56,308 nt of DNA. Origin: an uncultured Caryophanales bacterium (GTDB lineage: Bacteria; Bacillota_I; Bacilli_A; RFN20; CAG-449). Below, piece after piece: positions 1 to 56,308 of the stretch (the stretch's first letter is position 1; each line of letters begins with the position of its first letter). A program made the position numbers and the translations under genes. Under the pieces are notes generated by a model, which saw nothing but the letters and a program-made list of their open reading frames with translations, did no database searches and had not been told where the DNA came from. The DNA lies in NCBI GenBank assembly GCA_945873815.1, contig CAMCEE010000012.1, positions 1 to 56,308 of the forward strand, read 5' to 3'.

Positions 1-138
1 TTTGAGATTTAACTACCCATTTTAGAGGTTGACCCCAAAGACAGGTTTTATTTTACCACTTGTTATTTATGTTATAAATAAAAAAATAATAATTTTTAAA
101 AAAAGAAGAGCTATATAAAATATAAGCCCTCCTTTTCA

Positions 139-1821
139 TTATTTATCTAAATCGATAATCATTGGAATGATAACTGGATTCTTTCCAGTTTCCCTACGAA
201 TATATCTTGTGATTCTTTCGATGATTTTATCTTCATAACTAACTTCATCTGCATATCCAGTTAAATATATTTTAACTTGATCTAAGAAAAGCTCTGTAAT
301 TGTATGAAGAATGTTTTCAGAATCTTTTAAAAAGACGAATCCTCTCATTTGGACATCCGGTCCACCAATAATCCTTTTTTCTTTGCTTGAAACAGTTACT
401 CCCATAATAACTACTCCATCATTTGATAGGCGGTTTCTTTGTTCAATAACGTTATTTCCAACATTACCGATATCGGTTCCATCAATCATAACATCGCCTG
501 TTTGTATTGATGCCTTTATATCAATCTTAAGATTACCATTTTCTCCACTTATTACCATACCGTTATCTAATACAAAGATATTTGAATAATTATAATGCTT
601 ATCTTGGTTAAGAGCGATTTTAGCATTAGTCATTAAATCAGTAAATGAACCGGAAACTGGAATGTAATATTTTGGATGGAGGAATGTAATCATCATCTTA
701 ATATCTTCTTCATTTGCGTGCATTGAATTGATTTCTTTTCTACCTAATTTGACAACTTTACAACCTGTTTTATATGTAGCATCTAGTGCTTCTGTTGCAA
801 TGATCTCAGTAGCTGCGACTGCAGGGCAATCAAAGATGAATGTATCATCTCTACTAAATTCGATTGGTTTAGAAATACCTTCTCCTAAACAGAATTTGAT
901 GATATCTTCATATAGAACTCCACCATCATTAATTAATACAACAACTACATCTTTATCTCTTAATCTGTTTATGTTTTCTAATTTATCAAATTTAACTTTT
1001 TGTTGAATGCCATATGTACTTTGAGAAAAGATATTTTGGAAGAATACTTCAGTAACTTTATTTGCACAGACGATTGTTTTACCAGTTTTTGCAGCAAGAG
1101 CATAAAGTTCATAGATGTTCATCATGTTTTGCCCATAAATTGCACAATAAATCCTTCCTGTAGGATTCTCAAAATAATCGTGTACATGAGGTGTTAATTG
1201 ATAATCTGGAGAAGAGTGACCTGGCTTATCTGCATTTGATGAATCAGATAATAAGGCTAGAATATTCTCTCGACTCAATTCAGAAATTGCAGGCATAGAC
1301 ATTTTGAACTCTAATGGTAATGGATTGAAATCAATTACGTAGTCGGATGTATATGTGATATATCCTTGATCCGTATATATGCTGCATGCTAAAGAAAATG
1401 GAGCAGAGTGAGTCATCAAAGTGAAATGGAATTTACGTCCATTAATGATTTTTTCACCGCAGTTGTTGATATATATGTATTTATAATCGTTAACTACTCC
1501 AACATGCTTTGAATATATCTCAAGTGCGCGTGCTGTAAATGCAGTAGTAATCACAGGTGCAGGTATTTCACGATAAATATAAGGCAATGCACCCATCTTA
1601 TCGTCATGGAAATGAGAAATAAAATAGCCTTTTACTCTTTTCTTATTTTCCTTTAAATAATCAAAATTAGGAATAAGAGCATCTACGCCAGGGATTTTAT
1701 TGTCAGGATATTTTAACCCACAATCTAATACATATATTTCATCGTTGATTTCAACAATATACATGTTCTTACCATGTTCATCAAGGCCACCCAAACTAAA
1801 AATTTTTACCTTATCACTCAT
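139..1821 (-). CDS. rnjB: RNase J2-like ribonuclease with degenerate metal site
   Basis: Metallo-beta-lactamase/beta-CASP ribonuclease of the RNase J family (RNA turnover; in Firmicutes J1 and J2 form a complex). Order seen: beta-lactamase core with SHFHDD motif, the LLSDSSNA motif typical of RNase J, beta-CASP insert, HPKYYIP segment, and a C-terminal end (KNPVIIPMII) like RNase J2. The canonical HxHxDH reads HFHDDK and the canonical PVHGE reads PVSGS, so two histidine ligands of the second metal are missing, as in the weakly active J2 paralogues. The start at 1821 is chosen over an upstream in-frame ATG because AAGGAGA lies 9 nt before it, giving 560 aa. The family is certain; J2 rather than J1 is inferred from the lost ligands and the C-terminus. 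Confidence 0.88.
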   Translation of the reverse strand: MSDKVKIFSLGGLDEHGKNMYIVEINDEIYVLDCGLKYPDNKIPGVDALIPNFDYLKENKKRVKGYFISHFHDDKMGALPYIYREIPAPVITTAFTARALEIYSKHVGVVNDYKYIYINNCGEKIINGRKFHFTLMTHSAPFSLACSIYTDQGYITYTSDYVIDFNPLPLEFKMSMPAISELSRENILALLSDSSNADKPGHSSPDYQLTPHVHDYFENPTGRIYCAIYGQNMMNIYELYALAAKTGKTIVCANKVTEVFFQNIFSQSTYGIQQKVKFDKLENINRLRDKDVVVVLINDGGVLYEDIIKFCLGEGISKPIEFSRDDTFIFDCPAVAATEIIATEALDATYKTGCKVVKLGRKEINSMHANEEDIKMMITFLHPKYYIPVSGSFTDLMTNAKIALNQDKHYNYSNIFVLDNGMVISGENGNLKIDIKASIQTGDVMIDGTDIGNVGNNVIEQRNRLSNDGVVIMGVTVSSKEKRIIGGPDVQMRGFVFLKDSENILHTITELFLDQVKIYLTGYADEVSYEDKIIERITRYIRRETGKNPVIIPMIIDLDK

Positions 1822-1947
1822 AATATTATGTCTCCTTACTAATACTAAAAGCATTATAACAAAAAGCAATTAAAAATAAAATCAAAAAATATATATTTTT
1901 ATGTTTACAAATTAAGTGGTCTTGTGTAATATATTAATTGCGCATAT

Positions 1948-2024
1948 GGCGGTTATGGTGAAGTGGTTAACACATCTGGCTGTGAACCAGACATTCGTCA
2001 GTTCGATTCTGATTAACCGCCCCA
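1948..2024 (+). tRNA. tRNA-His (GTG), CCA encoded
   Basis: The cloverleaf folds cleanly: extra G-1 opposite C73, acceptor GCGGTTA/TAACCGC, D stem GTG/CAC, anticodon stem TCTGG/CCAGA around loop CTGTGAA (anticodon GTG), T stem GTCAG/CTGAT, and a genomic CCA end. The 3' CCA is also the first base block of a 76-bp direct repeat. Confidence 0.96.
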
Positions 2025-2097
2025 TATTGAAAGAATAGGTTTGATACCAAATAAAATAATGGTTTCAGACCTTTTTTGTTGTTTTAAAGCCTATTTT
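2022..2097 (+). repeat. 76-bp direct repeat copy A (tRNA-His CCA end plus terminator)
   Basis: Matches 7242-7317 with only three differences by eye. It begins exactly at the CCA of tRNA-His, runs through its terminator hairpin and ends in CCTATTTT. Together the copies bracket about 5.1 kb of accessory DNA, the pattern expected of an insertion at a tRNA 3' end or of recombination between duplicated tRNA ends. Confidence 0.85.
2037..2077 (+). terminator. Rho-independent terminator of tRNA-His
   Basis: AGGTTTGATACC pairs with GGTTTCAGACCT across a 12-nt loop, followed by a run of six T. It lies 13 nt after the tRNA. The same hairpin recurs in copy B at 7.25 kb, and a related one at 27.7 kb. Confidence 0.75.
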
Positions 2098-2304
2098 CAT
2101 TTTTCTTCGCCAATTTAGGTTCGAACCCACGATTTTTTATCGTTCTTTGTGCCTTTTCTAAAAATTGAAGATATTTCTTCGTTTCTACATTCATTGTTAT
2201 CTTTTTCCTTTCGTATAATAAGAAGCTCCTCTTACATTTTTATTGATTGCTTCTTCTTTTTCTTTTGTATCTTTAAGTGATATAAGACTATTCGTTCTCA
2301 TCAT
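2084..2304 (-). other. Possible broken small gene (two tiny ORFs in different frames)
   Basis: On the minus strand two short open stretches lie end to end: 2304-2197 (35 codons from ATG) and 2194-2084 (36 codons, preceded by a GAAAGG-type site). Both are Lys/Glu rich and look coding rather than random, for example FLEKAQRTIKNRGFEPKLA. The frame switch between them suggests one decayed gene. I do not recognise a family. The second stretch ends inside the 76-bp repeat. Confidence 0.25.
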
Positions 2305-2521
2305 TATATCAACGAGATTTAATATATTTTATAGTGTTTCCAAGGCTTAAATTGGGTGCTTCCAAGCAGTGAAATATTTACTTAGAGGTTATTTATTCCT
2401 AAGTTTGTAAATAGTAAAAAAAGTAATCAGAATAGCTCATATAACTTTCATAGCTTTTTAATTCGTGCGCTAAAGTTAGGACGCTTTCGCCCTAAAATTT
2501 GCAAATAATAAGTGCAATATA

Positions 2522-2551
2522 TTGATTTTTTAATTGATTAAGTGGTATACT
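2522..2551 (+). promoter_or_regulatory. Promoter with repeated AAAGTTAGGAC motif before the AAA ATPase
   Basis: TTGATT and TATACT with 18-nt spacing lie 50 nt before the ATPase start. The 11-mer AAAGTTAGGAC occurs just upstream (about 2473) and again just downstream of the -10 (about 2561). The upstream copy sits in a hairpin (TTAGG...CCTAA). Paired copies around a promoter suggest a repressor site. The rest of 2305-2600 shows no gene. Confidence 0.45.
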
Positions 2552-2601
2552 AAATGCGAAAGTTAGGACATAACCGCCGTTAATTTTGTAAGGAGATAAA
2601 T

Positions 2602-3870
2602 ATGATAGAAAGGAATTTTTATTTAAAACAAATAATTTCAAAAATGTGGGATGGAAATATTAAAGTAATAACTGGTATCAGAAGATGCGGTAAATCAACT
2701 TTGTTATTCGACTTGTTTAATTCTTTTTTAATTAATAGTGGTATCAAAGAAGAATGTATTATTAAAATTGAATTAGATAAAAGAAAGTATTTGAAATTTA
2801 GAAATCCTATTTATTTGTGTGAATACGTTGAAAACATAATTAAGGATAGCGAAGATAAGTATTTTTTATTTATAGATGAAGTACAACTAACTAATGTGGT
2901 TACTGATGAAGATAGTGGAATTGATGTAACTATTTATGACATGTTGAATGAATTAAAAGGATATAAAAATCTTGATTGTTATGTTACTGGAAGCAATTCA
3001 AAAATGTTATCAAGTGATATAGCAACAGAATTTAGAGGAAGATCTAGCCAAATAAAAGTATACCCATTATCTTTTAGTGAATTATATTCTTATAAGAATA
3101 TGGGTAAAAGAGAATTACTTGATGAATTTATGGAATTTGGTGGTATGCCAGGATTAATAAATATTAATAGTGATATTGATAAAAAAGAATACCTAAACAA
3201 TTTATACAATGAAATTTATATTAAAGACTTAGTCGAACACGGAAAAATTAGAAGGGAAGATGTGCTTGATGAGATGCTTAATTATTTAGCGTCTCAAATA
3301 AGTTCTTTAACTAATTCTTCTAATATTGCTAATTCAATAAATGCAAAGTCATCCGTTAAAATAGATGATGGATTGATTACAAGGTATTTAAATCAATTAG
3401 AAGATGCTTTTTTAATATCTAAAGCTAAAAGATATGATGTTAAAGGGAAAAAATATTTTGATTATCCAAATAAGTATTATTATTGCGATTTAGGTTTAAG
3501 AAACGCAAGATTAAATTACAGGCAAAATGATCCAGGACACATTATGGAAAATATTATCTATAATGAGTTAATAAGATTAGGATATTCCGTTGATATAGGA
3601 GTAGTAGAAGATAGAAGAAATGGCTTAAAAAAGCAAAAAGAAATAGATTTTATTGTTAATTATTTTGATAAAAGAGTCTATATTCAATCTTCTCTTAGAA
3701 TGGATGAAGATGAAAAAATAAATAATGAGTTAGATTCATTAAAAATAACCGGTGATTTCTTTAAAAAGATCATAATAAGAAATGATATATCTAAAACATT
3801 TTTTGATGATAATGGTATAATGCACGTTAGCTTATTAGATTTTTTACTTGGAAATGTAGAACTATTTTAA
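2602..3870 (+). CDS. AAA+ ATPase with C-terminal DUF4143
   Basis: 422-aa cytoplasmic ATPase of the AAA_14/DUF4143 family, common in accessory regions of gut bacteria; its substrate is not known. Walker A is GIRRCGKST (residues 25-33) and Walker B is FLFIDE (88-93). The segment YVTGSNSKML...EFRGR (127-147) is the family's sensor/arginine region. The C-terminal half carries a PD-(D/E)XK-like EIDFIV near residue 352. Start supported by AAGGAGA 6 nt upstream. It stands alone behind tRNA-His and is followed only by gene fragments. Intact and of normal length. Confidence 0.88.
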   Translation: MIERNFYLKQIISKMWDGNIKVITGIRRCGKSTLLFDLFNSFLINSGIKEECIIKIELDKRKYLKFRNPIYLCEYVENIIKDSEDKYFLFIDEVQLTNVVTDEDSGIDVTIYDMLNELKGYKNLDCYVTGSNSKMLSSDIATEFRGRSSQIKVYPLSFSELYSYKNMGKRELLDEFMEFGGMPGLININSDIDKKEYLNNLYNEIYIKDLVEHGKIRREDVLDEMLNYLASQISSLTNSSNIANSINAKSSVKIDDGLITRYLNQLEDAFLISKAKRYDVKGKKYFDYPNKYYYCDLGLRNARLNYRQNDPGHIMENIIYNELIRLGYSVDIGVVEDRRNGLKKQKEIDFIVNYFDKRVYIQSSLRMDEDEKINNELDSLKITGDFFKKIIIRNDISKTFFDDNGIMHVSLLDFLLGNVELF

Positions 3871-3910
3871 TTGAAATTTAGTTGTCACTTTAAAGAGGTC
3901 AAATGTCAGG

Positions 3911-4213
3911 TTGTATCAAAAAGGTACTGGAATAAATTTTATTGGATCAAGAGGTGTCTATTTTCTTGATGAACCAGAAAATTGTTTATCACCACTTTTT
4001 CAAATAGAATTAATTAAACTTATACAAGATGCGACGAGATATTTTGATTGTCAATTTTTTATCTGCACTCATTCGCCTCTTTTGCTAAGCTTGTTTAATA
4101 CAATTATATATAATCTAGACATGAGACCTGTCATTCGTCAAAAGTGGGAAGAATTAGAAAATGTAAAAATTTATTATGAATTTTTTAAACAAAATAAAGA
4201 TAAATTTGAATAA
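3911..4213 (+). pseudogene. C-terminal fragment of an AAA-family (AAA_21-like) ATPase
   Basis: About 100 codons containing a Walker B segment (VYFLDEPENCLSP) and the downstream D-loop/H-switch region (FFICTHSPLLLSLFNT) of SMC/ABC-like AAA_21 ATPases. There is no Walker A or N-terminal half, no credible start (only TTG) and no ribosome site. It is a leftover of a gene normally over twice as long, joined to unrelated DNA just after the DUF4143 ATPase. Confidence 0.8.
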
Positions 4214-4398
4214 ACTAGAGATGCTAATATCTTACACGTAAACATCATTAAAATATTTTGTTGATACTTGTTTTCTTTCTATTGATAAGTGCATAACGTT
4301 TCATGCCTTTTTACAAAATGGTTTGTATCAAAAATAAAATGAAATCCCATTGAAACAGATTATTACTATGTTATATTAGATATAGAGGTGATAGCTAA

Positions 4399-4476
4399 GT
4401 ACTAGCGCCTATATTTGATAACGGATCATCTTTGTTCCCACAAATGATAGAAGTTATCTCCCCCCCCTTAAATTGA
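4399..4476 (+). pseudogene. HipA-like kinase fragment
   Basis: A 25-codon stretch reads VLAPIFDNGSSLFPQM. The PIFDNGSSL pattern is typical of HipA/CtkA-like serine/threonine kinases. A stop precedes it and the frame closes before the next gene. No other part of a HipA gene is visible between 4214 and 4489, so this is at most a relic. Confidence 0.4.
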
Positions 4477-4489
4477 TGGAGGTGAACCT

Positions 4490-5191
4490 ATGCCTATTCA
4501 TACTACAAAACACTATGTTTTTACATATAAAGAAGATTCTTTAGCGGCTAAAGATATAAAAAAAATTGCTAAAATACAAGAAGAATGTTTTACAAAAATA
4601 TCTAATACGTTAAAAGTTAGCTTTACAGAAAAAATTAAATATTATTTATTAGAATCAGCAAAAGAAATTGGAGAACTTTATGGTATAAATGAACCAATTA
4701 ATGATTTTGCTGTATGGGGAGAAAACAAAATATATGCATTATATAACGATAAAATAAAATGCATAGGCCCACATGAGGATACTCACTTGATTTCATTTGT
4801 TATTAACACTCCTAAATCTAACTTTATTGTTGAAGGTTTAGCTATGTATTTTGATGAAAAATGGTGGGGGCTTGATAATGATGTTTGGGCTAGTTATTAT
4901 AAAGCCAACAATAAGGATTTATCAATTTCTAATTTATTAAGTAATGAAGAATTTGACAGTTTAAATTGTGAGATAACTTATCCAATTGCTGGATCTTTTG
5001 TTAAATATTTAATAAATAGATTTGGTGTTGATAAATTTATCCAACTTTACCAAATAACTGAAGTACCAGATAGCAATGATTTCAAAAAAATATTCCATTA
5101 CACAATCCAAGAACTGGAATCATTATTTTATCAAGAAATTAGTAAAGTTAACTATGATTTACAAGAAATCAAATTATTACTTGAACATTGA
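4490..5191 (+). CDS. Putative zinc metallopeptidase (gluzincin, MA-like)
   Basis: 233 aa with HEDTH at residues 95-99 (HExxH zinc-binding/catalytic motif) followed by VEGLAMYF, whose E115 fits the third zinc ligand of gluzincins (MA-like peptidases). No signal peptide or membrane segment, so probably cytoplasmic. Start supported by GGAGGTGAA 5 nt upstream, just after a run of eight C. It has no operon partners; flanking DNA holds gene remnants on both sides. The substrate is unknown. Family assignment rests on the two motifs only. Confidence 0.65.
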   Translation: MPIHTTKHYVFTYKEDSLAAKDIKKIAKIQEECFTKISNTLKVSFTEKIKYYLLESAKEIGELYGINEPINDFAVWGENKIYALYNDKIKCIGPHEDTHLISFVINTPKSNFIVEGLAMYFDEKWWGLDNDVWASYYKANNKDLSISNLLSNEEFDSLNCEITYPIAGSFVKYLINRFGVDKFIQLYQITEVPDSNDFKKIFHYTIQELESLFYQEISKVNYDLQEIKLLLEH

Positions 5192-5591
5192 AAATCCGTA
5201 TTAAAAACGCAAGAAAAGTTTTATCTTTCAGATATCTCTTTCAAGTATTCATAGTTTTGATACAACACAAAATGTATAGCAGCCGCGCTTGAGAATATCG
5301 TTTATCTTGAACTCCGCCGCCAATTGGCAATGTAAACGGAGTTAAACTTATCCATATAGCAGACTTTCTTCTACAAGAAAAGTGGTAATTATAAAGCTAC
5401 AATATGCTGAAATGAATTCACTTTATATATCAAAAAAAACAATGCCAATCAATTTTGATATTGCTCCGAATGTTTGTGGTAATAATGAGAGAACTGTGTT
5501 AAAAATTAATTAGTTACTTTTACAAGACGATGATGTAGATTCCAGCGTTAATAATGATGATGTAATAACAAAATAAAGGAGTAAGAAAAAT
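5192..5591. other. Gene-free stretch with an inverted repeat
   Basis: No convincing ORF. Near 5310-5345, AACTCCG and CGGAGTT form a 7-bp inverted repeat enclosing the palindrome GCCAATTGGC. A short open stretch around 5410-5510 resembles nothing I know. The last 20 nt give the next gene an AAAGGAG ribosome site. Probably decayed accessory DNA. Confidence 0.4.
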
Positions 5592-7037
5592 ATGGATAAT
5601 ATAAATAAAAAGAAAGCACTAAACCTTTACTTAAATAAACTAAAAGATAAGGAAGACGTTAACTTAGAAAACGAAATAAAAGAAATATTTGGTCTTTTAA
5701 ATACCGCTCAAATTGAAAAATTATTGTTAGCAAAACAAATAAACTATCTAAAAGAAGTAGGTATTGATGAAGATAAGCTTTATAAAGTAATAGAAAAGAT
5801 TAAGGACGAAGAATATTATATACTATGCTGTGAATATCAAAGTGGAAAATACTGGGATGATTATGATTACACCTATATAGATAAATATAATATTTGCTCA
5901 GTTATAAAAGAAGCGATAGAATACGTAGATACTCTTTTTAATGAAAAACAATATGAAAAAGCTTTAAAAATTGGTAAGGAATTAGCTTTTTTGGAAATAG
6001 AATCAAAAACCATAACTGAATATGATGATGATCCTTATGAATCAGAATTAATATCTGTAAGCGATTTATTTTATAAAGTAGGTAGTAAAGTTGATATTAA
6101 CAAATTTATATATCAAGTTTTCGCACTTTTATTTACTCAGCAATATAATTATGATGATCTAGTTAAGCTAATAAATACGTATAGTTTCGATTATTTAAAA
6201 GATTTTAAAGATTCTTTAATTTATGTAATTGATGAGAAAAAGTGTAAAGATTATTTATTAAGATTATTAATTGATGACAAAGAAAAAAATATGCTCCAAT
6301 GTCAAGTGGTAGCATTGATATTATATTATTTGGATGATCGATATTTATATGAATCTTTTGTTTTTGATAATTTAAATTTTTCTGACTCTTTATTTAATCG
6401 GTTTTATGAATATTTAGTAAGCAAAAACCTCGATGCATCGAGTTACGTTTTTAGAGCGTTGCCACTTCTTATTAACAGCCAATTCTTGGAAAAATACTAT
6501 AAGATTGCTTCTCACCTCGACGAAAATGATTCATCATTAAAAATAAGCCTTTATAAAATAAATAGTAGCGATGAGAATTTCTTTTATCTATATACGATGA
6601 AAGAAACAAAGATTATTCCTTCTTTAGTTAAAAAGGATGAATTTCATATAGCTCTTGCTTCTTTAGATTTGAAAGATATAGAAAAAATAAGATTAGATCA
6701 ATGTATATTTATGCTTGAAATTCTGGTAAATAAGATGTCTAAGATAAATGAAGATGACCAATATCTAAATAACTTAAACTGTTATAGAAACAAGCAAAAT
6801 ATTGATGATAAATTAATTGATAATATTTTTAAAATTGCAATCGATAAATTAAATTTACACTGCCAATCGATATTAGGTAAAGATCGTAAATCCTATTATT
6901 ATTTAGCTGATCATCTATTCATGTTAGATTATATAACTGATTTTAAATTAGAATTAAAAAAGAAGTACACAAATAAATACTCTTCCTACCCTGCTTTTAT
7001 TAGAGAAGTTAACAGCGCTTATTCTAGTGAGAAATAA
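5592..7037 (+). CDS. Hypothetical helical protein, 481 aa
   Basis: I do not recognise a family. It is rich in Lys, Glu, Asp, Tyr and Leu, with almost no Gly or Pro, as in an all-helical repeat (TPR/HEAT-like) scaffold. The stretch around residues 100-135 (AIEYVDTLFNEKQYEKALKI) looks like one helical hairpin of such repeats. No signal peptide, membrane segment or catalytic motif is apparent. Start supported by AAAGGAG 10 nt upstream. It is the last intact gene before the IS3 remnant and repeat copy B, so it lies inside the segment bounded by tRNA-end repeats. Confidence 0.75.
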   Translation: MDNINKKKALNLYLNKLKDKEDVNLENEIKEIFGLLNTAQIEKLLLAKQINYLKEVGIDEDKLYKVIEKIKDEEYYILCCEYQSGKYWDDYDYTYIDKYNICSVIKEAIEYVDTLFNEKQYEKALKIGKELAFLEIESKTITEYDDDPYESELISVSDLFYKVGSKVDINKFIYQVFALLFTQQYNYDDLVKLINTYSFDYLKDFKDSLIYVIDEKKCKDYLLRLLIDDKEKNMLQCQVVALILYYLDDRYLYESFVFDNLNFSDSLFNRFYEYLVSKNLDASSYVFRALPLLINSQFLEKYYKIASHLDENDSSLKISLYKINSSDENFFYLYTMKETKIIPSLVKKDEFHIALASLDLKDIEKIRLDQCIFMLEILVNKMSKINEDDQYLNNLNCYRNKQNIDDKLIDNIFKIAIDKLNLHCQSILGKDRKSYYYLADHLFMLDYITDFKLELKKKYTNKYSSYPAFIREVNSAYSSEK

Positions 7038-7084
7038 TTTTAAAAAAAAGATTAAAAAAGTATCTTATAAAAAAGATAAAAAAA

Positions 7085-7241
7085 GGGAGTCCGGACATTT
7101 TTCCGTACCATTTTAGAGGCATTCTCTAGAACGATATTCAGTTGGACTTAAATATCCTAACCTTTCTTTTATTCTCTTTATTTTAAACCAAGTTAAGTAC
7201 TTGTCTAATTCTTTTTTAAATTCTTCTCTAGTAACATTACT
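7085..7241 (-). pseudogene. IS3-family transposase C-terminal remnant with right end
   Basis: On the minus strand the last 40-odd codons read as an IS150-like OrfB tail (FKIKRIKERLGYLSPTEYR), with the stop at 7113, then a terminal sequence GGGAGTCCGGACATTTTTCC at 7085. That resembles the left end of an IS3-type relic at 12.6 kb (GGGAGTGTGGACAAAAACTT). The rest of the transposase is missing: the reading frame is cut exactly at repeat copy B (7242). Confidence 0.8.
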
Positions 7242-7317
7242 CCATATTGAAAGAATAGGTTTGATACCAAAGAAAATAATGATTTCAGACCTTTTTTGTT
7301 GTTTTAAAACCTATTTT
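7242..7317 (+). repeat. 76-bp direct repeat copy B (tRNA-His end-like plus terminator)
   Basis: Second copy of 2022-2097, starting with the same CCATATTGA block and containing the same terminator hairpin, but without any tRNA upstream. It abuts the truncated IS3 relic. It marks the likely distal border of the inserted segment. Confidence 0.85.
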
Positions 7318-7334
7318 TGTATATTTAAAATAAA

Positions 7335-7530
7335 TTTGGTGAGAAAAAATATAAGATGAGGAGACAACTTCAATATATTCTCTCAATTAATATGTAATTT
7401 TATGAGAAAGATTAGAAAAATGAGAGAACATTTTTTAGTAAACTATAAGCAAATAATTATATATAATTGATTTTTTCTCACCAAAAATGATATAATTGGT
7501 GTGGAAATGATAAGGATGGTGAGAAAATGA
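7335..7530 (+). promoter_or_regulatory. Promoter and TTTGGTGAGA operators of the Fic gene
   Basis: TTGATT (7467) and TATAAT (7491) with 18-nt spacing form a promoter. The 16-mer TTTGGTGAGAAAAAAT at 7335-7350 recurs perfectly inverted at 7470-7485, between -35 and -10. A third, shorter copy (GGTGAGAAAATG) overlaps the start codon at 7527 and also supplies its ribosome site. The Fic protein has a C-terminal winged-helix domain, so autorepression is a reasonable inference. Confidence 0.6.
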
Positions 7531-8573
7531 GGAAATTTAACTATTCGAATTTAAAAAATAGAACTTGGGATATTAAGATAATTAATTATTTAACTCAAAT
7601 TCATGAAGAAAAAGGTAAACAACAATTGTTTTTAAAACAAAAGCCTGAAGAATTAGAAAAATTAGTTATTATTGCAAAAATACAAAGTACTGAATCATCT
7701 AATGAAATTGAGGGCATTAGAACAACTAATACAAGATTAAAACAGCTTGTTAATGAAAAAACAGCTCCGAAAAATAGAGCTGAAGAAGAAATTGCAGGAT
7801 ATAGAGATGCACTAAATATTGTACATGAGAATTTTGATGCAATACCTATTACTCCTAATTTTATTCTTCAATTACACAAAGTATTATTGTCTCATACTTC
7901 AACTTCATATGGTGGAAAATATAAGAATGTCCAAAATTATATTAGTGGTACTAATGAAAATGGTGAATCATATACTTTATTCACACCATTATCACCATTT
8001 GAGACCCCAATTGCTATGCAAGAATTATGTGATGAATATAATAGAGCTCTTGGTGAAGGAGTAGTAGATCCACTTATTTTAATTCCATTATTTATTCATG
8101 ACTTTTTATGTATTCATCCATTTATTGATGGTAATGGAAGAATGTCTAGATTATTAACGACATTACTTTTATACCGTTCTGGTTATTATGTAGGAAAATA
8201 TATATCACTTGAAGCTAAAATAGCTAAGAATAAAGATTTATATTATGATGCGTTATATGATTCTCAGATTGGATGGCATGAAAACGAAGATGATGCAACT
8301 CCTTTTATTAAATATTTATTAAGTACAATTATTAATGCATATAATGATTTCGAAGAAAGAGTAGAATTAGTATCAGATAAGAAACCTAGTATTGAAGTGG
8401 TAAGAATGGCAGTTAATTCTAAACTAGGAAAATTCACAAAGAGAGATATATTAGAACTTGTGCCTTCGTTATCATCAACTAGCATCGAAAGAAGTTTAAA
8501 AGAATTATGTGACTCAGGTGAAATAAGAAAAGAAGGTGTTGGGAAATCAACATATTATATTAGATTAAAATAA
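7527..8573 (+). CDS. Fic-family AMPylase-type protein with inhibitory helix and wHTH
   Basis: 348 aa. The Fic active motif HPFIDGNGR is complete (residues 197-205). An N-terminal S58-x3-E62-G63 within SSNEIEGI is the (S/T)xxxE(G/N) inhibition motif in the N-terminal position (class II Fic). Residues 290-348 look like a winged helix (SSTSIERSLKELCDSGEIRK). Fic proteins usually AMPylate a target protein; the target is unknown here. The gene has its own promoter with operator repeats and stands alone. Normal length, all key residues present. Start at ATG 7527 after AAGGATGGTGAG. Confidence 0.92.
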   Translation: MRKFNYSNLKNRTWDIKIINYLTQIHEEKGKQQLFLKQKPEELEKLVIIAKIQSTESSNEIEGIRTTNTRLKQLVNEKTAPKNRAEEEIAGYRDALNIVHENFDAIPITPNFILQLHKVLLSHTSTSYGGKYKNVQNYISGTNENGESYTLFTPLSPFETPIAMQELCDEYNRALGEGVVDPLILIPLFIHDFLCIHPFIDGNGRMSRLLTTLLLYRSGYYVGKYISLEAKIAKNKDLYYDALYDSQIGWHENEDDATPFIKYLLSTIINAYNDFEERVELVSDKKPSIEVVRMAVNSKLGKFTKRDILELVPSLSSTSIERSLKELCDSGEIRKEGVGKSTYYIRLK

Positions 8574-9192
8574 TATTATTGACTTGACTTTGCATTAAAT
8601 CTAATTGTAATGATTTCATAATATAAAATTGGCATATCATACTTAATTGTCATATTTTTCACGCAAGGAACGTGTCCCTTAGCATATATACCTATAAATA
8701 TGGCTTTAGAGTGTGCAACGTATTAAGTAAGTGCAATTGTCAATAATTTTGTAGTTTTTTATCGGTTGAAAATGTAGGAAAGGTAAGAAAATGTTTGGTG
8801 AGATTAAAAAACGAAAGAAAAACATGGGATAAATATTCACTAAGTATCAATAATGATCTAGCAAATATTACTTATAATTATTGATTTTCTCTCATTTTAT
8901 CGCATAATTTACGAGAAAAGATTAAAAAGAGACCTGACTTTAGGGGTATTTCCTAAAGTCAGAATTCATACAACATAAAAATAAGTAATTTGACATAAAA
9001 AAGAGATAATTATACTTTAGTATATGAGTCACTGGATTAAGTATTTTTAGTTGAAGATTCTGTCAAATTCATGATTCTAAGTTTTAGAAAAAAATATTAA
9101 AAGAGCGGTTGCATATATCTTGACAAATGAATTTCTAAATATGTTTGAGTTTGAATTGTTTTTTTGCTAAACTAATAATAGTGGTGATAGAT
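8574..9192. other. Gene-free stretch with decayed regulatory sequence
   Basis: No gene seen. 8795-8925 holds degenerate echoes of the Fic control region: TTTGGTGAGATTAAAAA near 8796 and CGAGAAAAGATTAAAAAG near 8905, resembling 7400-7430. An 81-bp repeat copy lies at 8990-9070. The likely promoter of the lipoprotein gene lies just before 9193. Confidence 0.45.
8990..9070 (+). repeat. 81-bp dispersed repeat, copy 1
   Basis: Matches 14256-14336 with three differences. Its ends are inverted (TTGACA at the left, TGTCAA at the right) like a tiny MITE. Each copy sits 80-120 nt upstream of a gene in the same orientation, and the left part contains TTGACA and TATACT blocks, so it may supply a promoter. 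Confidence 0.8.
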
Positions 9193-9798
9193 ATGAAAAA
9201 AAAAATTCCTATTTTAGCTTCATTAGTATTAAGTATCTATGGAGCTACAGGCTGCTCTAGTGATAAAGCAAATCATAAGTATGTAATATCTGGTTTTGGA
9301 GTTGATTTAGAATTGAGCCCTTGTCTTTCAACTGCAATTAAAGCAGAAGTAAAGCAAGAAGAAAAAGCTGATTTAACGGCTTATGCGGGATATTGTAATG
9401 GATTTGTTGATACGTGGAATTCTTTTGAAATTAAACCCGATTATGAAAGAATTGTGCTTCAAAGATGTATAAGAAATCAAACAGGAAATGATATTTTAAA
9501 CGTGTACTTTGATTTACCAGATTTTTTTGATGAAAGCAAATATTTAGTGACAACTAGAGACGATGGCAATGGTTGTCTAACTAAAGAGTTTGCATTTAAA
9601 TTCGAGGATTCAATTTCTTTAAATGAAATTACTATTGATAGAGGATATATCTTTTATACCATTGGTCTGCTAGACAAAGATAATCAAGTGGTTAATGATT
9701 TCGGTTTATTTAATGCAATATCTACTGGTGGCTTGTACTTTGAAAAGATAGGTAAGCAATTAAACTTTTCTTTATACGAAAGTGGTCGTAACGAATAA
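9193..9798 (+). CDS. Putative lipoprotein, unknown function
   Basis: Starts MKKKIPILASLVLSIYGATG followed by Cys, a lipoprotein-type signal with a slightly unusual box (ATGC). The mature ~180 aa are soluble and acidic, without a recognised domain. An upstream in-frame ATG at 9145 would bury the signal, and GTGGTGAT lies close before 9193, so that start is preferred. It ends 17 nt before the secreted metallopeptidase and shares GGAGG-type spacing with it, so the two are probably one operon; a role as partner or anchor is speculative. Confidence 0.75.
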   Translation: MKKKIPILASLVLSIYGATGCSSDKANHKYVISGFGVDLELSPCLSTAIKAEVKQEEKADLTAYAGYCNGFVDTWNSFEIKPDYERIVLQRCIRNQTGNDILNVYFDLPDFFDESKYLVTTRDDGNGCLTKEFAFKFEDSISLNEITIDRGYIFYTIGLLDKDNQVVNDFGLFNAISTGGLYFEKIGKQLNFSLYESGRNE

Positions 9799-9815
9799 TG
9801 GAGGTGTAAAAATTT

Positions 9816-10463
9816 ATGAAAGCGAAAATAAGCATTTTAACTTTATCATTAATTCCATTCTTAATTGGAATGCAATTTGATTTTACAAGTGTTAAATTAG
9901 ATAATACTGGTGAAAATTTTAATCATGTTTTTTGCTCTGAAAACTCAAACTATAGCGAAAAACAAAATAAAGATATGTTATTTAGTGAGCCATCTTTTGA
10001 CAATGAATATATTTCATGTATTGATTCTGAAAAAACGATCAATGGTGCTACCGAAACATATCATTTTATGACTACATGCAAAATTGATACTATTGTGTCT
10101 GCTGGAAAAATTGAGTTATCAAGCTTTAAAATTAACGAAGAAGAAATTGAATGTACGCTTTCTAACTTTATCAACAATGAAAGTATTAATCTTCAGTTTT
10201 ACGATAACAATATTCTAGTTGATAATGTTACCATTTATTTTGCAAGCAATAATTTTGGTACTTTTTTTTCATCCTCTTTTTCTTTAGATACTGCGAAAAG
10301 GAATGCATGTCAAACACTTAATTATACCTTGATTAATGATGAAAATGTTTCTAACGAAAATGTTGGAATTTCCCCACTAGGCATAGGGGTAACTGGTAGT
10401 ACTTCAGGTACGTTTAAATGGACAGATGATCAAGGAAATGTTCATCCATTAATAGGAGCCTAA
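9816..10463 (+). CDS. N-terminal part of secreted metallopeptidase, ended by an in-frame TAA
   Basis: Begins with a secretion signal (MKAKISILTLSLIPFLIG), then a prodomain-like region and the start of a beta domain (FKWTDDQGNVHPLIGA). The TAA at 10461-10463 is followed without any frame change by about 58 codons of the same beta domain (VKITIGGSWWSS) and then by the catalytic part at 10638. One base change (AAA or GAA to TAA) would restore a single gene 9816-12353 of about 845 codons. So this is either half of a pseudogene, a sequencing/assembly error, or a read-through stop. GGAGG lies 12 nt upstream of the start. Confidence 0.75.
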   Translation: MKAKISILTLSLIPFLIGMQFDFTSVKLDNTGENFNHVFCSENSNYSEKQNKDMLFSEPSFDNEYISCIDSEKTINGATETYHFMTTCKIDTIVSAGKIELSSFKINEEEIECTLSNFINNESINLQFYDNNILVDNVTIYFASNNFGTFFSSSFSLDTAKRNACQTLNYTLINDENVSNENVGISPLGIGVTGSTSGTFKWTDDQGNVHPLIGA

Positions 10464-10637
10464 GTTAAGATTACAATCGGAGGTAGTTGGTGGAGTTCTA
10501 CTACCTATACAAACCAAGAAGGTTACTATAGCTTTAACTATAATGACATTTGGTATATTGGATCAGGAAAGCCTACAATTACAATTTATGCAGATAATGG
10601 TGAATCAATCTCAGTATCAAATGGTGGAACTTATGCG

Positions 10638-12353
10638 ATGTCTAAGGAAATGTTAGGAAGTAGCGGAAACTTTTCTTGGTCTTATACTTTTTCACCAGTA
10701 ACTGATGGCGATATGGGAAAATCGATAATTATATTTCAAGCAGCCAAAAGTTTTGCTGATTATGCAAAATCAATGAACGGAGGAAGTCCTATTACATTTT
10801 GTACATTTAACTATCCTGGTGATCCAAGCTATGGATCATTCTACAATGGAAATAATGTTGTTACAATAACTAGTAAGCCTCGTAACGATTCGTCTCTTCC
10901 AAATTCATATTCATCTTGGGATGTTATAGGCCATGAATATGGACATCATGTTCAAAAATGCTATGGAATAAATGCTAGTCTAGGAGGAATTCACTATGTT
11001 GGTCATAATAATATAGATGATCAATATGACACTAAAGATAGCAATGGTAATAGAATATATACTTTAGAGGAATCAAAAGAACGTGGTCTAAAACTTGCAT
11101 GGGGTGAGGGATGGCCGACATACTGGTCAACAATTGCACAATTCACTTTTTCAGCAGACTTGAAAACAATACCCACTGTGGGTGATACGTGGTATACATC
11201 TTATAATGGAGTGAAATATAACTTAGATTCTTATAGTAATCCTTATGCAGTCAATCCTTGGGGTGATGCTGATGAAATCGCAATTCAACAATTTTTGTAT
11301 AAGTTATCATCTAGTGAGACCGATAAATTTGATAATTTTTCTATTGATTCAAATACACTTTGGAATATCACTATAGAAAATAAGCCACATACTTTTTATG
11401 AATTTATTAACGATTTATATGATGATGGATACAATCGTTATGATTTAGGCACACTTCTTGCGAAATATAGTATAGCGGTTAGTAATATAACTATTTCAAA
11501 TAATTACTTGGATGAATGTCCAACATTCACTTGGTCAACTGATATGGGGAGTGATTATTTACATTATAATAATTTTGATTTGGTTTTTTTAAACCCGATG
11601 GGTCAAGAAGTTTTAAGGAAAAATAATATCATAACAACTGGAGAGACTGGTTCATATACATTAACTAAGAGTGAATGGGCTAGCATAATATCCGTTTATG
11701 GTCGTACTTATTATGCTTATATTGTAGCTAGACAGACACTATCTTTTACAAGCGGAAACTATTATTCTGAATTGTTTGAATTTTCTGAACCAGATGATTT
11801 TAATAGAAAGGTTCAAATTAAACCTAATGAATGGGGATTTGAACCACAATATTTCTTTGAGAGTAATAAAGAAGGACATACAACAACCACCATTACTGAT
11901 CATGGGCTTACGATTAATACGAATAGGTTAAGATGCGGTTATATTGAAAATTCATATGTTATTTTATCGCCAAAAAGGGAAAACGCAGGCAAAGCTTATT
12001 TGGAGTTATATTTTGATAAGCCAGTTTATTCATACATGTTTGGTATAACTTTATGGAGTAATAAAGAAGGCTTAAGTAGTGCTGATTGTACAGCTGTTGT
12101 AGAGGTTATGGATGCAAATGGAAACTGGTCTATTGATATGGATTTATTCCGAGATTTACCAAATGGTTTTTCTATTAAAACGCAACAGATTGATAGATAT
12201 GAAATTGCATGTAGAAATGGTATATATGGTCTTCGATTTGTAATGACTTCGCCTGCAACTGGTGATAGAAATAAAGGAAGATTATGCTTAGATGACATCG
12301 TTTTAAATACTGATCCTAATGACTTATGGTTCATTTCTACTTTCTATGAGTAA
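10638..12353 (+). CDS. Catalytic part of secreted zinc metallopeptidase (HEYGH)
   Basis: HEYGH (residues 99-103 from the ATG at 10638) is a canonical HExxH, and GEGW with E157, 54 residues later, fits the third ligand of a gluzincin. The remaining ~400 residues are Tyr/Asn/Ser-rich beta-type modules, as in secreted adhesion or carbohydrate-binding domains; no sorting signal or membrane anchor is seen. The ATG at 10638 has no ribosome site, and the reading frame runs back unbroken to the TAA at 10461. It is therefore the 3' part of the gene that begins at 9816, not an independent gene. Confidence 0.75.
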   Translation: MSKEMLGSSGNFSWSYTFSPVTDGDMGKSIIIFQAAKSFADYAKSMNGGSPITFCTFNYPGDPSYGSFYNGNNVVTITSKPRNDSSLPNSYSSWDVIGHEYGHHVQKCYGINASLGGIHYVGHNNIDDQYDTKDSNGNRIYTLEESKERGLKLAWGEGWPTYWSTIAQFTFSADLKTIPTVGDTWYTSYNGVKYNLDSYSNPYAVNPWGDADEIAIQQFLYKLSSSETDKFDNFSIDSNTLWNITIENKPHTFYEFINDLYDDGYNRYDLGTLLAKYSIAVSNITISNNYLDECPTFTWSTDMGSDYLHYNNFDLVFLNPMGQEVLRKNNIITTGETGSYTLTKSEWASIISVYGRTYYAYIVARQTLSFTSGNYYSELFEFSEPDDFNRKVQIKPNEWGFEPQYFFESNKEGHTTTTITDHGLTINTNRLRCGYIENSYVILSPKRENAGKAYLELYFDKPVYSYMFGITLWSNKEGLSSADCTAVVEVMDANGNWSIDMDLFRDLPNGFSIKTQQIDRYEIACRNGIYGLRFVMTSPATGDRNKGRLCLDDIVLNTDPNDLWFISTFYE

Positions 12354-12606
12354 TTGAAGATATTTTCAAAATAGGAGTATCATTTTATTATTTATATTTC
12401 AACAACTTTTGGATATATATCGATTTTACATTGGTTTTTCCTCGAAAATAGTCATTTATCAACTTGCTATAAAAGACACTTATAGTAATTTATTTATACG
12501 AAAGGATATAAGAAACATGACACTTAAAAGATTAGAAAATAAGCTAGAAAAAATAAGTAAGAAGACCATTAATGTAAATATCATAATAGAATTGTCGGAA
12601 AGGGAG

Positions 12607-12773
12607 TGTGGACAAAAACTTGGACTAAAATAGAAAGGACAAGACATGCACAAATTAATTCAAATAGAAAAAGCGTTAAAACTTTTTAGACAAATATGAT
12701 GGTCAATTAGCTAAAACATCACGTGAATTAGGAATTAGCAAACACACACTAAGATCGTGGCGAGACAAAAGAA
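12607..12773 (+). pseudogene. IS3-family left end with broken orfA
   Basis: TGTGGACAAAAACTTGGAC at 12607 looks like an IS150-type terminus. OrfA starts at ATG 12646 (MHKLIQIEKALKLF), shifts frame at CTTTTTAGAC and continues as DKYDGQLAKTSRELGISKHT, the helix-turn-helix of IS3 OrfA proteins. It is cut by the IS1595-type element at 12774. Its terminus resembles the remnant end at 7085, so both may come from the same IS family. Confidence 0.7.
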
Positions 12774-12826
12774 AAAAAAACTAACCATTAAAGCAAATCG
12801 TGGGTGAATAATCCATTATTTGCTTT
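12774..12826 (+). repeat. Left inverted repeat of the IS1595-type element
   Basis: Seven A, then CTAACCATTAAAGCAAATCG and the rest of a 53-bp block matched in reverse complement at 13955-14007. Typical IS1595-family ends are much shorter, so the outer part may have been added by a duplicated target or by selection for the terminator hairpin. Confidence 0.8.
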
Positions 12827-12868
12827 ATTTTTTGAAATAGATTATAAAAAATAATATAATAAAATAGA

Positions 12869-12972
12869 CCAGACCGGTGAAAAGGATGTTTTTAAGCAGT
12901 AACTCAGTCCTTTGGTTCACGGTCTGGCGACTTAATCCTAACTGAGTTATTGCTTAAAGATATTAGGAATTT
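12869..12972 (+). promoter_or_regulatory. Structured leader of the IS1595-type transposase
   Basis: Two strong pairings interlock: CCAGACCGGTGAA (12869-12881) with TTCACGGTCTGG (12916-12927), and AAGCAGTAACTCAGT (12894-12908) with ACTGAGTTATTGCTT (12941-12955). A third (AATCCTAA with TTAGGAATT) reaches the start codon at 12973. The arms alternate, so they either make a pseudoknot or exclude each other, as in an attenuator. There is no clear ribosome site before the ATG. Confidence 0.6.
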
Positions 12973-13965
12973 ATGAAGAGCCAGACCAAAAATTCCTCTT
13001 ACAAAAAAATGTTTTCACTTTTAGAGCAAAGTGAGGACTTTTATGAGGTTAAAATAATTGAAAGAATCAAGGATGATTATGATCGATTTCATAAGCATGA
13101 TTTTATTATGTTTGAAGGAATGATTTCAACTGATAATATCCAATGTCCGAGATGTGGATCATCAAAATATATTAGTCATGGTAGAGACAAAAACGGATCC
13201 AAACGATATAGGTGCAAGGAGTGTAGTAAGACTTTTAATGCTATATTGAATTCTCTATTCTTTTCATCAAAAGTCAATATTAAAGCATGGTTTGCATTTT
13301 TAGAAAGTCTATTAAGTGGAACATCTGTAAGAGCTGCTTGTATTGTAGCTAAGGTATCTTTTGTTACAGGAAGCGAGTGGTTAAACAAAATATTTATATC
13401 ATTAAAGTCATATCAGGATGAAATAGTCCTAGATAAAGAAGTTTTTATTGATGAAACATATGTTCACGAAGATAAATCTAAAATCTTCTATTATGAGGAG
13501 ATAGGAAAAATTAAAAAAGTAAGAAAAGAGCCAAGAGGAATTTCTAGAAATAAAATTTGTATTTTAGTTGCGACAGACAAAAATAAATCATTTGGTGAAA
13601 TAGTTTGCCATGGCAGACCTCAACGAGAAATCAATTATCAAATATGCAAAAAACACATTCAAAATAATAGTACAGTTATAGGAGATGAAGATACATCATT
13701 GACTTATGCTTCTAGACTAATGGGGTGGAATAGAACACAAATTAAGGCATATACAGAAGAAGCTTTTGAAAAATTATAACCAGTAGACGATGTATGTAAT
13801 AGATTCAAATTCTTTATTAATAAGCATCGTGGTTTTAAAAAAGATTTATTGCAAGACTATATAAATCTTTTCTTTTTCATAGACAATGAAATGCATAAAG
13901 AAAATGACATATATAAAGTAACAATCAAATTACTAAAAAGAATGTTCAATATTAAAAGCAAATAA
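12973..13965 (+). pseudogene. IS1595-type zinc-ribbon transposase with one in-frame stop
   Basis: DDE-type transposase. A zinc ribbon (CPRCGSSKYISHG...RYRCKECSKTF, residues 56-85) precedes the catalytic domain, with likely acidic residues in FIDETYVHE and VIGDED. The frame is stopped by TAA at 13777-13779 and then runs on in phase for 61 more codons (PVDDVCNRFK...HRGFKKDLLQDYINLF), which look like the family's C-terminal end. The full protein would be about 330 aa. A single base change explains the break, so inactivation is recent or the stop is an error. Confidence 0.85.
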
Positions 13966-14007
13966 TGGATTATTCACCCACGATTTGCTTTAATGGTTAG
14001 TTTTTTT
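13955..14007 (-). repeat. Right inverted repeat of the IS1595-type element
   Basis: Exact reverse complement of 12774-12826. It begins within the last codons of the transposase frame and ends in a run of seven T, giving a terminator-like hairpin plus T tract. Confidence 0.8.
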
Positions 14008-14082
14008 ATTTAGTTTGATTCTTGAGTTGGTTCCTTATTCCATTGTTTGCCAAAGAAGCAATACCAGGATTAATATAAAAAG

Positions 14083-14249
14083 CTAAAAAAGATTAAATCT
14101 TTTAAGATGTTGTTTAAATCATATTTAGTTTTAGAATCTTCTTGAATTTCTAAACAAATTTTATCTAAAGATAATCCGTAATAGATCTTTTGCAAGAACA
14201 GATAGCCTGCATTGAAAGAAGTTTGTGATGAAGAAAGAATACGTTGAGA
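14083..14249 (-). pseudogene. IS1634-like transposase fragment
   Basis: On the minus strand about 55 codons read SQRILSSSQTSFNAGYLFLQ...IYYGLSLDKICLEIQ and resemble the N-terminal region of IS1634-type transposases. Stop at 14083; a further frame-shifted piece continues towards 14020. The fragment is bounded by an IS1595-type end on one side and the 81-bp repeat on the other. Confidence 0.6.
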
Positions 14250-14255
14250 TAAAAA

Positions 14256-14336
14256 TTGACATAAAAAAGAGAAAATTATACTTTAGTATAAGAGTCACTG
14301 GATTAAGTATTTTTAGTTGAAGATTTTGTCAAATTC
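14256..14336 (+). repeat. 81-bp dispersed repeat, copy 2
   Basis: Second copy of 8990-9070 (three differences). It starts directly beside the IS1634-like fragment and ends 81 nt before the acyltransferase start, in the same relative orientation as copy 1 to the lipoprotein gene. Confidence 0.8.
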
Positions 14337-14417
14337 CCGTCTTTATCTTTTTAAATAATTTGGATTGAAATATTCATTCGTTTAGTAGTAAAATGATGTA
14401 TAATCATTAGTGGTGAA

Positions 14418-15560
14418 ATGATGAAAAGAATTGAATTTATTGATGTAGCTAAATTCCTTGCGATGATTCTTGTAATATTTACGCACGCATATAAAGAAGG
14501 AAGATTTGTTAATCTTGTTTTTTCCTTTCATTTACCTTTATTTTTCTTTTTAAATGGAATGACTCTTAGATTCAAGGATGAACCTTTTCAAGATTTTCTT
14601 ATAAAGAAAATTAAATCATATTTAATCCCTACTTTTTTTCTAGGAGTATTATGCATTGTTTCTTCATATTGCATGAACTCATTAAATAATGTACAGATGG
14701 TTAATCATTATATATTACGCAATATAATTAATCTATTGAAAGAAGAGAGAATGTATGCTTTATGGTTTGTTTCAGCATTATTTTGCTCTGATTTGTTGAT
14801 TTATGCAATCCATAAGATTAGTTTTAAAAATGTGATAGTAATGGGAGTTTTTGCAATTTGTTCGTTACTTATTGGCTTTAAACTAATTGATACGGTTAAT
14901 GTAGCGATAATGTGGAACTTAGATGTTGCTTTCATAGGAGTATTCTTTGTTTACATTGGATATTTATTTCATCATCCACTTTTAGATAAAATATTTCATT
15001 TCACAACAGATAAAAGATGGATTTCTTTGCTTTTTGGAATTGCATTTGCAATACCAGCTTTTTATTTAGCAAAGATTAATTATGAAACAACTAATAAACA
15101 TCTTGAGATGTTTGCAAGAATATATACTGAGAGAATATATACTATTCCATGCGCAATTCTTGGTTCTTTTGCTTTTACTTTTTTCTCTCGAGTGATTTCA
15201 AATAAATTCTTTGCTATTCTATCTAAAGCTAATTTAGTTTTACTTGCTTTTCATCAACCTTTATATATTCCACTATATAGAGAATATATATTTCCAAAAT
15301 GGTGGAACCAAGTTTCTAATCTTCCTGCAGGAGATAGTAAGCTAATACTTTATACACTCGTATTAACCATATCTTTTATTGTTATTTTTGAAGGGGTGTA
15401 TTATTTATTTAAATACTCGCCTTTCCCATTTATTGTAAATGAGAAATATGCTTCATTCTATCTACGTTTTTTATCATTTCTTAAAGGAAAAATTGATAGA
15501 ATTAAAAAGCGTATATATCAAAAAAAAGATGAAGAAAGTGAAGAAATAAAAGTAGAATGA
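14418..15560 (+). CDS. Membrane acyltransferase, acyltransferase-3 family
   Basis: 380 aa with about ten hydrophobic segments. The start IEFIDVAKFLAMILVIFTHA carries the family's first helix with its conserved His (FTHA) and is followed by FHLPLFFFLNG. Such proteins acetylate cell-surface sugars (OatA/NolL-type). The last 30 residues are a charged cytoplasmic tail. It stands alone behind the 81-bp repeat; TATAAT at 14399 and GTGGTGA serve expression. ATG 14421 is an equally possible start. The acceptor is unknown. Confidence 0.85.
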   Translation: MMKRIEFIDVAKFLAMILVIFTHAYKEGRFVNLVFSFHLPLFFFLNGMTLRFKDEPFQDFLIKKIKSYLIPTFFLGVLCIVSSYCMNSLNNVQMVNHYILRNIINLLKEERMYALWFVSALFCSDLLIYAIHKISFKNVIVMGVFAICSLLIGFKLIDTVNVAIMWNLDVAFIGVFFVYIGYLFHHPLLDKIFHFTTDKRWISLLFGIAFAIPAFYLAKINYETTNKHLEMFARIYTERIYTIPCAILGSFAFTFFSRVISNKFFAILSKANLVLLAFHQPLYIPLYREYIFPKWWNQVSNLPAGDSKLILYTLVLTISFIVIFEGVYYLFKYSPFPFIVNEKYASFYLRFLSFLKGKIDRIKKRIYQKKDEESEEIKVE

Positions 15561-15714
15561 TAGGATTTATTTTTCTTCTTCATAACAATGTAGAATTATA
15601 TAGAAAATAAGATAAATCATTTATGCAATAGTATATGCTTTTGCAATTGATTTAGTGCTTATTCTTTTATAATGGTAAGGATAGTGATAATGATAAGGTT
15701 AATGAAATAATAAA

Positions 15715-15738
15715 AAAAACCATCTATGATGGTTTTTT
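15715..15738. terminator. Bidirectional terminator hairpin
   Basis: AAAAACCATC-TAT-GATGGTTTTTT: 8-9 bp stem, three-base loop, with A and T tracts on the two sides, so it can act in both directions. It lies about 155 nt after the acyltransferase. Confidence 0.7.
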
Positions 15739-16027
15739 AAGCTGCAAATAAATTAAGTATTAATAATGCGATTATAAAGCAAATTAAAAATGATACTGCA
15801 ACTACAATAAGTGAAAGGAATTATGGTATATAATTACATGAATGTATTATATATGTTTATTTTGAAATAAAATTAAATTATAATCGTGATAGGAAAAGTT
15901 TAGATTGTAATTATGAAAATAAATAAGAATGAAACATATTAATATTTATAAGATTATAATTGATGCTATTCATTCGTTGATTGTATTAAACGTAAATACA
16001 TTTAATTAATTATATTAGGGGTAAAGC
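15739..16027 (-). other. Region with a possible small membrane-peptide remnant
   Basis: On the minus strand, ending at about 15740 directly at the terminator, an open stretch reads SLIVVAVSFLICFIIALLIL, a clear transmembrane helix followed by NLFAA and a stop. I find no start codon in frame, so it is a remnant, or has an unusual start. The rest to 16027 is AT-rich with no gene. Confidence 0.25.
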
Positions 16028-16708
16028 ATGACAAAAAGAATATTATTACTATCGATCATCTGCATTTTGTCTTTCACTGGTGGTTTTATAGATTGTTATA
16101 CATTATTATTACGTGATGGAGTTTTTGCAACTATGCAAACTGGGAATCTTATTTATTTAATGATAAATTTCGCTTCTAATAATCTTAGTTTATTTTATTT
16201 TCGCCTCTTACCAATTATTTCATTCATTCTAGGAATTATAGTAATAACTATAATGCGTTATGCACTAAAAGGTAGAATGCTAAGAATTATCTCATTAATC
16301 ATAATTATTAGTTCGATTATTTCATCTTCATTTATTCCTCTTGGAGAATATAATTATCTTGCTACTTCCATTTTATCATTTGCTTCTGCGATTCAATTGT
16401 CTGTTTTTAGTAATGTTTGTTCTATTCCTGTGACTACAACTATGTGTACTGCAGATATGAGGTATGCTATGGAAAATATTGTTGGATTTTGTATCAAAAA
16501 AGATAGAATATATTTCTATAATTTTATTAAGTATTTTCTAGCAATCATTTCCTTTTCATTAGGAGTGATCATTAGTTATCTACTGAAGGGTTTATTAATG
16601 GTGTATGCGATACTTATCATTATTCCTTTATATTTATTCATTTTATGTCTATACATATTTTTTGATATAAAAAAAGTTAATCTAAATAATCATGTGGAGG
16701 AGTTATGA
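16028..16708 (+). CDS. DUF1275/YoaK-like membrane protein
   Basis: 226 aa with about six membrane helices. The N-terminal FTGGFIDCYTLLLRDGVFATMQTGN matches the signature of the YoaK/DUF1275 family (GF.D...... F.. MTGN). Function of the family is not settled. Start preceded by TAGGGGTAAAGC. It overlaps the next gene by 4 nt (ATGA), so the two are translated together. Confidence 0.85.
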   Translation: MTKRILLLSIICILSFTGGFIDCYTLLLRDGVFATMQTGNLIYLMINFASNNLSLFYFRLLPIISFILGIIVITIMRYALKGRMLRIISLIIIISSIISSSFIPLGEYNYLATSILSFASAIQLSVFSNVCSIPVTTTMCTADMRYAMENIVGFCIKKDRIYFYNFIKYFLAIISFSLGVIISYLLKGLLMVYAILIIIPLYLFILCLYIFFDIKKVNLNNHVEEL

Positions 16709-17496
16709 AAAACATTTTACTTACCGGTGGAAGTTCGGGGATCGGAAAAGAGTTGAAAGATATCTTTTTAAAAAACGGACATAAAGTTTATGCTCTTGAT
16801 ATTCTTGAAATGGAAAAACAAGATAATTTAGTATCTTTTGTATGCGATATTACAAATGAAAGAATGATGGAAGAAACTAAGGAAAAAATATTATCTGAAA
16901 ATGTTAAGTTTGATTATATATTTAATGTTGCTGGAATTCATAAGATGGCTTCACTAGTAGAATCGGATTTTAAGGATTTAAAAAGAGTAATTGATATAAA
17001 CTTAATAGGAACAATGTTAGTAAATAGAACATATCATTCTTTATTAAATGAAAAAGGGAGAATAATTATTATCACTAGTGAGGTTGCTTCCTTTGATCCA
17101 ATGCCATTTAATGGTTTATATAACGTCTCAAAAACTGCCTTAGATACATATGCTCAAGCTTTAAGACAAGAACTCAATCTTTTAGGACAAAAAGTTATTA
17201 CATTTCAACCTGGTGCTGTAAAAACTCCTTTATGTGATTCTTCGCTTGACGGAACTAAAAATCTGGTAGAATCAACAATTTTATATAAAAAACAAGCGGG
17301 TAAATTCCTTAAACTTGTTACAATGTTTATGGGTAAACCAATGAACGTAAAGAAAATGGCTTTGTACATCTATAAAAAATCTATGAAGAAGAATCCGAGA
17401 ATTGTTTATAAAAAACATCGAAATTTTGGACTTATTTTATTAAACATTCTCCCAAAGCGTTTGCAATGTTTCATAATAAAAACTATTTTAAAATAA
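16705..17496 (+). CDS. Short-chain dehydrogenase/reductase
   Basis: 263 aa classical SDR: cofactor motif TGGSSGIG at residues 7-14, NVAG near 75, catalytic Ser in IIITSE and YNVSK (Tyr/Lys pair) near 143-147. The acid at the end of strand two (LDILEM) favours NAD(H). Substrate unknown. GGAGG lies just before the start inside the end of the YoaK-like gene, with which it forms a two-gene operon. Confidence 0.9.
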   Translation: MKNILLTGGSSGIGKELKDIFLKNGHKVYALDILEMEKQDNLVSFVCDITNERMMEETKEKILSENVKFDYIFNVAGIHKMASLVESDFKDLKRVIDINLIGTMLVNRTYHSLLNEKGRIIIITSEVASFDPMPFNGLYNVSKTALDTYAQALRQELNLLGQKVITFQPGAVKTPLCDSSLDGTKNLVESTILYKKQAGKFLKLVTMFMGKPMNVKKMALYIYKKSMKKNPRIVYKKHRNFGLILLNILPKRLQCFIIKTILK

Positions 17497-17528
17497 AAAT
17501 GCAAAGCGATTAAGCAATGCATTTATTT
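17492..17528. terminator. Convergent terminator between SDR and dehydrogenase genes
   Basis: ATAAAAATGCA and TGCATTTAT pair around a loop of about 14 nt, flanked by A and T tracts. It lies between two convergent genes, overlapping the end of the minus-strand frame. Confidence 0.5.
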
Positions 17529-18530
17529 GATCAATGAATTTTTACATTTCCCTGTATTAATATATTCGTCCATATTCTTTAATGATACTTCAATCATATC
17601 GATTAGTGCATTATTTGTTGAGGATGCAATATGAGGAGTGATCAATACTTTTGGATATAAATCGATAAGATCCTGATACAATGGATTTCCCATATGTTTA
17701 CTATCATCGAAATTCTTGAAGAATAAAGATTTTTCGTCTTCGATTACATCGAGTGCAATACCTGCGATATGATTATTTTTAATTGCTTTTATTGCTGATT
17801 GTAAATCAATAATCTCTCCACGCGCAACATTAACAATAATAGAATCTTTTTTCATTTTATTAATGAATTCTTCATTGATGAAGTGATCATTTTTACCTTT
17901 TATATATGCAAGATGAACAAGAATGATATCGGACGATTTAATAAATTCATCAAGTGAAACAAATTCTACATATTTTTTTGCTTCATCGGATTGATATATA
18001 TCATATCCAATTACCTTTGCTCCTAATCCCTTGCATAATTTAGCACTCGTAGTTCCTATTCTTCCACAACCTAGAATTCCTATAGTTGAACTTCGTATTT
18101 CACGAGAGAACATCTCGTTTGTGACTTTAAATTGACCTTTGCTAGTTAGATTTACAGTATACGCAGTGTTCCTTAGTAGCATTAGGGCAAGAGTAAGCGC
18201 AAGTTCTGACACGGAATTAGGAGAATAACCTGGAACAAAAGCGCATTCGATTCCAAAATCTTTACATGCTTTTAAGTCGACATGATTGTATCCTGCAGTT
18301 CTAGTTAAATAATACTTTAATCCATTTTCTGCAAGTTCTTTCATGCATTCATAATTCACAACACAATTTCCACGAACCATTACGATTTCATAGCCTAAAG
18401 CATCCTTATAGTTTTCTGAATTTAGGAATTCAGGTTTTAAAACTAATTGATATTTATATTTCTTTCCTAAATCTTCAAAATATGGTATTTCGTATTCTCT
18501 AACACCAAAACATATTATTTTTCTTTCCAT
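17523..18530 (-). CDS. D-2-hydroxyacid dehydrogenase (D-lactate dehydrogenase-like)
   Basis: 335 aa, NAD-dependent D-isomer-specific 2-hydroxyacid dehydrogenase. Motifs: RTAGYNHVDL (77-86), GCGRIG (154-159), D177 after the second strand (NAD preference), VARGE with catalytic R237, Glu near 264, catalytic H300 in TPHIASST. Most like LdhA/HdhD enzymes that reduce pyruvate or 2-ketoacids. GGAGGAG lies between the stop of the carrier gene and this start, 9 nt apart, so the two form an operon: transport and reduction/oxidation of a 2-hydroxy acid. The exact substrate is inferred. Confidence 0.92.
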   Translation of the reverse strand: MERKIICFGVREYEIPYFEDLGKKYKYQLVLKPEFLNSENYKDALGYEIVMVRGNCVVNYECMKELAENGLKYYLTRTAGYNHVDLKACKDFGIECAFVPGYSPNSVSELALTLALMLLRNTAYTVNLTSKGQFKVTNEMFSREIRSSTIGILGCGRIGTTSAKLCKGLGAKVIGYDIYQSDEAKKYVEFVSLDEFIKSSDIILVHLAYIKGKNDHFINEEFINKMKKDSIIVNVARGEIIDLQSAIKAIKNNHIAGIALDVIEDEKSLFFKNFDDSKHMGNPLYQDLIDLYPKVLITPHIASSTNNALIDMIEVSLKNMDEYINTGKCKNSLIK

Positions 18531-18539
18531 AAACTCCTC

Positions 18540-19658
18540 CTAGAAAAATAATCCAGAACTTTGAATTACTGTTAATATAATCATATAAATTGGAATAAAG
18601 ATAACTGCAACAAAGGTTGATATTAATGAACAACTTGATGCAAATGTGGATTCTTTATTTGAATTAATACAATAAGTTACTGCAACTGTTGCAGGTGGGA
18701 CAGCCCACATAATTGTTGTTGCTGCAACAGTATTAAATGTCACATTAATTCCTGGAATTAAATTAATAATAAATAAAATTAAAAGATTAATTAATGGTCC
18801 AATAATGATTTTTGTAAATGAATAAATCCAAACCATTTTATCACTTGCAGCTTCTTTAATTGAAACTTTTCCAAGCGTACATCCAATTGCAAACCATACA
18901 AGTGGAGAAGCTAAACTACCTAATAGCTTTATTGTTTGATATAGCCATGGGGCGGAAATAGAAATATTCCAAAATGCTCCAGTTTTATCGCTTATTGTTA
19001 CTACCCACCAATTAGATGGATCACTTGTATCTCCAACTAATTGAAACGACCATAATATGAATCCGATAAATGTTGCAATAATGATTGGATTAACGAAAAT
19101 CCTCTTTAAGATTTGTTTTATCTTTTCCCAATTGATATTATTCAAAATATTTGTCTCATTATCTTTTTCTCCACATATTGCATAATACGCATACGAATAT
19201 AAAAATACGCGATATGCAACATTGAACATACTTGAATCGTTATATGCAGATGGGAATACGGCTTGAATAAGTGGTTGACCAAAAAATGTAGTTGAGCCAA
19301 AAATGAATAATATTTCCATAACATTTCTTCGATTTTTATCTTTTATCCATATGAATAGCAATTTTGCAATGAGAATGAATAAGATATAGATGATAAATCC
19401 ATAGATAAACGAAAATAAAGCAGAAGTGAACGTTTCTTTGGTGATGCTTGTCATAAATGAACCAAATGCTAAACATGGTAAAGCGACAATCATAACAAAT
19501 TTAGTTAATATTTTTCCTGTGCCTTCTGGTAATGTTTTCATTTTTGTTAGTATAAAGCCTAATAAAATGATAAAAACGCTTTTGCATACTGCAATCCAAA
19601 GATCCATCGAAGATAGAGCTTTGATGATATTTGAACCGCCATCTGAAACTAAAAACAT
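18540..19658 (-). CDS. AEC-family carrier (malate/lactate permease-like)
   Basis: 372 aa, about ten membrane segments, auxin efflux carrier family. Typical features are GFILTKMKTLPEGTGKILTK near the N-terminus and a central PLVWFAIGC(T)LG. Bacterial AEC carriers move malate, malonate or other organic acids. It is followed by the hydroxyacid dehydrogenase and is divergent from a LysR regulator, the usual arrangement for an inducible organic-acid system. AAGGA precedes the start at proper distance. Confidence 0.9.
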   Translation of the reverse strand: MFLVSDGGSNIIKALSSMDLWIAVCKSVFIILLGFILTKMKTLPEGTGKILTKFVMIVALPCLAFGSFMTSITKETFTSALFSFIYGFIIYILFILIAKLLFIWIKDKNRRNVMEILFIFGSTTFFGQPLIQAVFPSAYNDSSMFNVAYRVFLYSYAYYAICGEKDNETNILNNINWEKIKQILKRIFVNPIIIATFIGFILWSFQLVGDTSDPSNWWVVTISDKTGAFWNISISAPWLYQTIKLLGSLASPLVWFAIGCTLGKVSIKEAASDKMVWIYSFTKIIIGPLINLLILFIINLIPGINVTFNTVAATTIMWAVPPATVAVTYCINSNKESTFASSCSLISTFVAVIFIPIYMIILTVIQSSGLFF

Positions 19659-19779
19659 ATATTTTTCCTTCTTTCGTCATTATTTTACTTATAGAGATTT
19701 ACGATTACAATATAAAGTAACTATAATTATTATATGTATTTTTGATATGTTTTATAGTTTTTTTCTATAGGAGGTTTGT

Positions 19780-20649
19780 ATGAACATTGAGTACTTAAAG
19801 AATTTTATTACGATAGTTCAATGTGGGACGATACTTAAAGCTAGTAAAATATTGTATATTTCTCAACCATCACTATCTAATCAAATCAAGGAATTAGAGA
19901 AAATATATAATTGTGAGTTGCTTGTTAGAGGAAGTAGAAGAATAACTCTTACTAGTTGTGGTGAAATTGTCTTTGAAAGAGCAAAACAAATTATCTCCCT
20001 ATATGATTCATCGATTCTGGAAGTAAAAGACTATAAGATATCTCGAAATGAAACATTGAGAATAGCTTTGCCTCCAACATTATATCAAGACTTAATACAT
20101 TATCATTTCTCATCTTTTTTTGAAAAATATCCTAATATTCGTTTGGAAGTATATGAAACTGTTGCAAGTGAAGCTCTTAAGTTATTGGATAATAATGTGG
20201 TGGAACTTGCACTTATTAATCCATCATTAATGAATCTTGAATTATATAATCATAAGGAATTAATGAAAGAATCATTTAAGGTTGTACTTCCAAATGATCA
20301 TGAACTACTTAAAAATGATTCGGTTTCATTAAATGATTTAAAGAATTATCAGATTGCGCTTCCTCGTAGTTATGTTGATTCGATTTTAGAACAAGCAAGA
20401 ATGAAGAACATCTCTTTATCTATTGATACTATTACTTCTTCAACAAGTGGAGCAATTGAGATCGCAAAAGAAAAGAATATACTTGCGATAGTACCACTCC
20501 CAGATAATGAGAGCCCAATCAATAAAAATTGTATTAAGAAACTTATACTTCCAAAATACAATGAGTTCTCGCGTAATATTCTTTGGAAGAAGGGGAGCAT
20601 ATTATCCAATGTATCACAAAAATTTCTAGATGAATGCGATGCAAAATAA
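19780..20649 (+). CDS. LysR-family transcriptional regulator
   Basis: 289 aa. The N-terminal winged HTH (residues 1-60, with ASKILYISQPSLSNQIKELE) and a periplasmic-binding-like effector domain are both of normal length. It is divergent from the AEC carrier/dehydrogenase operon across 121 nt, so it most likely controls that operon and itself, with an organic acid as effector (inference). TAGGAGG gives a strong ribosome site 6 nt before the ATG. Confidence 0.93.
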   Translation: MNIEYLKNFITIVQCGTILKASKILYISQPSLSNQIKELEKIYNCELLVRGSRRITLTSCGEIVFERAKQIISLYDSSILEVKDYKISRNETLRIALPPTLYQDLIHYHFSSFFEKYPNIRLEVYETVASEALKLLDNNVVELALINPSLMNLELYNHKELMKESFKVVLPNDHELLKNDSVSLNDLKNYQIALPRSYVDSILEQARMKNISLSIDTITSSTSGAIEIAKEKNILAIVPLPDNESPINKNCIKKLILPKYNEFSRNILWKKGSILSNVSQKFLDECDAK

Positions 20650-20670
20650 AAAAGTCATTGCTGACTTTTA
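20647..20670. terminator. Convergent terminator
   Basis: AAAAAAGTCA and TGACTTTT form a stem with a four-base loop (TTGC) between the LysR gene and the HPt gene; A and T tracts make it bidirectional. It overlaps the HPt stop codon. Confidence 0.8.
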
Positions 20671-21024
20671 AATATGCTTAGTGTATTCATCAATCGCAGA
20701 AATAACATTGTAATATTTATTTTTAACTTCACTTACTAATTGAGGATTAGGATCTTCATTTGCATTTCTTAATTCTTCAGTTAATTGTGATACAGAATGA
20801 CATAAATCGGTAAATGATAAATTCAAACATAAACCTTTTAATGTATGTGCTGAAAGAAATGCTTGCTTATAATCTTTTTTCTCAAGTGATTCATTCATTG
20901 TTGTAAAAGAAGTGTCTTTTGCAAATTTCAAAACAAATTTAGTGATTAGAACATCACTTGAAAAACGCGCAATTATATCTTTATAATCGCCATTTATCCT
21001 GTAATAAAGTTGCTCTAAAGTCAT
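20668..21024 (-). CDS. Stand-alone HPt phosphotransfer protein
   Basis: 118-aa helical protein with FLSAHTLKGLCLNL, the histidine-phosphotransfer signature; H60 is the phospho-accepting residue. HPt domains pass phosphate between a hybrid kinase and a response regulator. No kinase or regulator gene lies in this window, so its partners are elsewhere. AGGGGAGG precedes the start. Intact, normal size for a free HPt protein. Confidence 0.85.
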   Translation of the reverse strand: MTLEQLYYRINGDYKDIIARFSSDVLITKFVLKFAKDTSFTTMNESLEKKDYKQAFLSAHTLKGLCLNLSFTDLCHSVSQLTEELRNANEDPNPQLVSEVKNKYYNVISAIDEYTKHI

Positions 21025-21272
21025 AATAATTACCTCCCCTAAAGTAATTGAAATGAAAATAAATTTCGTTAAATTTAATTAACCATTGTCAGTGATTAAT
21101 ATTATTATATCTTAAAGAAATATAAAAATAAATATCGAATCTTTATAATTGTCGTTATTAGAAGCGTTATATGATAAAATCTTATTGTATATTATTATTT
21201 TATGATAATAAGTTATAGATGATTCTTTGATATAAAAAATCGTTTATAATAGTGAAATGAGTAGGTGGATTT

Positions 21273-22298
21273 ATGTTATTTTTTGTAAATGATTATGGTG
21301 AAGGAGCACATCCAAAGATTCTTGAAAATCTTAATAAATACAATTTCTATCAACAAATTGGATATGGAAATGATGATTTTTCGTCTTTAGCAAAAGAAAG
21401 AATTGCTAAAAAGTGTAAAGTGAATAAGGATGATGTTTATTTATTAATAGGTGGAACTTCAACTAATTCTATCGTCATCGATAGTTTAATTAAATCGTAT
21501 GAAGGAGTCATTAGTGTTTCTTCTGGTCATATAAATGTCCATGAAGCAGGAATTATAGAGGCTTTTGGTCATAAAGTTATTTCTCTAAATGGAAAAGAAG
21601 GAAAATTACAAGCAAATGTACTTGATAAATACTTGAAATCTACTTTTACTAATCCTTCTTTAGAGCATATGGTGATTCCTGGAATGGTTTATATTTCTTT
21701 TCCTACAGAATATGGTACATTATATTCAAAAAAGGAATTGGAAGAATTATCTACTGTTTGTCATAATTACAATATCCCATTATTTATTGATGGAGCTAGA
21801 TTAGGCTACGCCTTAGCATCTACTAAAAATGATGTTACTCTCGATGATTTAAAAGAATTTGCAGATGTATATTATATCGGTGGAACTAAAATTGGTGCTT
21901 TATGTGGAGAAGCGGTGGTGTTTACAAAAAACAATATGCCAAGCCATTTTACGACATGGGTGAAAAGACATGGTGGATTACTAGCTAAAGGAAGGTTGTT
22001 AGGTATTCAATTCGAAACTCTATTTGAAAACGATTTGTATTTCAATATTAGTAAAAATGCGATTAAATGTGCGGAAAAACTTAATAATGCAATGAAAGAA
22101 AAAGGGTATCGTTTCTTAATTGATTCTCCAACTAATCAACTTTTTCCAATCGTTTCGAAAGCTAAAATTAAAGAATTAAGTAAAAACGTTCTATTTGAGT
22201 TTTGGGAAGAATATGATGATGAACATGATGTTATTCGTTTTGTTACCAGTTGGGCAACAAAAGAAGAAGATGTCGATAAATTGATTTCACTATTATAA
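21273..22298 (+). CDS. Threonine aldolase-like PLP enzyme (beta-eliminating lyase fold)
   Basis: 341 aa, fold-type I PLP enzyme. H90 (VHEAG) and D173/R176 (IDGARLG) match cofactor-contacting positions in low-specificity threonine aldolases; K206 in GGTKIGALCGE is the Schiff-base lysine. Such enzymes split L-threonine or allo-threonine to glycine and acetaldehyde. GTAGGTGG precedes the start. The U32 gene begins 10 nt after its stop, so the two share an operon. Confidence 0.88.
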   Translation: MLFFVNDYGEGAHPKILENLNKYNFYQQIGYGNDDFSSLAKERIAKKCKVNKDDVYLLIGGTSTNSIVIDSLIKSYEGVISVSSGHINVHEAGIIEAFGHKVISLNGKEGKLQANVLDKYLKSTFTNPSLEHMVIPGMVYISFPTEYGTLYSKKELEELSTVCHNYNIPLFIDGARLGYALASTKNDVTLDDLKEFADVYYIGGTKIGALCGEAVVFTKNNMPSHFTTWVKRHGGLLAKGRLLGIQFETLFENDLYFNISKNAIKCAEKLNNAMKEKGYRFLIDSPTNQLFPIVSKAKIKELSKNVLFEFWEEYDDEHDVIRFVTSWATKEEDVDKLISLL

Positions 22299-22308
22299 TG
22301 GAGAATGT

Positions 22309-24627
22309 ATGCGTAAGATTGAATTATTATCACCTGCGGGAAGTAAAGAATCTTTCTATGCCGCGATTAATGCTGGAACTGATGCGATTTATCTAGGAGG
22401 TAAATTGTTTTCAGCTCGTGCATATGCTTCTAATTTTTCTAATGAAGAATTGAAAGAATTAATTATTTATGCTCATCTACGTAATGTAAAAGTGTATGTT
22501 ACAGTAAATACATTAGTTTTTGAAGAGGAGTTTTTTGAAGCAATTAAATTCATTGAGTTCTTATATAGGAATAATGTTGATGCAATTCTCTTACAAGATT
22601 TAGGATTAGCTTCATATATTCATAAGGTTTATCCCTCATTAGAGATTCATGCTTCTACTCAACTTAATTGCCATAATATTAGTGAAGCTAAAGCTTTAAT
22701 GAAATTAGGATTTAAAAGAATCGTTTTAGCAAGAGAGACTCCTTTACATTTAGTAAGAGAGATTAAGCGTTTAGGAGTAGAAGTGGAAGTTTTTGTTCAT
22801 GGTGCTTTGTGTGTCTCTTATAGTGGACAATGTCTAATGTCTTCCTTGATTGGAAATCGCTCTGGAAATCGTGGAAAATGTGCTCAACCTTGTAGGAATT
22901 ATATGATTTGCGAAGGAGATAATAGGAAATCAACTGAATTTGCTATTTCGATGAAAGATTTATGTACTATTGATCGGATTGGTGAACTAATTGAATGTGA
23001 AATAAATTCTTTGAAGATTGAAGGAAGAATGAAAAGGGAAGAATATGTTTATGAGGTGGTTTCTTCATATCGTCTTTCCATTGATGCATATATGAATGAG
23101 AAAAAGATCGATGTTGAAATCTTAAAGGAAAACATGAAAAAATTGTTTAATAGAGATTTTACTAAAGGGTTTATTTTTGATGAAAGTCGTACAAAAACGC
23201 TCAATCAAAAGACTTCTTCACATATTGGAACTCATTTAGGAAAAGTGATATCTAAATCTAAGAATTATGCTTTTATTCTTTTAGATGATGATGTGGAATT
23301 AAATGATGGCATACGTTTTAATAATAGAAAACAGATAGGTCAAGTAGTACAAAAGATGTTTGTTGATGGGATGAATGTGAATTCTGCTAAAAAGGGAGAT
23401 ACGATAAAATTACTTCTTCATAACAATGATATATTAGTTGGAGATGAAGTGATAAAAACTACCTCAAACAATCAATTAGAAGAAATTCATAATAAAATGA
23501 AAAGAATAAAAAAAGTAGGTATTTCATTATCTCTTTATGCATATTTATATAAGCCTTTAGTTTTAGAAGGTGAATGCAATGGAATTAAATTGAGTATTAC
23601 TTCTTCATATGTTGTTGAAGAAAGCAAAAATAATCTTGATATAGAAAAACTAAAATTACAAATGAATCGACTTGGTAATACGGTTTTTGAACTTTCTGAT
23701 TTTAAGTATTATGGAGATTGTAATTCTTTTATACCAAATAGTGTTTTAAATGAGATTAGAAGAAATCTACTTGAAGATATGGAAAAGAAAATCTATGCGT
23801 ATATTGAGGAAAAAAAGGTCATAAAAAACGAATATTATTCGCATATTCGCATTAATAATGAACCTTTTAAAATATATGCTCAAGTGGAAAATGAAGAACA
23901 ATTAGAGGTGTGTTTGAATTATCCTTACGATAAGATATTTATCAGAAATAAAGAGGTTTATAAGAAATATCAAGATGAAGAACGAATATTATACGTTTCG
24001 CCTCGAATTGATGAAAGTGAATGCGATTCATCAATCGATAAAGAGGTAATTTCATATCTTAAGATAATTGAAGGGAAAAATAATATTGCTTCTCCTTATA
24101 TGAATGTAACAAATTCATATGCTTTAGATTATCTTTTTGAAAATAATATAGAAGAGGTTGTTCTATCATATGAACTATCTAAAAATCATATAAAATCAAT
24201 GATTGAAGAATTCTATAAGAGACATAAAGTATTCCCAAATACTATTATGCCTTTATATGGATATATTGACTTAATGGTTATGAAATCCTGTCCAATTTCA
24301 TCAATGTATGGATTAAAAAATGATCATTGTTTATTATGTAAAAGAAATCATTACCATTTATCGGATCGAATGAAGGCAAAATTTGAAATGATTCATGATG
24401 AAAATTGTAACACGAGAATTCTAAATTCCTTACCTCTATACTTAATAGATTATCTTAATGAGATAAAAGAAATCGGTGTTTTAGGCGGAATTGTAGTTTT
24501 TACAAATGAAAAGGAAGCAGAAACAGATAATGTTTCTAATATTTTATTTAACAAAGTAGAAAATGATATCGAATTAGAATTTAATAAGAAATCTACTAGA
24601 GGTCATTACAAAAATAGTACGCAATAA
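22309..24627 (+). CDS. U32-family protein (RlhA/PrtC-like, with extra C-terminal domain)
   Basis: 772 aa. The family signature EVFVHGALCVSYSGQCLMS is intact, with Cys168, Cys175, Cys191 and Cys195 in SGQC...GKCAQPC, the likely iron-sulphur ligands. U32 proteins act in RNA hydroxylation (RlhA on 23S rRNA, TrhP on tRNA); older annotations call them collagenase-like proteases. The length and the region after residue 400 fit the long RlhA-type form with a DUF3656-like part. GGAG before the start; second gene after the aldolase. Confidence 0.88.
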   Translation: MRKIELLSPAGSKESFYAAINAGTDAIYLGGKLFSARAYASNFSNEELKELIIYAHLRNVKVYVTVNTLVFEEEFFEAIKFIEFLYRNNVDAILLQDLGLASYIHKVYPSLEIHASTQLNCHNISEAKALMKLGFKRIVLARETPLHLVREIKRLGVEVEVFVHGALCVSYSGQCLMSSLIGNRSGNRGKCAQPCRNYMICEGDNRKSTEFAISMKDLCTIDRIGELIECEINSLKIEGRMKREEYVYEVVSSYRLSIDAYMNEKKIDVEILKENMKKLFNRDFTKGFIFDESRTKTLNQKTSSHIGTHLGKVISKSKNYAFILLDDDVELNDGIRFNNRKQIGQVVQKMFVDGMNVNSAKKGDTIKLLLHNNDILVGDEVIKTTSNNQLEEIHNKMKRIKKVGISLSLYAYLYKPLVLEGECNGIKLSITSSYVVEESKNNLDIEKLKLQMNRLGNTVFELSDFKYYGDCNSFIPNSVLNEIRRNLLEDMEKKIYAYIEEKKVIKNEYYSHIRINNEPFKIYAQVENEEQLEVCLNYPYDKIFIRNKEVYKKYQDEERILYVSPRIDESECDSSIDKEVISYLKIIEGKNNIASPYMNVTNSYALDYLFENNIEEVVLSYELSKNHIKSMIEEFYKRHKVFPNTIMPLYGYIDLMVMKSCPISSMYGLKNDHCLLCKRNHYHLSDRMKAKFEMIHDENCNTRILNSLPLYLIDYLNEIKEIGVLGGIVVFTNEKEAETDNVSNILFNKVENDIELEFNKKSTRGHYKNSTQ

Positions 24628-24641
24628 AATATAGAAAAAAG

Positions 24642-24684
24642 CTTTATTATATAGATAAAATTGACTGATAATCCTATAATAAAG
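24642..24684 (+). promoter_or_regulatory. Inverted repeat over the aminopeptidase -10 region
   Basis: CTTTATTATA (24642-24651) and TATAATAAAG (24675-24684) are perfect 10-bp inverted repeats; the right arm contains a TATAAT box 22 nt before the M18 gene. It could be an operator, or a weak terminator of the U32 gene. Confidence 0.45.
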
Positions 24685-24705
24685 ACATAAAAAAGGAGTG
24701 ATAGT

Positions 24706-26073
24706 ATGTATTCAAAAAATGTATGGAAAACTTATTCTAATGATGAATTAGAGAAAGTAATGAGTTTTGCAGAAGGTTATAAAAAATTTATTACACAAGG
24801 AAAAACTGAACGTGAATGCGTTAGATTAGCAGTTAAAGAAGCTGAAGAAAATGGCTATAAAAATCTCGATGAATGTTCAACATTAAAAGTTGGAGATAAG
24901 GTATATGCAACAAATAAAGGTAAGAATTTTGCCGCATTTGTTATCGGAAGTGAAGGAATTGAACAAGGATTAAGAGTTTTAGGAGCTCATATTGATTCAC
25001 CTCGTCTTGATATCAAACAAAATCCATTATATGAGAAAAATGAATTCGCTCTTCTTGATACTCATTATTATGGTGGAATCAAGAAATATCAATGGGTTAC
25101 TATTCCATTAGCATTATATGGAGTAGTATGTAAGAAAGATGGAACTGTAGTCAATATTTCAATTGGTGATAATGAAGGAGATCCAGTTGTTGGTATTTCT
25201 GATTTACTTATCCATTTAGCTGGTGATCAAATGCAAAAGAATGCTGCAAGAGTTATCGAAGGCGAGGATCTTGATTTAACAATTGGCTCACAAGTTATTA
25301 AAGATGGAGATAAAGAAACAGTTAAAGGAAATATTTTAAATCTATTAAAAGAAAAATATGGAATTGAAGAAGAGGATTTTTTATCCGCAGAAATTGAGGT
25401 CGTTCCAGCAGGACCTGCAAGAGATTATGGTTTAGATAGATCAATGGTTGCAGGTTATGGACACGATGATAGAGTTTGTGCATATTCTTCTTTCCAAGCT
25501 CTTTTAAGTGCTGGAGAATGTAAGTACACAACATGTGCAGTTCTTGTCGATAAAGAAGAAGTTGGATCAATCGGTGCAACTGGTGCACAATCGAAATGGT
25601 TTGAAAATGTTATTGCTGAATTATTGGATAAAACAGGATCTTATAACGATTTAAAATTAAGACGTGCTTTATCTAATACAAAAATGTTATCAAGCGACGT
25701 TTCAGCAGGATTCGATCCTTTATATGCTGGAGTAAACGAAGCTAAGAACTCTGCTTATCTTGGAAGAGGAATTTGCTTCAATAAATATACTGGTTCTAGA
25801 GGAAAATCTGGATGCAATGATTGTATGCCTGAATATTTTGCAGAAGTAAGACGTGTAATGGATGAAGGTGATATTCATTTCCAAACTTCAGAACTTGGTA
25901 GAGTAGATCAAGGTGGAGGAGGAACTATTGCTTATATCCTTGGTAATTATAATATGAACGTCGTTGATGCAGGTATTGCAGTATTAAATATGCACGCTCC
26001 AATGGAAATCATTTCAAAAGCTGATTTATATGAAGCATATAAAGCATATACTGCTTTCTTAAAGAATATCTAA
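24706..26073 (+). CDS. M18-family aminopeptidase
   Basis: 455 aa dinuclear zinc aminopeptidase. Ligand motifs are visible in order: GAHIDSPRLD (His/Asp), KEEVGSIG (catalytic Glu and ligand Glu), SSDVSAGFDP (Asp) and LNMHAPMEI (final His). The family removes N-terminal, often acidic, residues from peptides in the cytoplasm. Normal length. AAAAGGAGTG gives the ribosome site. The nitroreductase starts 2 nt after its stop, so they are co-transcribed. Confidence 0.94.
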   Translation: MYSKNVWKTYSNDELEKVMSFAEGYKKFITQGKTERECVRLAVKEAEENGYKNLDECSTLKVGDKVYATNKGKNFAAFVIGSEGIEQGLRVLGAHIDSPRLDIKQNPLYEKNEFALLDTHYYGGIKKYQWVTIPLALYGVVCKKDGTVVNISIGDNEGDPVVGISDLLIHLAGDQMQKNAARVIEGEDLDLTIGSQVIKDGDKETVKGNILNLLKEKYGIEEEDFLSAEIEVVPAGPARDYGLDRSMVAGYGHDDRVCAYSSFQALLSAGECKYTTCAVLVDKEEVGSIGATGAQSKWFENVIAELLDKTGSYNDLKLRRALSNTKMLSSDVSAGFDPLYAGVNEAKNSAYLGRGICFNKYTGSRGKSGCNDCMPEYFAEVRRVMDEGDIHFQTSELGRVDQGGGGTIAYILGNYNMNVVDAGIAVLNMHAPMEIISKADLYEAYKAYTAFLKNI

Positions 26074-26074
26074 T

Positions 26075-26581
26075 ATGAATGTTATTGAAGCGATATTAAA
26101 ACGTAGAAGTATTCGTAAGTTCTCTAAAGAAAAAGTAAGTGATGAGATAATAAATAAGCTACTAGAAGCAGCAATGGCTGCTCCTAGCGCTTGCAATAAA
26201 ACTCCATGGGAATTCTATGTAGTAAAAAGCGATGAAATGAATCGTAAATTGGAAGATCCTCAATATTTCCGTACATATGAATCACCATTAAAAATCGTTG
26301 TATGCGGTAATAAAAACGACTTTATGGCAAATGATAGAGAAGAATTTTGGGTTCAAGATTGTTCTTCTGCAATTGAAAACATTTTACTATCTGCATTGGA
26401 ATATGGGTTAGGAACTTGTTGGTGTGGAGTTTATCCAGTAAATGATAGAACTAAAGCATGTAAAAGTGTGATTGGACTAGATGATAACATAATTCCATTA
26501 GGCATAATATTAGTCGGGTATCCATTAGAAGATAAAGAAGCTCGTACGCAATACGAAAAAAATAGAATTCATATAATTTAA
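26075..26581 (+). CDS. Nitroreductase-family flavoprotein
   Basis: 168 aa FMN-dependent oxidoreductase. RRSIRKF (residues 10-16) is the FMN-phosphate-binding start of the family, followed by AAPSACNKTPWEF and, in the C-terminal half, GLGTCWCG. Several cysteines near 98-118 are noteworthy. Substrate unknown. Co-transcribed with the aminopeptidase (2-nt gap). Confidence 0.92.
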   Translation: MNVIEAILKRRSIRKFSKEKVSDEIINKLLEAAMAAPSACNKTPWEFYVVKSDEMNRKLEDPQYFRTYESPLKIVVCGNKNDFMANDREEFWVQDCSSAIENILLSALEYGLGTCWCGVYPVNDRTKACKSVIGLDDNIIPLGIILVGYPLEDKEARTQYEKNRIHII

Positions 26582-26625
26582 TGATTGAAATATGCTATTT
26601 TATTATTTATAATAAGATAGCGCTT

Positions 26626-26702
26626 GGTCAATTGGAGAAGCGGCTTAACTCAGTGCCCTCTCAAGGCACCATTCACGGGTTCGAATCCCGTATTGATCAC
26701 CA
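26626..26702 (+). tRNA. tRNA-Glu (CTC), CCA encoded
   Basis: Acceptor GGTCAAT/ATTGATC with one G-T pair, D stem GAG/CTC, anticodon stem GTGCC/GGCAC with loop CTCTCAA (anticodon CTC), T arm ACGGG-TTCGAAT-CCCGT, A73 and genomic CCA. The CTC anticodon reads only GAG, so a TTC isoacceptor must be elsewhere. Confidence 0.9.
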
Positions 26703-26716
26703 TTTTTGAAAATTTG

Positions 26717-26747
26717 ACTCGTTATATAAGTGGTAACGAGTTTTTTT
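26717..26747 (+). terminator. Terminator of tRNA-Glu
   Basis: ACTCGTTA pairs with TAACGAGT across a 9-nt loop, then seven T. It lies 14 nt after the tRNA and just upstream of the Fic-fusion promoter. Confidence 0.85.
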
Positions 26748-26767
26748 ATTCAGTTGTACTCAATTTG

Positions 26768-26804
26768 TGGACAACTGAAAAGACTATGTTATAATTTAAG
26801 TATG
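26768..26804 (+). promoter_or_regulatory. Promoter giving a leaderless Fic-fusion mRNA
   Basis: TGGACA (26768-26773), 16-nt spacer, TATAAT (26790-26795), then only six bases to the ATG at 26802. Transcription normally starts about seven bases after the -10, so the message should begin at or beside the start codon, with no ribosome site. Confidence 0.65.
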
Positions 26805-27653
26805 AATAAACTGTCTGTTCGTTATTTTATTGGTAAAAAAGTTAGGGCAATTTGGAATGAAAAATATTCTAAATGGTTTTTTTCTGCTACTGATATTGTT
26901 TCAATCTTGGCAGAAACCGATAATTCAAGACGTTATTGGAATGTAATAAAAAGCAGAAATGAAATGCTTAAGGAATTGACTACTCAAGATAAGTTATATG
27001 CTGAAGATGGAAAAAAATATTTAACTGACGTTCTCGATGAAAATGGTATTAAATTAATGGCTCTAACAATACCATCAAAGAATAGGGAAAACTTGATTAA
27101 TTGGTTATCTGGCGCAATGGATCCACTTGATGAACAAAGTAAAAGAAGAGCGTATGAATTATTCGATTCTGATATTATCGATGATAATGATATAGGTAAA
27201 ACTAAATCATTAATTCAAATTCATTCGTTTCTTTTTGGCGGATTATATGAATTTGCTGGGAAAATTAGGACTAGAACAATTTCTAAAGGTGGTTTTACAT
27301 TTGCAAACGGAGATTTTTTACCATCTGTATTAGAATCAATAGATAATATGCCAGATCGTACGTTTGATGAGATTATTGAAAAATATGTTGAGATGAATAT
27401 TGCCCATCCATTTATGGAAGGTAATGGGCGTTCTACAAGAATATGGCTAGATTTATTAATTAAGCAAAGATTAGGCAAATGTATAGATTGGTCTAAAATT
27501 GAAAAAGTTGATTATTTAAATGCAATGAGAGAAAGTCCATATTCATCTCATTTGATTCATGATTTATTAAAATCCTCTTTAGTTTCAAATATTGATAGTA
27601 GAGAGATTTTTATGAAGGGAATTGATTATTCTTATTATTATGAAGAAGAGTGA
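26802..27653 (+). CDS. BRO-N-like domain fused to a Fic domain
   Basis: 283 aa. Residues 1-110 resemble the BRO-N/antirepressor DNA-binding fold (RAIWNEKYSKWFFSATDIVSIL...NSRRYW). Residues 135-283 are a Fic domain: IHSFLFGGLYEFAGKIRT and the complete motif HPFMEGNGR (202-210), whose Glu in place of Asp is common in this subgroup. No (S/T)xxxE(G/N) inhibitory motif is obvious. The start at 26802 rather than 26730 is chosen because a TATAAT box lies just upstream. It sits between tRNA-Glu and a recombinase relic, so it is probably acquired. AMPylation target unknown. Confidence 0.85.
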   Translation: MNKLSVRYFIGKKVRAIWNEKYSKWFFSATDIVSILAETDNSRRYWNVIKSRNEMLKELTTQDKLYAEDGKKYLTDVLDENGIKLMALTIPSKNRENLINWLSGAMDPLDEQSKRRAYELFDSDIIDDNDIGKTKSLIQIHSFLFGGLYEFAGKIRTRTISKGGFTFANGDFLPSVLESIDNMPDRTFDEIIEKYVEMNIAHPFMEGNGRSTRIWLDLLIKQRLGKCIDWSKIEKVDYLNAMRESPYSSHLIHDLLKSSLVSNIDSREIFMKGIDYSYYYEEE

Positions 27654-27732
27654 TAATCAATTTGAATTGCATTCATTTTTATCTAAGATGTAGTTCGCAT
27701 GGACGGACAAACGACTCACCAATTGAAAACAT

Positions 27733-27774
27733 AGGTTTGATGCATGAGATTATTAAGGTATCAAGCCTTTTTTT
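27733..27774 (+). terminator. Terminator related to the tRNA-His terminator
   Basis: AGGTTTGATGC pairs with GGTATCAAGCCT, followed by seven T. The upstream bases CACCAATTGAAAACATAGG resemble the tRNA-His end repeat at 2022 and 7242 (CCATATTGAAAGAATAGG), though there is no tRNA here. Confidence 0.65.
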
Positions 27775-27978
27775 ACGCCTTGATATAGGGGTTAAAATCC
27801 CGGAATTGATAGTTGAATGAACCATATTAACACAAAATCCTGAACTGCTAGGCAAAATTGATGTTTAAACCTTCAAAAATTTATTAATTTTTATAAAACT
27901 TCTCAAAAACGAAAGGTGCTTCTAAAAAACGATAGGGGGTATTAAAAAAATGAAAGGTATTATTTGAGAAAATAATGA

Positions 27979-28182
27979 GAGTTATTTGAAGATGAAAGAC
28001 TCCAAAAGAAGGCAAGAAAAAAACTGGAAGCAATGCTTCAGAAAATGATAGAAGTTGATGCAGTTTTACTAGAATGGTCTGATGAGTTATGGCTTACACT
28101 TATTGATGAATGCATAGCTCACGTAGATAAAACAATAACCTTCAAATTTAAAACTGGATATTCAACACTAAATAACATTTAG
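27979..28182 (+). pseudogene. C-terminal fragment of a large serine recombinase
   Basis: 68 codons reading LFEDERLQKKARKKLEAM...FSDELW-type sequence (here LLEWSDELWLTLIDE), then IAHVDKTITFKFKTG and a stop. This matches the C-terminal helix and beta end of large serine recombinases. The catalytic and recombinase domains are absent. It supports past integration in this tRNA-Glu neighbourhood. Confidence 0.7.
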
Positions 28183-28397
28183 AATCAGTTGTAAGGGCTG
28201 ATTTTATTGTTTCTACTGCGTATACAAATTATCGCTTTTATGGTAAAATATTAAAAATTATTTAAATGAAAATAATTGGTCTTGAAGTGAAATAAATTAG
28301 AATTTGAGGAGACTAACTATTAAGAAAATCAATACTTTAAAAGAAAAAAATTAGAAGCACGACAAAAAGAACTTTATTTAAGTTAATTAATAAAAAA

Positions 28398-29570
28398 TTA
28401 TCTTAATAAGTTAGAATTAAACATTAGATTATCTTTCTCAAGCTTAAAGATAACTCTAATTAATTTCTTAACAACATGTGATAAGGCTACAAGATGGCAT
28501 TTACCTTCTGATCGTTTCTTTCTATAGAATTCATAGAATGTTGGATTATGAGCGATAACAGTCATAGCAACATTAAAAAGAACGTATCGTAAATGTCCTG
28601 ATCCATGCTTAACCATATGACCATTGTGATCCTCTGTTCCGGATTGATTTCTAGAAGGATCCACACCACAGAAGGCGGTTAATTGATTTGGATTATCAAA
28701 TCTAGTAATGTCTTCAAACTCACCAATTAAACTTCCGGCACTAAGTGAGGAAATTCCTGGAATAGATGCTATAGGAGATTTATATTGGCTCATAATCTCA
28801 TTAATTTGAGATTCTAAAACAGATACTTCTTCATCTAAAGATTTATAGATGTTAAGTATAGAGTGAAGTAAAGAAACATTGTATTTTGTTTCATTACCAA
28901 TAGTATTCTTAGCAAGTTCCTTAAGTTTAATTATCTTACTTGCTGGAATCTTACGAGAATAGTTATGAATTATTTCAATATCATGATTATTCAATTTAGC
29001 TATCCTAGAAGGTGAATTAAACTTATCTAAGATAAATAAAGCAGTGTTTGATAGCTTATTATTAAAGAACTGCTTATACTCAGGAAATATCTTATCTAAG
29101 ATATTTGTTAGATGAACAAGCTGTAAAGAGCGTTGTTTAATCATCGATTCACGTTCTCTAGTTAAAGATTTTAACTCTTGAATGTGATAAGATGAAAAGC
29201 GATAGGGCTTGTATTCAATTCTTGCATCTGTAAGAATCGTTGCAATAAGAGAAGCATCGCATTTATCTGTCTTAGTACGACGTAGTGAATGTGAAGAAGC
29301 AAATCGCTTAATCAATAAAGGGTTAAATTCCATAAAGGAATAACCATTGTCATTAAGGAAGAGCTTGAGATTGTTTCCATAATGACCAGTTGCTTCAAGC
29401 CCTATCTTGATTTCTTGGGAACGATCAAGAGACTTGAGCACATCAAGAAAGGTGTTAAAACCTTCTTGAGAATTGTCAAACGAGAAGGAGCCTCGAATGA
29501 CCTGATTGTTTTCATTCATAATAAAACAATCATGCTTGTACTTAGAAATGTCAATTCCGATAAAGTACAT
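28398..29570 (-). CDS. IS110-family transposase
   Basis: 390 aa, apparently intact. The N-terminal RuvC-like DEDD domain shows MYFIGIDISKYKHD (first Asp), GLEATGHYG (Glu) and KTDKCDA (Asp pair). The C-terminal Tnp_20 domain shows IPGISSLSAGSLIGEF and DPSRNQSGT, which holds the catalytic serine region. The start at 29570, not 29612, follows from GGAGG 9 nt upstream and the canonical first residues. IS110 enzymes recombine DNA guided by a bridge RNA from their non-coding end. A candidate hairpin lies just upstream. Confidence 0.95.
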   Translation of the reverse strand: MYFIGIDISKYKHDCFIMNENNQVIRGSFSFDNSQEGFNTFLDVLKSLDRSQEIKIGLEATGHYGNNLKLFLNDNGYSFMEFNPLLIKRFASSHSLRRTKTDKCDASLIATILTDARIEYKPYRFSSYHIQELKSLTRERESMIKQRSLQLVHLTNILDKIFPEYKQFFNNKLSNTALFILDKFNSPSRIAKLNNHDIEIIHNYSRKIPASKIIKLKELAKNTIGNETKYNVSLLHSILNIYKSLDEEVSVLESQINEIMSQYKSPIASIPGISSLSAGSLIGEFEDITRFDNPNQLTAFCGVDPSRNQSGTEDHNGHMVKHGSGHLRYVLFNVAMTVIAHNPTFYEFYRKKRSEGKCHLVALSHVVKKLIRVIFKLEKDNLMFNSNLLR

Positions 29571-29608
29571 AAAAAATACCTCCAAATATTTGACACATTG
29601 TGATTGGC

Positions 29609-29694
29609 CCACAGGTTTTATTAAGGAAGTCTTACGTGAAATGAAACATCAAAGTGTTATCTAACTGATTATCCCTTATTAAATAAAACTGTGG
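29609..29694 (-). ncRNA. Candidate IS110 bridge RNA hairpin
   Basis: On the transposase strand, CCACAGTTTTATTTAATAAGG (29694-29674) pairs with CCTTAATAAAACCTGTGG (29626-29609), a stem of about 17 bp with small defects. It encloses a loop of about 47 nt that could hold target- and donor-binding bases. It lies 39 nt before the transposase start, where IS110-group bridge RNAs are encoded. Family knowledge plus fold; no expression evidence. Confidence 0.5.
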
Positions 29695-29755
29695 TTGGTG
29701 TCTTCTAAAAACAGTCAAAGCTGTAAAGATATAAAAACAAATCCACAGTGTCAAT

Positions 29756-29789
29756 TTTATTGTAACACCTGGCCAGGTGTTACAATAAA
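29756..29789. repeat. 34-bp perfect palindrome
   Basis: TTTATTGTAACACCTGG followed by its exact reverse complement, with no loop. It is unusually GC-rich in the centre for this genome. It lies between the IS110 leader and the acetyltransferase gene. It could be an operator for a dimeric regulator, a bidirectional terminator, or a target-site structure for the IS. Confidence 0.75.
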
Positions 29790-29856
29790 TAGTTCTCAAA
29801 GAAGGGAGATTAATAAGTAATCCAATCTCTGATTATTTATTAATATAAGAAAAATT

Positions 29857-30414
29857 ATGATTATCAAAGACATCGAATATAAACTCAAGGATGGAAGGAA
29901 TGCGTTGATTCGTAGTCCGCAGGATGAAGATATTCAAGGGATGTTAGAGTATCTCTATATTTCAGCAGGTGAAACGGACTTCATTATACGCTATCCTGAG
30001 GAGTGCAACAAATATACAGTAGAAGGCGAAAAGGCATTGTTTGATAGAATAAACAAAGCTGACAACGAAGCTATGCTCGTATGTTTGGTTGAGGGAAAAG
30101 TTGCTGGAAATTGCCAAATTACATGGAACAAAGGAATAAAAACAAGACATCGAGCAAGTGTTGCAATCGCATTATTAAAAGAATATTGGAATCAAGGTAT
30201 TGGAACAAGACTGTTCCAAGAGCTAATCCGTATTGCAGAGGAAAACCCGAACTTAATTCAAATCGAACTTGAATTTGTAGAGGGAAATAGCCGTGCACGA
30301 GCTTTGTATGAAAAAATGGGATTCAGAATCACAGGCGTCAAACCCAATGCAATTCGCTTGAAAGATGGAACACTACTAAATGAGTATTCTATGATTCGAG
30401 AAATCAAGCGATAA
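29857..30414 (+). CDS. GNAT-family N-acetyltransferase
   Basis: 185 aa. The acetyl-CoA loop is clear in EYWNQGIGTRLFQELI (about residues 108-123), followed by IELEFVEGNSRARALYEKMGF, the usual end of the fold. Acceptor unknown; RimJ/RimL-like or small-molecule acetylation are both possible. Base use is less AT-rich than its neighbours and it abuts the IS110 element, so it may be acquired. No clear ribosome site precedes ATG 29857. Confidence 0.9.
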   Translation: MIIKDIEYKLKDGRNALIRSPQDEDIQGMLEYLYISAGETDFIIRYPEECNKYTVEGEKALFDRINKADNEAMLVCLVEGKVAGNCQITWNKGIKTRHRASVAIALLKEYWNQGIGTRLFQELIRIAEENPNLIQIELEFVEGNSRARALYEKMGFRITGVKPNAIRLKDGTLLNEYSMIREIKR

Positions 30415-30562
30415 ATTCCAATTTAACTTGCTGAATTCTATAACAAATCAGGGTGTTTTAAAAAAAGAAAGGGTGTTTATATTAAAATGGTTCATCTTTG
30501 CCAACTTAGTTAAATATGATTGATATTTGTATCAGAATTTTTTTGGTGTTATTTTGTCGTTT

Positions 30563-30583
30563 TTATGCTAATATTTTGGTATG
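30563..30583 (+). promoter_or_regulatory. Extended -10 promoter giving a leaderless mRNA
   Basis: TGC-TAATAT (TAATAT at 30569-30574) is an extended -10, and the ATG at 30581 follows after six bases, the same spacing as for the Fic fusion. No ribosome site is present. A weak TTGGTG lies upstream. Confidence 0.5.
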
Positions 30584-31105
30584 GAAAATTTAAATAAAAT
30601 CGCCTTTGAACTGTATATTTCAAAACAATACGAAGAATTAGGAAAACTTCTTACTAATCAAGAAGATTCGACCGATGCGGAGATTCAATTTTTACTAGGT
30701 TCTTTATTTGATTTAGGAATCGATAGAAAAAAAAATTCGGAAAAAGCTTTTTCCTATTTCTATAAATCCGCTCATAATGGTAACCCATTAGGGGAAAGAG
30801 CGTTAGGCATTTATTATTTTCTAGATAATGGCACAGAAATTAACGAAGAAAAAGGATTATATTGGGTTAATAAAAGCATTGACGATGGTTGTGTTCGCGC
30901 AATTTGTACCCTTGCTCATATCTATATAAATGGTTTAGGTGTTTCAAAAGATGAAAAACACGCTTTTGAACTATATTTAAAAGCCGCTTCCTTAGGCGAT
31001 ACCCATGCGATGAAACACGTTTCAGAATGCTATCAAAAGGGAATTGGTACTGACATAGATTTAGATAAATCTAAAGAATATCTAGAGGCTAGCAAAGCAA
31101 AATAA
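30581..31105 (+). CDS. Sel1-like repeat protein
   Basis: 174 aa made of Sel1/TPR-like repeats: units of about 36 residues such as AFSYFYKSAHNGNPLGERALGIYY, GLYWVNKSIDDGCVRAICTLAHIY and AFELYLKAASLGDTHAMKHVSECY, each with the G-x-A/C pattern. A protein-protein scaffold, cytoplasmic (no signal peptide). Single gene with its own terminator. Partner unknown. Confidence 0.88.
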   Translation: MENLNKIAFELYISKQYEELGKLLTNQEDSTDAEIQFLLGSLFDLGIDRKKNSEKAFSYFYKSAHNGNPLGERALGIYYFLDNGTEINEEKGLYWVNKSIDDGCVRAICTLAHIYINGLGVSKDEKHAFELYLKAASLGDTHAMKHVSECYQKGIGTDIDLDKSKEYLEASKAK

Positions 31106-31138
31106 AAAGTCTTTCCGATAACCAAGAAAGACTTTTTT
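31104..31138. terminator. Convergent terminator
   Basis: AAAAAGTCTTTC and GAAAGACTTTTTT form a 12-bp stem with a 10-nt loop between convergent genes, with A and T tracts on both sides. Confidence 0.88.
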
Positions 31139-31147
31139 ATTACTTAG

Positions 31148-31435
31148 TTATTTGGTTTCAACTCTTTTATTATTGTTGAGGATGAAGCTTAATACAATCC
31201 AGAAGAAGATGGCTCCTGTAAATGCCGCTAATGCAATCCAACCATCAGTAGGATCATCAAATGACAAGAATGGTTCGCCTTTAGCCGCAGTGAAGATGCA
31301 GTCGATGAGCCACATTAGTGTGGAAGCACCAAATGTAATAGTTAAGATATCGAGGTGTAATGATTTTCTATCTTTGAAGAAGAACCATAAAACACCGGTG
31401 ATAATGGTGCATACTAAAGTTGTTAAAAAATACAT
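31148..31435 (-). CDS. Small membrane protein, unknown
   Basis: 95 aa with three hydrophobic segments (residues 2-19, 28-50, 66-86) and no family I recognise. It overlaps the stop codon of the preceding membrane protein gene by one base, so translation is coupled and the two proteins probably work as a pair. Confidence 0.7.
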   Translation of the reverse strand: MYFLTTLVCTIITGVLWFFFKDRKSLHLDILTITFGASTLMWLIDCIFTAAKGEPFLSFDDPTDGWIALAAFTGAIFFWIVLSFILNNNKRVETK

Positions 31436-31848
31436 TATTTAACAATAGCCTCCTTTGAACCTGCTTTCCTCTTCTTAAATTTGAAATAATCGACAATAGC
31501 CACACCAGTACCCCATGCTATTAATAAGATAGCGAGCATGGCAACTCCGACCGTCCCCATTTCAGTTAACATTTCCGCTGTATCAGCAGGATTGCTTGCG
31601 GCGGTGAGGAATGGTGGGAATGGAACAACTTCTCCATGTAAGATGTGTTCAAGAGCCAAAACAAATGAGCCAGAGAATAATGTTAATTCAAGATAGGCTA
31701 ATTTTTGACTCCATTTGACATCTGAACCAAATTTTTCAGGAAGTTGAGTTTTCCCTTCTAATTCTAATTTGTTTTCGTGATGTTTGACGATATGACGTGC
31801 AACTGCTGCTCCAATACCAACTGTTGTACTAACTAAAAAACATGCCAT
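31435..31848 (-). CDS. Membrane protein, unknown, paired with downstream gene
   Basis: 137 aa from MACFLVSTTVGIGAAVARHIV with membrane segments near residues 1-18, 50-68 and 93-115. No family recognised. The upstream in-frame ATG (31908) is rejected because GAAAGGA lies 9 nt before 31848. First gene of a two-gene unit, divergent from a TetR regulator. The large inverted repeat between them could therefore control both directions. Confidence 0.7.
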   Translation of the reverse strand: MACFLVSTTVGIGAAVARHIVKHHENKLELEGKTQLPEKFGSDVKWSQKLAYLELTLFSGSFVLALEHILHGEVVPFPPFLTAASNPADTAEMLTEMGTVGVAMLAILLIAWGTGVAIVDYFKFKKRKAGSKEAIVK

Positions 31849-31925
31849 GTAATTTATTCCTTTCTTTGTTTCTAAATATATTATAATGATTAATATATTA
31901 AAAAACAAAATAAAAATGAGAATAC

Positions 31926-31994
31926 TGTTCGATATTTATTGAAAAAAGACACGATGTTTGGTTATTATTATTCTTGAATAAAAGATATCGAACA
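31926..31994. promoter_or_regulatory. Inverted repeat operator upstream of the TetR gene
   Basis: TGTTCGATAT (31926-31935) and ATATCGAACA (31985-31994) are perfect 10-bp inverted repeats 49 nt apart in the divergent intergenic region. Paired half-sites before a TetR gene suggest autoregulation, perhaps with looping. Confidence 0.55.
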
Positions 31995-32015
31995 AAATGT
32001 TTATAGGAGTACATC

Positions 32016-32573
32016 ATGGATAAGAGAAAAGAAAAAACAATTAACGCTATTTATAATGCATTCGCTAATCTGATAAGAGAAAAAGATTATGATGATATTA
32101 CAATTCAAGATTTATTAGAAGAAGCTTCTATTTCGCGTTCAACTTTTTATTCTCACTATAAGACTAAAGATGAGTTATTATTAAGCATTTCCAATCATAT
32201 CTTTGAACACGTTTTTTCTAAAACTTTACAAGAAGAGAAAACACATGATTTTTCAAAAGATTTGATTCTAGATTATCGTCATTTAATTGAGCATATCTTT
32301 TATCACGTTAGAGATGAAAGAGAGTTATTTGAAGGCATATTATCAAATAAAGTAAATGCTTTATTCCTCGTGGAATTTAGAAACCAATTATCTAAATTTG
32401 TGACCTCATATTTTGCTAATTATCCAATGGTTAATAGTTTCATTCCTCTTGATTTAAGAAAATCATTAGCGATAGAGGAATTCATTGTTGTACTTCAATA
32501 TTGGGTCAATAATAATTTTAAAGAAAATCCAGAAGAAATCGCTGATTTTTACATTAAAAGTGCGATTAAATAA
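32016..32573 (+). CDS. TetR/AcrR-family regulator
   Basis: 185 aa. The N-terminal HTH is typical (DDITIQDLLEEASISRSTFYSHYKTKDELLL, residues 25-55). The C-terminal ligand domain is short and resembles the TetR_C-like group found in Bacilli. TAGGAG 7 nt before ATG. It precedes the DUF5714 gene by 29 nt and is probably co-transcribed with it. Confidence 0.92.
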   Translation: MDKRKEKTINAIYNAFANLIREKDYDDITIQDLLEEASISRSTFYSHYKTKDELLLSISNHIFEHVFSKTLQEEKTHDFSKDLILDYRHLIEHIFYHVRDERELFEGILSNKVNALFLVEFRNQLSKFVTSYFANYPMVNSFIPLDLRKSLAIEEFIVVLQYWVNNNFKENPEEIADFYIKSAIK

Positions 32574-32602
32574 TTAATTTATCTTATAAGAATGAGGAGA
32601 AA

Positions 32603-33169
32603 ATGATGAATTACACATTAGAAGAAAAATATAACTTAATTAAAGAAATGGTAAAAGAAGAGACTTCGAAAAATCCAATAACAATTCTAAAAAAATTAAT
32701 GCATAAGGATTTTATTAATATTCATGGTCCTGAACATCATTTTTTGGATGGTGCAGCTTTTTTAGTAGCTTGTAAAAATGCTGAAGGAAAAATTGATATT
32801 GATGATTGTTTAGATGAATTAGCAAAAAGGACGATGAATATGCCAGGAGCAATGTGTGGCTTATGGGGAGTATGTGGTTCTTCTTGTTCATTAGGAGCTT
32901 CTTTAGCTATTATGAATAGAACGAGTCCATTAAGTGACAATGACTATTATCGCGATAATATGGAATATACATCTTCAGTTATAAATAAAATGAGTAAAAT
33001 TGGTGGACCAAGATGTTGCAAGAGAAACGCATTCCTTTCAATAATTGCCGCAGCAGAATTCGTAAAAAATAAATATAATATAGATTTAGAAATAAACGAA
33101 GTAAAATGCGAGTTTTCTCCACTTAATGTTCAATGTATTAAAGAAAGATGCCCATTTTATAATAAATAG
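32603..33169 (+). CDS. DUF5714-like cysteine-rich protein
   Basis: 188 aa. Cysteines are arranged as C85-C91-C95 (MCGLWGVCGSSC), C138-C139 (GPRCCKRN), C169, C178 and C183 (RCPFYNK), with HGPEHH at 41-46. This is the pattern of DUF5714, sometimes fused to methyltransferases and found near radical SAM genes. It likely binds a metal or Fe-S cluster; the function is unknown. It follows the TetR gene, so a regulated redox or metal role is plausible. ATG 32606 is an alternative start. Confidence 0.75.
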   Translation: MMNYTLEEKYNLIKEMVKEETSKNPITILKKLMHKDFINIHGPEHHFLDGAAFLVACKNAEGKIDIDDCLDELAKRTMNMPGAMCGLWGVCGSSCSLGASLAIMNRTSPLSDNDYYRDNMEYTSSVINKMSKIGGPRCCKRNAFLSIIAAAEFVKNKYNIDLEINEVKCEFSPLNVQCIKERCPFYNK

Positions 33170-33219
33170 ATTAGTGATGAACGAAGATTATTTTTTTAAA
33201 GAGTGAAGTGAAATATATT

Positions 33220-33924
33220 ATGAATATTAAAAAAACAATTATAAGTAATATTCCTTTATTGATTTGGGGAGAAAAGAAGAAAAAAGTGTATATCGCAATA
33301 CATGGTAATATGTCAAATAAAGAAGATAATGTAATAAAGATTTTTGCAAATATTATTACAAAAAAAGATTATCAGTTGATTAGTTTTGATTTACCAGAAC
33401 ATGGAGAAAGAAAAGATGATACTGAATATTTATGTAAAGTTCAAAATTGTGTTAATGATTTAAATAAAGTAATGGATTATGCTAAAAGAAATTATGAAGA
33501 AATAAGCATATGGGCTTGTAGTATGGGAGCGTATTTTGCTTTATTATCATATGCAGATGAAGATATTAAGAAATCCATATTTTTATCTCCAGTAGTCAAT
33601 ATGAAAGTGATTATTGATAATATGATGAGTTGGAGTAATATAACTGAAAAAGAATTGGAAGAAAAGAAAGAGATAGTAACAGATTTTGGACAAACTCTAT
33701 ATTTCGATTATTATTCTTATGTTATTAATCATCCAATTATAAAGTGGAACAAGAATACATCGATATTATATGGAAGTGATGATAATATGCAAGAAGAATC
33801 TATTATTAATAACTTTTCAAACAAATTTGATTGTGATTTGACGATTTATAAAGGTGGAGAACATTTTTTTCATACGAAAGAACAATTAGCATTTTATAAA
33901 GAATGGTTGGAAACTATCGTTTAA
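33220..33924 (+). CDS. Alpha/beta hydrolase
   Basis: About 234 aa. Oxyanion-type IAIHGN near the start, nucleophile Ser in WACSMGAYFALLS (a G-x-S-x-G variant with Ala), Asp in LYGSDDNM and His in GGEHFFH. A small serine hydrolase without signal peptide, substrate unknown. A GTG at 33208 is an alternative start; no strong ribosome site favours either. It is followed after 39 nt by the Nudix gene with a good ribosome site. Confidence 0.8.
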   Translation: MNIKKTIISNIPLLIWGEKKKKVYIAIHGNMSNKEDNVIKIFANIITKKDYQLISFDLPEHGERKDDTEYLCKVQNCVNDLNKVMDYAKRNYEEISIWACSMGAYFALLSYADEDIKKSIFLSPVVNMKVIIDNMMSWSNITEKELEEKKEIVTDFGQTLYFDYYSYVINHPIIKWNKNTSILYGSDDNMQEESIINNFSNKFDCDLTIYKGGEHFFHTKEQLAFYKEWLETIV

Positions 33925-33963
33925 ATGTTGATTTAGTATAGATCCATTTTAAAGGAGGGTTTT

Positions 33964-34476
33964 ATGAAACTATTATATGAATTAGATAAAAAAGATTATG
34001 ATGGATTAGTTAATATTTCTAATCGAAGTGCGGTTAGAGGAATAATTCTTTCTAAAGGGAAAATCTCATTAGTTCATTCTCGAGTATATGATTACTATAA
34101 ATTCCCAGGTGGTGGATTAGAGAATAATGAAAGTCATATTGATTGCCTTTTAAGAGAGATAAAAGAAGAAACTGGTTTAAAAGGTAAATCAGATACTATA
34201 AAAGAACTTGGATATATTACTGAAAAACATAAATCAACATGTCATGTTGACACGATTTTTCATCATACTTCATATTATTATTTCATCGATGTATTTGATG
34301 AAATAGAAGCGCAAAAACTAGATGATTATGAAAATGAAGATGGATTTGAATTACAATTGACAACTATTGATAATGCTTTAAAAAAGAATAAGGAATTCTT
34401 AAAAAAAAATCCATCTTGTTCTTTTATAGAACGCGAGATATTAATATTAGAGTTACTTAAGAAATTGGGCTATTAG
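33964..34476 (+). CDS. Nudix hydrolase
   Basis: 170 aa. A full Nudix box GGGLENNESHIDCLLREIKEE plus TGL at residues 49-72 has all the key Gly and Glu residues. It cleaves a nucleoside diphosphate linked to another group; the substrate cannot be read from sequence. AAAGGAGGG before the start. The DUF5131 gene begins 9 nt after its stop with its ribosome site overlapping the stop codon, so the two are coupled. Confidence 0.93.
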   Translation: MKLLYELDKKDYDGLVNISNRSAVRGIILSKGKISLVHSRVYDYYKFPGGGLENNESHIDCLLREIKEETGLKGKSDTIKELGYITEKHKSTCHVDTIFHHTSYYYFIDVFDEIEAQKLDDYENEDGFELQLTTIDNALKKNKEFLKKNPSCSFIEREILILELLKKLGY

Positions 34477-34485
34477 GGAGCGAAT

Positions 34486-35217
34486 TTGAATTATATGTAT
34501 AGTTTATGGAATCCATGGCATGGATGTCATAAATGCAGCGAAGGATGCTTGCATTGTTACATTCATAAAGGGGATGCAAAAAGAAATGTCGATACGAATA
34601 AAATCGTTAAATCAAAGGATTTTTATAAACCTAGAGAATTCTTTAAGAATGGGAATCCTAAGATAAAACCAGGATTAGTTTATCTTTGTTTTGATAGTGA
34701 TTTTTTGATTGAAGAAGCGGATGAATGGAGAAAAGAATGTTTTGAAATGATTAAAGAACATCCTGATTCAATGTTTTTATTTTTAACAAAAAGAATCGAT
34801 AGGTTTATGGATATTATTCCAAGTGATTGGAACGATGGGTATCCTAATATTACTGTATGTTGTACGATAGAAAACCAAAAGAACGCTGACTACCGTTTAT
34901 CGATATTTTCAAAATTGCCGATTAAACATAAAATGATAACTGCTCAACCTTTGCTTGAAAGAATTAATATTGAAAAATATCTTGATGGAATTGAAAGCGT
35001 TGTAGTTGGTGGTGAATCGGATAAATTTGCTAGACCTTTTGATTACGATTGGGCGTTAGATTTAAGAAATCAATGTAATAATAAAGGAGTTGCATTCACT
35101 TTTAGACAATGTGGAACTTATACGATAAAAGATGGAAAAACTTATACAATTCCACCTAGACAATTAATGAGTCAAGCAAGAAAAGCGAATATTGATTATT
35201 CTTTGTATGATAAATAA
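34486..35217 (+). CDS. DUF5131 (Gp37/Gp68-like) radical SAM-like protein
   Basis: 243 aa. WNPWHGCHKCSEGCLHCY (residues 8-25) is the family signature; C17-x3-C21-x2-C24 matches the radical SAM CxxxCxxC cluster. FLFLTKRIDR and VVVGGESDKFARPF are also typical of this phage-related family. The chemistry is unknown. The start is TTG at 34486, 5 nt after AGGGAG; ATG 34495 is possible but further from it. Coupled to the Nudix gene. Confidence 0.85.
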   Translation: MNYMYSLWNPWHGCHKCSEGCLHCYIHKGDAKRNVDTNKIVKSKDFYKPREFFKNGNPKIKPGLVYLCFDSDFLIEEADEWRKECFEMIKEHPDSMFLFLTKRIDRFMDIIPSDWNDGYPNITVCCTIENQKNADYRLSIFSKLPIKHKMITAQPLLERINIEKYLDGIESVVVGGESDKFARPFDYDWALDLRNQCNNKGVAFTFRQCGTYTIKDGKTYTIPPRQLMSQARKANIDYSLYDK

Positions 35218-35263
35218 ATTATTTTGATATAATTATTATGTAATTGTTTATAAGAGGTGAAAT

Positions 35264-35818
35264 ATGAGAAAAAGTGAACAAATAGAATATGATATCATAA
35301 AACATTATTTTTCTTTTGAAGGTGATAAGGCTATTTTAGAACTTGTATATGATACTTTTTCTGAATTAGTTAATCCGAATTTTGGAAATGATAAGATTGA
35401 AAAACTCAATGATAAACTCTTTTTAGATATTAAAGAAGCTGTTTCAATTTTACCAAGAAAATATAAACTAAATATTAAGATTGTTATTAAAGATTTCGAA
35501 GATTATTCGAAAGAGGAATGTGAGGAAATCATTCGTCAGAATGTGAAACTTGCCGTTTATAGCACGATAAAAGAAAATAATAAGAAACTAACTATCGGAT
35601 GGTCATTAATTGGAATGGGTGCAATCATTATCTTACTTAGTTATTTATTGCGCAATAACGATTACGAATTATGGTTTGATCTTATCAATATCACAGGAAC
35701 ATTATTTGTGTGGGAAGGTTCATATATGACTTTTATTGAAAAGAGTCTTGAAACAAAAGCGATGAGAACACTAGCTAAATCGATTAATTATATAACAATT
35801 GAAGAAAAAGAAAAATAA
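35264..35818 (+). CDS. Hypothetical protein with two C-terminal membrane helices
   Basis: 184 aa: a charged cytoplasmic N-terminal domain of about 105 residues, then two membrane segments (LIGMGAIIILLSYLL and LINITGTLFVWEGSYM) and a short tail. Looks like a membrane-anchored small domain; no family recognised. Start preceded by AGAGGTG. Confidence 0.75.
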   Translation: MRKSEQIEYDIIKHYFSFEGDKAILELVYDTFSELVNPNFGNDKIEKLNDKLFLDIKEAVSILPRKYKLNIKIVIKDFEDYSKEECEEIIRQNVKLAVYSTIKENNKKLTIGWSLIGMGAIIILLSYLLRNNDYELWFDLINITGTLFVWEGSYMTFIEKSLETKAMRTLAKSINYITIEEKEK

Positions 35819-35847
35819 ATCAATAACACTATATAAGGGGGCATCAT

Positions 35848-36600
35848 ATGACAAATAAAGAAAAAATCTATTATACAATTAATTTATCGTTTTATTTATA
35901 TTTTTTGATTCTAATAGGTGAACGTCTATATTCTTTTATTTTCTCATTAATTAATCAAATTGAAATATTTAATAATGGTTTTACTGCTTATGTATACATT
36001 ACTATTATATTGTCGTTTGTCGGATTTTTCATCTATATGATTTTAAAAAATAAAGCTTCTTTTCTTTCTATATTTAATCCGAAGAAATATTTAAATAAAG
36101 TCGATTTTATTCATTTATCCATCGCAAGTGGAATTATTCTACTTTCAGGAATGGTACATAGTGAATACACTATTTCAGTTGTTCAATTCATTAGTTATGG
36201 AATCTTAATCGGGGGAATAATATTAAAGGGAATCATTGATAAAGATTTATTCAAAAATAAAACTAATTTGATATTATCACTTATCTATTTGATATGTTTT
36301 TCTATGGCAATTCCTGTATCTTATCCAACTTCATTATCAAATCCGACTTTCTTTTACATTGTTGAAGCCTTAGCAACATATTCATTAGTTGGATTCTTTA
36401 CTTATCTATTATGTTTATTTTTTAAGAATAAGGATAACCTTTTTAAATTATTACCACTTTTAGTTATGTCGGTACTAGATGCATTAATAATCGGGATAAA
36501 TTTTAGTATAGAAATCAATTATTTTGTTCTAATTTTTGCTTCATTATCCTTAATAATGTTTGTTATTGGACTAATTTTTACAACAAAAACTTCAAAATAA
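35848..36600 (+). CDS. Polytopic membrane protein, unknown
   Basis: 250 aa almost entirely hydrophobic, with about seven to eight helices and no conserved polar motif that I can read. Not a recognised transporter or enzyme. AAGGGGG before ATG. 29 nt after the previous gene, so a two-gene membrane unit is likely. Confidence 0.7.
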   Translation: MTNKEKIYYTINLSFYLYFLILIGERLYSFIFSLINQIEIFNNGFTAYVYITIILSFVGFFIYMILKNKASFLSIFNPKKYLNKVDFIHLSIASGIILLSGMVHSEYTISVVQFISYGILIGGIILKGIIDKDLFKNKTNLILSLIYLICFSMAIPVSYPTSLSNPTFFYIVEALATYSLVGFFTYLLCLFFKNKDNLFKLLPLLVMSVLDALIIGINFSIEINYFVLIFASLSLIMFVIGLIFTTKTSK

Positions 36601-36676
36601 GTCAATAAGGACTTTATGAATATATAATAATTTAATAGAATCTTTTTTGGGCAACTGAATACGAGGAGAATACCAT

Positions 36677-37735
36677 ATGAAAAAAATGAAAGCATTGAAG
36701 GTAATAACTATTATCTTTTCTGTTATTTTTATTCTTGGAGGATTATTATTTTTAGTAAGAGGAATTGGTCAAGGTATCAATAATAGGACTCCACTTAATG
36801 GAATTAATGAATCAAAATACATAGAGATTAACGATTCAAAACAATGGATAAGTATATATGGAGAGAATAAGGATAACCCAGTTCTTTTGTATTTGCATGG
36901 TGGCCCTGCTTCTTCAACTAGTGCGATAGATTATGCTTTTACTCGTAAATGGGCAGATGTTTATACTGTTGTTACATGGGATCAAAGAAATGCCGGGAAA
37001 AGTTATGATAGTAAAAGAAAGAACGATTTACTAACTAAATCCATGTTTCTTGAAGACGGTAAGCAAATAACAGAATATCTATTATCTTATCTTAATAAAT
37101 CTAAAATAACGATATTAGGTCATTCCTGGGGATCAATTTTTGGGGCGAATCTTGTTTTAGAATACCCTGAATATTATGAATGTTTCATTGGCGCAGGACA
37201 ATTAGTTGATGATAGAGAAAATGAAATAGCATTTAAAGAAGAAGCTTTAAAGTGGGCTGAAGGAGATAATGAAATGCTTGATAAAGTAAGTAGATTAACT
37301 CCTGAATATCCAGATATGGACCATTTTGCACTTAAAAATGAAATCATGACTAAATATGGATATAATATGATGGCAAATGGCTCTGATTACAATTTATTAT
37401 CGACAGTACTATTTAATCCATATTATTCTCTTGGTGATTGGATTAATTATCTAAATTCTGATATTGGTTCATATAAAGAATTTATGTTATCAAGCGAATT
37501 CAATTCTTTTTCTTTAAAAGGAAAAAATACTTATTATGTGCCGTATTACAACATAAATGGAAATAAAGATTATCAGACGAATTATAAACTTGCAGAAGCA
37601 TATTTTAATGATGTTATCGCTCCTTATAAAAAACTTTTTATCATGAATAATATGACGCATGGATTATTAGAATCTGATTCAGAAGGTTTTTCAAAGATTA
37701 TCCACGAGATTAGAGAGATTGAGAAAAATAGATAA
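36677..37735 (+). CDS. Membrane-anchored alpha/beta hydrolase (proline iminopeptidase-like)
   Basis: 352 aa with an N-terminal membrane anchor (residues 7-27), then a hydrolase fold: LYLHGGPASSTSA oxyanion loop, nucleophile in GHSWGSIFGA, and His in MTHGLLESD. HGGP and GHSWG are hallmarks of the proline iminopeptidase group (S33), so a peptidase or esterase at the outer face of the membrane is likely. GAGGAGAA before the start. No operon partner. Confidence 0.85.
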   Translation: MKKMKALKVITIIFSVIFILGGLLFLVRGIGQGINNRTPLNGINESKYIEINDSKQWISIYGENKDNPVLLYLHGGPASSTSAIDYAFTRKWADVYTVVTWDQRNAGKSYDSKRKNDLLTKSMFLEDGKQITEYLLSYLNKSKITILGHSWGSIFGANLVLEYPEYYECFIGAGQLVDDRENEIAFKEEALKWAEGDNEMLDKVSRLTPEYPDMDHFALKNEIMTKYGYNMMANGSDYNLLSTVLFNPYYSLGDWINYLNSDIGSYKEFMLSSEFNSFSLKGKNTYYVPYYNINGNKDYQTNYKLAEAYFNDVIAPYKKLFIMNNMTHGLLESDSEGFSKIIHEIREIEKNR

Positions 37736-37838
37736 AAAATATATATTTCCGTTAGGGTGATAGTGAAAACGAGACTGAATTCTATACTAATTATTCGATA
37801 ACTTCGGGTAAATATGTTTAGGTCTTAATCTCGATTCG

Positions 37839-37976
37839 ATGGATCAAAAATCGGATTATTTTATTCAATTAGAGAAAATTAATCGATTTCAAATAAGTGA
37901 CAGGAAATTATCGTTTCATTATGAAAAAGAAAATCAATTATCAAAATATTTTCAAGCTATCGATGAAATATTATAG
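37839..37976 (+). CDS. Small ORF, possibly the end of a META-like domain
   Basis: 45 codons (MDQKSDYFIQLEKINRFQIS...) with the beta-strand pattern seen at the end of META-type domains, preceded by TCGATTCG rather than a ribosome site. It converges on the Crp-type gene and overlaps it by 6 nt. Probably a remnant; translation uncertain. Confidence 0.3.
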   Translation: MDQKSDYFIQLEKINRFQISDRKLSFHYEKENQLSKYFQAIDEIL

Positions 37977-38558
37977 AAGTTTTATTTTATTTTTCTCAAT
38001 GATTATTTTATTTTCTCTTTCCATTTTATGTAAACTTCTTGATAAAGATGGTCGTGGTAGAGATAAAAATGAAGCCATATTAGTTATCGATTTATAATAT
38101 ACATAATCGTTTTCATCTTTCTTTAAATATTGATAGAGATAATATGTTATCCGTTCTTCGATATTCTTATAAGCGAATAATTTGTTTTTTTGTTTTAATT
38201 GAACTCCTTTATCAGTGATTGAGCGGAGAAATGCAGTTAAAAATAAAATATTTGTATTCATTGTTTCAAGGATAATTTTTTTTGAAATGTAACAAACAAC
38301 TGTATTTGATAATGCAATTGCACATCCATAGTAATATGGATTAGAGGAGAATAGTAATAAATCACCAAAGCAATCGTTTGTTTCTAATAGATTGATGATT
38401 ACTTCATTTCCTTCGTTTGAAAATGATGAAATCTTTATTTTTCCATCAAGTATTATTCCAATTTTTTCACATAAATCGTGTTCATTGAATATCACTTCAT
38501 TTCTTTTATAATTAATGATTATTCCTTTATCAATTATTTCTTGGTATATATTCTTCAT
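37971..38558 (-). CDS. Crp/Fnr-family transcriptional regulator
   Basis: 195 aa: a cyclic-nucleotide-binding-like beta barrel (residues 15-115, EVIFNEHDLCEKIGIILDGKI) and a C-terminal winged helix (SITNMASFLSLPRPSLSRSLHKME). The Fnr Fe-S cysteines are absent. Divergent from the ABC importer genes across 83 nt that hold a matching palindrome, so it most likely controls them and itself. Effector unknown. Confidence 0.92.
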   Translation of the reverse strand: MKNIYQEIIDKGIIINYKRNEVIFNEHDLCEKIGIILDGKIKISSFSNEGNEVIINLLETNDCFGDLLLFSSNPYYYGCAIALSNTVVCYISKKIILETMNTNILFLTAFLRSITDKGVQLKQKNKLFAYKNIEERITYYLYQYLKKDENDYVYYKSITNMASFLSLPRPSLSRSLHKMERENKIIIEKNKIKLL

Positions 38559-38572
38559 AAATCACCTTATGT

Positions 38573-38586
38573 GTAACATTTGTTAC
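38573..38586. promoter_or_regulatory. Palindromic Crp/Fnr-type site
   Basis: GTAACA-TT-TGTTAC, a 14-bp palindrome (with further partial symmetry, TGTAAC...GTTACA), lies 15 nt upstream of the regulator start and about 56 nt upstream of the lipoprotein gene. Size and symmetry suit a Crp-family dimer. Confidence 0.65.
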
Positions 38587-38641
38587 ATAATAATTATTAT
38601 AGATTATGTATAATAATATTGCACGTAAAAGGGAGAGTATT

Positions 38642-39574
38642 ATGAAATTGAAGAAAATATTTGTGGGATTATTATCGCTTTTGACAATTATATCGCTAGG
38701 AGGATGTGTAAAAAAGGATGATGAAGAGATATCTTTAATCACTCCAACAGGAACTCCTTCTTTAATATTAGGAAAATCGATAACTGAAAGAGGAAATGTT
38801 AAATACGATATTGTTCAAGGACCAGATGCCTTAAAAGCAGCTTTTATTAAAGGTGAGAAGGATATCATTGTTGCACCAGTTAATCTTGGAGCGTTAATGA
38901 AAGCTAGTAATGAATCATTCTCTTATAGGATGGTATATACGATTGTATGGTGCAATTATTATATTGCATCAAACGATTCAATCACTTCATTTAGTGAATT
39001 AGACGGAAAGGATGTAGTAGTATTTGGTCAAAATTCTACTCCAGATATCATCTTTAGAAGTCTTGTTTCTTATTATGATATCGCACCTACAGTCACTTAT
39101 GTTTCAAGTGTTGCAGAAGCAAATGGAATGCTTCTTTCAAACAAAGCTCATACGATTGTAACTGCAGAACCTGCCTTATCGGTTTTATTATCTAGAGGAA
39201 CATATAATGTTCTTCCTCTTAAAGACGAATGGGGTAAGATGGTTGGTAATAATGAAATAGACGTACCTCAAGCTGCAATATTCGTTAATATTGAGGCTGA
39301 AGATAAATGTAAATCATTCTTAGATAGAATAAAAAATGATATTGAGAATGTTAAATCGAATAAAGATACTATCGTTCGAGATGCAAAATCAATTGATAGT
39401 AATCTTACTAGTCAAGATTCTATTTATATCGATGCTTTAGAAAGATGCAATTATAAAATTTGTGATAATCAAAAGCAATCAATTGAATTATACTTCAATA
39501 AAGTAATCGAATTAGGATTAGGTAAAACAGTTGGAGGAAAATTACCTGATGAAACGTTCTATTATTCAAAATAA
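38642..39574 (+). CDS. ABC-importer substrate-binding lipoprotein (NMT1/THI5-like)
   Basis: 310 aa from the ATG at 38642 (AAAAGGGAG before it). Signal peptide with lipobox SLGGC, Cys at residue 22. The mature protein has the two-lobe NMT1/THI5-like pattern (SLITPTGTPSLILGK, DIIVAPVNLGALM, VVFGQNSTPDIIFR, AAIFVN) seen in importers of nitrate, sulfonates or pyrimidine precursors. Ligand unknown. Divergent from a Crp/Fnr gene; overlaps the permease gene by 26 nt. Confidence 0.9.
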   Translation: MKLKKIFVGLLSLLTIISLGGCVKKDDEEISLITPTGTPSLILGKSITERGNVKYDIVQGPDALKAAFIKGEKDIIVAPVNLGALMKASNESFSYRMVYTIVWCNYYIASNDSITSFSELDGKDVVVFGQNSTPDIIFRSLVSYYDIAPTVTYVSSVAEANGMLLSNKAHTIVTAEPALSVLLSRGTYNVLPLKDEWGKMVGNNEIDVPQAAIFVNIEAEDKCKSFLDRIKNDIENVKSNKDTIVRDAKSIDSNLTSQDSIYIDALERCNYKICDNQKQSIELYFNKVIELGLGKTVGGKLPDETFYYSK

Positions 39575-40292
39575 ATATATCTTTTCTTTAACTACTATTA
39601 TTCTTCTATTATTCGGATGGATTTTATTATCTTCTTTATCAAAGAATTCATACGCATTTCCTTCATTATCATTAATTGCAAAAAGTTTCATTAGATTATT
39701 AAATGAATATGGAATAATAGTAATAAGGACAATAGGGAAAATCATAATTTCGGTAGGAATAGGTGTTATTATATCTATATTAATATTCGCATTATACGTT
39801 TATAAGAAAGATCTACTAGGATTTTTAACGCCAATTCTAAATTTTCTCCACGTTGTTCCAATCATTGGTATTAGTCTATACTTATTTTTAATCTTCGATG
39901 ATTTAAGAATTCCTCCTTATGTTGTAACAATAAGTGTTATCGTTCCTTTAATCGTTGAAGCTCTTATTACCGCTTATGATAACATTGATAAGGCAATAGA
40001 GGATGCTTTAAAATTAGAGCAAGTTCCTTTCTTTATTAAATTTTTCAAAGTATATTTACCGATGATTCTTCCATATTTTTTAATGGCGTTAATTCAATCC
40101 TTTTCATTAGGGATTAAAGCGATGGTTATGGGGGAATATCTATGTTACACCAACAATTCTTTAGGTGCCTTATTGTACAATTCTAAATTAGAAGATAATG
40201 GATTATTAATTGCAATACTCATTTTATTATTCTTGTTATCTGTTTTATGCGAAGTCATTATTAGAATATTTCAAAAAAAGATTTCTAAATAA
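39549..40292 (+). CDS. ABC-importer permease (SsuC/TauC-like)
   Basis: 247 aa with about six membrane helices and the cytoplasmic EAA-type loop (AIEDALKLEQVPFFIKFFKVYLP near residue 155) that contacts the ATPase. Start at 39549, preceded by TTGGAGG at 12 nt; it overlaps the lipoprotein gene, so the pair is coupled. No ATP-binding subunit follows, so the ATPase must come from elsewhere or has been lost. Confidence 0.88.
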   Translation: MKRSIIQNKYIFSLTTIILLLFGWILLSSLSKNSYAFPSLSLIAKSFIRLLNEYGIIVIRTIGKIIISVGIGVIISILIFALYVYKKDLLGFLTPILNFLHVVPIIGISLYLFLIFDDLRIPPYVVTISVIVPLIVEALITAYDNIDKAIEDALKLEQVPFFIKFFKVYLPMILPYFLMALIQSFSLGIKAMVMGEYLCYTNNSLGALLYNSKLEDNGLLIAILILLFLLSVLCEVIIRIFQKKISK

Positions 40293-40433
40293 TATTATTT
40301 ATTAATATTAATCTTTTTTATCATGCTTTGATAGATAAACGATAAATAAATATCGATATATATACAAAATGTAAGCGCAATGAGATAATGTTAATCGACA
40401 AATATTTAAAAATATTATATATGGAGGTTAAAT

Positions 40434-40856
40434 ATGGCTCATCTAAGTTCTTCAGCTGTAAAGCAAATTGATATTGATGGAACAATATTAAAAGTTGCAG
40501 TTGCTTCAGGTATGAGAAATGCAAAAGTTCTATTAGATCAAATTAAAGAAGGCAAGAGTCCTTATGCATTCATTGAGATTATGGGTTGTCCAGGAGGATG
40601 TGTTAACGGTGGTGGTCAACCATTTGTTAAACCAGTATTCCTTCCAAATGAAGAGAATAATATCTTAGATACATATCGTGAAAAACGTGCAAATGCATTA
40701 TACTCTGAAGATGAACGTCAAGTATTACGTCAATCTCATAATAATAGCCAAATTAAGAAATTATACGATGAGTTTTTAGGAAAACCAAATTCTCATAAGG
40801 CTCATGAATTATTACATACAACATATAATTCTAGAGAGAGATTCCCAAAAAAGTAA
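40434..40856 (+). CDS. Free-standing C-terminal domain of [FeFe]-hydrogenase
   Basis: 140 aa that equal only the end of a HydA large subunit: IDGTILKVAVASGMRNAKVL, then IMGCPGGCVNGGGQP (residues 49-63; C52 and C56 are the last two H-cluster cysteines), then the small-subunit-like helix region (REKRANALYSEDERQVLRQS). The motif has Gly where ACPGGC is usual. The other catalytic motifs (TSCCPxW, MPC) and the ferredoxin domains are absent. It has its own GGAGG ribosome site and terminator, so it looks expressed. It cannot be a hydrogenase by itself. Confidence 0.85.
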   Translation: MAHLSSSAVKQIDIDGTILKVAVASGMRNAKVLLDQIKEGKSPYAFIEIMGCPGGCVNGGGQPFVKPVFLPNEENNILDTYREKRANALYSEDERQVLRQSHNNSQIKKLYDEFLGKPNSHKAHELLHTTYNSRERFPKK

Positions 40857-40865
40857 TATTTTTAT

Positions 40866-40900
40866 AGAGTAGCTTGGCTTCTTGCTACTCTGTTTTTTTT
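40866..40900 (+). terminator. Terminator of the hydrogenase-domain gene
   Basis: AGAGTAGC pairs with GCTACTCT across a 10-nt loop, followed by G and eight T. Confidence 0.9.
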
Positions 40901-41323
40901 AATGAAATGTATTATGGAAAATAAAAATATTGTCTTTAAAGAGAAATAATTCTCTACTAGTGATATATCAGTCTAAACTCCTTGAAGAAAACCATATGGT
41001 AGGAACACTATATTTGTTCTTTTTTATAATATTTTGATAAAAAATAATTTTTTTTTAAAAAATATAAAAATTGGTGTAGATGTGGTGTAAAGACCAAATA
41101 TAATTAAATTATCTTAAGAGATGAGCAAGTAATTCTCCAAATAAAATATTCATATTGCAAAACTCAAAAGATATCTAGGGGGTAAAAAAGAGCACAAAAA
41201 GTGTTCTTTTTTTTACGCTTTATATAAAATTATTATTTTTATATAATTTTTTAAGAAAATTGTGCTTTTTACTTACTTTATTATTTTAATATTGCTAATA
41301 TAACAAAGTATGGGGTGTAATAA
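40901..41323 (+). other. Intergenic stretch with two terminators and no ORF; possible small RNAs
   Basis: A hairpin GAACA...TGTTC followed by six T ends at about 41021, and another (GAGCAC...GTGTTC plus eight T) ends at about 41213. Neither follows a gene. Sequence before the first contains AGAGAAATAATTCTCT and CCATATGG hairpins. One or two short untranslated transcripts are a reasonable inference. The last 100 nt should hold the promoter of the five-gene operon. Ribosome site GGGGTG at 41313. Confidence 0.4.
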
Positions 41324-42508
41324 ATGAATTTTAAAGAATTAAGGAAGATTATTAGAAAAATCTATTTTAATAACATTATTCAACAATTTATTAGAAGTTT
41401 ATCTTTGAGTTTATTTGTTGAAAGTATTTTTTTACTCATTGTTAAGATCTTTAGATTTGAGATAATTATTTGGTTGCATGTACTTGTTCCTGTAGTTCTT
41501 TTTATTATATCATTTGGATTATTAATGTTTTTCTTCACTCCAACTAAAAAGGATATTTATCGTACTATTGATAAAGAATTTGATTTAAAGGAAAGTCTAC
41601 TTACAAAAGAGGAATTCATTAATCAAGATACTCCTATATTAAATATTCAAAGGAAAGAAGTCGATGAGCGATTGAATAGATTATATGCAAAAGATTATCG
41701 CTTATCTATTAGTATTTCATTAATCGTTATTGCAGTATTAAGCATTTCATTATTTACAACTAGTGCAGTTGTTCCAAATAGATATGAAAAAAATAATGAT
41801 TCTGTATCTAGTGAACCATCAATAGATGAGTCATCTAGTAGCGAATCATCTAGCGTATCATCTAGTGAAGAAAGCTCGAATGATTCATCAAATGATAATT
41901 CTTCAGGTGAAGAAAATAATAATTCAAATCAAGATATTAGCGATATATTAGATGATTTAAAAGATAAAATCGATAATTCGGATCTTGATGAAGAAACGAA
42001 AGAGAATCTTAAAGATCAATTAGATAAACTTGAAGAAAACCTTCAAAATGGCGATAAGACCGAAGAAGAAAAGAATGAGGAAATCGATAAAACTGAAGAA
42101 GATATGAATCAGGAAGTTGAAGATAATAAAGATGGTCAATCGGAAGAAACCAAGGATAATCTTGATGACTTAAAACAAGATATATCAAATGCAATGGATC
42201 AAATAAAAGATGCGATGAATGGCCAAGAAGGAGAAGGTAATCAGGGAGGAGAAGAAGGCGGCGAAAACCAAGGAACTAGCGGAAGTGGAACTGGTGACGG
42301 AAATGGTGAAAATATTTATGCCGCGGATGATCTAATTTATGATTACGAAAACGATCGATATGTATCATATGGTGAATTAATAGAATTTTACTATAATAAG
42401 GTTGTTGAAGGGATGAATGATGGTAGTTTACCTGAGGATTTACAAGATTTAATCGCTCAATATTTTGCTTCATTATATAATGAAACAAGTAGTGATTCTA
42501 ATGATTAG
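41324..42508 (+). CDS. Membrane protein with Ser-rich linker and acidic helical domain (MoxR operon)
   Basis: 394 aa, no family recognised. Two membrane helices (about 25-45 and 50-72), a soluble stretch and a third helix (128-147) lead to an exposed region: a Ser/Glu linker (SSSESSSVSSSEESS, 165-195), a Lys/Asp/Glu helical segment to about 300 and a Gly/Glu-rich stretch ending in a Tyr/Asp-rich tail. First gene of an operon with MoxR, DUF58 and VWA proteins, 12 nt apart, so probably a part of their membrane complex. Confidence 0.8.
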   Translation: MNFKELRKIIRKIYFNNIIQQFIRSLSLSLFVESIFLLIVKIFRFEIIIWLHVLVPVVLFIISFGLLMFFFTPTKKDIYRTIDKEFDLKESLLTKEEFINQDTPILNIQRKEVDERLNRLYAKDYRLSISISLIVIAVLSISLFTTSAVVPNRYEKNNDSVSSEPSIDESSSSESSSVSSSEESSNDSSNDNSSGEENNNSNQDISDILDDLKDKIDNSDLDEETKENLKDQLDKLEENLQNGDKTEEEKNEEIDKTEEDMNQEVEDNKDGQSEETKDNLDDLKQDISNAMDQIKDAMNGQEGEGNQGGEEGGENQGTSGSGTGDGNGENIYAADDLIYDYENDRYVSYGELIEFYYNKVVEGMNDGSLPEDLQDLIAQYFASLYNETSSDSND

Positions 42509-42520
42509 GAAGAGGTAGTT

Positions 42521-43492
42521 ATGGAGAAAGAAATTGAAAGCTTTAAGAATTTAGTTAGTAAGATTAACTTGGAATTAAGAAAAGATATCGTTGGTCAAGA
42601 CGAGGTTATTGAAGCGGTTTTAATTGCGATTATTTCCGGTGGAAATGTTTTATTAGAAGGTATTCCAGGAGTTGGAAAAACAAGGTTAGTTAGATCCTTA
42701 GGAAAGACATTAAATCTACCTTTTTCTCGTATTCAATTTACCCCTGATTTAATGCCTAGCGATGTTACAGGAACAAATATCATTGAAAAAGATAGTGAAG
42801 GTAGAATGAAAACAAAATTTCAAAAAGGACCTATTTTTTCTAATTTGATTCTTGCAGATGAAATCAATAGAGCAACGCCAAAAACTCAATCTGCAATGCT
42901 TGAAGCAATGCAAGAACATAAAGTTACTATCGCTTCTAAATCATATGAAATGCAAGAACCTTTCTTTGTTTTAGCAACGGAAAATCCAATTGAACAAGAT
43001 GGAACATATCCGCTTCCTGAAGCGCAAATGGATCGTTTCATGTTTAAGTTGATCATGACTTTTCCAAGTGTAGACGAATTGAAAGACATCGTTAAAATGA
43101 CTCAAGTTACGATGAGCGAAATGGCAAATGCTGTAGCAAATGGAGAAGATATCTTAGCAATGAGAGAAATTACAAAAGAAATTCCAATCATCGATGAGAT
43201 ATTAGATTATACAATGAGATTAGTTTCTGCAACTCATGGTGAGATTCAAGGGAACGATATCGCTAAAAAATATTTAAGATTCGGTGCTTCACCTCGTGCT
43301 GCGCAAGCTCTTATTACGGGAGCTAAAGTACGTGCATTAATGCAAGGAAGATATAACGTTTCATATGAGGATATCGATTGTTTAGCATATCCTACTTTAA
43401 GACATAGAATTAAGATTAATTACGAAGCCATCAGTGAAGGGTTATCAAATGATGATGTTATTCGTATGATTATAAAAGGACTTAAAAAATAA
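42521..43492 (+). CDS. MoxR-family AAA+ ATPase
   Basis: 323 aa. Walker A GIPGVGKT (47-54), Walker B LILADE (109-114), sensor region ATENPIEQDGTYPLPEAQMDRF and the AAA_lid domain are all normal. MoxR proteins act as chaperones for VWA proteins, often in maturation or stress and membrane functions. AGGAAGAGG before ATG. Its stop overlaps the DUF58 start by one base. Confidence 0.96.
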   Translation: MEKEIESFKNLVSKINLELRKDIVGQDEVIEAVLIAIISGGNVLLEGIPGVGKTRLVRSLGKTLNLPFSRIQFTPDLMPSDVTGTNIIEKDSEGRMKTKFQKGPIFSNLILADEINRATPKTQSAMLEAMQEHKVTIASKSYEMQEPFFVLATENPIEQDGTYPLPEAQMDRFMFKLIMTFPSVDELKDIVKMTQVTMSEMANAVANGEDILAMREITKEIPIIDEILDYTMRLVSATHGEIQGNDIAKKYLRFGASPRAAQALITGAKVRALMQGRYNVSYEDIDCLAYPTLRHRIKINYEAISEGLSNDDVIRMIIKGLKK

Positions 43493-44379
43493 TGAATAAG
43501 AAAATTGTCGATGAGAGTTTATTTCAAAGCTTAGAACAATTAGAAATATATCTCAAAGATAATGTTGCAGGTGCATTTGGAGGCAATCATCGTAGTAGAA
43601 AAATTGGTTCTTCAAGTGAATTTGCTGATTATCGCGAATATATTCCAGGAGACGATATACGTCGAATTGACTGGAATATTTTTTCGCGTTTTGAAAAACT
43701 ATTCCTTAAATTATTTTTAGATGAAAGGCAAATGCACATTAAAATATATATCGATTGTTCTAGATCGATGGATTTTGGAACAAATAATAAGGGAGTTTCC
43801 GCTCTTCGCTTAGCGGTTTGCTTAGCTTATTTATCGATTAGTTCTCTTGATAAAGTATCAATATATGCTTTAAGAGGAAAGAAATGTGAAAAAGTAATCG
43901 AGGGGATAATCGGCAAGGAATCCTTCTATAATTCCATTAAAGCTATTGAAAATGTTGAATTCGATCAAAATTCATGTATCTCTGATGCGATAATGTCCTC
44001 TCCAACAATTGGATATGGGGATGGAATGTCTTTTATTATTTCAGATTTTATGGTCGAAGAAGACTATAAGAATGCAATAGGATATTTAAGAAATAAACAT
44101 CGCGATGTAACATGTATTCAAATCCTTTCTGATGAAGAGATAAATCCTATGTATCGTGGTAAAACAATATTATATGATTCAGAAAATTCAAATAAATTAT
44201 TCAAAAGAAATATTACAAAAGAGAGAATAAAAGCATATCATATGGCTCTTGAATATGTTAAAAAACAATTATCTGATTTCTGTTTATCTCGTGAAGCTAA
44301 TTATTTATTTGTAAGTTCTAGTGATTCATTAGATGATATCATAATAAATAAAGCGATTCAAAAGGAGGTTATTAAATAA
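43492..44379 (+). CDS. DUF58 protein
   Basis: 295 aa. YREYIPGDDIRRIDWNIFSR (48-66) is the DUF58 signature; the following IYIDCSRSM (D88-x-S-x-S) is a MIDAS-like element of a hidden VWA fold. DUF58 proteins accompany MoxR and VWA proteins almost always. No membrane segments here. Shares one base with the MoxR stop and with the next gene start: tightly coupled. Confidence 0.95.
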   Translation: MNKKIVDESLFQSLEQLEIYLKDNVAGAFGGNHRSRKIGSSSEFADYREYIPGDDIRRIDWNIFSRFEKLFLKLFLDERQMHIKIYIDCSRSMDFGTNNKGVSALRLAVCLAYLSISSLDKVSIYALRGKKCEKVIEGIIGKESFYNSIKAIENVEFDQNSCISDAIMSSPTIGYGDGMSFIISDFMVEEDYKNAIGYLRNKHRDVTCIQILSDEEINPMYRGKTILYDSENSNKLFKRNITKERIKAYHMALEYVKKQLSDFCLSREANYLFVSSSDSLDDIIINKAIQKEVIK

Positions 44380-46235
44380 TGACACTTCTTTATCCTTTAG
44401 GCTTAATTGGATTAATTGGTGTTCCATTATTAATCCTTATCTATATATTAAAAAGCAAATATAAAGAAACGACTGTTGCTTCAACTTTTTTATGGGAATT
44501 AAGCGATAAATTTATGAAGAAGAAACAACCTTTTTCGACATTGAAGGGACTTCTTTCCTTGATTCTTCAAATTTTATGCGTGATTTTTGTTTCGCTTTCC
44601 TTATCTCATCCTATCTTACATTTAAAGGATTCTGCGAAGAATTATCTATTCATTCTTGATGAATCTGCAAGTATGAATATGGAATGTGAAGGTAAAACTC
44701 GTTTTGAACTTGCACTTGAAGAAATAACATCTCTAATCAACAATTCAAGAGATGGTTCTAAATATACGCTTATCGAACAAAATAAATCCTCATCAATTCT
44801 ATATTCTTATCTTGAATCAAAGGAAAAAGCTAAAACTGAATTAAATAGATTATCTCCTACAACTTTAAATATTGATGAAGTAGAGGCTATTTCTCTAGCA
44901 CAAGAACTCTTTAAAGAAGATTCTTCTTTTGAAGTATATTATTTCACCGATAAAGAATATGCTAAGCAAGAAAATATAACAGTGATTAATTGTTCAAATA
45001 ATGAATATAACGCTTCAATTAAAAATTGTTCATATGAGATTGTAAATGATAGTTTTGTAATTGAAGGGAGTTTTATTTCATATAGTGAAACTAGAGATAT
45101 AGAAGTTCAATTAATTGTACCAGATACTTTAAAAAATGATGGAGAAGATAAAATTCTTGCAAGTAAGATTATAACCGCGAATCAAAATGAAGATACTTTA
45201 TTTAGTTTTACTGTTCCATTAGATAATTATGCATATTTTCTTGTTTTACTTAATGTTGAAGATTCCTTAGAATACGATAATTATTATTATCTTTTTGGAA
45301 ATGATTCAAATGGTGAATTTACAACTCTTCTAGTAAGTAGTAATCCATTCTTTTTGAAAAATGTCATTAGTGCTTGCGGTAGTAGTAATATACGTGTAAC
45401 AAGTTCATATAATGGTGAGACTGGATACGATTTATATGTATTTGATTCTTGTTCTATATCCTCACTACCTAATGATGGGTCAATTATATTAATGAACATT
45501 TCTTCAAATGTTCCTTCTTCTATGATAATTCCTCAAGAAAAAATGACAGTTTCTGGAGGAGCAAAATTGTCTTTATCGAACGAAGAATCGATTAGATATA
45601 ATGATTTATCTAAAGATTTATTAGGTAATGATATTTATGTTTCAGAATTCATGAGATATAGTCTTACAAAGGATTTCACAACAATCTATAACTATAATGG
45701 GATTCCAATGGTTTTTGCCGGGAATACGTCTTTTGATAATAAGGAAGTGATATTCTCATTTGACGTCCATAATTCTTCTTTACCATTAAATATTGATTAT
45801 GTTCCTTTATTTAGAAACATCATTTCATATCTTTTACCTCCATTTATTGAAAGAACTAATTTCGTTGCAGGAGAGAAGATAAAGATTAATGTTTTATCTA
45901 ATTTGGAATCGATTAGATTGAATACTTCGAATAATTATTCAACTTATTTACCTTTATCTAATTCCGAAATCTATTACGATTTAGATTATGTTGGAGTATA
46001 TTCATTGATTACTACTTCGAAATCTAATCAAACTAAAGCTTATTATGTTTATGTTTCTTATCCAATAGAAGAATCTAATCCAATTGATTTTCAAGAAAAG
46101 ATCATTCTTTATGGAGATAAAAGTAAAGGAAATTATGATAGTCAATTTGATTTATTATTTATTTCATTTATTCTTTTACTTTGCTTTATTGTAGTTGAAT
46201 GGGAGGTGTATGTTTATGACGAACATTTCATTTAA
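44379..46235 (+). CDS. BatA-like membrane VWA protein
   Basis: 618 aa. N-terminal BatA-type helix pair (7-25 and 57-77), then a VWA domain with MIDAS LDESAS (D94-x-S-x-S), a long beta-rich extracytoplasmic region and a C-terminal helix (about 588-608). Family knowledge: MoxR/DUF58/BatA sets assemble in the membrane. Preceded by GGAGG in the end of DUF58. Overlaps the next gene by 20 nt. Confidence 0.9.
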   Translation: MTLLYPLGLIGLIGVPLLILIYILKSKYKETTVASTFLWELSDKFMKKKQPFSTLKGLLSLILQILCVIFVSLSLSHPILHLKDSAKNYLFILDESASMNMECEGKTRFELALEEITSLINNSRDGSKYTLIEQNKSSSILYSYLESKEKAKTELNRLSPTTLNIDEVEAISLAQELFKEDSSFEVYYFTDKEYAKQENITVINCSNNEYNASIKNCSYEIVNDSFVIEGSFISYSETRDIEVQLIVPDTLKNDGEDKILASKIITANQNEDTLFSFTVPLDNYAYFLVLLNVEDSLEYDNYYYLFGNDSNGEFTTLLVSSNPFFLKNVISACGSSNIRVTSSYNGETGYDLYVFDSCSISSLPNDGSIILMNISSNVPSSMIIPQEKMTVSGGAKLSLSNEESIRYNDLSKDLLGNDIYVSEFMRYSLTKDFTTIYNYNGIPMVFAGNTSFDNKEVIFSFDVHNSSLPLNIDYVPLFRNIISYLLPPFIERTNFVAGEKIKINVLSNLESIRLNTSNNYSTYLPLSNSEIYYDLDYVGVYSLITTSKSNQTKAYYVYVSYPIEESNPIDFQEKIILYGDKSKGNYDSQFDLLFISFILLLCFIVVEWEVYVYDEHFI

Positions 46236-48825
46236 TAACCCATATCTATTATTTGCTTTCATTCCTTTGATACTTCTATTAGTTGTACCATTTATTATTT
46301 TTGTTAAAAGGAAGAGACCAAATAAGATTATTTCATTGATTCTTCATATTATTATAAGTGCGTTATTAGTCGTTTCACTTGCAGATTTAAAAACAACTTC
46401 TTATATTGTGGATTCCAACGTATATATATTATGTGATGTATCAACTTCAACAATCAAATCACGTGAGAAAATGGATGAATACATTGAAGAATATAAGGAT
46501 AAAATTACATCTAACACATCATTAGGTGTTATTTGTTATGGCAGAAATCAAGAATTATTAGTCCCTTTAGGAGAAGAAATTAAATCGGTTAGTTTATCAT
46601 CTTGCGATCCTTCATCTTCAAATTTAGAAGAAGCTCTTCGTTATACACTTTCTATAATGAAAGAAGATAAGAAAAACCACATCATTATCTTAAGCGATGG
46701 ACTTGAGGTTGATGGAGATTCAAAAGAATATGTAAAAGAAATTCCAGATGATATTAGAATTGATGCTGTATATTTTGAAACTGTTTATTCTAATGAAGAT
46801 TATGAGATGTTAGTTGAGAGTATTACTGGTTCTAAGTCAACTTATTTAGGAGTTAATGAAAAATTATCTTTTAAGATTCATTCTTCATATAGTGATGAAG
46901 CAAATATGAAAATATATTGTGATGATGTTTTGATTAAAGAAAGCACATTAAAAGTTAAAAAAGGAATTAATACATTTACTTTTGACCCATTAACGAGCGA
47001 AAGTGGAAAAAGAACTTATAGAATTGAAATTCAAAATAATAAAGACTTCAATAAAGAGAATAACATTGTTTACTTCCATCAAGAAATCGTTGATAAACCA
47101 AATATTCTTTATATCTATAACGATGAAGTAAATTCATTAAGTTTTTATAATTATTTAAAAGATCAAGCAAATATAACAAGATTACCGCAAAATAGAGTTA
47201 GAAATACATCGATTCAATATTTATGTTCGTTTGATGAAGTTGTACTGAATAATGTTAATTTATCAACAATCTCAGATGGAGAGAATCTTGCTTCTTCTTT
47301 AAACACTTATGTCAATGAATATGGTAAAACTCTAATCACTTTTGGTGGAGAAAACACATATTTAAATGGTGGTTTCTATACTAGTGAATTAAATGATATG
47401 CTTCCAGTAAATATCAATCCAAGCGACACAAAAAATGAAACTGCAGTTATGATTTTAATCGATTCTTCAGGAAGTATGGGAGGAAGATTGGATGATGCGA
47501 AAGTAGGTGCAATAAATTGCTTAAATCTTTTGACAGAAAATGATTATTTTGGTGTTGCAACTTTTGCAAGTACTACTAGTGTAGTTTGGCCTATTTCTCA
47601 TCCTACTAGTAAAAACCGTATCTTAATGGAAAAGAAAATCAATTCGATTAAAGAAGGTGACGGAACCGTTATGGGACCAGGATTAGATCTTGCCTATGAA
47701 CAATTAAAGAGAATTGATTTAAAGAACAAGATGATTCTTCTTCTATCTGATGGAATGCCTTCTGATGCGAATGTACTAGTGGAAAAATGTGAGAAAATCG
47801 CAAAAAATAATATTATGGTTTCGACGATTTGTATTTCGAATTCAAAAAATGAAATTATGATGGATATGGCTGAAGCGGGGAATGGACATTGTGTCGCGGC
47901 AAATACTTCTAGTTCAATTGAGCAAGCTATGCTTTCTGAAGTTACAGATATCATAATGGAAACTAATATTGAAAAAAATATTGAGGTTAAGAAAAATATC
48001 ATTAAATCACCATATCTTGAAGGATTAAACGATGAGCTTCCATCTCTAAATGGATTTAATTATTCAAAGATTAAAATGGGCGCGGATAACATTCTTTCAA
48101 CTAGTATCACGCTTGAAAACGGCATTGATATTGAAGATGCTCCTCTTCTTGCAAAATGGGAATACGGAAATGGGAAAGTTATTTCTTTAATGACTGACAC
48201 ACTTTTAAAATGGTCGAATAATTGGGAAAGTTCAGTACTTCCTCAATTACTTAAAAACATCATGATTAATTCATTACCAAAAGAACATACGGTAGATGAT
48301 ATATCTTTTAAATATGAAATAGAAGCATATGTTGGATCATTAAATGTAAGTTTTTCAAATCCAAATGTATTTGATGAGGTAGAGTATGAAGTATGTTCTC
48401 CTACAGGTAAAATTGAAACATATTCTTCCATTCTTGCAAGAGGAATGTACTTTTCAAAAATTAATCTAGATGAAAATGGAATTTATAAAGTAAAGGTTTC
48501 AAGAAAAAATCTTAATAATCTTTCATTTTCTTCATATGATTTTATTATCATCAAAAATTATTCAAAGGAATATAATTCATTTGATGAATCAGATAATATA
48601 TTATTATGGGAATTAGTAGATGGAAGAGGTATTTTATCAAATAAAGTAGATGATATAGTATCTTTAGAACAAGAAGATAAGATAAGTGAAAAACACTATA
48701 ATATATATTTTATTATCGCGGCATTATGTTTATTTATTATCGATGTAATAGTAAGAAAATTTACAATGCATGATATTACAAAAATAAAGAAACTATTCAT
48801 AAAATCATTAAAAAAGAGGAAATAA
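46216..48825 (+). CDS. Large membrane protein with two VWA domains and a GATase-like segment
   Basis: 869 aa from ATG 46216 (GGGAGGTG 8 nt upstream). Two N-terminal helices, VWA-1 with DVSTST (D74), a central stretch with FGGENTYLNGGF resembling a glutamine-amidotransferase-like fold, VWA-2 with a perfect MIDAS DSSGSM (D416), a beta region and a C-terminal helix with basic tail. Both VWAs likely bind metal and a protein partner. Last gene of the operon; five coupled genes suggest one complex spanning the membrane. Confidence 0.9.
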   Translation: MTNISFNNPYLLFAFIPLILLLVVPFIIFVKRKRPNKIISLILHIIISALLVVSLADLKTTSYIVDSNVYILCDVSTSTIKSREKMDEYIEEYKDKITSNTSLGVICYGRNQELLVPLGEEIKSVSLSSCDPSSSNLEEALRYTLSIMKEDKKNHIIILSDGLEVDGDSKEYVKEIPDDIRIDAVYFETVYSNEDYEMLVESITGSKSTYLGVNEKLSFKIHSSYSDEANMKIYCDDVLIKESTLKVKKGINTFTFDPLTSESGKRTYRIEIQNNKDFNKENNIVYFHQEIVDKPNILYIYNDEVNSLSFYNYLKDQANITRLPQNRVRNTSIQYLCSFDEVVLNNVNLSTISDGENLASSLNTYVNEYGKTLITFGGENTYLNGGFYTSELNDMLPVNINPSDTKNETAVMILIDSSGSMGGRLDDAKVGAINCLNLLTENDYFGVATFASTTSVVWPISHPTSKNRILMEKKINSIKEGDGTVMGPGLDLAYEQLKRIDLKNKMILLLSDGMPSDANVLVEKCEKIAKNNIMVSTICISNSKNEIMMDMAEAGNGHCVAANTSSSIEQAMLSEVTDIIMETNIEKNIEVKKNIIKSPYLEGLNDELPSLNGFNYSKIKMGADNILSTSITLENGIDIEDAPLLAKWEYGNGKVISLMTDTLLKWSNNWESSVLPQLLKNIMINSLPKEHTVDDISFKYEIEAYVGSLNVSFSNPNVFDEVEYEVCSPTGKIETYSSILARGMYFSKINLDENGIYKVKVSRKNLNNLSFSSYDFIIIKNYSKEYNSFDESDNILLWELVDGRGILSNKVDDIVSLEQEDKISEKHYNIYFIIAALCLFIIDVIVRKFTMHDITKIKKLFIKSLKKRK

Positions 48826-49209
48826 ATGAAATTATTTTACTCTATAAAATTTAATTCAAATTACATGTAAATATGTGATTTCCTAGTTTTACATTAGAAG
48901 ATAAAGTATTCCAAAATTATTATTGCGGTAATTCGAGTTTTTGAATCTCCTGTTAGAAGGAATTGGATAATGTGATGGGAGATGCTATTTTAATTTGTTA
49001 TGAAGGATTTTTTATTATGATTTAATGGAATAACCTTAAAATATGGTGCTAGTTTCATCTTAAAAATAGATAATATATTTATAAATGGAAATCTTTTCGA
49101 TTTTAAATGGAGTTAATCGATTTTTTTAGTGATAACTTATACAGAAATAACTTAAATATATTTTAAATATATTTCCATTGTATTAATATTTTATAAAGGG
49201 GTGATTGAA
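48826..49209. other. Intergenic stretch before the ABC transporter
   Basis: No gene found. AT-rich, with a palindromic AAATATATTTTAAATATATTT element near 49152 and a weak GAATCTCC/GGGAGAT inverted pair near 48943-48986. The ABC gene's promoter is likely in the last 80 nt; AAAGGGGTGA at 49196 is its ribosome site. Confidence 0.4.
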
Positions 49210-52200
49210 TTGCTTAGATTAAAAAACATAGTGAAGAAATATAAAGTAGCAGATAGTGAAGTATTTGCGCTTAAAGGAATAAATCTTAGTTTTAGACAAA
49301 ATGAATTCGTTTCTATTTTAGGACCTTCTGGATGTGGTAAAACTACAACTCTTAATATCATTGGAGGACTCGATAAATATACGGAAGGAGACCTATACAT
49401 TGGTGGAAAATCTACAAAAAATTTTAATGATCACGATTGGGATGTATATCGAAATCATCGAATTGGATTTATTTTTCAATCATATAATTTAATTCCACAT
49501 CAAACGATTTTAGAAAACGTTGAACTTGCTTTAACTATTTCAGGTGTTGAGAAAAAGGAAAGAGAAATTAGAGCACGAAAAGCTTTAGATAAGGTTGGTT
49601 TAAAAGGACAATATAAGAAAAAACCAAATCAACTTTCTGGTGGTCAATGTCAAAGGGTTGCAATTGCAAGAGCTCTTGTTAATGAACCTGATATTTTACT
49701 TGCAGATGAACCAACTGGTGCTTTAGATACGCATACTAGCATTCAAATAATGGAATTAATAAAGGAAATTTCAAAAGAAAAGCTAGTTATTATGGTTACT
49801 CATAACCCAGAACTTGCAGAGAAATATTCAACAAGAATTGTACGTTTACTTGATGGTGAATTAAAGGACGATTCAAATCCATTCTCAGAAGAAGAAGAAA
49901 TAGAAGAGTGCGAATTGATTAAAAAGAAACAAGAAGAAGCGGAATACGATGAAAAGAAAGAGAAAAAAGAACGTGCAAAAATGTCTCTTTTTACTGCGAT
50001 TAAATTATCGTCGAGGAATTTATATTCTAAATTTAAAAGAACTTTAATGGTTGCAATTGCTGGTTCAATTGGTATAGTTGGTGTGTCGACAGTTTTATCT
50101 GTTTCTAATGGTATTCAAGGATATATTAGTGATATGCAAAACGATATGTTATCAGGATATCCCGTCTTTATCTCGTCTTCTACTTTTGAATATGCTTCAT
50201 TACTCGGAGGACAAATGAATACAGGTTCAACAGAAAAAGTAAATCCTGATGGAGATTTATCTCAAGCATACGTTAATTCATTAGTTCGTACCTTATACAA
50301 TATGAATGGTATAACTTCAACTAATGTGATTACGGAAGAATATATGGATTTCATTGATAAGATGCCTTCTGATACTTGTTCTCTTGTTCAAAATATATAT
50401 GGAGACTTAATTGCACCTAATATATTTACAAGCTTTAAAACAGGCTATAATGAGACTCATATGATGTCTGTTTCTGCAATTCAAGCTACATACGCTTCCG
50501 TTTTAAAGGGCATTGATGAATATAAAGATTATGCAAATATGATTAGTTCTGTTGATGTCATGACTGAAATGCCTTCAAATGCTGACTATATTGCTTCTCA
50601 ATATGATATTTTATATATTGAAGATGGAATGACTTTAAAGGATGTCATCGAATCTAAGGAGGCACTTGTTGCGGTTACTAATAAGAAAACGAATTCATTA
50701 AATGACCTCGAACTTGCAGAATATGGATTCTTTGATCAAGATGTTTTTATCAATTATTGCTTGAAAGTTGGTAATTCTCCTGATTATATCGATAATGGTG
50801 TATTAGAATTACCACAAACATTATCATATGAGCAAATTGCAGAAAAGGTATTTACATGGTACCCTAATAGCACAGTTTTTAAAAAATCTGGAAGCGATGA
50901 TGATTTAGGACCGAAATATTATTGTAGTGCTTATGCAGATGGTTCACTTATGAATGATCCACTTATCGATGAAGCTTATCAATTTAATGCATTTACAAAA
51001 AATGATGGTGCAGTTGATTTAAATGTTAAATGCATTTTGCGTTTAAAAGACGAGTTATCATATGGATGCTTGCTTTCAGGCGGATTATTATATACAAAAG
51101 CATTAACAGATCATATTAGAGAATATAATAAAAATTCACAAATTGTTCTTGATGCAAAAGATAATGATAACGTTTTATATAACATTGAAATGGGATTTAA
51201 GTATCGTTTTGATGATAAATCTTCTTCAACTTGTGAGAAGACATATTTAAGCGCAGATTCTTCTAGCGCAATTCTTGAATATGTTGCTCAATTTATGGGT
51301 GGTGGATCTAATAAAACGATTAAATCATATAGTATGCAAGCTCTTGGTGGAAGCGATTATCCGACATCATTATATTTCTATTGTAAAGATTTCAAAGAAA
51401 AAGACAATTTACTCTTATATTTAGATAAATGGAATTCAAATATTAAGGGTAATCTCTATAAAGTTGATACTTCAGGGTTATATGTTGGAATGAAATATGA
51501 TGAGAATGGCAAGGAGAGTACTGTTTATTATTATAAGAATGAGAACAATAATAAATATTTTGAAGTCATATTGGATGAAAATGGATACGTTACAGATACA
51601 AAAGGAAGGAAATACAAATTCTTCAATACGGATGAAGGAGTTGGATTCTATGAAAGAATTGCAGATAGAATCGGAAAATCATTCTTGATAAACGATAATA
51701 TTGAGATTGAAGGAACTTCACTTTCTATTAATCCATATAGTTTACTCAAATACTCTGTGTTAAAAGAAGAATTTACTTCTTCAAACATTTTCTATAATTC
51801 AATTAAGAGATTATATAGTTCGAATGATTACATTTGGTATTATGATGATCGTGATGGATTTAGACATTATGTAATGAGAGTAGAAAAACAAGATTATTAT
51901 AAGATCAATCTTGATGCACAAGGCAATGTGATTGTTCCAAATGATGGATATCAAAAATATGCCTATATTCATGATGATGTGAATGATAAGTGGGATTTCT
52001 ATAAATATGAATATAATTCAGAAACTGGCGCATATTCTATCGGTACAACTCCTGTTGATGAGGAGGATTATGATAATATCTACGCGGATAATCATGTATA
52101 TTCATATTTGAACGTTGTTAAAAATCCAGAATTCAAAATCGATACAGATCGTGATGGAGTTGAAGAAGATTGGATGATTGATACTAAAGGATTTTATATT

Positions 52201-53133
52201 GATTTAAGTTCTCTTCAAAATATGGACATTTCTTCAACGGGTGGAGCTAGTGCATTACTTGATTCCTTCATTGTTGATAGTACGAATAAGATTCTTACAA
52301 TTAGAGATTATTCAGCATTTAATTTCTATTTTAGAGCCCCATTATCTTCAATTGAAGAAGAGAGATATATTTTCAATTATGTTGATGTTGAAGAAGAAAC
52401 AATCGTTGATAGAGAAGGAAAAACAAATACTCATTTTTATCTACTTGCAAAAGATATTTCTAAATACGCTGAATCAAATAACCTTGATTCGATAAGTGGA
52501 ATTGAAAACATTTTGGGAGACAAATATTTGATCGAGGAAGATGGAGGCTTAAAAGCAGTATCAAAGGCATTTTCTGATACTCCATTATCGTTATTACAAT
52601 TGATTGATAATAATATTATCGGAGATGAACTTCAAGATCTTTCAGTTTTAACACTTGATGATGGAAAGAAAATCAATTATACAGATTCAATAGGGTTAAT
52701 TATGGGAATGGTCAATGATTTGATTAATATTATCACTTATGCTCTTGTTGCATTTACTGCATTAAGTTTAGTAGTTTCAACTGTGATGATCGGAATTATT
52801 ACTTATGTATCTGTTGTTGAAAGAACAAAAGAAATCGGCGTAATTCGTTCACTTGGTGGACGTAAGAAAGATGTTGCACATTTATTTAATGCGGAAACAC
52901 TTATTATTGGGTTCTCTTCTGGATTAGTTGGTATATTAGTAACTTATGGTTTATCTGCCTTAATTAATGTTGTTGTCGGAAGTATGACAGGAATCTATAC
53001 GATTGCTTCATTAACCCCATTAACTGCGGTAATAATGGTTGTATTAAGTGTATTGTTAACTACTATTTCAGGACTAATTCCTTCTCGTGCGGCAGCTAAA
53101 AAAGATCCAGTTGTGGCATTAAGAACTGAATAG
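49210..53133 (+). CDS. ABC ATPase fused to MacB/FtsX-type permease with giant outer insert
   Basis: 1307 aa. ATPase domain (1-220) with Walker A GPSGCGKTT, signature LSGGQCQRVAIARAL and DEPTGALD: LolD/MacB class. A charged linker leads to the first helix (near 280), then about 850 residues outside the membrane, then three helices of the FtsX domain at the C-terminus (ERTKEIGVIRSLGGRKKDV loop). Such proteins transmit force to remove or sense peptides or lipoproteins rather than import. The TTG start at 49210 is chosen for spacing to AAAGGGGTGA. No partner gene adjacent. Confidence 0.9.
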   Translation: MLRLKNIVKKYKVADSEVFALKGINLSFRQNEFVSILGPSGCGKTTTLNIIGGLDKYTEGDLYIGGKSTKNFNDHDWDVYRNHRIGFIFQSYNLIPHQTILENVELALTISGVEKKEREIRARKALDKVGLKGQYKKKPNQLSGGQCQRVAIARALVNEPDILLADEPTGALDTHTSIQIMELIKEISKEKLVIMVTHNPELAEKYSTRIVRLLDGELKDDSNPFSEEEEIEECELIKKKQEEAEYDEKKEKKERAKMSLFTAIKLSSRNLYSKFKRTLMVAIAGSIGIVGVSTVLSVSNGIQGYISDMQNDMLSGYPVFISSSTFEYASLLGGQMNTGSTEKVNPDGDLSQAYVNSLVRTLYNMNGITSTNVITEEYMDFIDKMPSDTCSLVQNIYGDLIAPNIFTSFKTGYNETHMMSVSAIQATYASVLKGIDEYKDYANMISSVDVMTEMPSNADYIASQYDILYIEDGMTLKDVIESKEALVAVTNKKTNSLNDLELAEYGFFDQDVFINYCLKVGNSPDYIDNGVLELPQTLSYEQIAEKVFTWYPNSTVFKKSGSDDDLGPKYYCSAYADGSLMNDPLIDEAYQFNAFTKNDGAVDLNVKCILRLKDELSYGCLLSGGLLYTKALTDHIREYNKNSQIVLDAKDNDNVLYNIEMGFKYRFDDKSSSTCEKTYLSADSSSAILEYVAQFMGGGSNKTIKSYSMQALGGSDYPTSLYFYCKDFKEKDNLLLYLDKWNSNIKGNLYKVDTSGLYVGMKYDENGKESTVYYYKNENNNKYFEVILDENGYVTDTKGRKYKFFNTDEGVGFYERIADRIGKSFLINDNIEIEGTSLSINPYSLLKYSVLKEEFTSSNIFYNSIKRLYSSNDYIWYYDDRDGFRHYVMRVEKQDYYKINLDAQGNVIVPNDGYQKYAYIHDDVNDKWDFYKYEYNSETGAYSIGTTPVDEEDYDNIYADNHVYSYLNVVKNPEFKIDTDRDGVEEDWMIDTKGFYIDLSSLQNMDISSTGGASALLDSFIVDSTNKILTIRDYSAFNFYFRAPLSSIEEERYIFNYVDVEEETIVDREGKTNTHFYLLAKDISKYAESNNLDSISGIENILGDKYLIEEDGGLKAVSKAFSDTPLSLLQLIDNNIIGDELQDLSVLTLDDGKKINYTDSIGLIMGMVNDLINIITYALVAFTALSLVVSTVMIGIITYVSVVERTKEIGVIRSLGGRKKDVAHLFNAETLIIGFSSGLVGILVTYGLSALINVVVGSMTGIYTIASLTPLTAVIMVVLSVLLTTISGLIPSRAAAKKDPVVALRTE

Positions 53134-53199
53134 AATTGATATTCTTTGAAGTTCATTATTTAGAGGGAAAATTGATGATATACTATAAAAGAGGATTTT

Positions 53200-54045
53200 A
53201 TGGACGGAATATTACTTGTAAATAAAAGAATTGGATGGACATCAAGAGATGTAGTTAATAAAATAATTAGAATCTTTCGTACAAAAAAAGTAGGGCATAC
53301 GGGGACACTTGACCCATTTGCTAGTGGATTATTAATTATTACCATCAATAAAGGAACTAAGATTTCCTCTTACTTAGAGGGTCTTGATAAATCCTATATT
53401 GCTGAAGTTTGCTTAGGCAAATCAACTGATACTCTCGATCTAACAGGAAATGTAATTGACGAAAGAGAGGTTAATCTTCCAATTGATAAAGATGCATTAA
53501 ATAATGCTTTATTGTCATTTATTGGAGATATAAAGCAGGTTCCTCCTATGTATTCTGCGATTAAGATAGATGGAGAGGAATTATATAAAAAAGCAAGACG
53601 AGGAGAAGTGGTTGAAAGAAAAGAAAGAGATGTGCATATTTCTTCTATCGATATTCTTTCTATTGTCGACAATACTTTTACTATGAAAGTTGATTGCTCA
53701 AAAGGAACGTATATTAGATCCTTAGGAACTGATATTGCAGATAAATTAGGATATGGAGGTCATCTTACAAAACTAACTAGAACTCGTGTTGGAAAATATC
53801 TTTTAGAAAATGCTAAAGATGTTGAGGAATTAAATGAAGAAGACATTATTTCTATTAATGATGCACTTTCATATATGGATACAAGAGTTGTATATGGAGA
53901 ATGGGAAAAAAGAGCAAGAAATGGTGTACCATTATATCTTGGTGAAAGTAAATTAGTTTATGTTAAAAATGAAAAGAATGAACCTCTTGCGATATATGAA
54001 TTAAGGGAAGATGGTAAGCATTATTCGTTAAGAGGAATCTTCTAA
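53200..54045 (+). CDS. truB: tRNA pseudouridine-55 synthase
   Basis: 281 aa. GHTGTLDPFASGLL (32-45) contains the catalytic Asp38; KQVPPMYSAIKIDG and the DCSKGTYIRSLGTDI segment are standard TruB motifs. Makes Psi55 in the T loop of tRNA. AGAGGA before ATG. Followed by ribF and rpsO in the usual Firmicutes order. Confidence 0.97.
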   Translation: MDGILLVNKRIGWTSRDVVNKIIRIFRTKKVGHTGTLDPFASGLLIITINKGTKISSYLEGLDKSYIAEVCLGKSTDTLDLTGNVIDEREVNLPIDKDALNNALLSFIGDIKQVPPMYSAIKIDGEELYKKARRGEVVERKERDVHISSIDILSIVDNTFTMKVDCSKGTYIRSLGTDIADKLGYGGHLTKLTRTRVGKYLLENAKDVEELNEEDIISINDALSYMDTRVVYGEWEKRARNGVPLYLGESKLVYVKNEKNEPLAIYELREDGKHYSLRGIF

Positions 54046-54138
54046 CATAACCTAAAGCTATTAATATATCAAAAGTAAAGACGTTATTATAATTAAAGTT
54101 TTATCTTAACATTATTTGAGATTTTATCTAAAAAACAA

Positions 54139-54157
54139 GGAGGATATTATCCTAATG
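54139..54157 (+). promoter_or_regulatory. Hairpin over the ribF ribosome site
   Basis: AGGATA-T-TATCCT pairs the last part of AAGGAGGA with bases just before the ribF ATG at 54155, so the ribosome site can be masked. This suggests translational control or simply a weak structure; no FMN riboswitch is seen. Confidence 0.4.
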
Positions 54158-55066
54158 AAAACAATTAACCTTAAAATTGATGAGATTAAAAAAATTGATA
54201 ACCTAATTGTTTGTTTAGGATATTTTGATGCGCTTCATAAAGGTCATCTTCAATTGATTAATCGAGCAAAACTTGAAGAAGGTCATATTGCATTATTATC
54301 GTTTAGTGAGAACCCTAAGTCATTATTTAATAGTAATACAAAAGAGATAAATACCTTATCTAGAAAGAAAGAATTATTAGAAGATATAGGGATTGATTAT
54401 TTTTTATTACTTGATGCATGTAATGAAGTGTTGTCTCTTTCCCCTATCGAATTCATTGATCGCGTTATTATTCCTTTAGGGTGTAAAACGGTTATATGTG
54501 GCTTCGATTATACGTTTGGAAAAGATAGAAAAGGCGATAGTAGTACTCTCATTTCTTTATCAAATAATCGCTTTAAAGTAATTGTATTAGAGGAAGTAAA
54601 AGGAAATGATGAAATGAAAATTTCTTCTTCAAGAATAATTTCTTTATTGAGTGAAGGGAAGATTATTGAAGCAAATGAATATTTATATAAACCATATTCG
54701 ATTAAAAGTAACGTAGTCCATGGTAATCATATTGGAACTACAATAGGATTTCCTACCGCGAATATAGAGCTTGTTTCCAAATATATGATTTTGAAAAATG
54801 GAGTATATTCTGCTTATTGTATTGTTGATGGAAAAAAGTATTTATCAATGGTAAATGTTGGGAAACATCCAACTATTAAAAAGAATGAAAAAGATATTAT
54901 TGAGATTCATATATTTGATTTCAATAAAGATATATATGGAATGGAGATTGAATTGATTTTCATTGAATATATTCGTGAGGAAATCGAATTTTCTTCTTTA
55001 GATGATTTGATTTCACAATTACATAAGGATAAATCCTATATATTATTAAGAAATAAAGAAAAATAG
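54155..55066 (+). CDS. ribF: Bifunctional riboflavin kinase/FAD synthetase
   Basis: 303 aa. N-terminal adenylyltransferase with GYFDALHKGHLQL (the usual Gly in FDG is Ala here) and FGKDRKG; C-terminal riboflavin kinase with GTTIGFPTANIEL, NGVYSAY and YIREEIEFSS. Makes FMN and FAD. The start at 54155 follows from AAGGAGGA; the upstream in-frame ATG at 54116 has no such site. Same operon direction as truB. Confidence 0.96.
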   Translation: MKTINLKIDEIKKIDNLIVCLGYFDALHKGHLQLINRAKLEEGHIALLSFSENPKSLFNSNTKEINTLSRKKELLEDIGIDYFLLLDACNEVLSLSPIEFIDRVIIPLGCKTVICGFDYTFGKDRKGDSSTLISLSNNRFKVIVLEEVKGNDEMKISSSRIISLLSEGKIIEANEYLYKPYSIKSNVVHGNHIGTTIGFPTANIELVSKYMILKNGVYSAYCIVDGKKYLSMVNVGKHPTIKKNEKDIIEIHIFDFNKDIYGMEIELIFIEYIREEIEFSSLDDLISQLHKDKSYILLRNKEK

Positions 55067-55177
55067 TTGAAATGGGTATTCATTTACGTTATATTATTAA
55101 CGCAACTTATTCATGGTTTATCGAATCTCCAACGTTATACTATGTGTAAGCCAAGTAGCCAATAGGAGGATAAAAAA

Positions 55178-55447
55178 ATGGCATTATCAAAAGAATTAAA
55201 ACAAGAATTAGTCGCAAAATATGGTGCTAATGAAAAAGACACAGGATCAGTTAAAGTTCAAATCGCATTATTAACAAAAGAAATCGAAGCTTTAACAATC
55301 CATTTAAAGAACAACAAACATGATGGTTCTTCACGTAGAGGATTATTCACAAAAGTTGGTGCTAGAAAATCATTACTCGCTTATTTAGCAAAGAACGATC
55401 CAGAAGGATATGCACCATTTATTAAAGAACTTGGTATTAGAAAGTAA
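55178..55447 (+). CDS. rpsO: Ribosomal protein S15
   Basis: 89 aa, full length and standard (GSVKVQIALLTKEIEALTIHLK, HDGSSRRGLFTKVGARKSLL, YLAKNDPEGY). Binds the 16S rRNA central domain. TAGGAGG 8 nt before ATG. The 111-nt leader could carry the autoregulatory structure known for rpsO, but I cannot assign it with confidence. Confidence 0.99.
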   Translation: MALSKELKQELVAKYGANEKDTGSVKVQIALLTKEIEALTIHLKNNKHDGSSRRGLFTKVGARKSLLAYLAKNDPEGYAPFIKELGIRK

Positions 55448-55463
55448 TTAATAATGTGACTAG

Positions 55464-55491
55464 GGCATCTTGTAAAAGATGTCTTTTTTTT
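55464..55491 (+). terminator. Terminator after rpsO
   Basis: GGCATCTT pairs with AAGATGTC over a short loop (GTAA), followed by eight T. Confidence 0.92.
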
Positions 55492-55559
55492 GAAAATCAT
55501 TTTACTCTATTTAATTATATATAATTAATATGTATAATAAAAAGGAACAGGGGGTTCAA

Positions 55560-56252
55560 ATGCAAAAGGTACAATTAGCAGATAGATTAGGGAATGTTCA
55601 AACAAAGAAGGTAGGTTTTTCTTGGCTTCATTTTTTCTTTGGACCTATTTATTGCTTTTTTAATTTGAAGTTCTTATTTGGTCTTTTAGAACTTTTATTA
55701 CTTTTTCTATTATGTCCTATTCCTGGAATGCATTTTATTACTGATTCGATCCTTAAATTGACATTTATCCCGGAAATAGTATTGCAAGTCATTAAAGATT
55801 CGTTACTACTTTTTAGAAGTACTCCTTATACTATGGCTTTAGGAATAATTTGCTTTTTTATCTTTCATCTTGTTTCGAGTTTTAGGATTAAACCAAGAAT
55901 CCTTCGTCGCACCTTAAAAAGGAAAGAACTTAGACCAGTAGAAGAAAAAGATGCACGTATATTAATCAAATGGAGAGTGGTTAAAGATGATATCGGTTTA
56001 GCAGAATCTTTCGATATTAGAGGGACTACTAAATATAAATCTGCAGAAGAGAACTGGTATGAAAATAATCAAATTAGAATTAAATCACGTCCTAGTTTTT
56101 CAACTAGATCTAATATTAGATATACTGTTGAACAAAAGGCACAAATTCAAAGTGAACAATTAGATAATTTATATAAATTAGGATTAATTAATAAGGAAGA
56201 GTATCATTCAAAAAAGAATGCTCTTAAAAAAACTATAGAAAAGGACAAATAA
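55560..56252 (+). CDS. Membrane protein with C-terminal SHOCT-like motif
   Basis: 230 aa. Two to three membrane segments (about 18-60 and 83-104, including WLHFFFGPIYCFFNLKFLFG, similar to small DUF2628-type membrane domains), then a basic cytoplasmic region and a terminal SHOCT-like helix (LDNLYKLGLINKEEYHSKK). Start 55560 is chosen for GGGGG five nt upstream. Function unknown. Confidence 0.8.
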   Translation: MQKVQLADRLGNVQTKKVGFSWLHFFFGPIYCFFNLKFLFGLLELLLLFLLCPIPGMHFITDSILKLTFIPEIVLQVIKDSLLLFRSTPYTMALGIICFFIFHLVSSFRIKPRILRRTLKRKELRPVEEKDARILIKWRVVKDDIGLAESFDIRGTTKYKSAEENWYENNQIRIKSRPSFSTRSNIRYTVEQKAQIQSEQLDNLYKLGLINKEEYHSKKNALKKTIEKDK

Positions 56253-56254
56253 AA

Positions 56255-56293
56255 GGGGCTGTTAAGAAACTAAAAAGTTTCTAACGGCCTTTT
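56255..56293 (+). terminator. Terminator after the SHOCT-like gene
   Basis: GGGCTGTTAAGAAACT pairs with AGTTTCTAACGGCC around a four-base loop, followed by six T. Confidence 0.9.
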
Positions 56294-56308
56294 TTATGTT
56301 TATAATTA

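What the first reader, a model, noticed from the sequence alone, without database searches (positions are those of the whole stretch)
28398..29789. IS110 element with a candidate bridge-RNA hairpin
Just upstream of an intact IS110 transposase a 17-bp stem closes a 47-nt loop, the place and shape expected for a guide (bridge) RNA that selects target and donor DNA. Such an RNA from an AT-rich anaerobe would widen the known set.
Basis: partly seen in the sequence, partly recalled or inferred. Interest (0 to 1): 0.6.

Follow-up and report, generated by a model that had tools for sequence, protein, structure and literature searches.

The report
IS110 element guided to ribosome-binding sites
This is a jumping gene of the IS110 family with a clear guide ("bridge") RNA; in its relatives the guide's target loop spells out a ribosome-binding site and often a start codon, which explains why these elements land just in front of genes.

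Summary
A 1538-bp IS110-family element lies at window 28312-29849 (minus strand), with an intact transposase (28398-29570) and a ~165-nt bridge-RNA region upstream. Single-sequence folding is not above chance, but about 51 relatives are decisive: helices keep pairing through changes on both sides, and guide loops match each element's own ends and flanks better than swapped ones (0/2000). A sister species holds the exact empty site of a related element. The right target guide carries the SD; about half of left guides carry CAT (ATG reversed). The window copy split the SD of a GNAT gene, though its own target guides match that site only partly (RTG 4/6). A known kind of system; the target resembles that published for IS900, and the guide-RNA explanation was not found in the held literature.

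The parts
28312..29849 (-). whole IS110-family element (1538 bp, counted with the LE core)
   Evidence: LE and RE found by alignment of relatives; related truncated copy L011 is identical up to 29850 and then diverges; boundary rule proven by an exact empty site for relative L092
28398..29570 (-). transposase, 390 aa, DEDD RuvC-like + Transposase_20 domains, catalytic-type D/E/DD and SG positions kept
   Evidence: alignment to ISCro4 (9t56), IS621 (8wt6) also matched
29848..29849 (-). left core dinucleotide CT
28310..28311 (-). right core dinucleotide CT; RE ends AATAGTTAGT|CT
28327..28332 (-). -35 half (TTGATT) of the promoter formed when the ends join in the circle
   Evidence: junction TTGATT-17 nt-TATATT; 36/41 relatives score at least 9/12 against 9% of shuffles
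29842..29847 (-). -10 half (TATATT) of the junction promoter
29831..29844 (-). helix A, 5' arm (pairs with 29809-29822)
   Evidence: own -10.6 vs swapped -5.3 kcal/mol, 0/2000; G-U 15 vs A-C 16, so no strand bias
29809..29822 (-). helix A, 3' arm
29826..29833 (-). helix B, 5' arm (pairs with 29795-29802); interleaved with helix A; candidate equivalent of the IS621 5' stem-loop
   Evidence: own -11.65 vs swapped -7.0, 0/2000; G-U 50 vs A-C 22
29795..29802 (-). helix B, 3' arm
29756..29789 (-). perfect 34-bp palindrome spanning an internal -10-like box; different perfect palindromes at the same place in L004/L035/L041
29759..29764 (-). internal -10-like box TACAAT just before the bridge RNA
   Evidence: exact TATAAT in 36/51 relatives at 6-21 nt from the RNA, 4.6% of shuffles
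29590..29754 (-). bridge RNA (inferred extent, about 165 nt), closed by P1 TTGACAC (29748-29754) / GTGTCAA (29590-29596)
   Evidence: P1 own -12.9 vs swapped -9.3, 0/2000; fold of the leader
29689..29748 (-). target-binding loop: stem CTGTGG (29743-29748)/CCACAG (29689-29694), apical hairpin 29711-29724
   Evidence: 97.9% of cells paired over three helices, 98 cells changed on both sides, 0/500
29725..29742 (-). left target guide region
29702..29711 (-). right target guide UUUUUAGAAG (core complement AG at 29702-29703)
   Evidence: single best offset in 36 relatives, 7 nt including the core; in this copy 4 of 6 nt match the flank
29659..29669 (-). left donor guide region (AUCAGUUAGAU; shares AGTTAG with the RE end)
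29630..29636 (-). right donor guide region (CGUAAGA; pairs with the LE start CTTAT)
   Evidence: LE columns 2-6 found paired with it by RNAalifold; offset scan
29579..29583 (-). GGAGG ribosome-binding site of the transposase
   Evidence: nearly invariant in relatives
28300..28311 (+). SD of the interrupted gene: GAATTTGAGG|AG, reading AAAAATTATG when rejoined to the other flank
29857..30414 (+). GNAT acetyltransferase gene whose SD was split off by the insertion (ATG 7 nt from the core)

Best explanation
It is an IS110-type insertion sequence with a canonical bridge RNA encoded upstream of the transposase. Excision joins the right and left ends into a circle and builds a promoter across the core (inferred from sequence). 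The leader is transcribed into a bridge RNA with a target-binding loop and a donor-binding loop. The donor loop pairs with the element's own joined ends; the target loop pairs with the insertion site; the transposase recombines the two at a CT core. In this branch the right target guide carries a Shine-Dalgarno sequence and, in about half of the members, the left target guide carries CAT (the start codon read on the other strand) at the usual spacing. The element therefore inserts inside ribosome-binding sites and parts a gene's SD from its ATG. Shown computationally: fold, guide matches, boundaries and target context. Inferred: transcription, RNA-protein binding, circle formation, activity of this copy.
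For: Transposase family. Stem covariation. RNAalifold, unprompted, pairs the LE start with the donor loop, with exchanges CG:15/UA:11. Own guides against swapped ends and flanks: RTG 6.05 vs 3.62 nt, RDG 4.78 vs 2.73, LTG 5.75 vs 4.67, LDG 7.0 vs 5.8, each 0/2000; one fixed RTG offset stands out, score 12.9 against 3.2 for the next. Natural re-aiming: L069/L092-L094 guide GAGGAG with flank CTCCTC, sister L070 guide AAGGAG with flank CTCCTT. Empty site in G619, 116/119 identical to the joined flanks of L092 with one CT. Seven identical copies in G430, plus one in G619, all follow GGAG and precede an ATG by a few nt. Context: 43/55 vs 4.2%; SD of at least 5 nt 35/41 vs 7.5%. LTG holds CAT in 29/54, shuffled mean 9.3, maximum 18; its position follows the core-ATG spacing (Spearman 0.55, p = 0.002). 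Junction promoter 36/41 vs 9%.
Against: The window's own copy matches its flanks poorly (RTG 4/6; LTG only about 4/10 in the family register), so its guide has drifted or it arrived by a tolerant insertion. LTG and LDG signals are weaker than RTG and RDG. Swap tests keep composition but not relatedness. The SD control is drawn from this window, and the ATG context was scored with thresholds chosen by me. No transcript, binding or transposition data. No empty site was found for the window copy itself.
Confidence: 0.9

Rival explanations
1. The conserved upstream region is a 5' untranslated regulatory RNA or attenuator of the transposase gene, not a guide RNA.
For: It lies directly before the transposase SD; several helices overlap promoter boxes; the outer P1 stem ends close to the SD.
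Against: An attenuator would not covary with the DNA flanking each insertion or with the element's outer ends, at fixed offsets, nor change together with the target in sister elements.
Confidence: 0.04
2. The target preference comes from the transposase protein recognising AG-rich SD DNA; the guide-like matches are inherited coincidence.
For: All elements here are related and nearly all target SD-like DNA, so part of the match is shared.
Against: Own guides beat swapped guides (0/2000); elements with other RTGs have other flanks (L022 TTGTCAA; L064 GGAGATG; L100/L101 AGTGAG); CA-core and TT-core elements carry matching changes in the guide.
Confidence: 0.04
3. IS1111-type element, in which the guide RNA lies downstream of the transposase.
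For: Same transposase superfamily.
Against: The long conserved non-coding region is upstream; the downstream part is short (28312-28397); no subterminal inverted repeats were seen linking the two ends.
Confidence: 0.01
4. The insertion context (between SD and ATG) reflects purifying selection against insertions inside genes, not targeting.
For: Intergenic insertions are tolerated better in general (general knowledge).
Against: Selection would not place the core about 6 nt from the ATG in a fixed orientation, nor prefer splitting an SD; 43/55 vs 4.2%, SD 35/41 vs 7.5%, 8/8 copies of one element.
Confidence: 0.03

Closest known systems
IS621 and its bridge RNA (Durrant et al. 2024 PMC11208160; Hiraizumi et al. 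2024 PMC11208158)
   Same: Upstream RNA with target and donor loops, each as stem, left guide, stem-loop, right guide; CT core shared by both ends; promoter rebuilt across the joined ends; left guides read as the top strand and right guides pair with it; 5' stem-loop with diverse sequence.
   Different: IS621 targets REP sequences; here RTG pairing is longer (7 nt including the core, against 4) and aimed at an SD. The leader here is longer and holds two interleaved helices plus a conserved internal -10 box just before the RNA.
IS900 of Mycobacterium avium subsp. paratuberculosis (PMC8141618)
   Same: IS110 family; published target motif CATGNNNNNNTCTCCTT has the same layout as here (CAT, a spacer, CT, CC), that is, between SD and start codon.
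   Different: Actinobacterial; its guide RNA was not examined here, and the held papers do not tie its target to a guide loop.
ISEc21 / IS1111 seekRNA systems (Siddiquee et al. 2024 PMC11187229)
   Same: NCR-derived guide RNA with short stretches matching both target strands; a longer precursor RNA is reported.
   Different: Different targets; IS1111 members carry the RNA downstream of the gene.
ISCro4 transposase (PDB 9t56)
   Same: Closest solved relative by sequence, E = 6e-20.
   Different: Low overall similarity; other host; its target was not compared.
IS110 elements on Lactobacillales plasmids (NZ_CP117406.1, NZ_CP121168.1, NZ_CP042415.1)
   Same: 34-38% transposase identity, same leader and loop layout by eye, also just upstream of divergent genes.
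   Different: RTGs such as GAAAG, in a slightly different register relative to the SD (read by eye, not tested statistically).

Membership tests
IS110 family insertion sequences (IS110 group) | DEDD RuvC-like domain (PF01548) plus C-terminal Transposase_20 domain (PF02371) with conserved Ser | tested here: met
   D/E/DD and SG positions in the alignment to ISCro4
IS110 family insertion sequences (IS110 group) | long non-coding region upstream of the transposase (downstream in IS1111) | tested here: met
   279 nt upstream (29571-29849) against 86 nt downstream (28312-28397); upstream part conserved
IS110 family insertion sequences (IS110 group) | scarless insertion with one shared core dinucleotide and no further target duplication | tested here: met
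   exact empty site for relative L092 in G619; same core at both ends of most relatives with CT, CA or TT; not directly shown for the window copy
IS110 family insertion sequences (IS110 group) | circular intermediate with junction promoter | tested here: inconclusive
   promoter sequence present across the joined ends, 17-nt spacer, 36/41; the circle itself was not observable
Bridge RNA | two stem-loops with large internal loops, conserved by covariation | tested here: met
Bridge RNA | target loop matches the insertion site (LTG bottom strand, RTG top strand) | tested here: met
   family level: RTG very strong, LTG moderate; window copy only partial (RTG 4/6)
Bridge RNA | donor loop matches the element's own ends (LDG-LD, RDG-RD) | tested here: met
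   RDG strong, LDG weaker because conserved; window copy GUAAG with CTTAT, AGTTAG with RE
Bridge RNA | RNA is expressed and bound by the recombinase | not testable with these tools
   no transcript or binding data
IS900-type SD/ATG-targeting elements | insertion between start codon and SD, motif CAT-spacer-CT-CC | tested here: met
   43/55 context, SD 35/41; window copy GAGG|AG AAAAATT ATG
IS900-type SD/ATG-targeting elements | common descent with IS900 | not tested
   IS900 is not in the collections that could still be searched
IS1111 group | guide RNA downstream and subterminal inverted repeats | tested here: not met

The most novel reading that the evidence does not exclude
A branch of IS110 elements in Bacilli uses its bridge RNA to recognise a generic translation start: the right target guide carries the SD and the left target guide carries the start codon at the usual 6-nt spacing. 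The elements are thus RNA-guided to the start of almost any gene rather than to one repeated sequence. Lineages with CT and CA cores read different registers of the same SD (AAGGAG| and GAGGTG|), which suggests that SD targeting has been kept or regained under selection.
Probability: 0.7. Interest if true: 0.6.

Novelty: new member of a known kind. Interest (0 to 1): 0.45.

Why it matters
It adds an anaerobe branch (Erysipelotrichaceae and other Bacilli) of bridge-RNA elements with full anatomy. It also offers a testable reason for the old observation that IS900-like elements land between SD and ATG: the target loop carries those two motifs. Such guides show how an RNA-guided element can stay non-specific about genes yet exact about position. 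The family holds many naturally re-aimed guide and target pairs that can be used to study bridge recombination in AT-rich hosts.

Tried and rejected
Single-sequence folding as evidence (z = -0.5): rejected, only comparison is informative. Rfam scan: no meaningful hit. DNA search of plasmids and protein-pattern scan of viral contigs: nothing. Second copy in the own genome: none, only the palindrome matching itself. Empty site for the window copy in its own genus: none found; shown instead for relative L092. LTG anchored at the core, as in IS621: weak (65/2000); a right-aligned register over flank positions -3 to -12 fits better. Interleaved helices A and B as one RNA pseudoknot: not adopted, because the junction promoter would start inside arm A and helix A shows no G-U excess; left open.

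Full report
WHAT IS THERE. On the minus strand, window 28398-29570 encodes a 390-aa IS110-family transposase with both family domains and an above-cut-off match to NCBIfam NF033542, "IS110 family RNA-guided transposase". Its closest solved relatives are ISCro4 (9t56) and IS621 (8wt6). Taken alone it folds no better than shuffled sequence (z = -0.50), so the case rests on relatives.

RELATIVES AND ENDS. The own genome (1.8 Mb, 39 contigs) has one copy. Searches of the family, order and class and of public genomes gave more than 50 distinct relatives with full leaders. A truncated relative (L011/L033) is identical up to window 29850 and then diverges. Aligning ends across relatives puts the element at 28312-29849, with CT cores at 29848-29849 and 28310-28311. 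Elements with CT, CA or TT cores mostly carry the same dinucleotide at both ends; a TT-core subgroup (L024-L029) does not show the same dinucleotide at the right end. For relative L092 in G430, a sister species (G619) holds the uninterrupted site: 116/119 identical to the joined flanks, with a single CT. This proves the boundary rule and the scarless insertion for the family, not directly for the window copy.

FOLD. In 26 leaders RNAalifold finds the target-loop stem, its apical hairpin and the donor-loop apical hairpin; 15 of 22 pairs show at least one change on both sides. In 51 leaders those three helices are paired in 97.9% of cells, with 98 cells changed on both sides and 0/500 shuffles as high. 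The inferred RNA spans about 29754 to 29590 (165 nt), close to the 177 nt of IS621 (PMC11208160).

GUIDES. RNAalifold, with no knowledge of guides, paired the first bases of the element with the right side of the donor loop, CG in 15 sequences and UA in 11 at one position: the RDG-RD pairing of bridge RNAs. Own-versus-swapped tests give RTG 6.05 vs 3.62, RDG 4.78 vs 2.73, LTG 5.75 vs 4.67 and LDG 7.0 vs 5.8 matched nt, each 0/2000. An unbiased offset scan finds a single standing-out RTG register of 7 nt including the core (score 12.9, next 3.2) and an RDG register (11.3, next 5.2). The LTG signal is moderate (6.4 in the right-aligned scan, next 3.6; the left-aligned scan gives 4.8) and the LDG signal weak because both partners are conserved. 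Sister or related elements with re-aimed guides have correspondingly changed flanks: GAGGAG with CTCCTC (L069, L092-L094), AAGGAG with CTCCTT (L070), AAAGAAG with CTTCTTT (L047), TTTGGAG with CTCCAAA (L019), TTGTCAA with TTGACAA (L022).

TARGET. The sites are ribosome-binding sites. 43 of 55 insertions lie 2-12 nt before an ATG-led reading frame on the other strand, against 4.2% of random positions and 13.6% of positions after GGAG in this window. The rejoined site contains at least 5 nt of AAGGAGGTGATC in 35 of 41, against 7.5% of random 18-mers. Seven identical copies in G430 and the G619 copy all follow GGAG and precede an ATG. The right target guide usually is an SD sequence. The left target guide contains CAT in 29 of 54 (shuffled mean 9.3, maximum 18 of 500 runs), placed where the start codon falls at the commonest spacing of 6 nt, and its position correlates with actual spacing (Spearman 0.55, p = 0.002; relatedness not removed). 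The published IS900 target CATGNNNNNNTCTCCTT (PMC8141618) has the same layout. A guide-RNA explanation of that preference was not found in the held papers; that is a limited search.

THE WINDOW COPY. Rejoined, its site reads GAATTTGAGG-AG-AAAAATTATG, the SD and start of a GNAT acetyltransferase gene at 29857-30414. Its RTG (UAGAAG) matches GAGGAG in only 4 of 6 positions and its LTG in about 4 of 10 in the family register (read). The identical target loop in L011 matches that copy's left flank over ten bases (TTTTATATCT), though in a register shifted by 2 nt (my alignment). So this copy's guide has either drifted since insertion or tolerated mismatches. Transposase, loops, cores and promoter halves are intact, so activity is plausible but not shown.

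LEADER. A promoter is formed when the ends join: TTGA.. and TATnnT with a 17-nt spacer, 36 of 41 scoring at least 9/12 against 9% of shuffles. An internal TATAAT sits just before the RNA in 36 of 51, against 4.6% of shuffles. Between them lie two interleaved helices, A and B, both kept by pairing (0/2000 each). G-U against A-C counts separate them: known RNA helices 56:10 (donor stem) and 13:1 (target stem), helix B 50:22, helix A 15:16; the outer stem P1 gave 15:13 and does not follow the pattern. I read helix B as the RNA 5' stem-loop known from IS621 (PMC11208158) and helix A as acting without strand preference, perhaps in DNA over the junction -10 box; this is tentative. The perfect 34-bp palindrome at 29756-29789 covers the internal -10 box, and different perfect palindromes sit there in near relatives (L004, L035, L041).

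VERDICT. Ordinary in kind, well supported in detail: an IS110 element with a canonical bridge RNA. What is worth a specialist's attention is the programmed target, a generic translation start. Limits: no expression, binding or transposition data; swap tests do not remove relatedness; the LTG part is the weakest link.

Noticed in passing
window 29756-29789: Perfect 34-bp palindrome with no spacer over the internal -10-like box; L004, L035 and L041 have different perfect palindromes at the same place (compensatory), function unknown.
   Followed up: partly
window 29795-29844 and leaders of relatives: Two interleaved inverted repeats (A, B) of pseudoknot topology, both covarying; helix A shows no G-U excess over A-C while the target and donor stems do, hinting at a DNA-level or two-strand role.
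   Followed up: partly
window 27899-27949 and 30412-30504: Short ~20-nt units (CTTCTAAAAAACGAAAGGTG) on both sides of the element; similar stretches at other places in the own genome (C3) and in G011, G014 and G015 of the genus: a small dispersed intergenic repeat.
   Followed up: partly
window 26730-27653: Protein with a Fic domain and a weak Bro-N match, next to the element.
   Followed up: no
L027:1236-1500: Left end partly duplicated in tandem (the first ~25 nt of LE repeated), as if a second insertion or slippage occurred at the end.
   Followed up: no
L081, leader: Extra palindrome GTGAACTAAGTTCAC between the internal -10 box and the bridge RNA.
   Followed up: no
L024-L029: TT-core subgroup whose right end does not show the same dinucleotide (AAATC, AAATA), suggesting mismatch-tolerant or shifted core use.
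   Followed up: no
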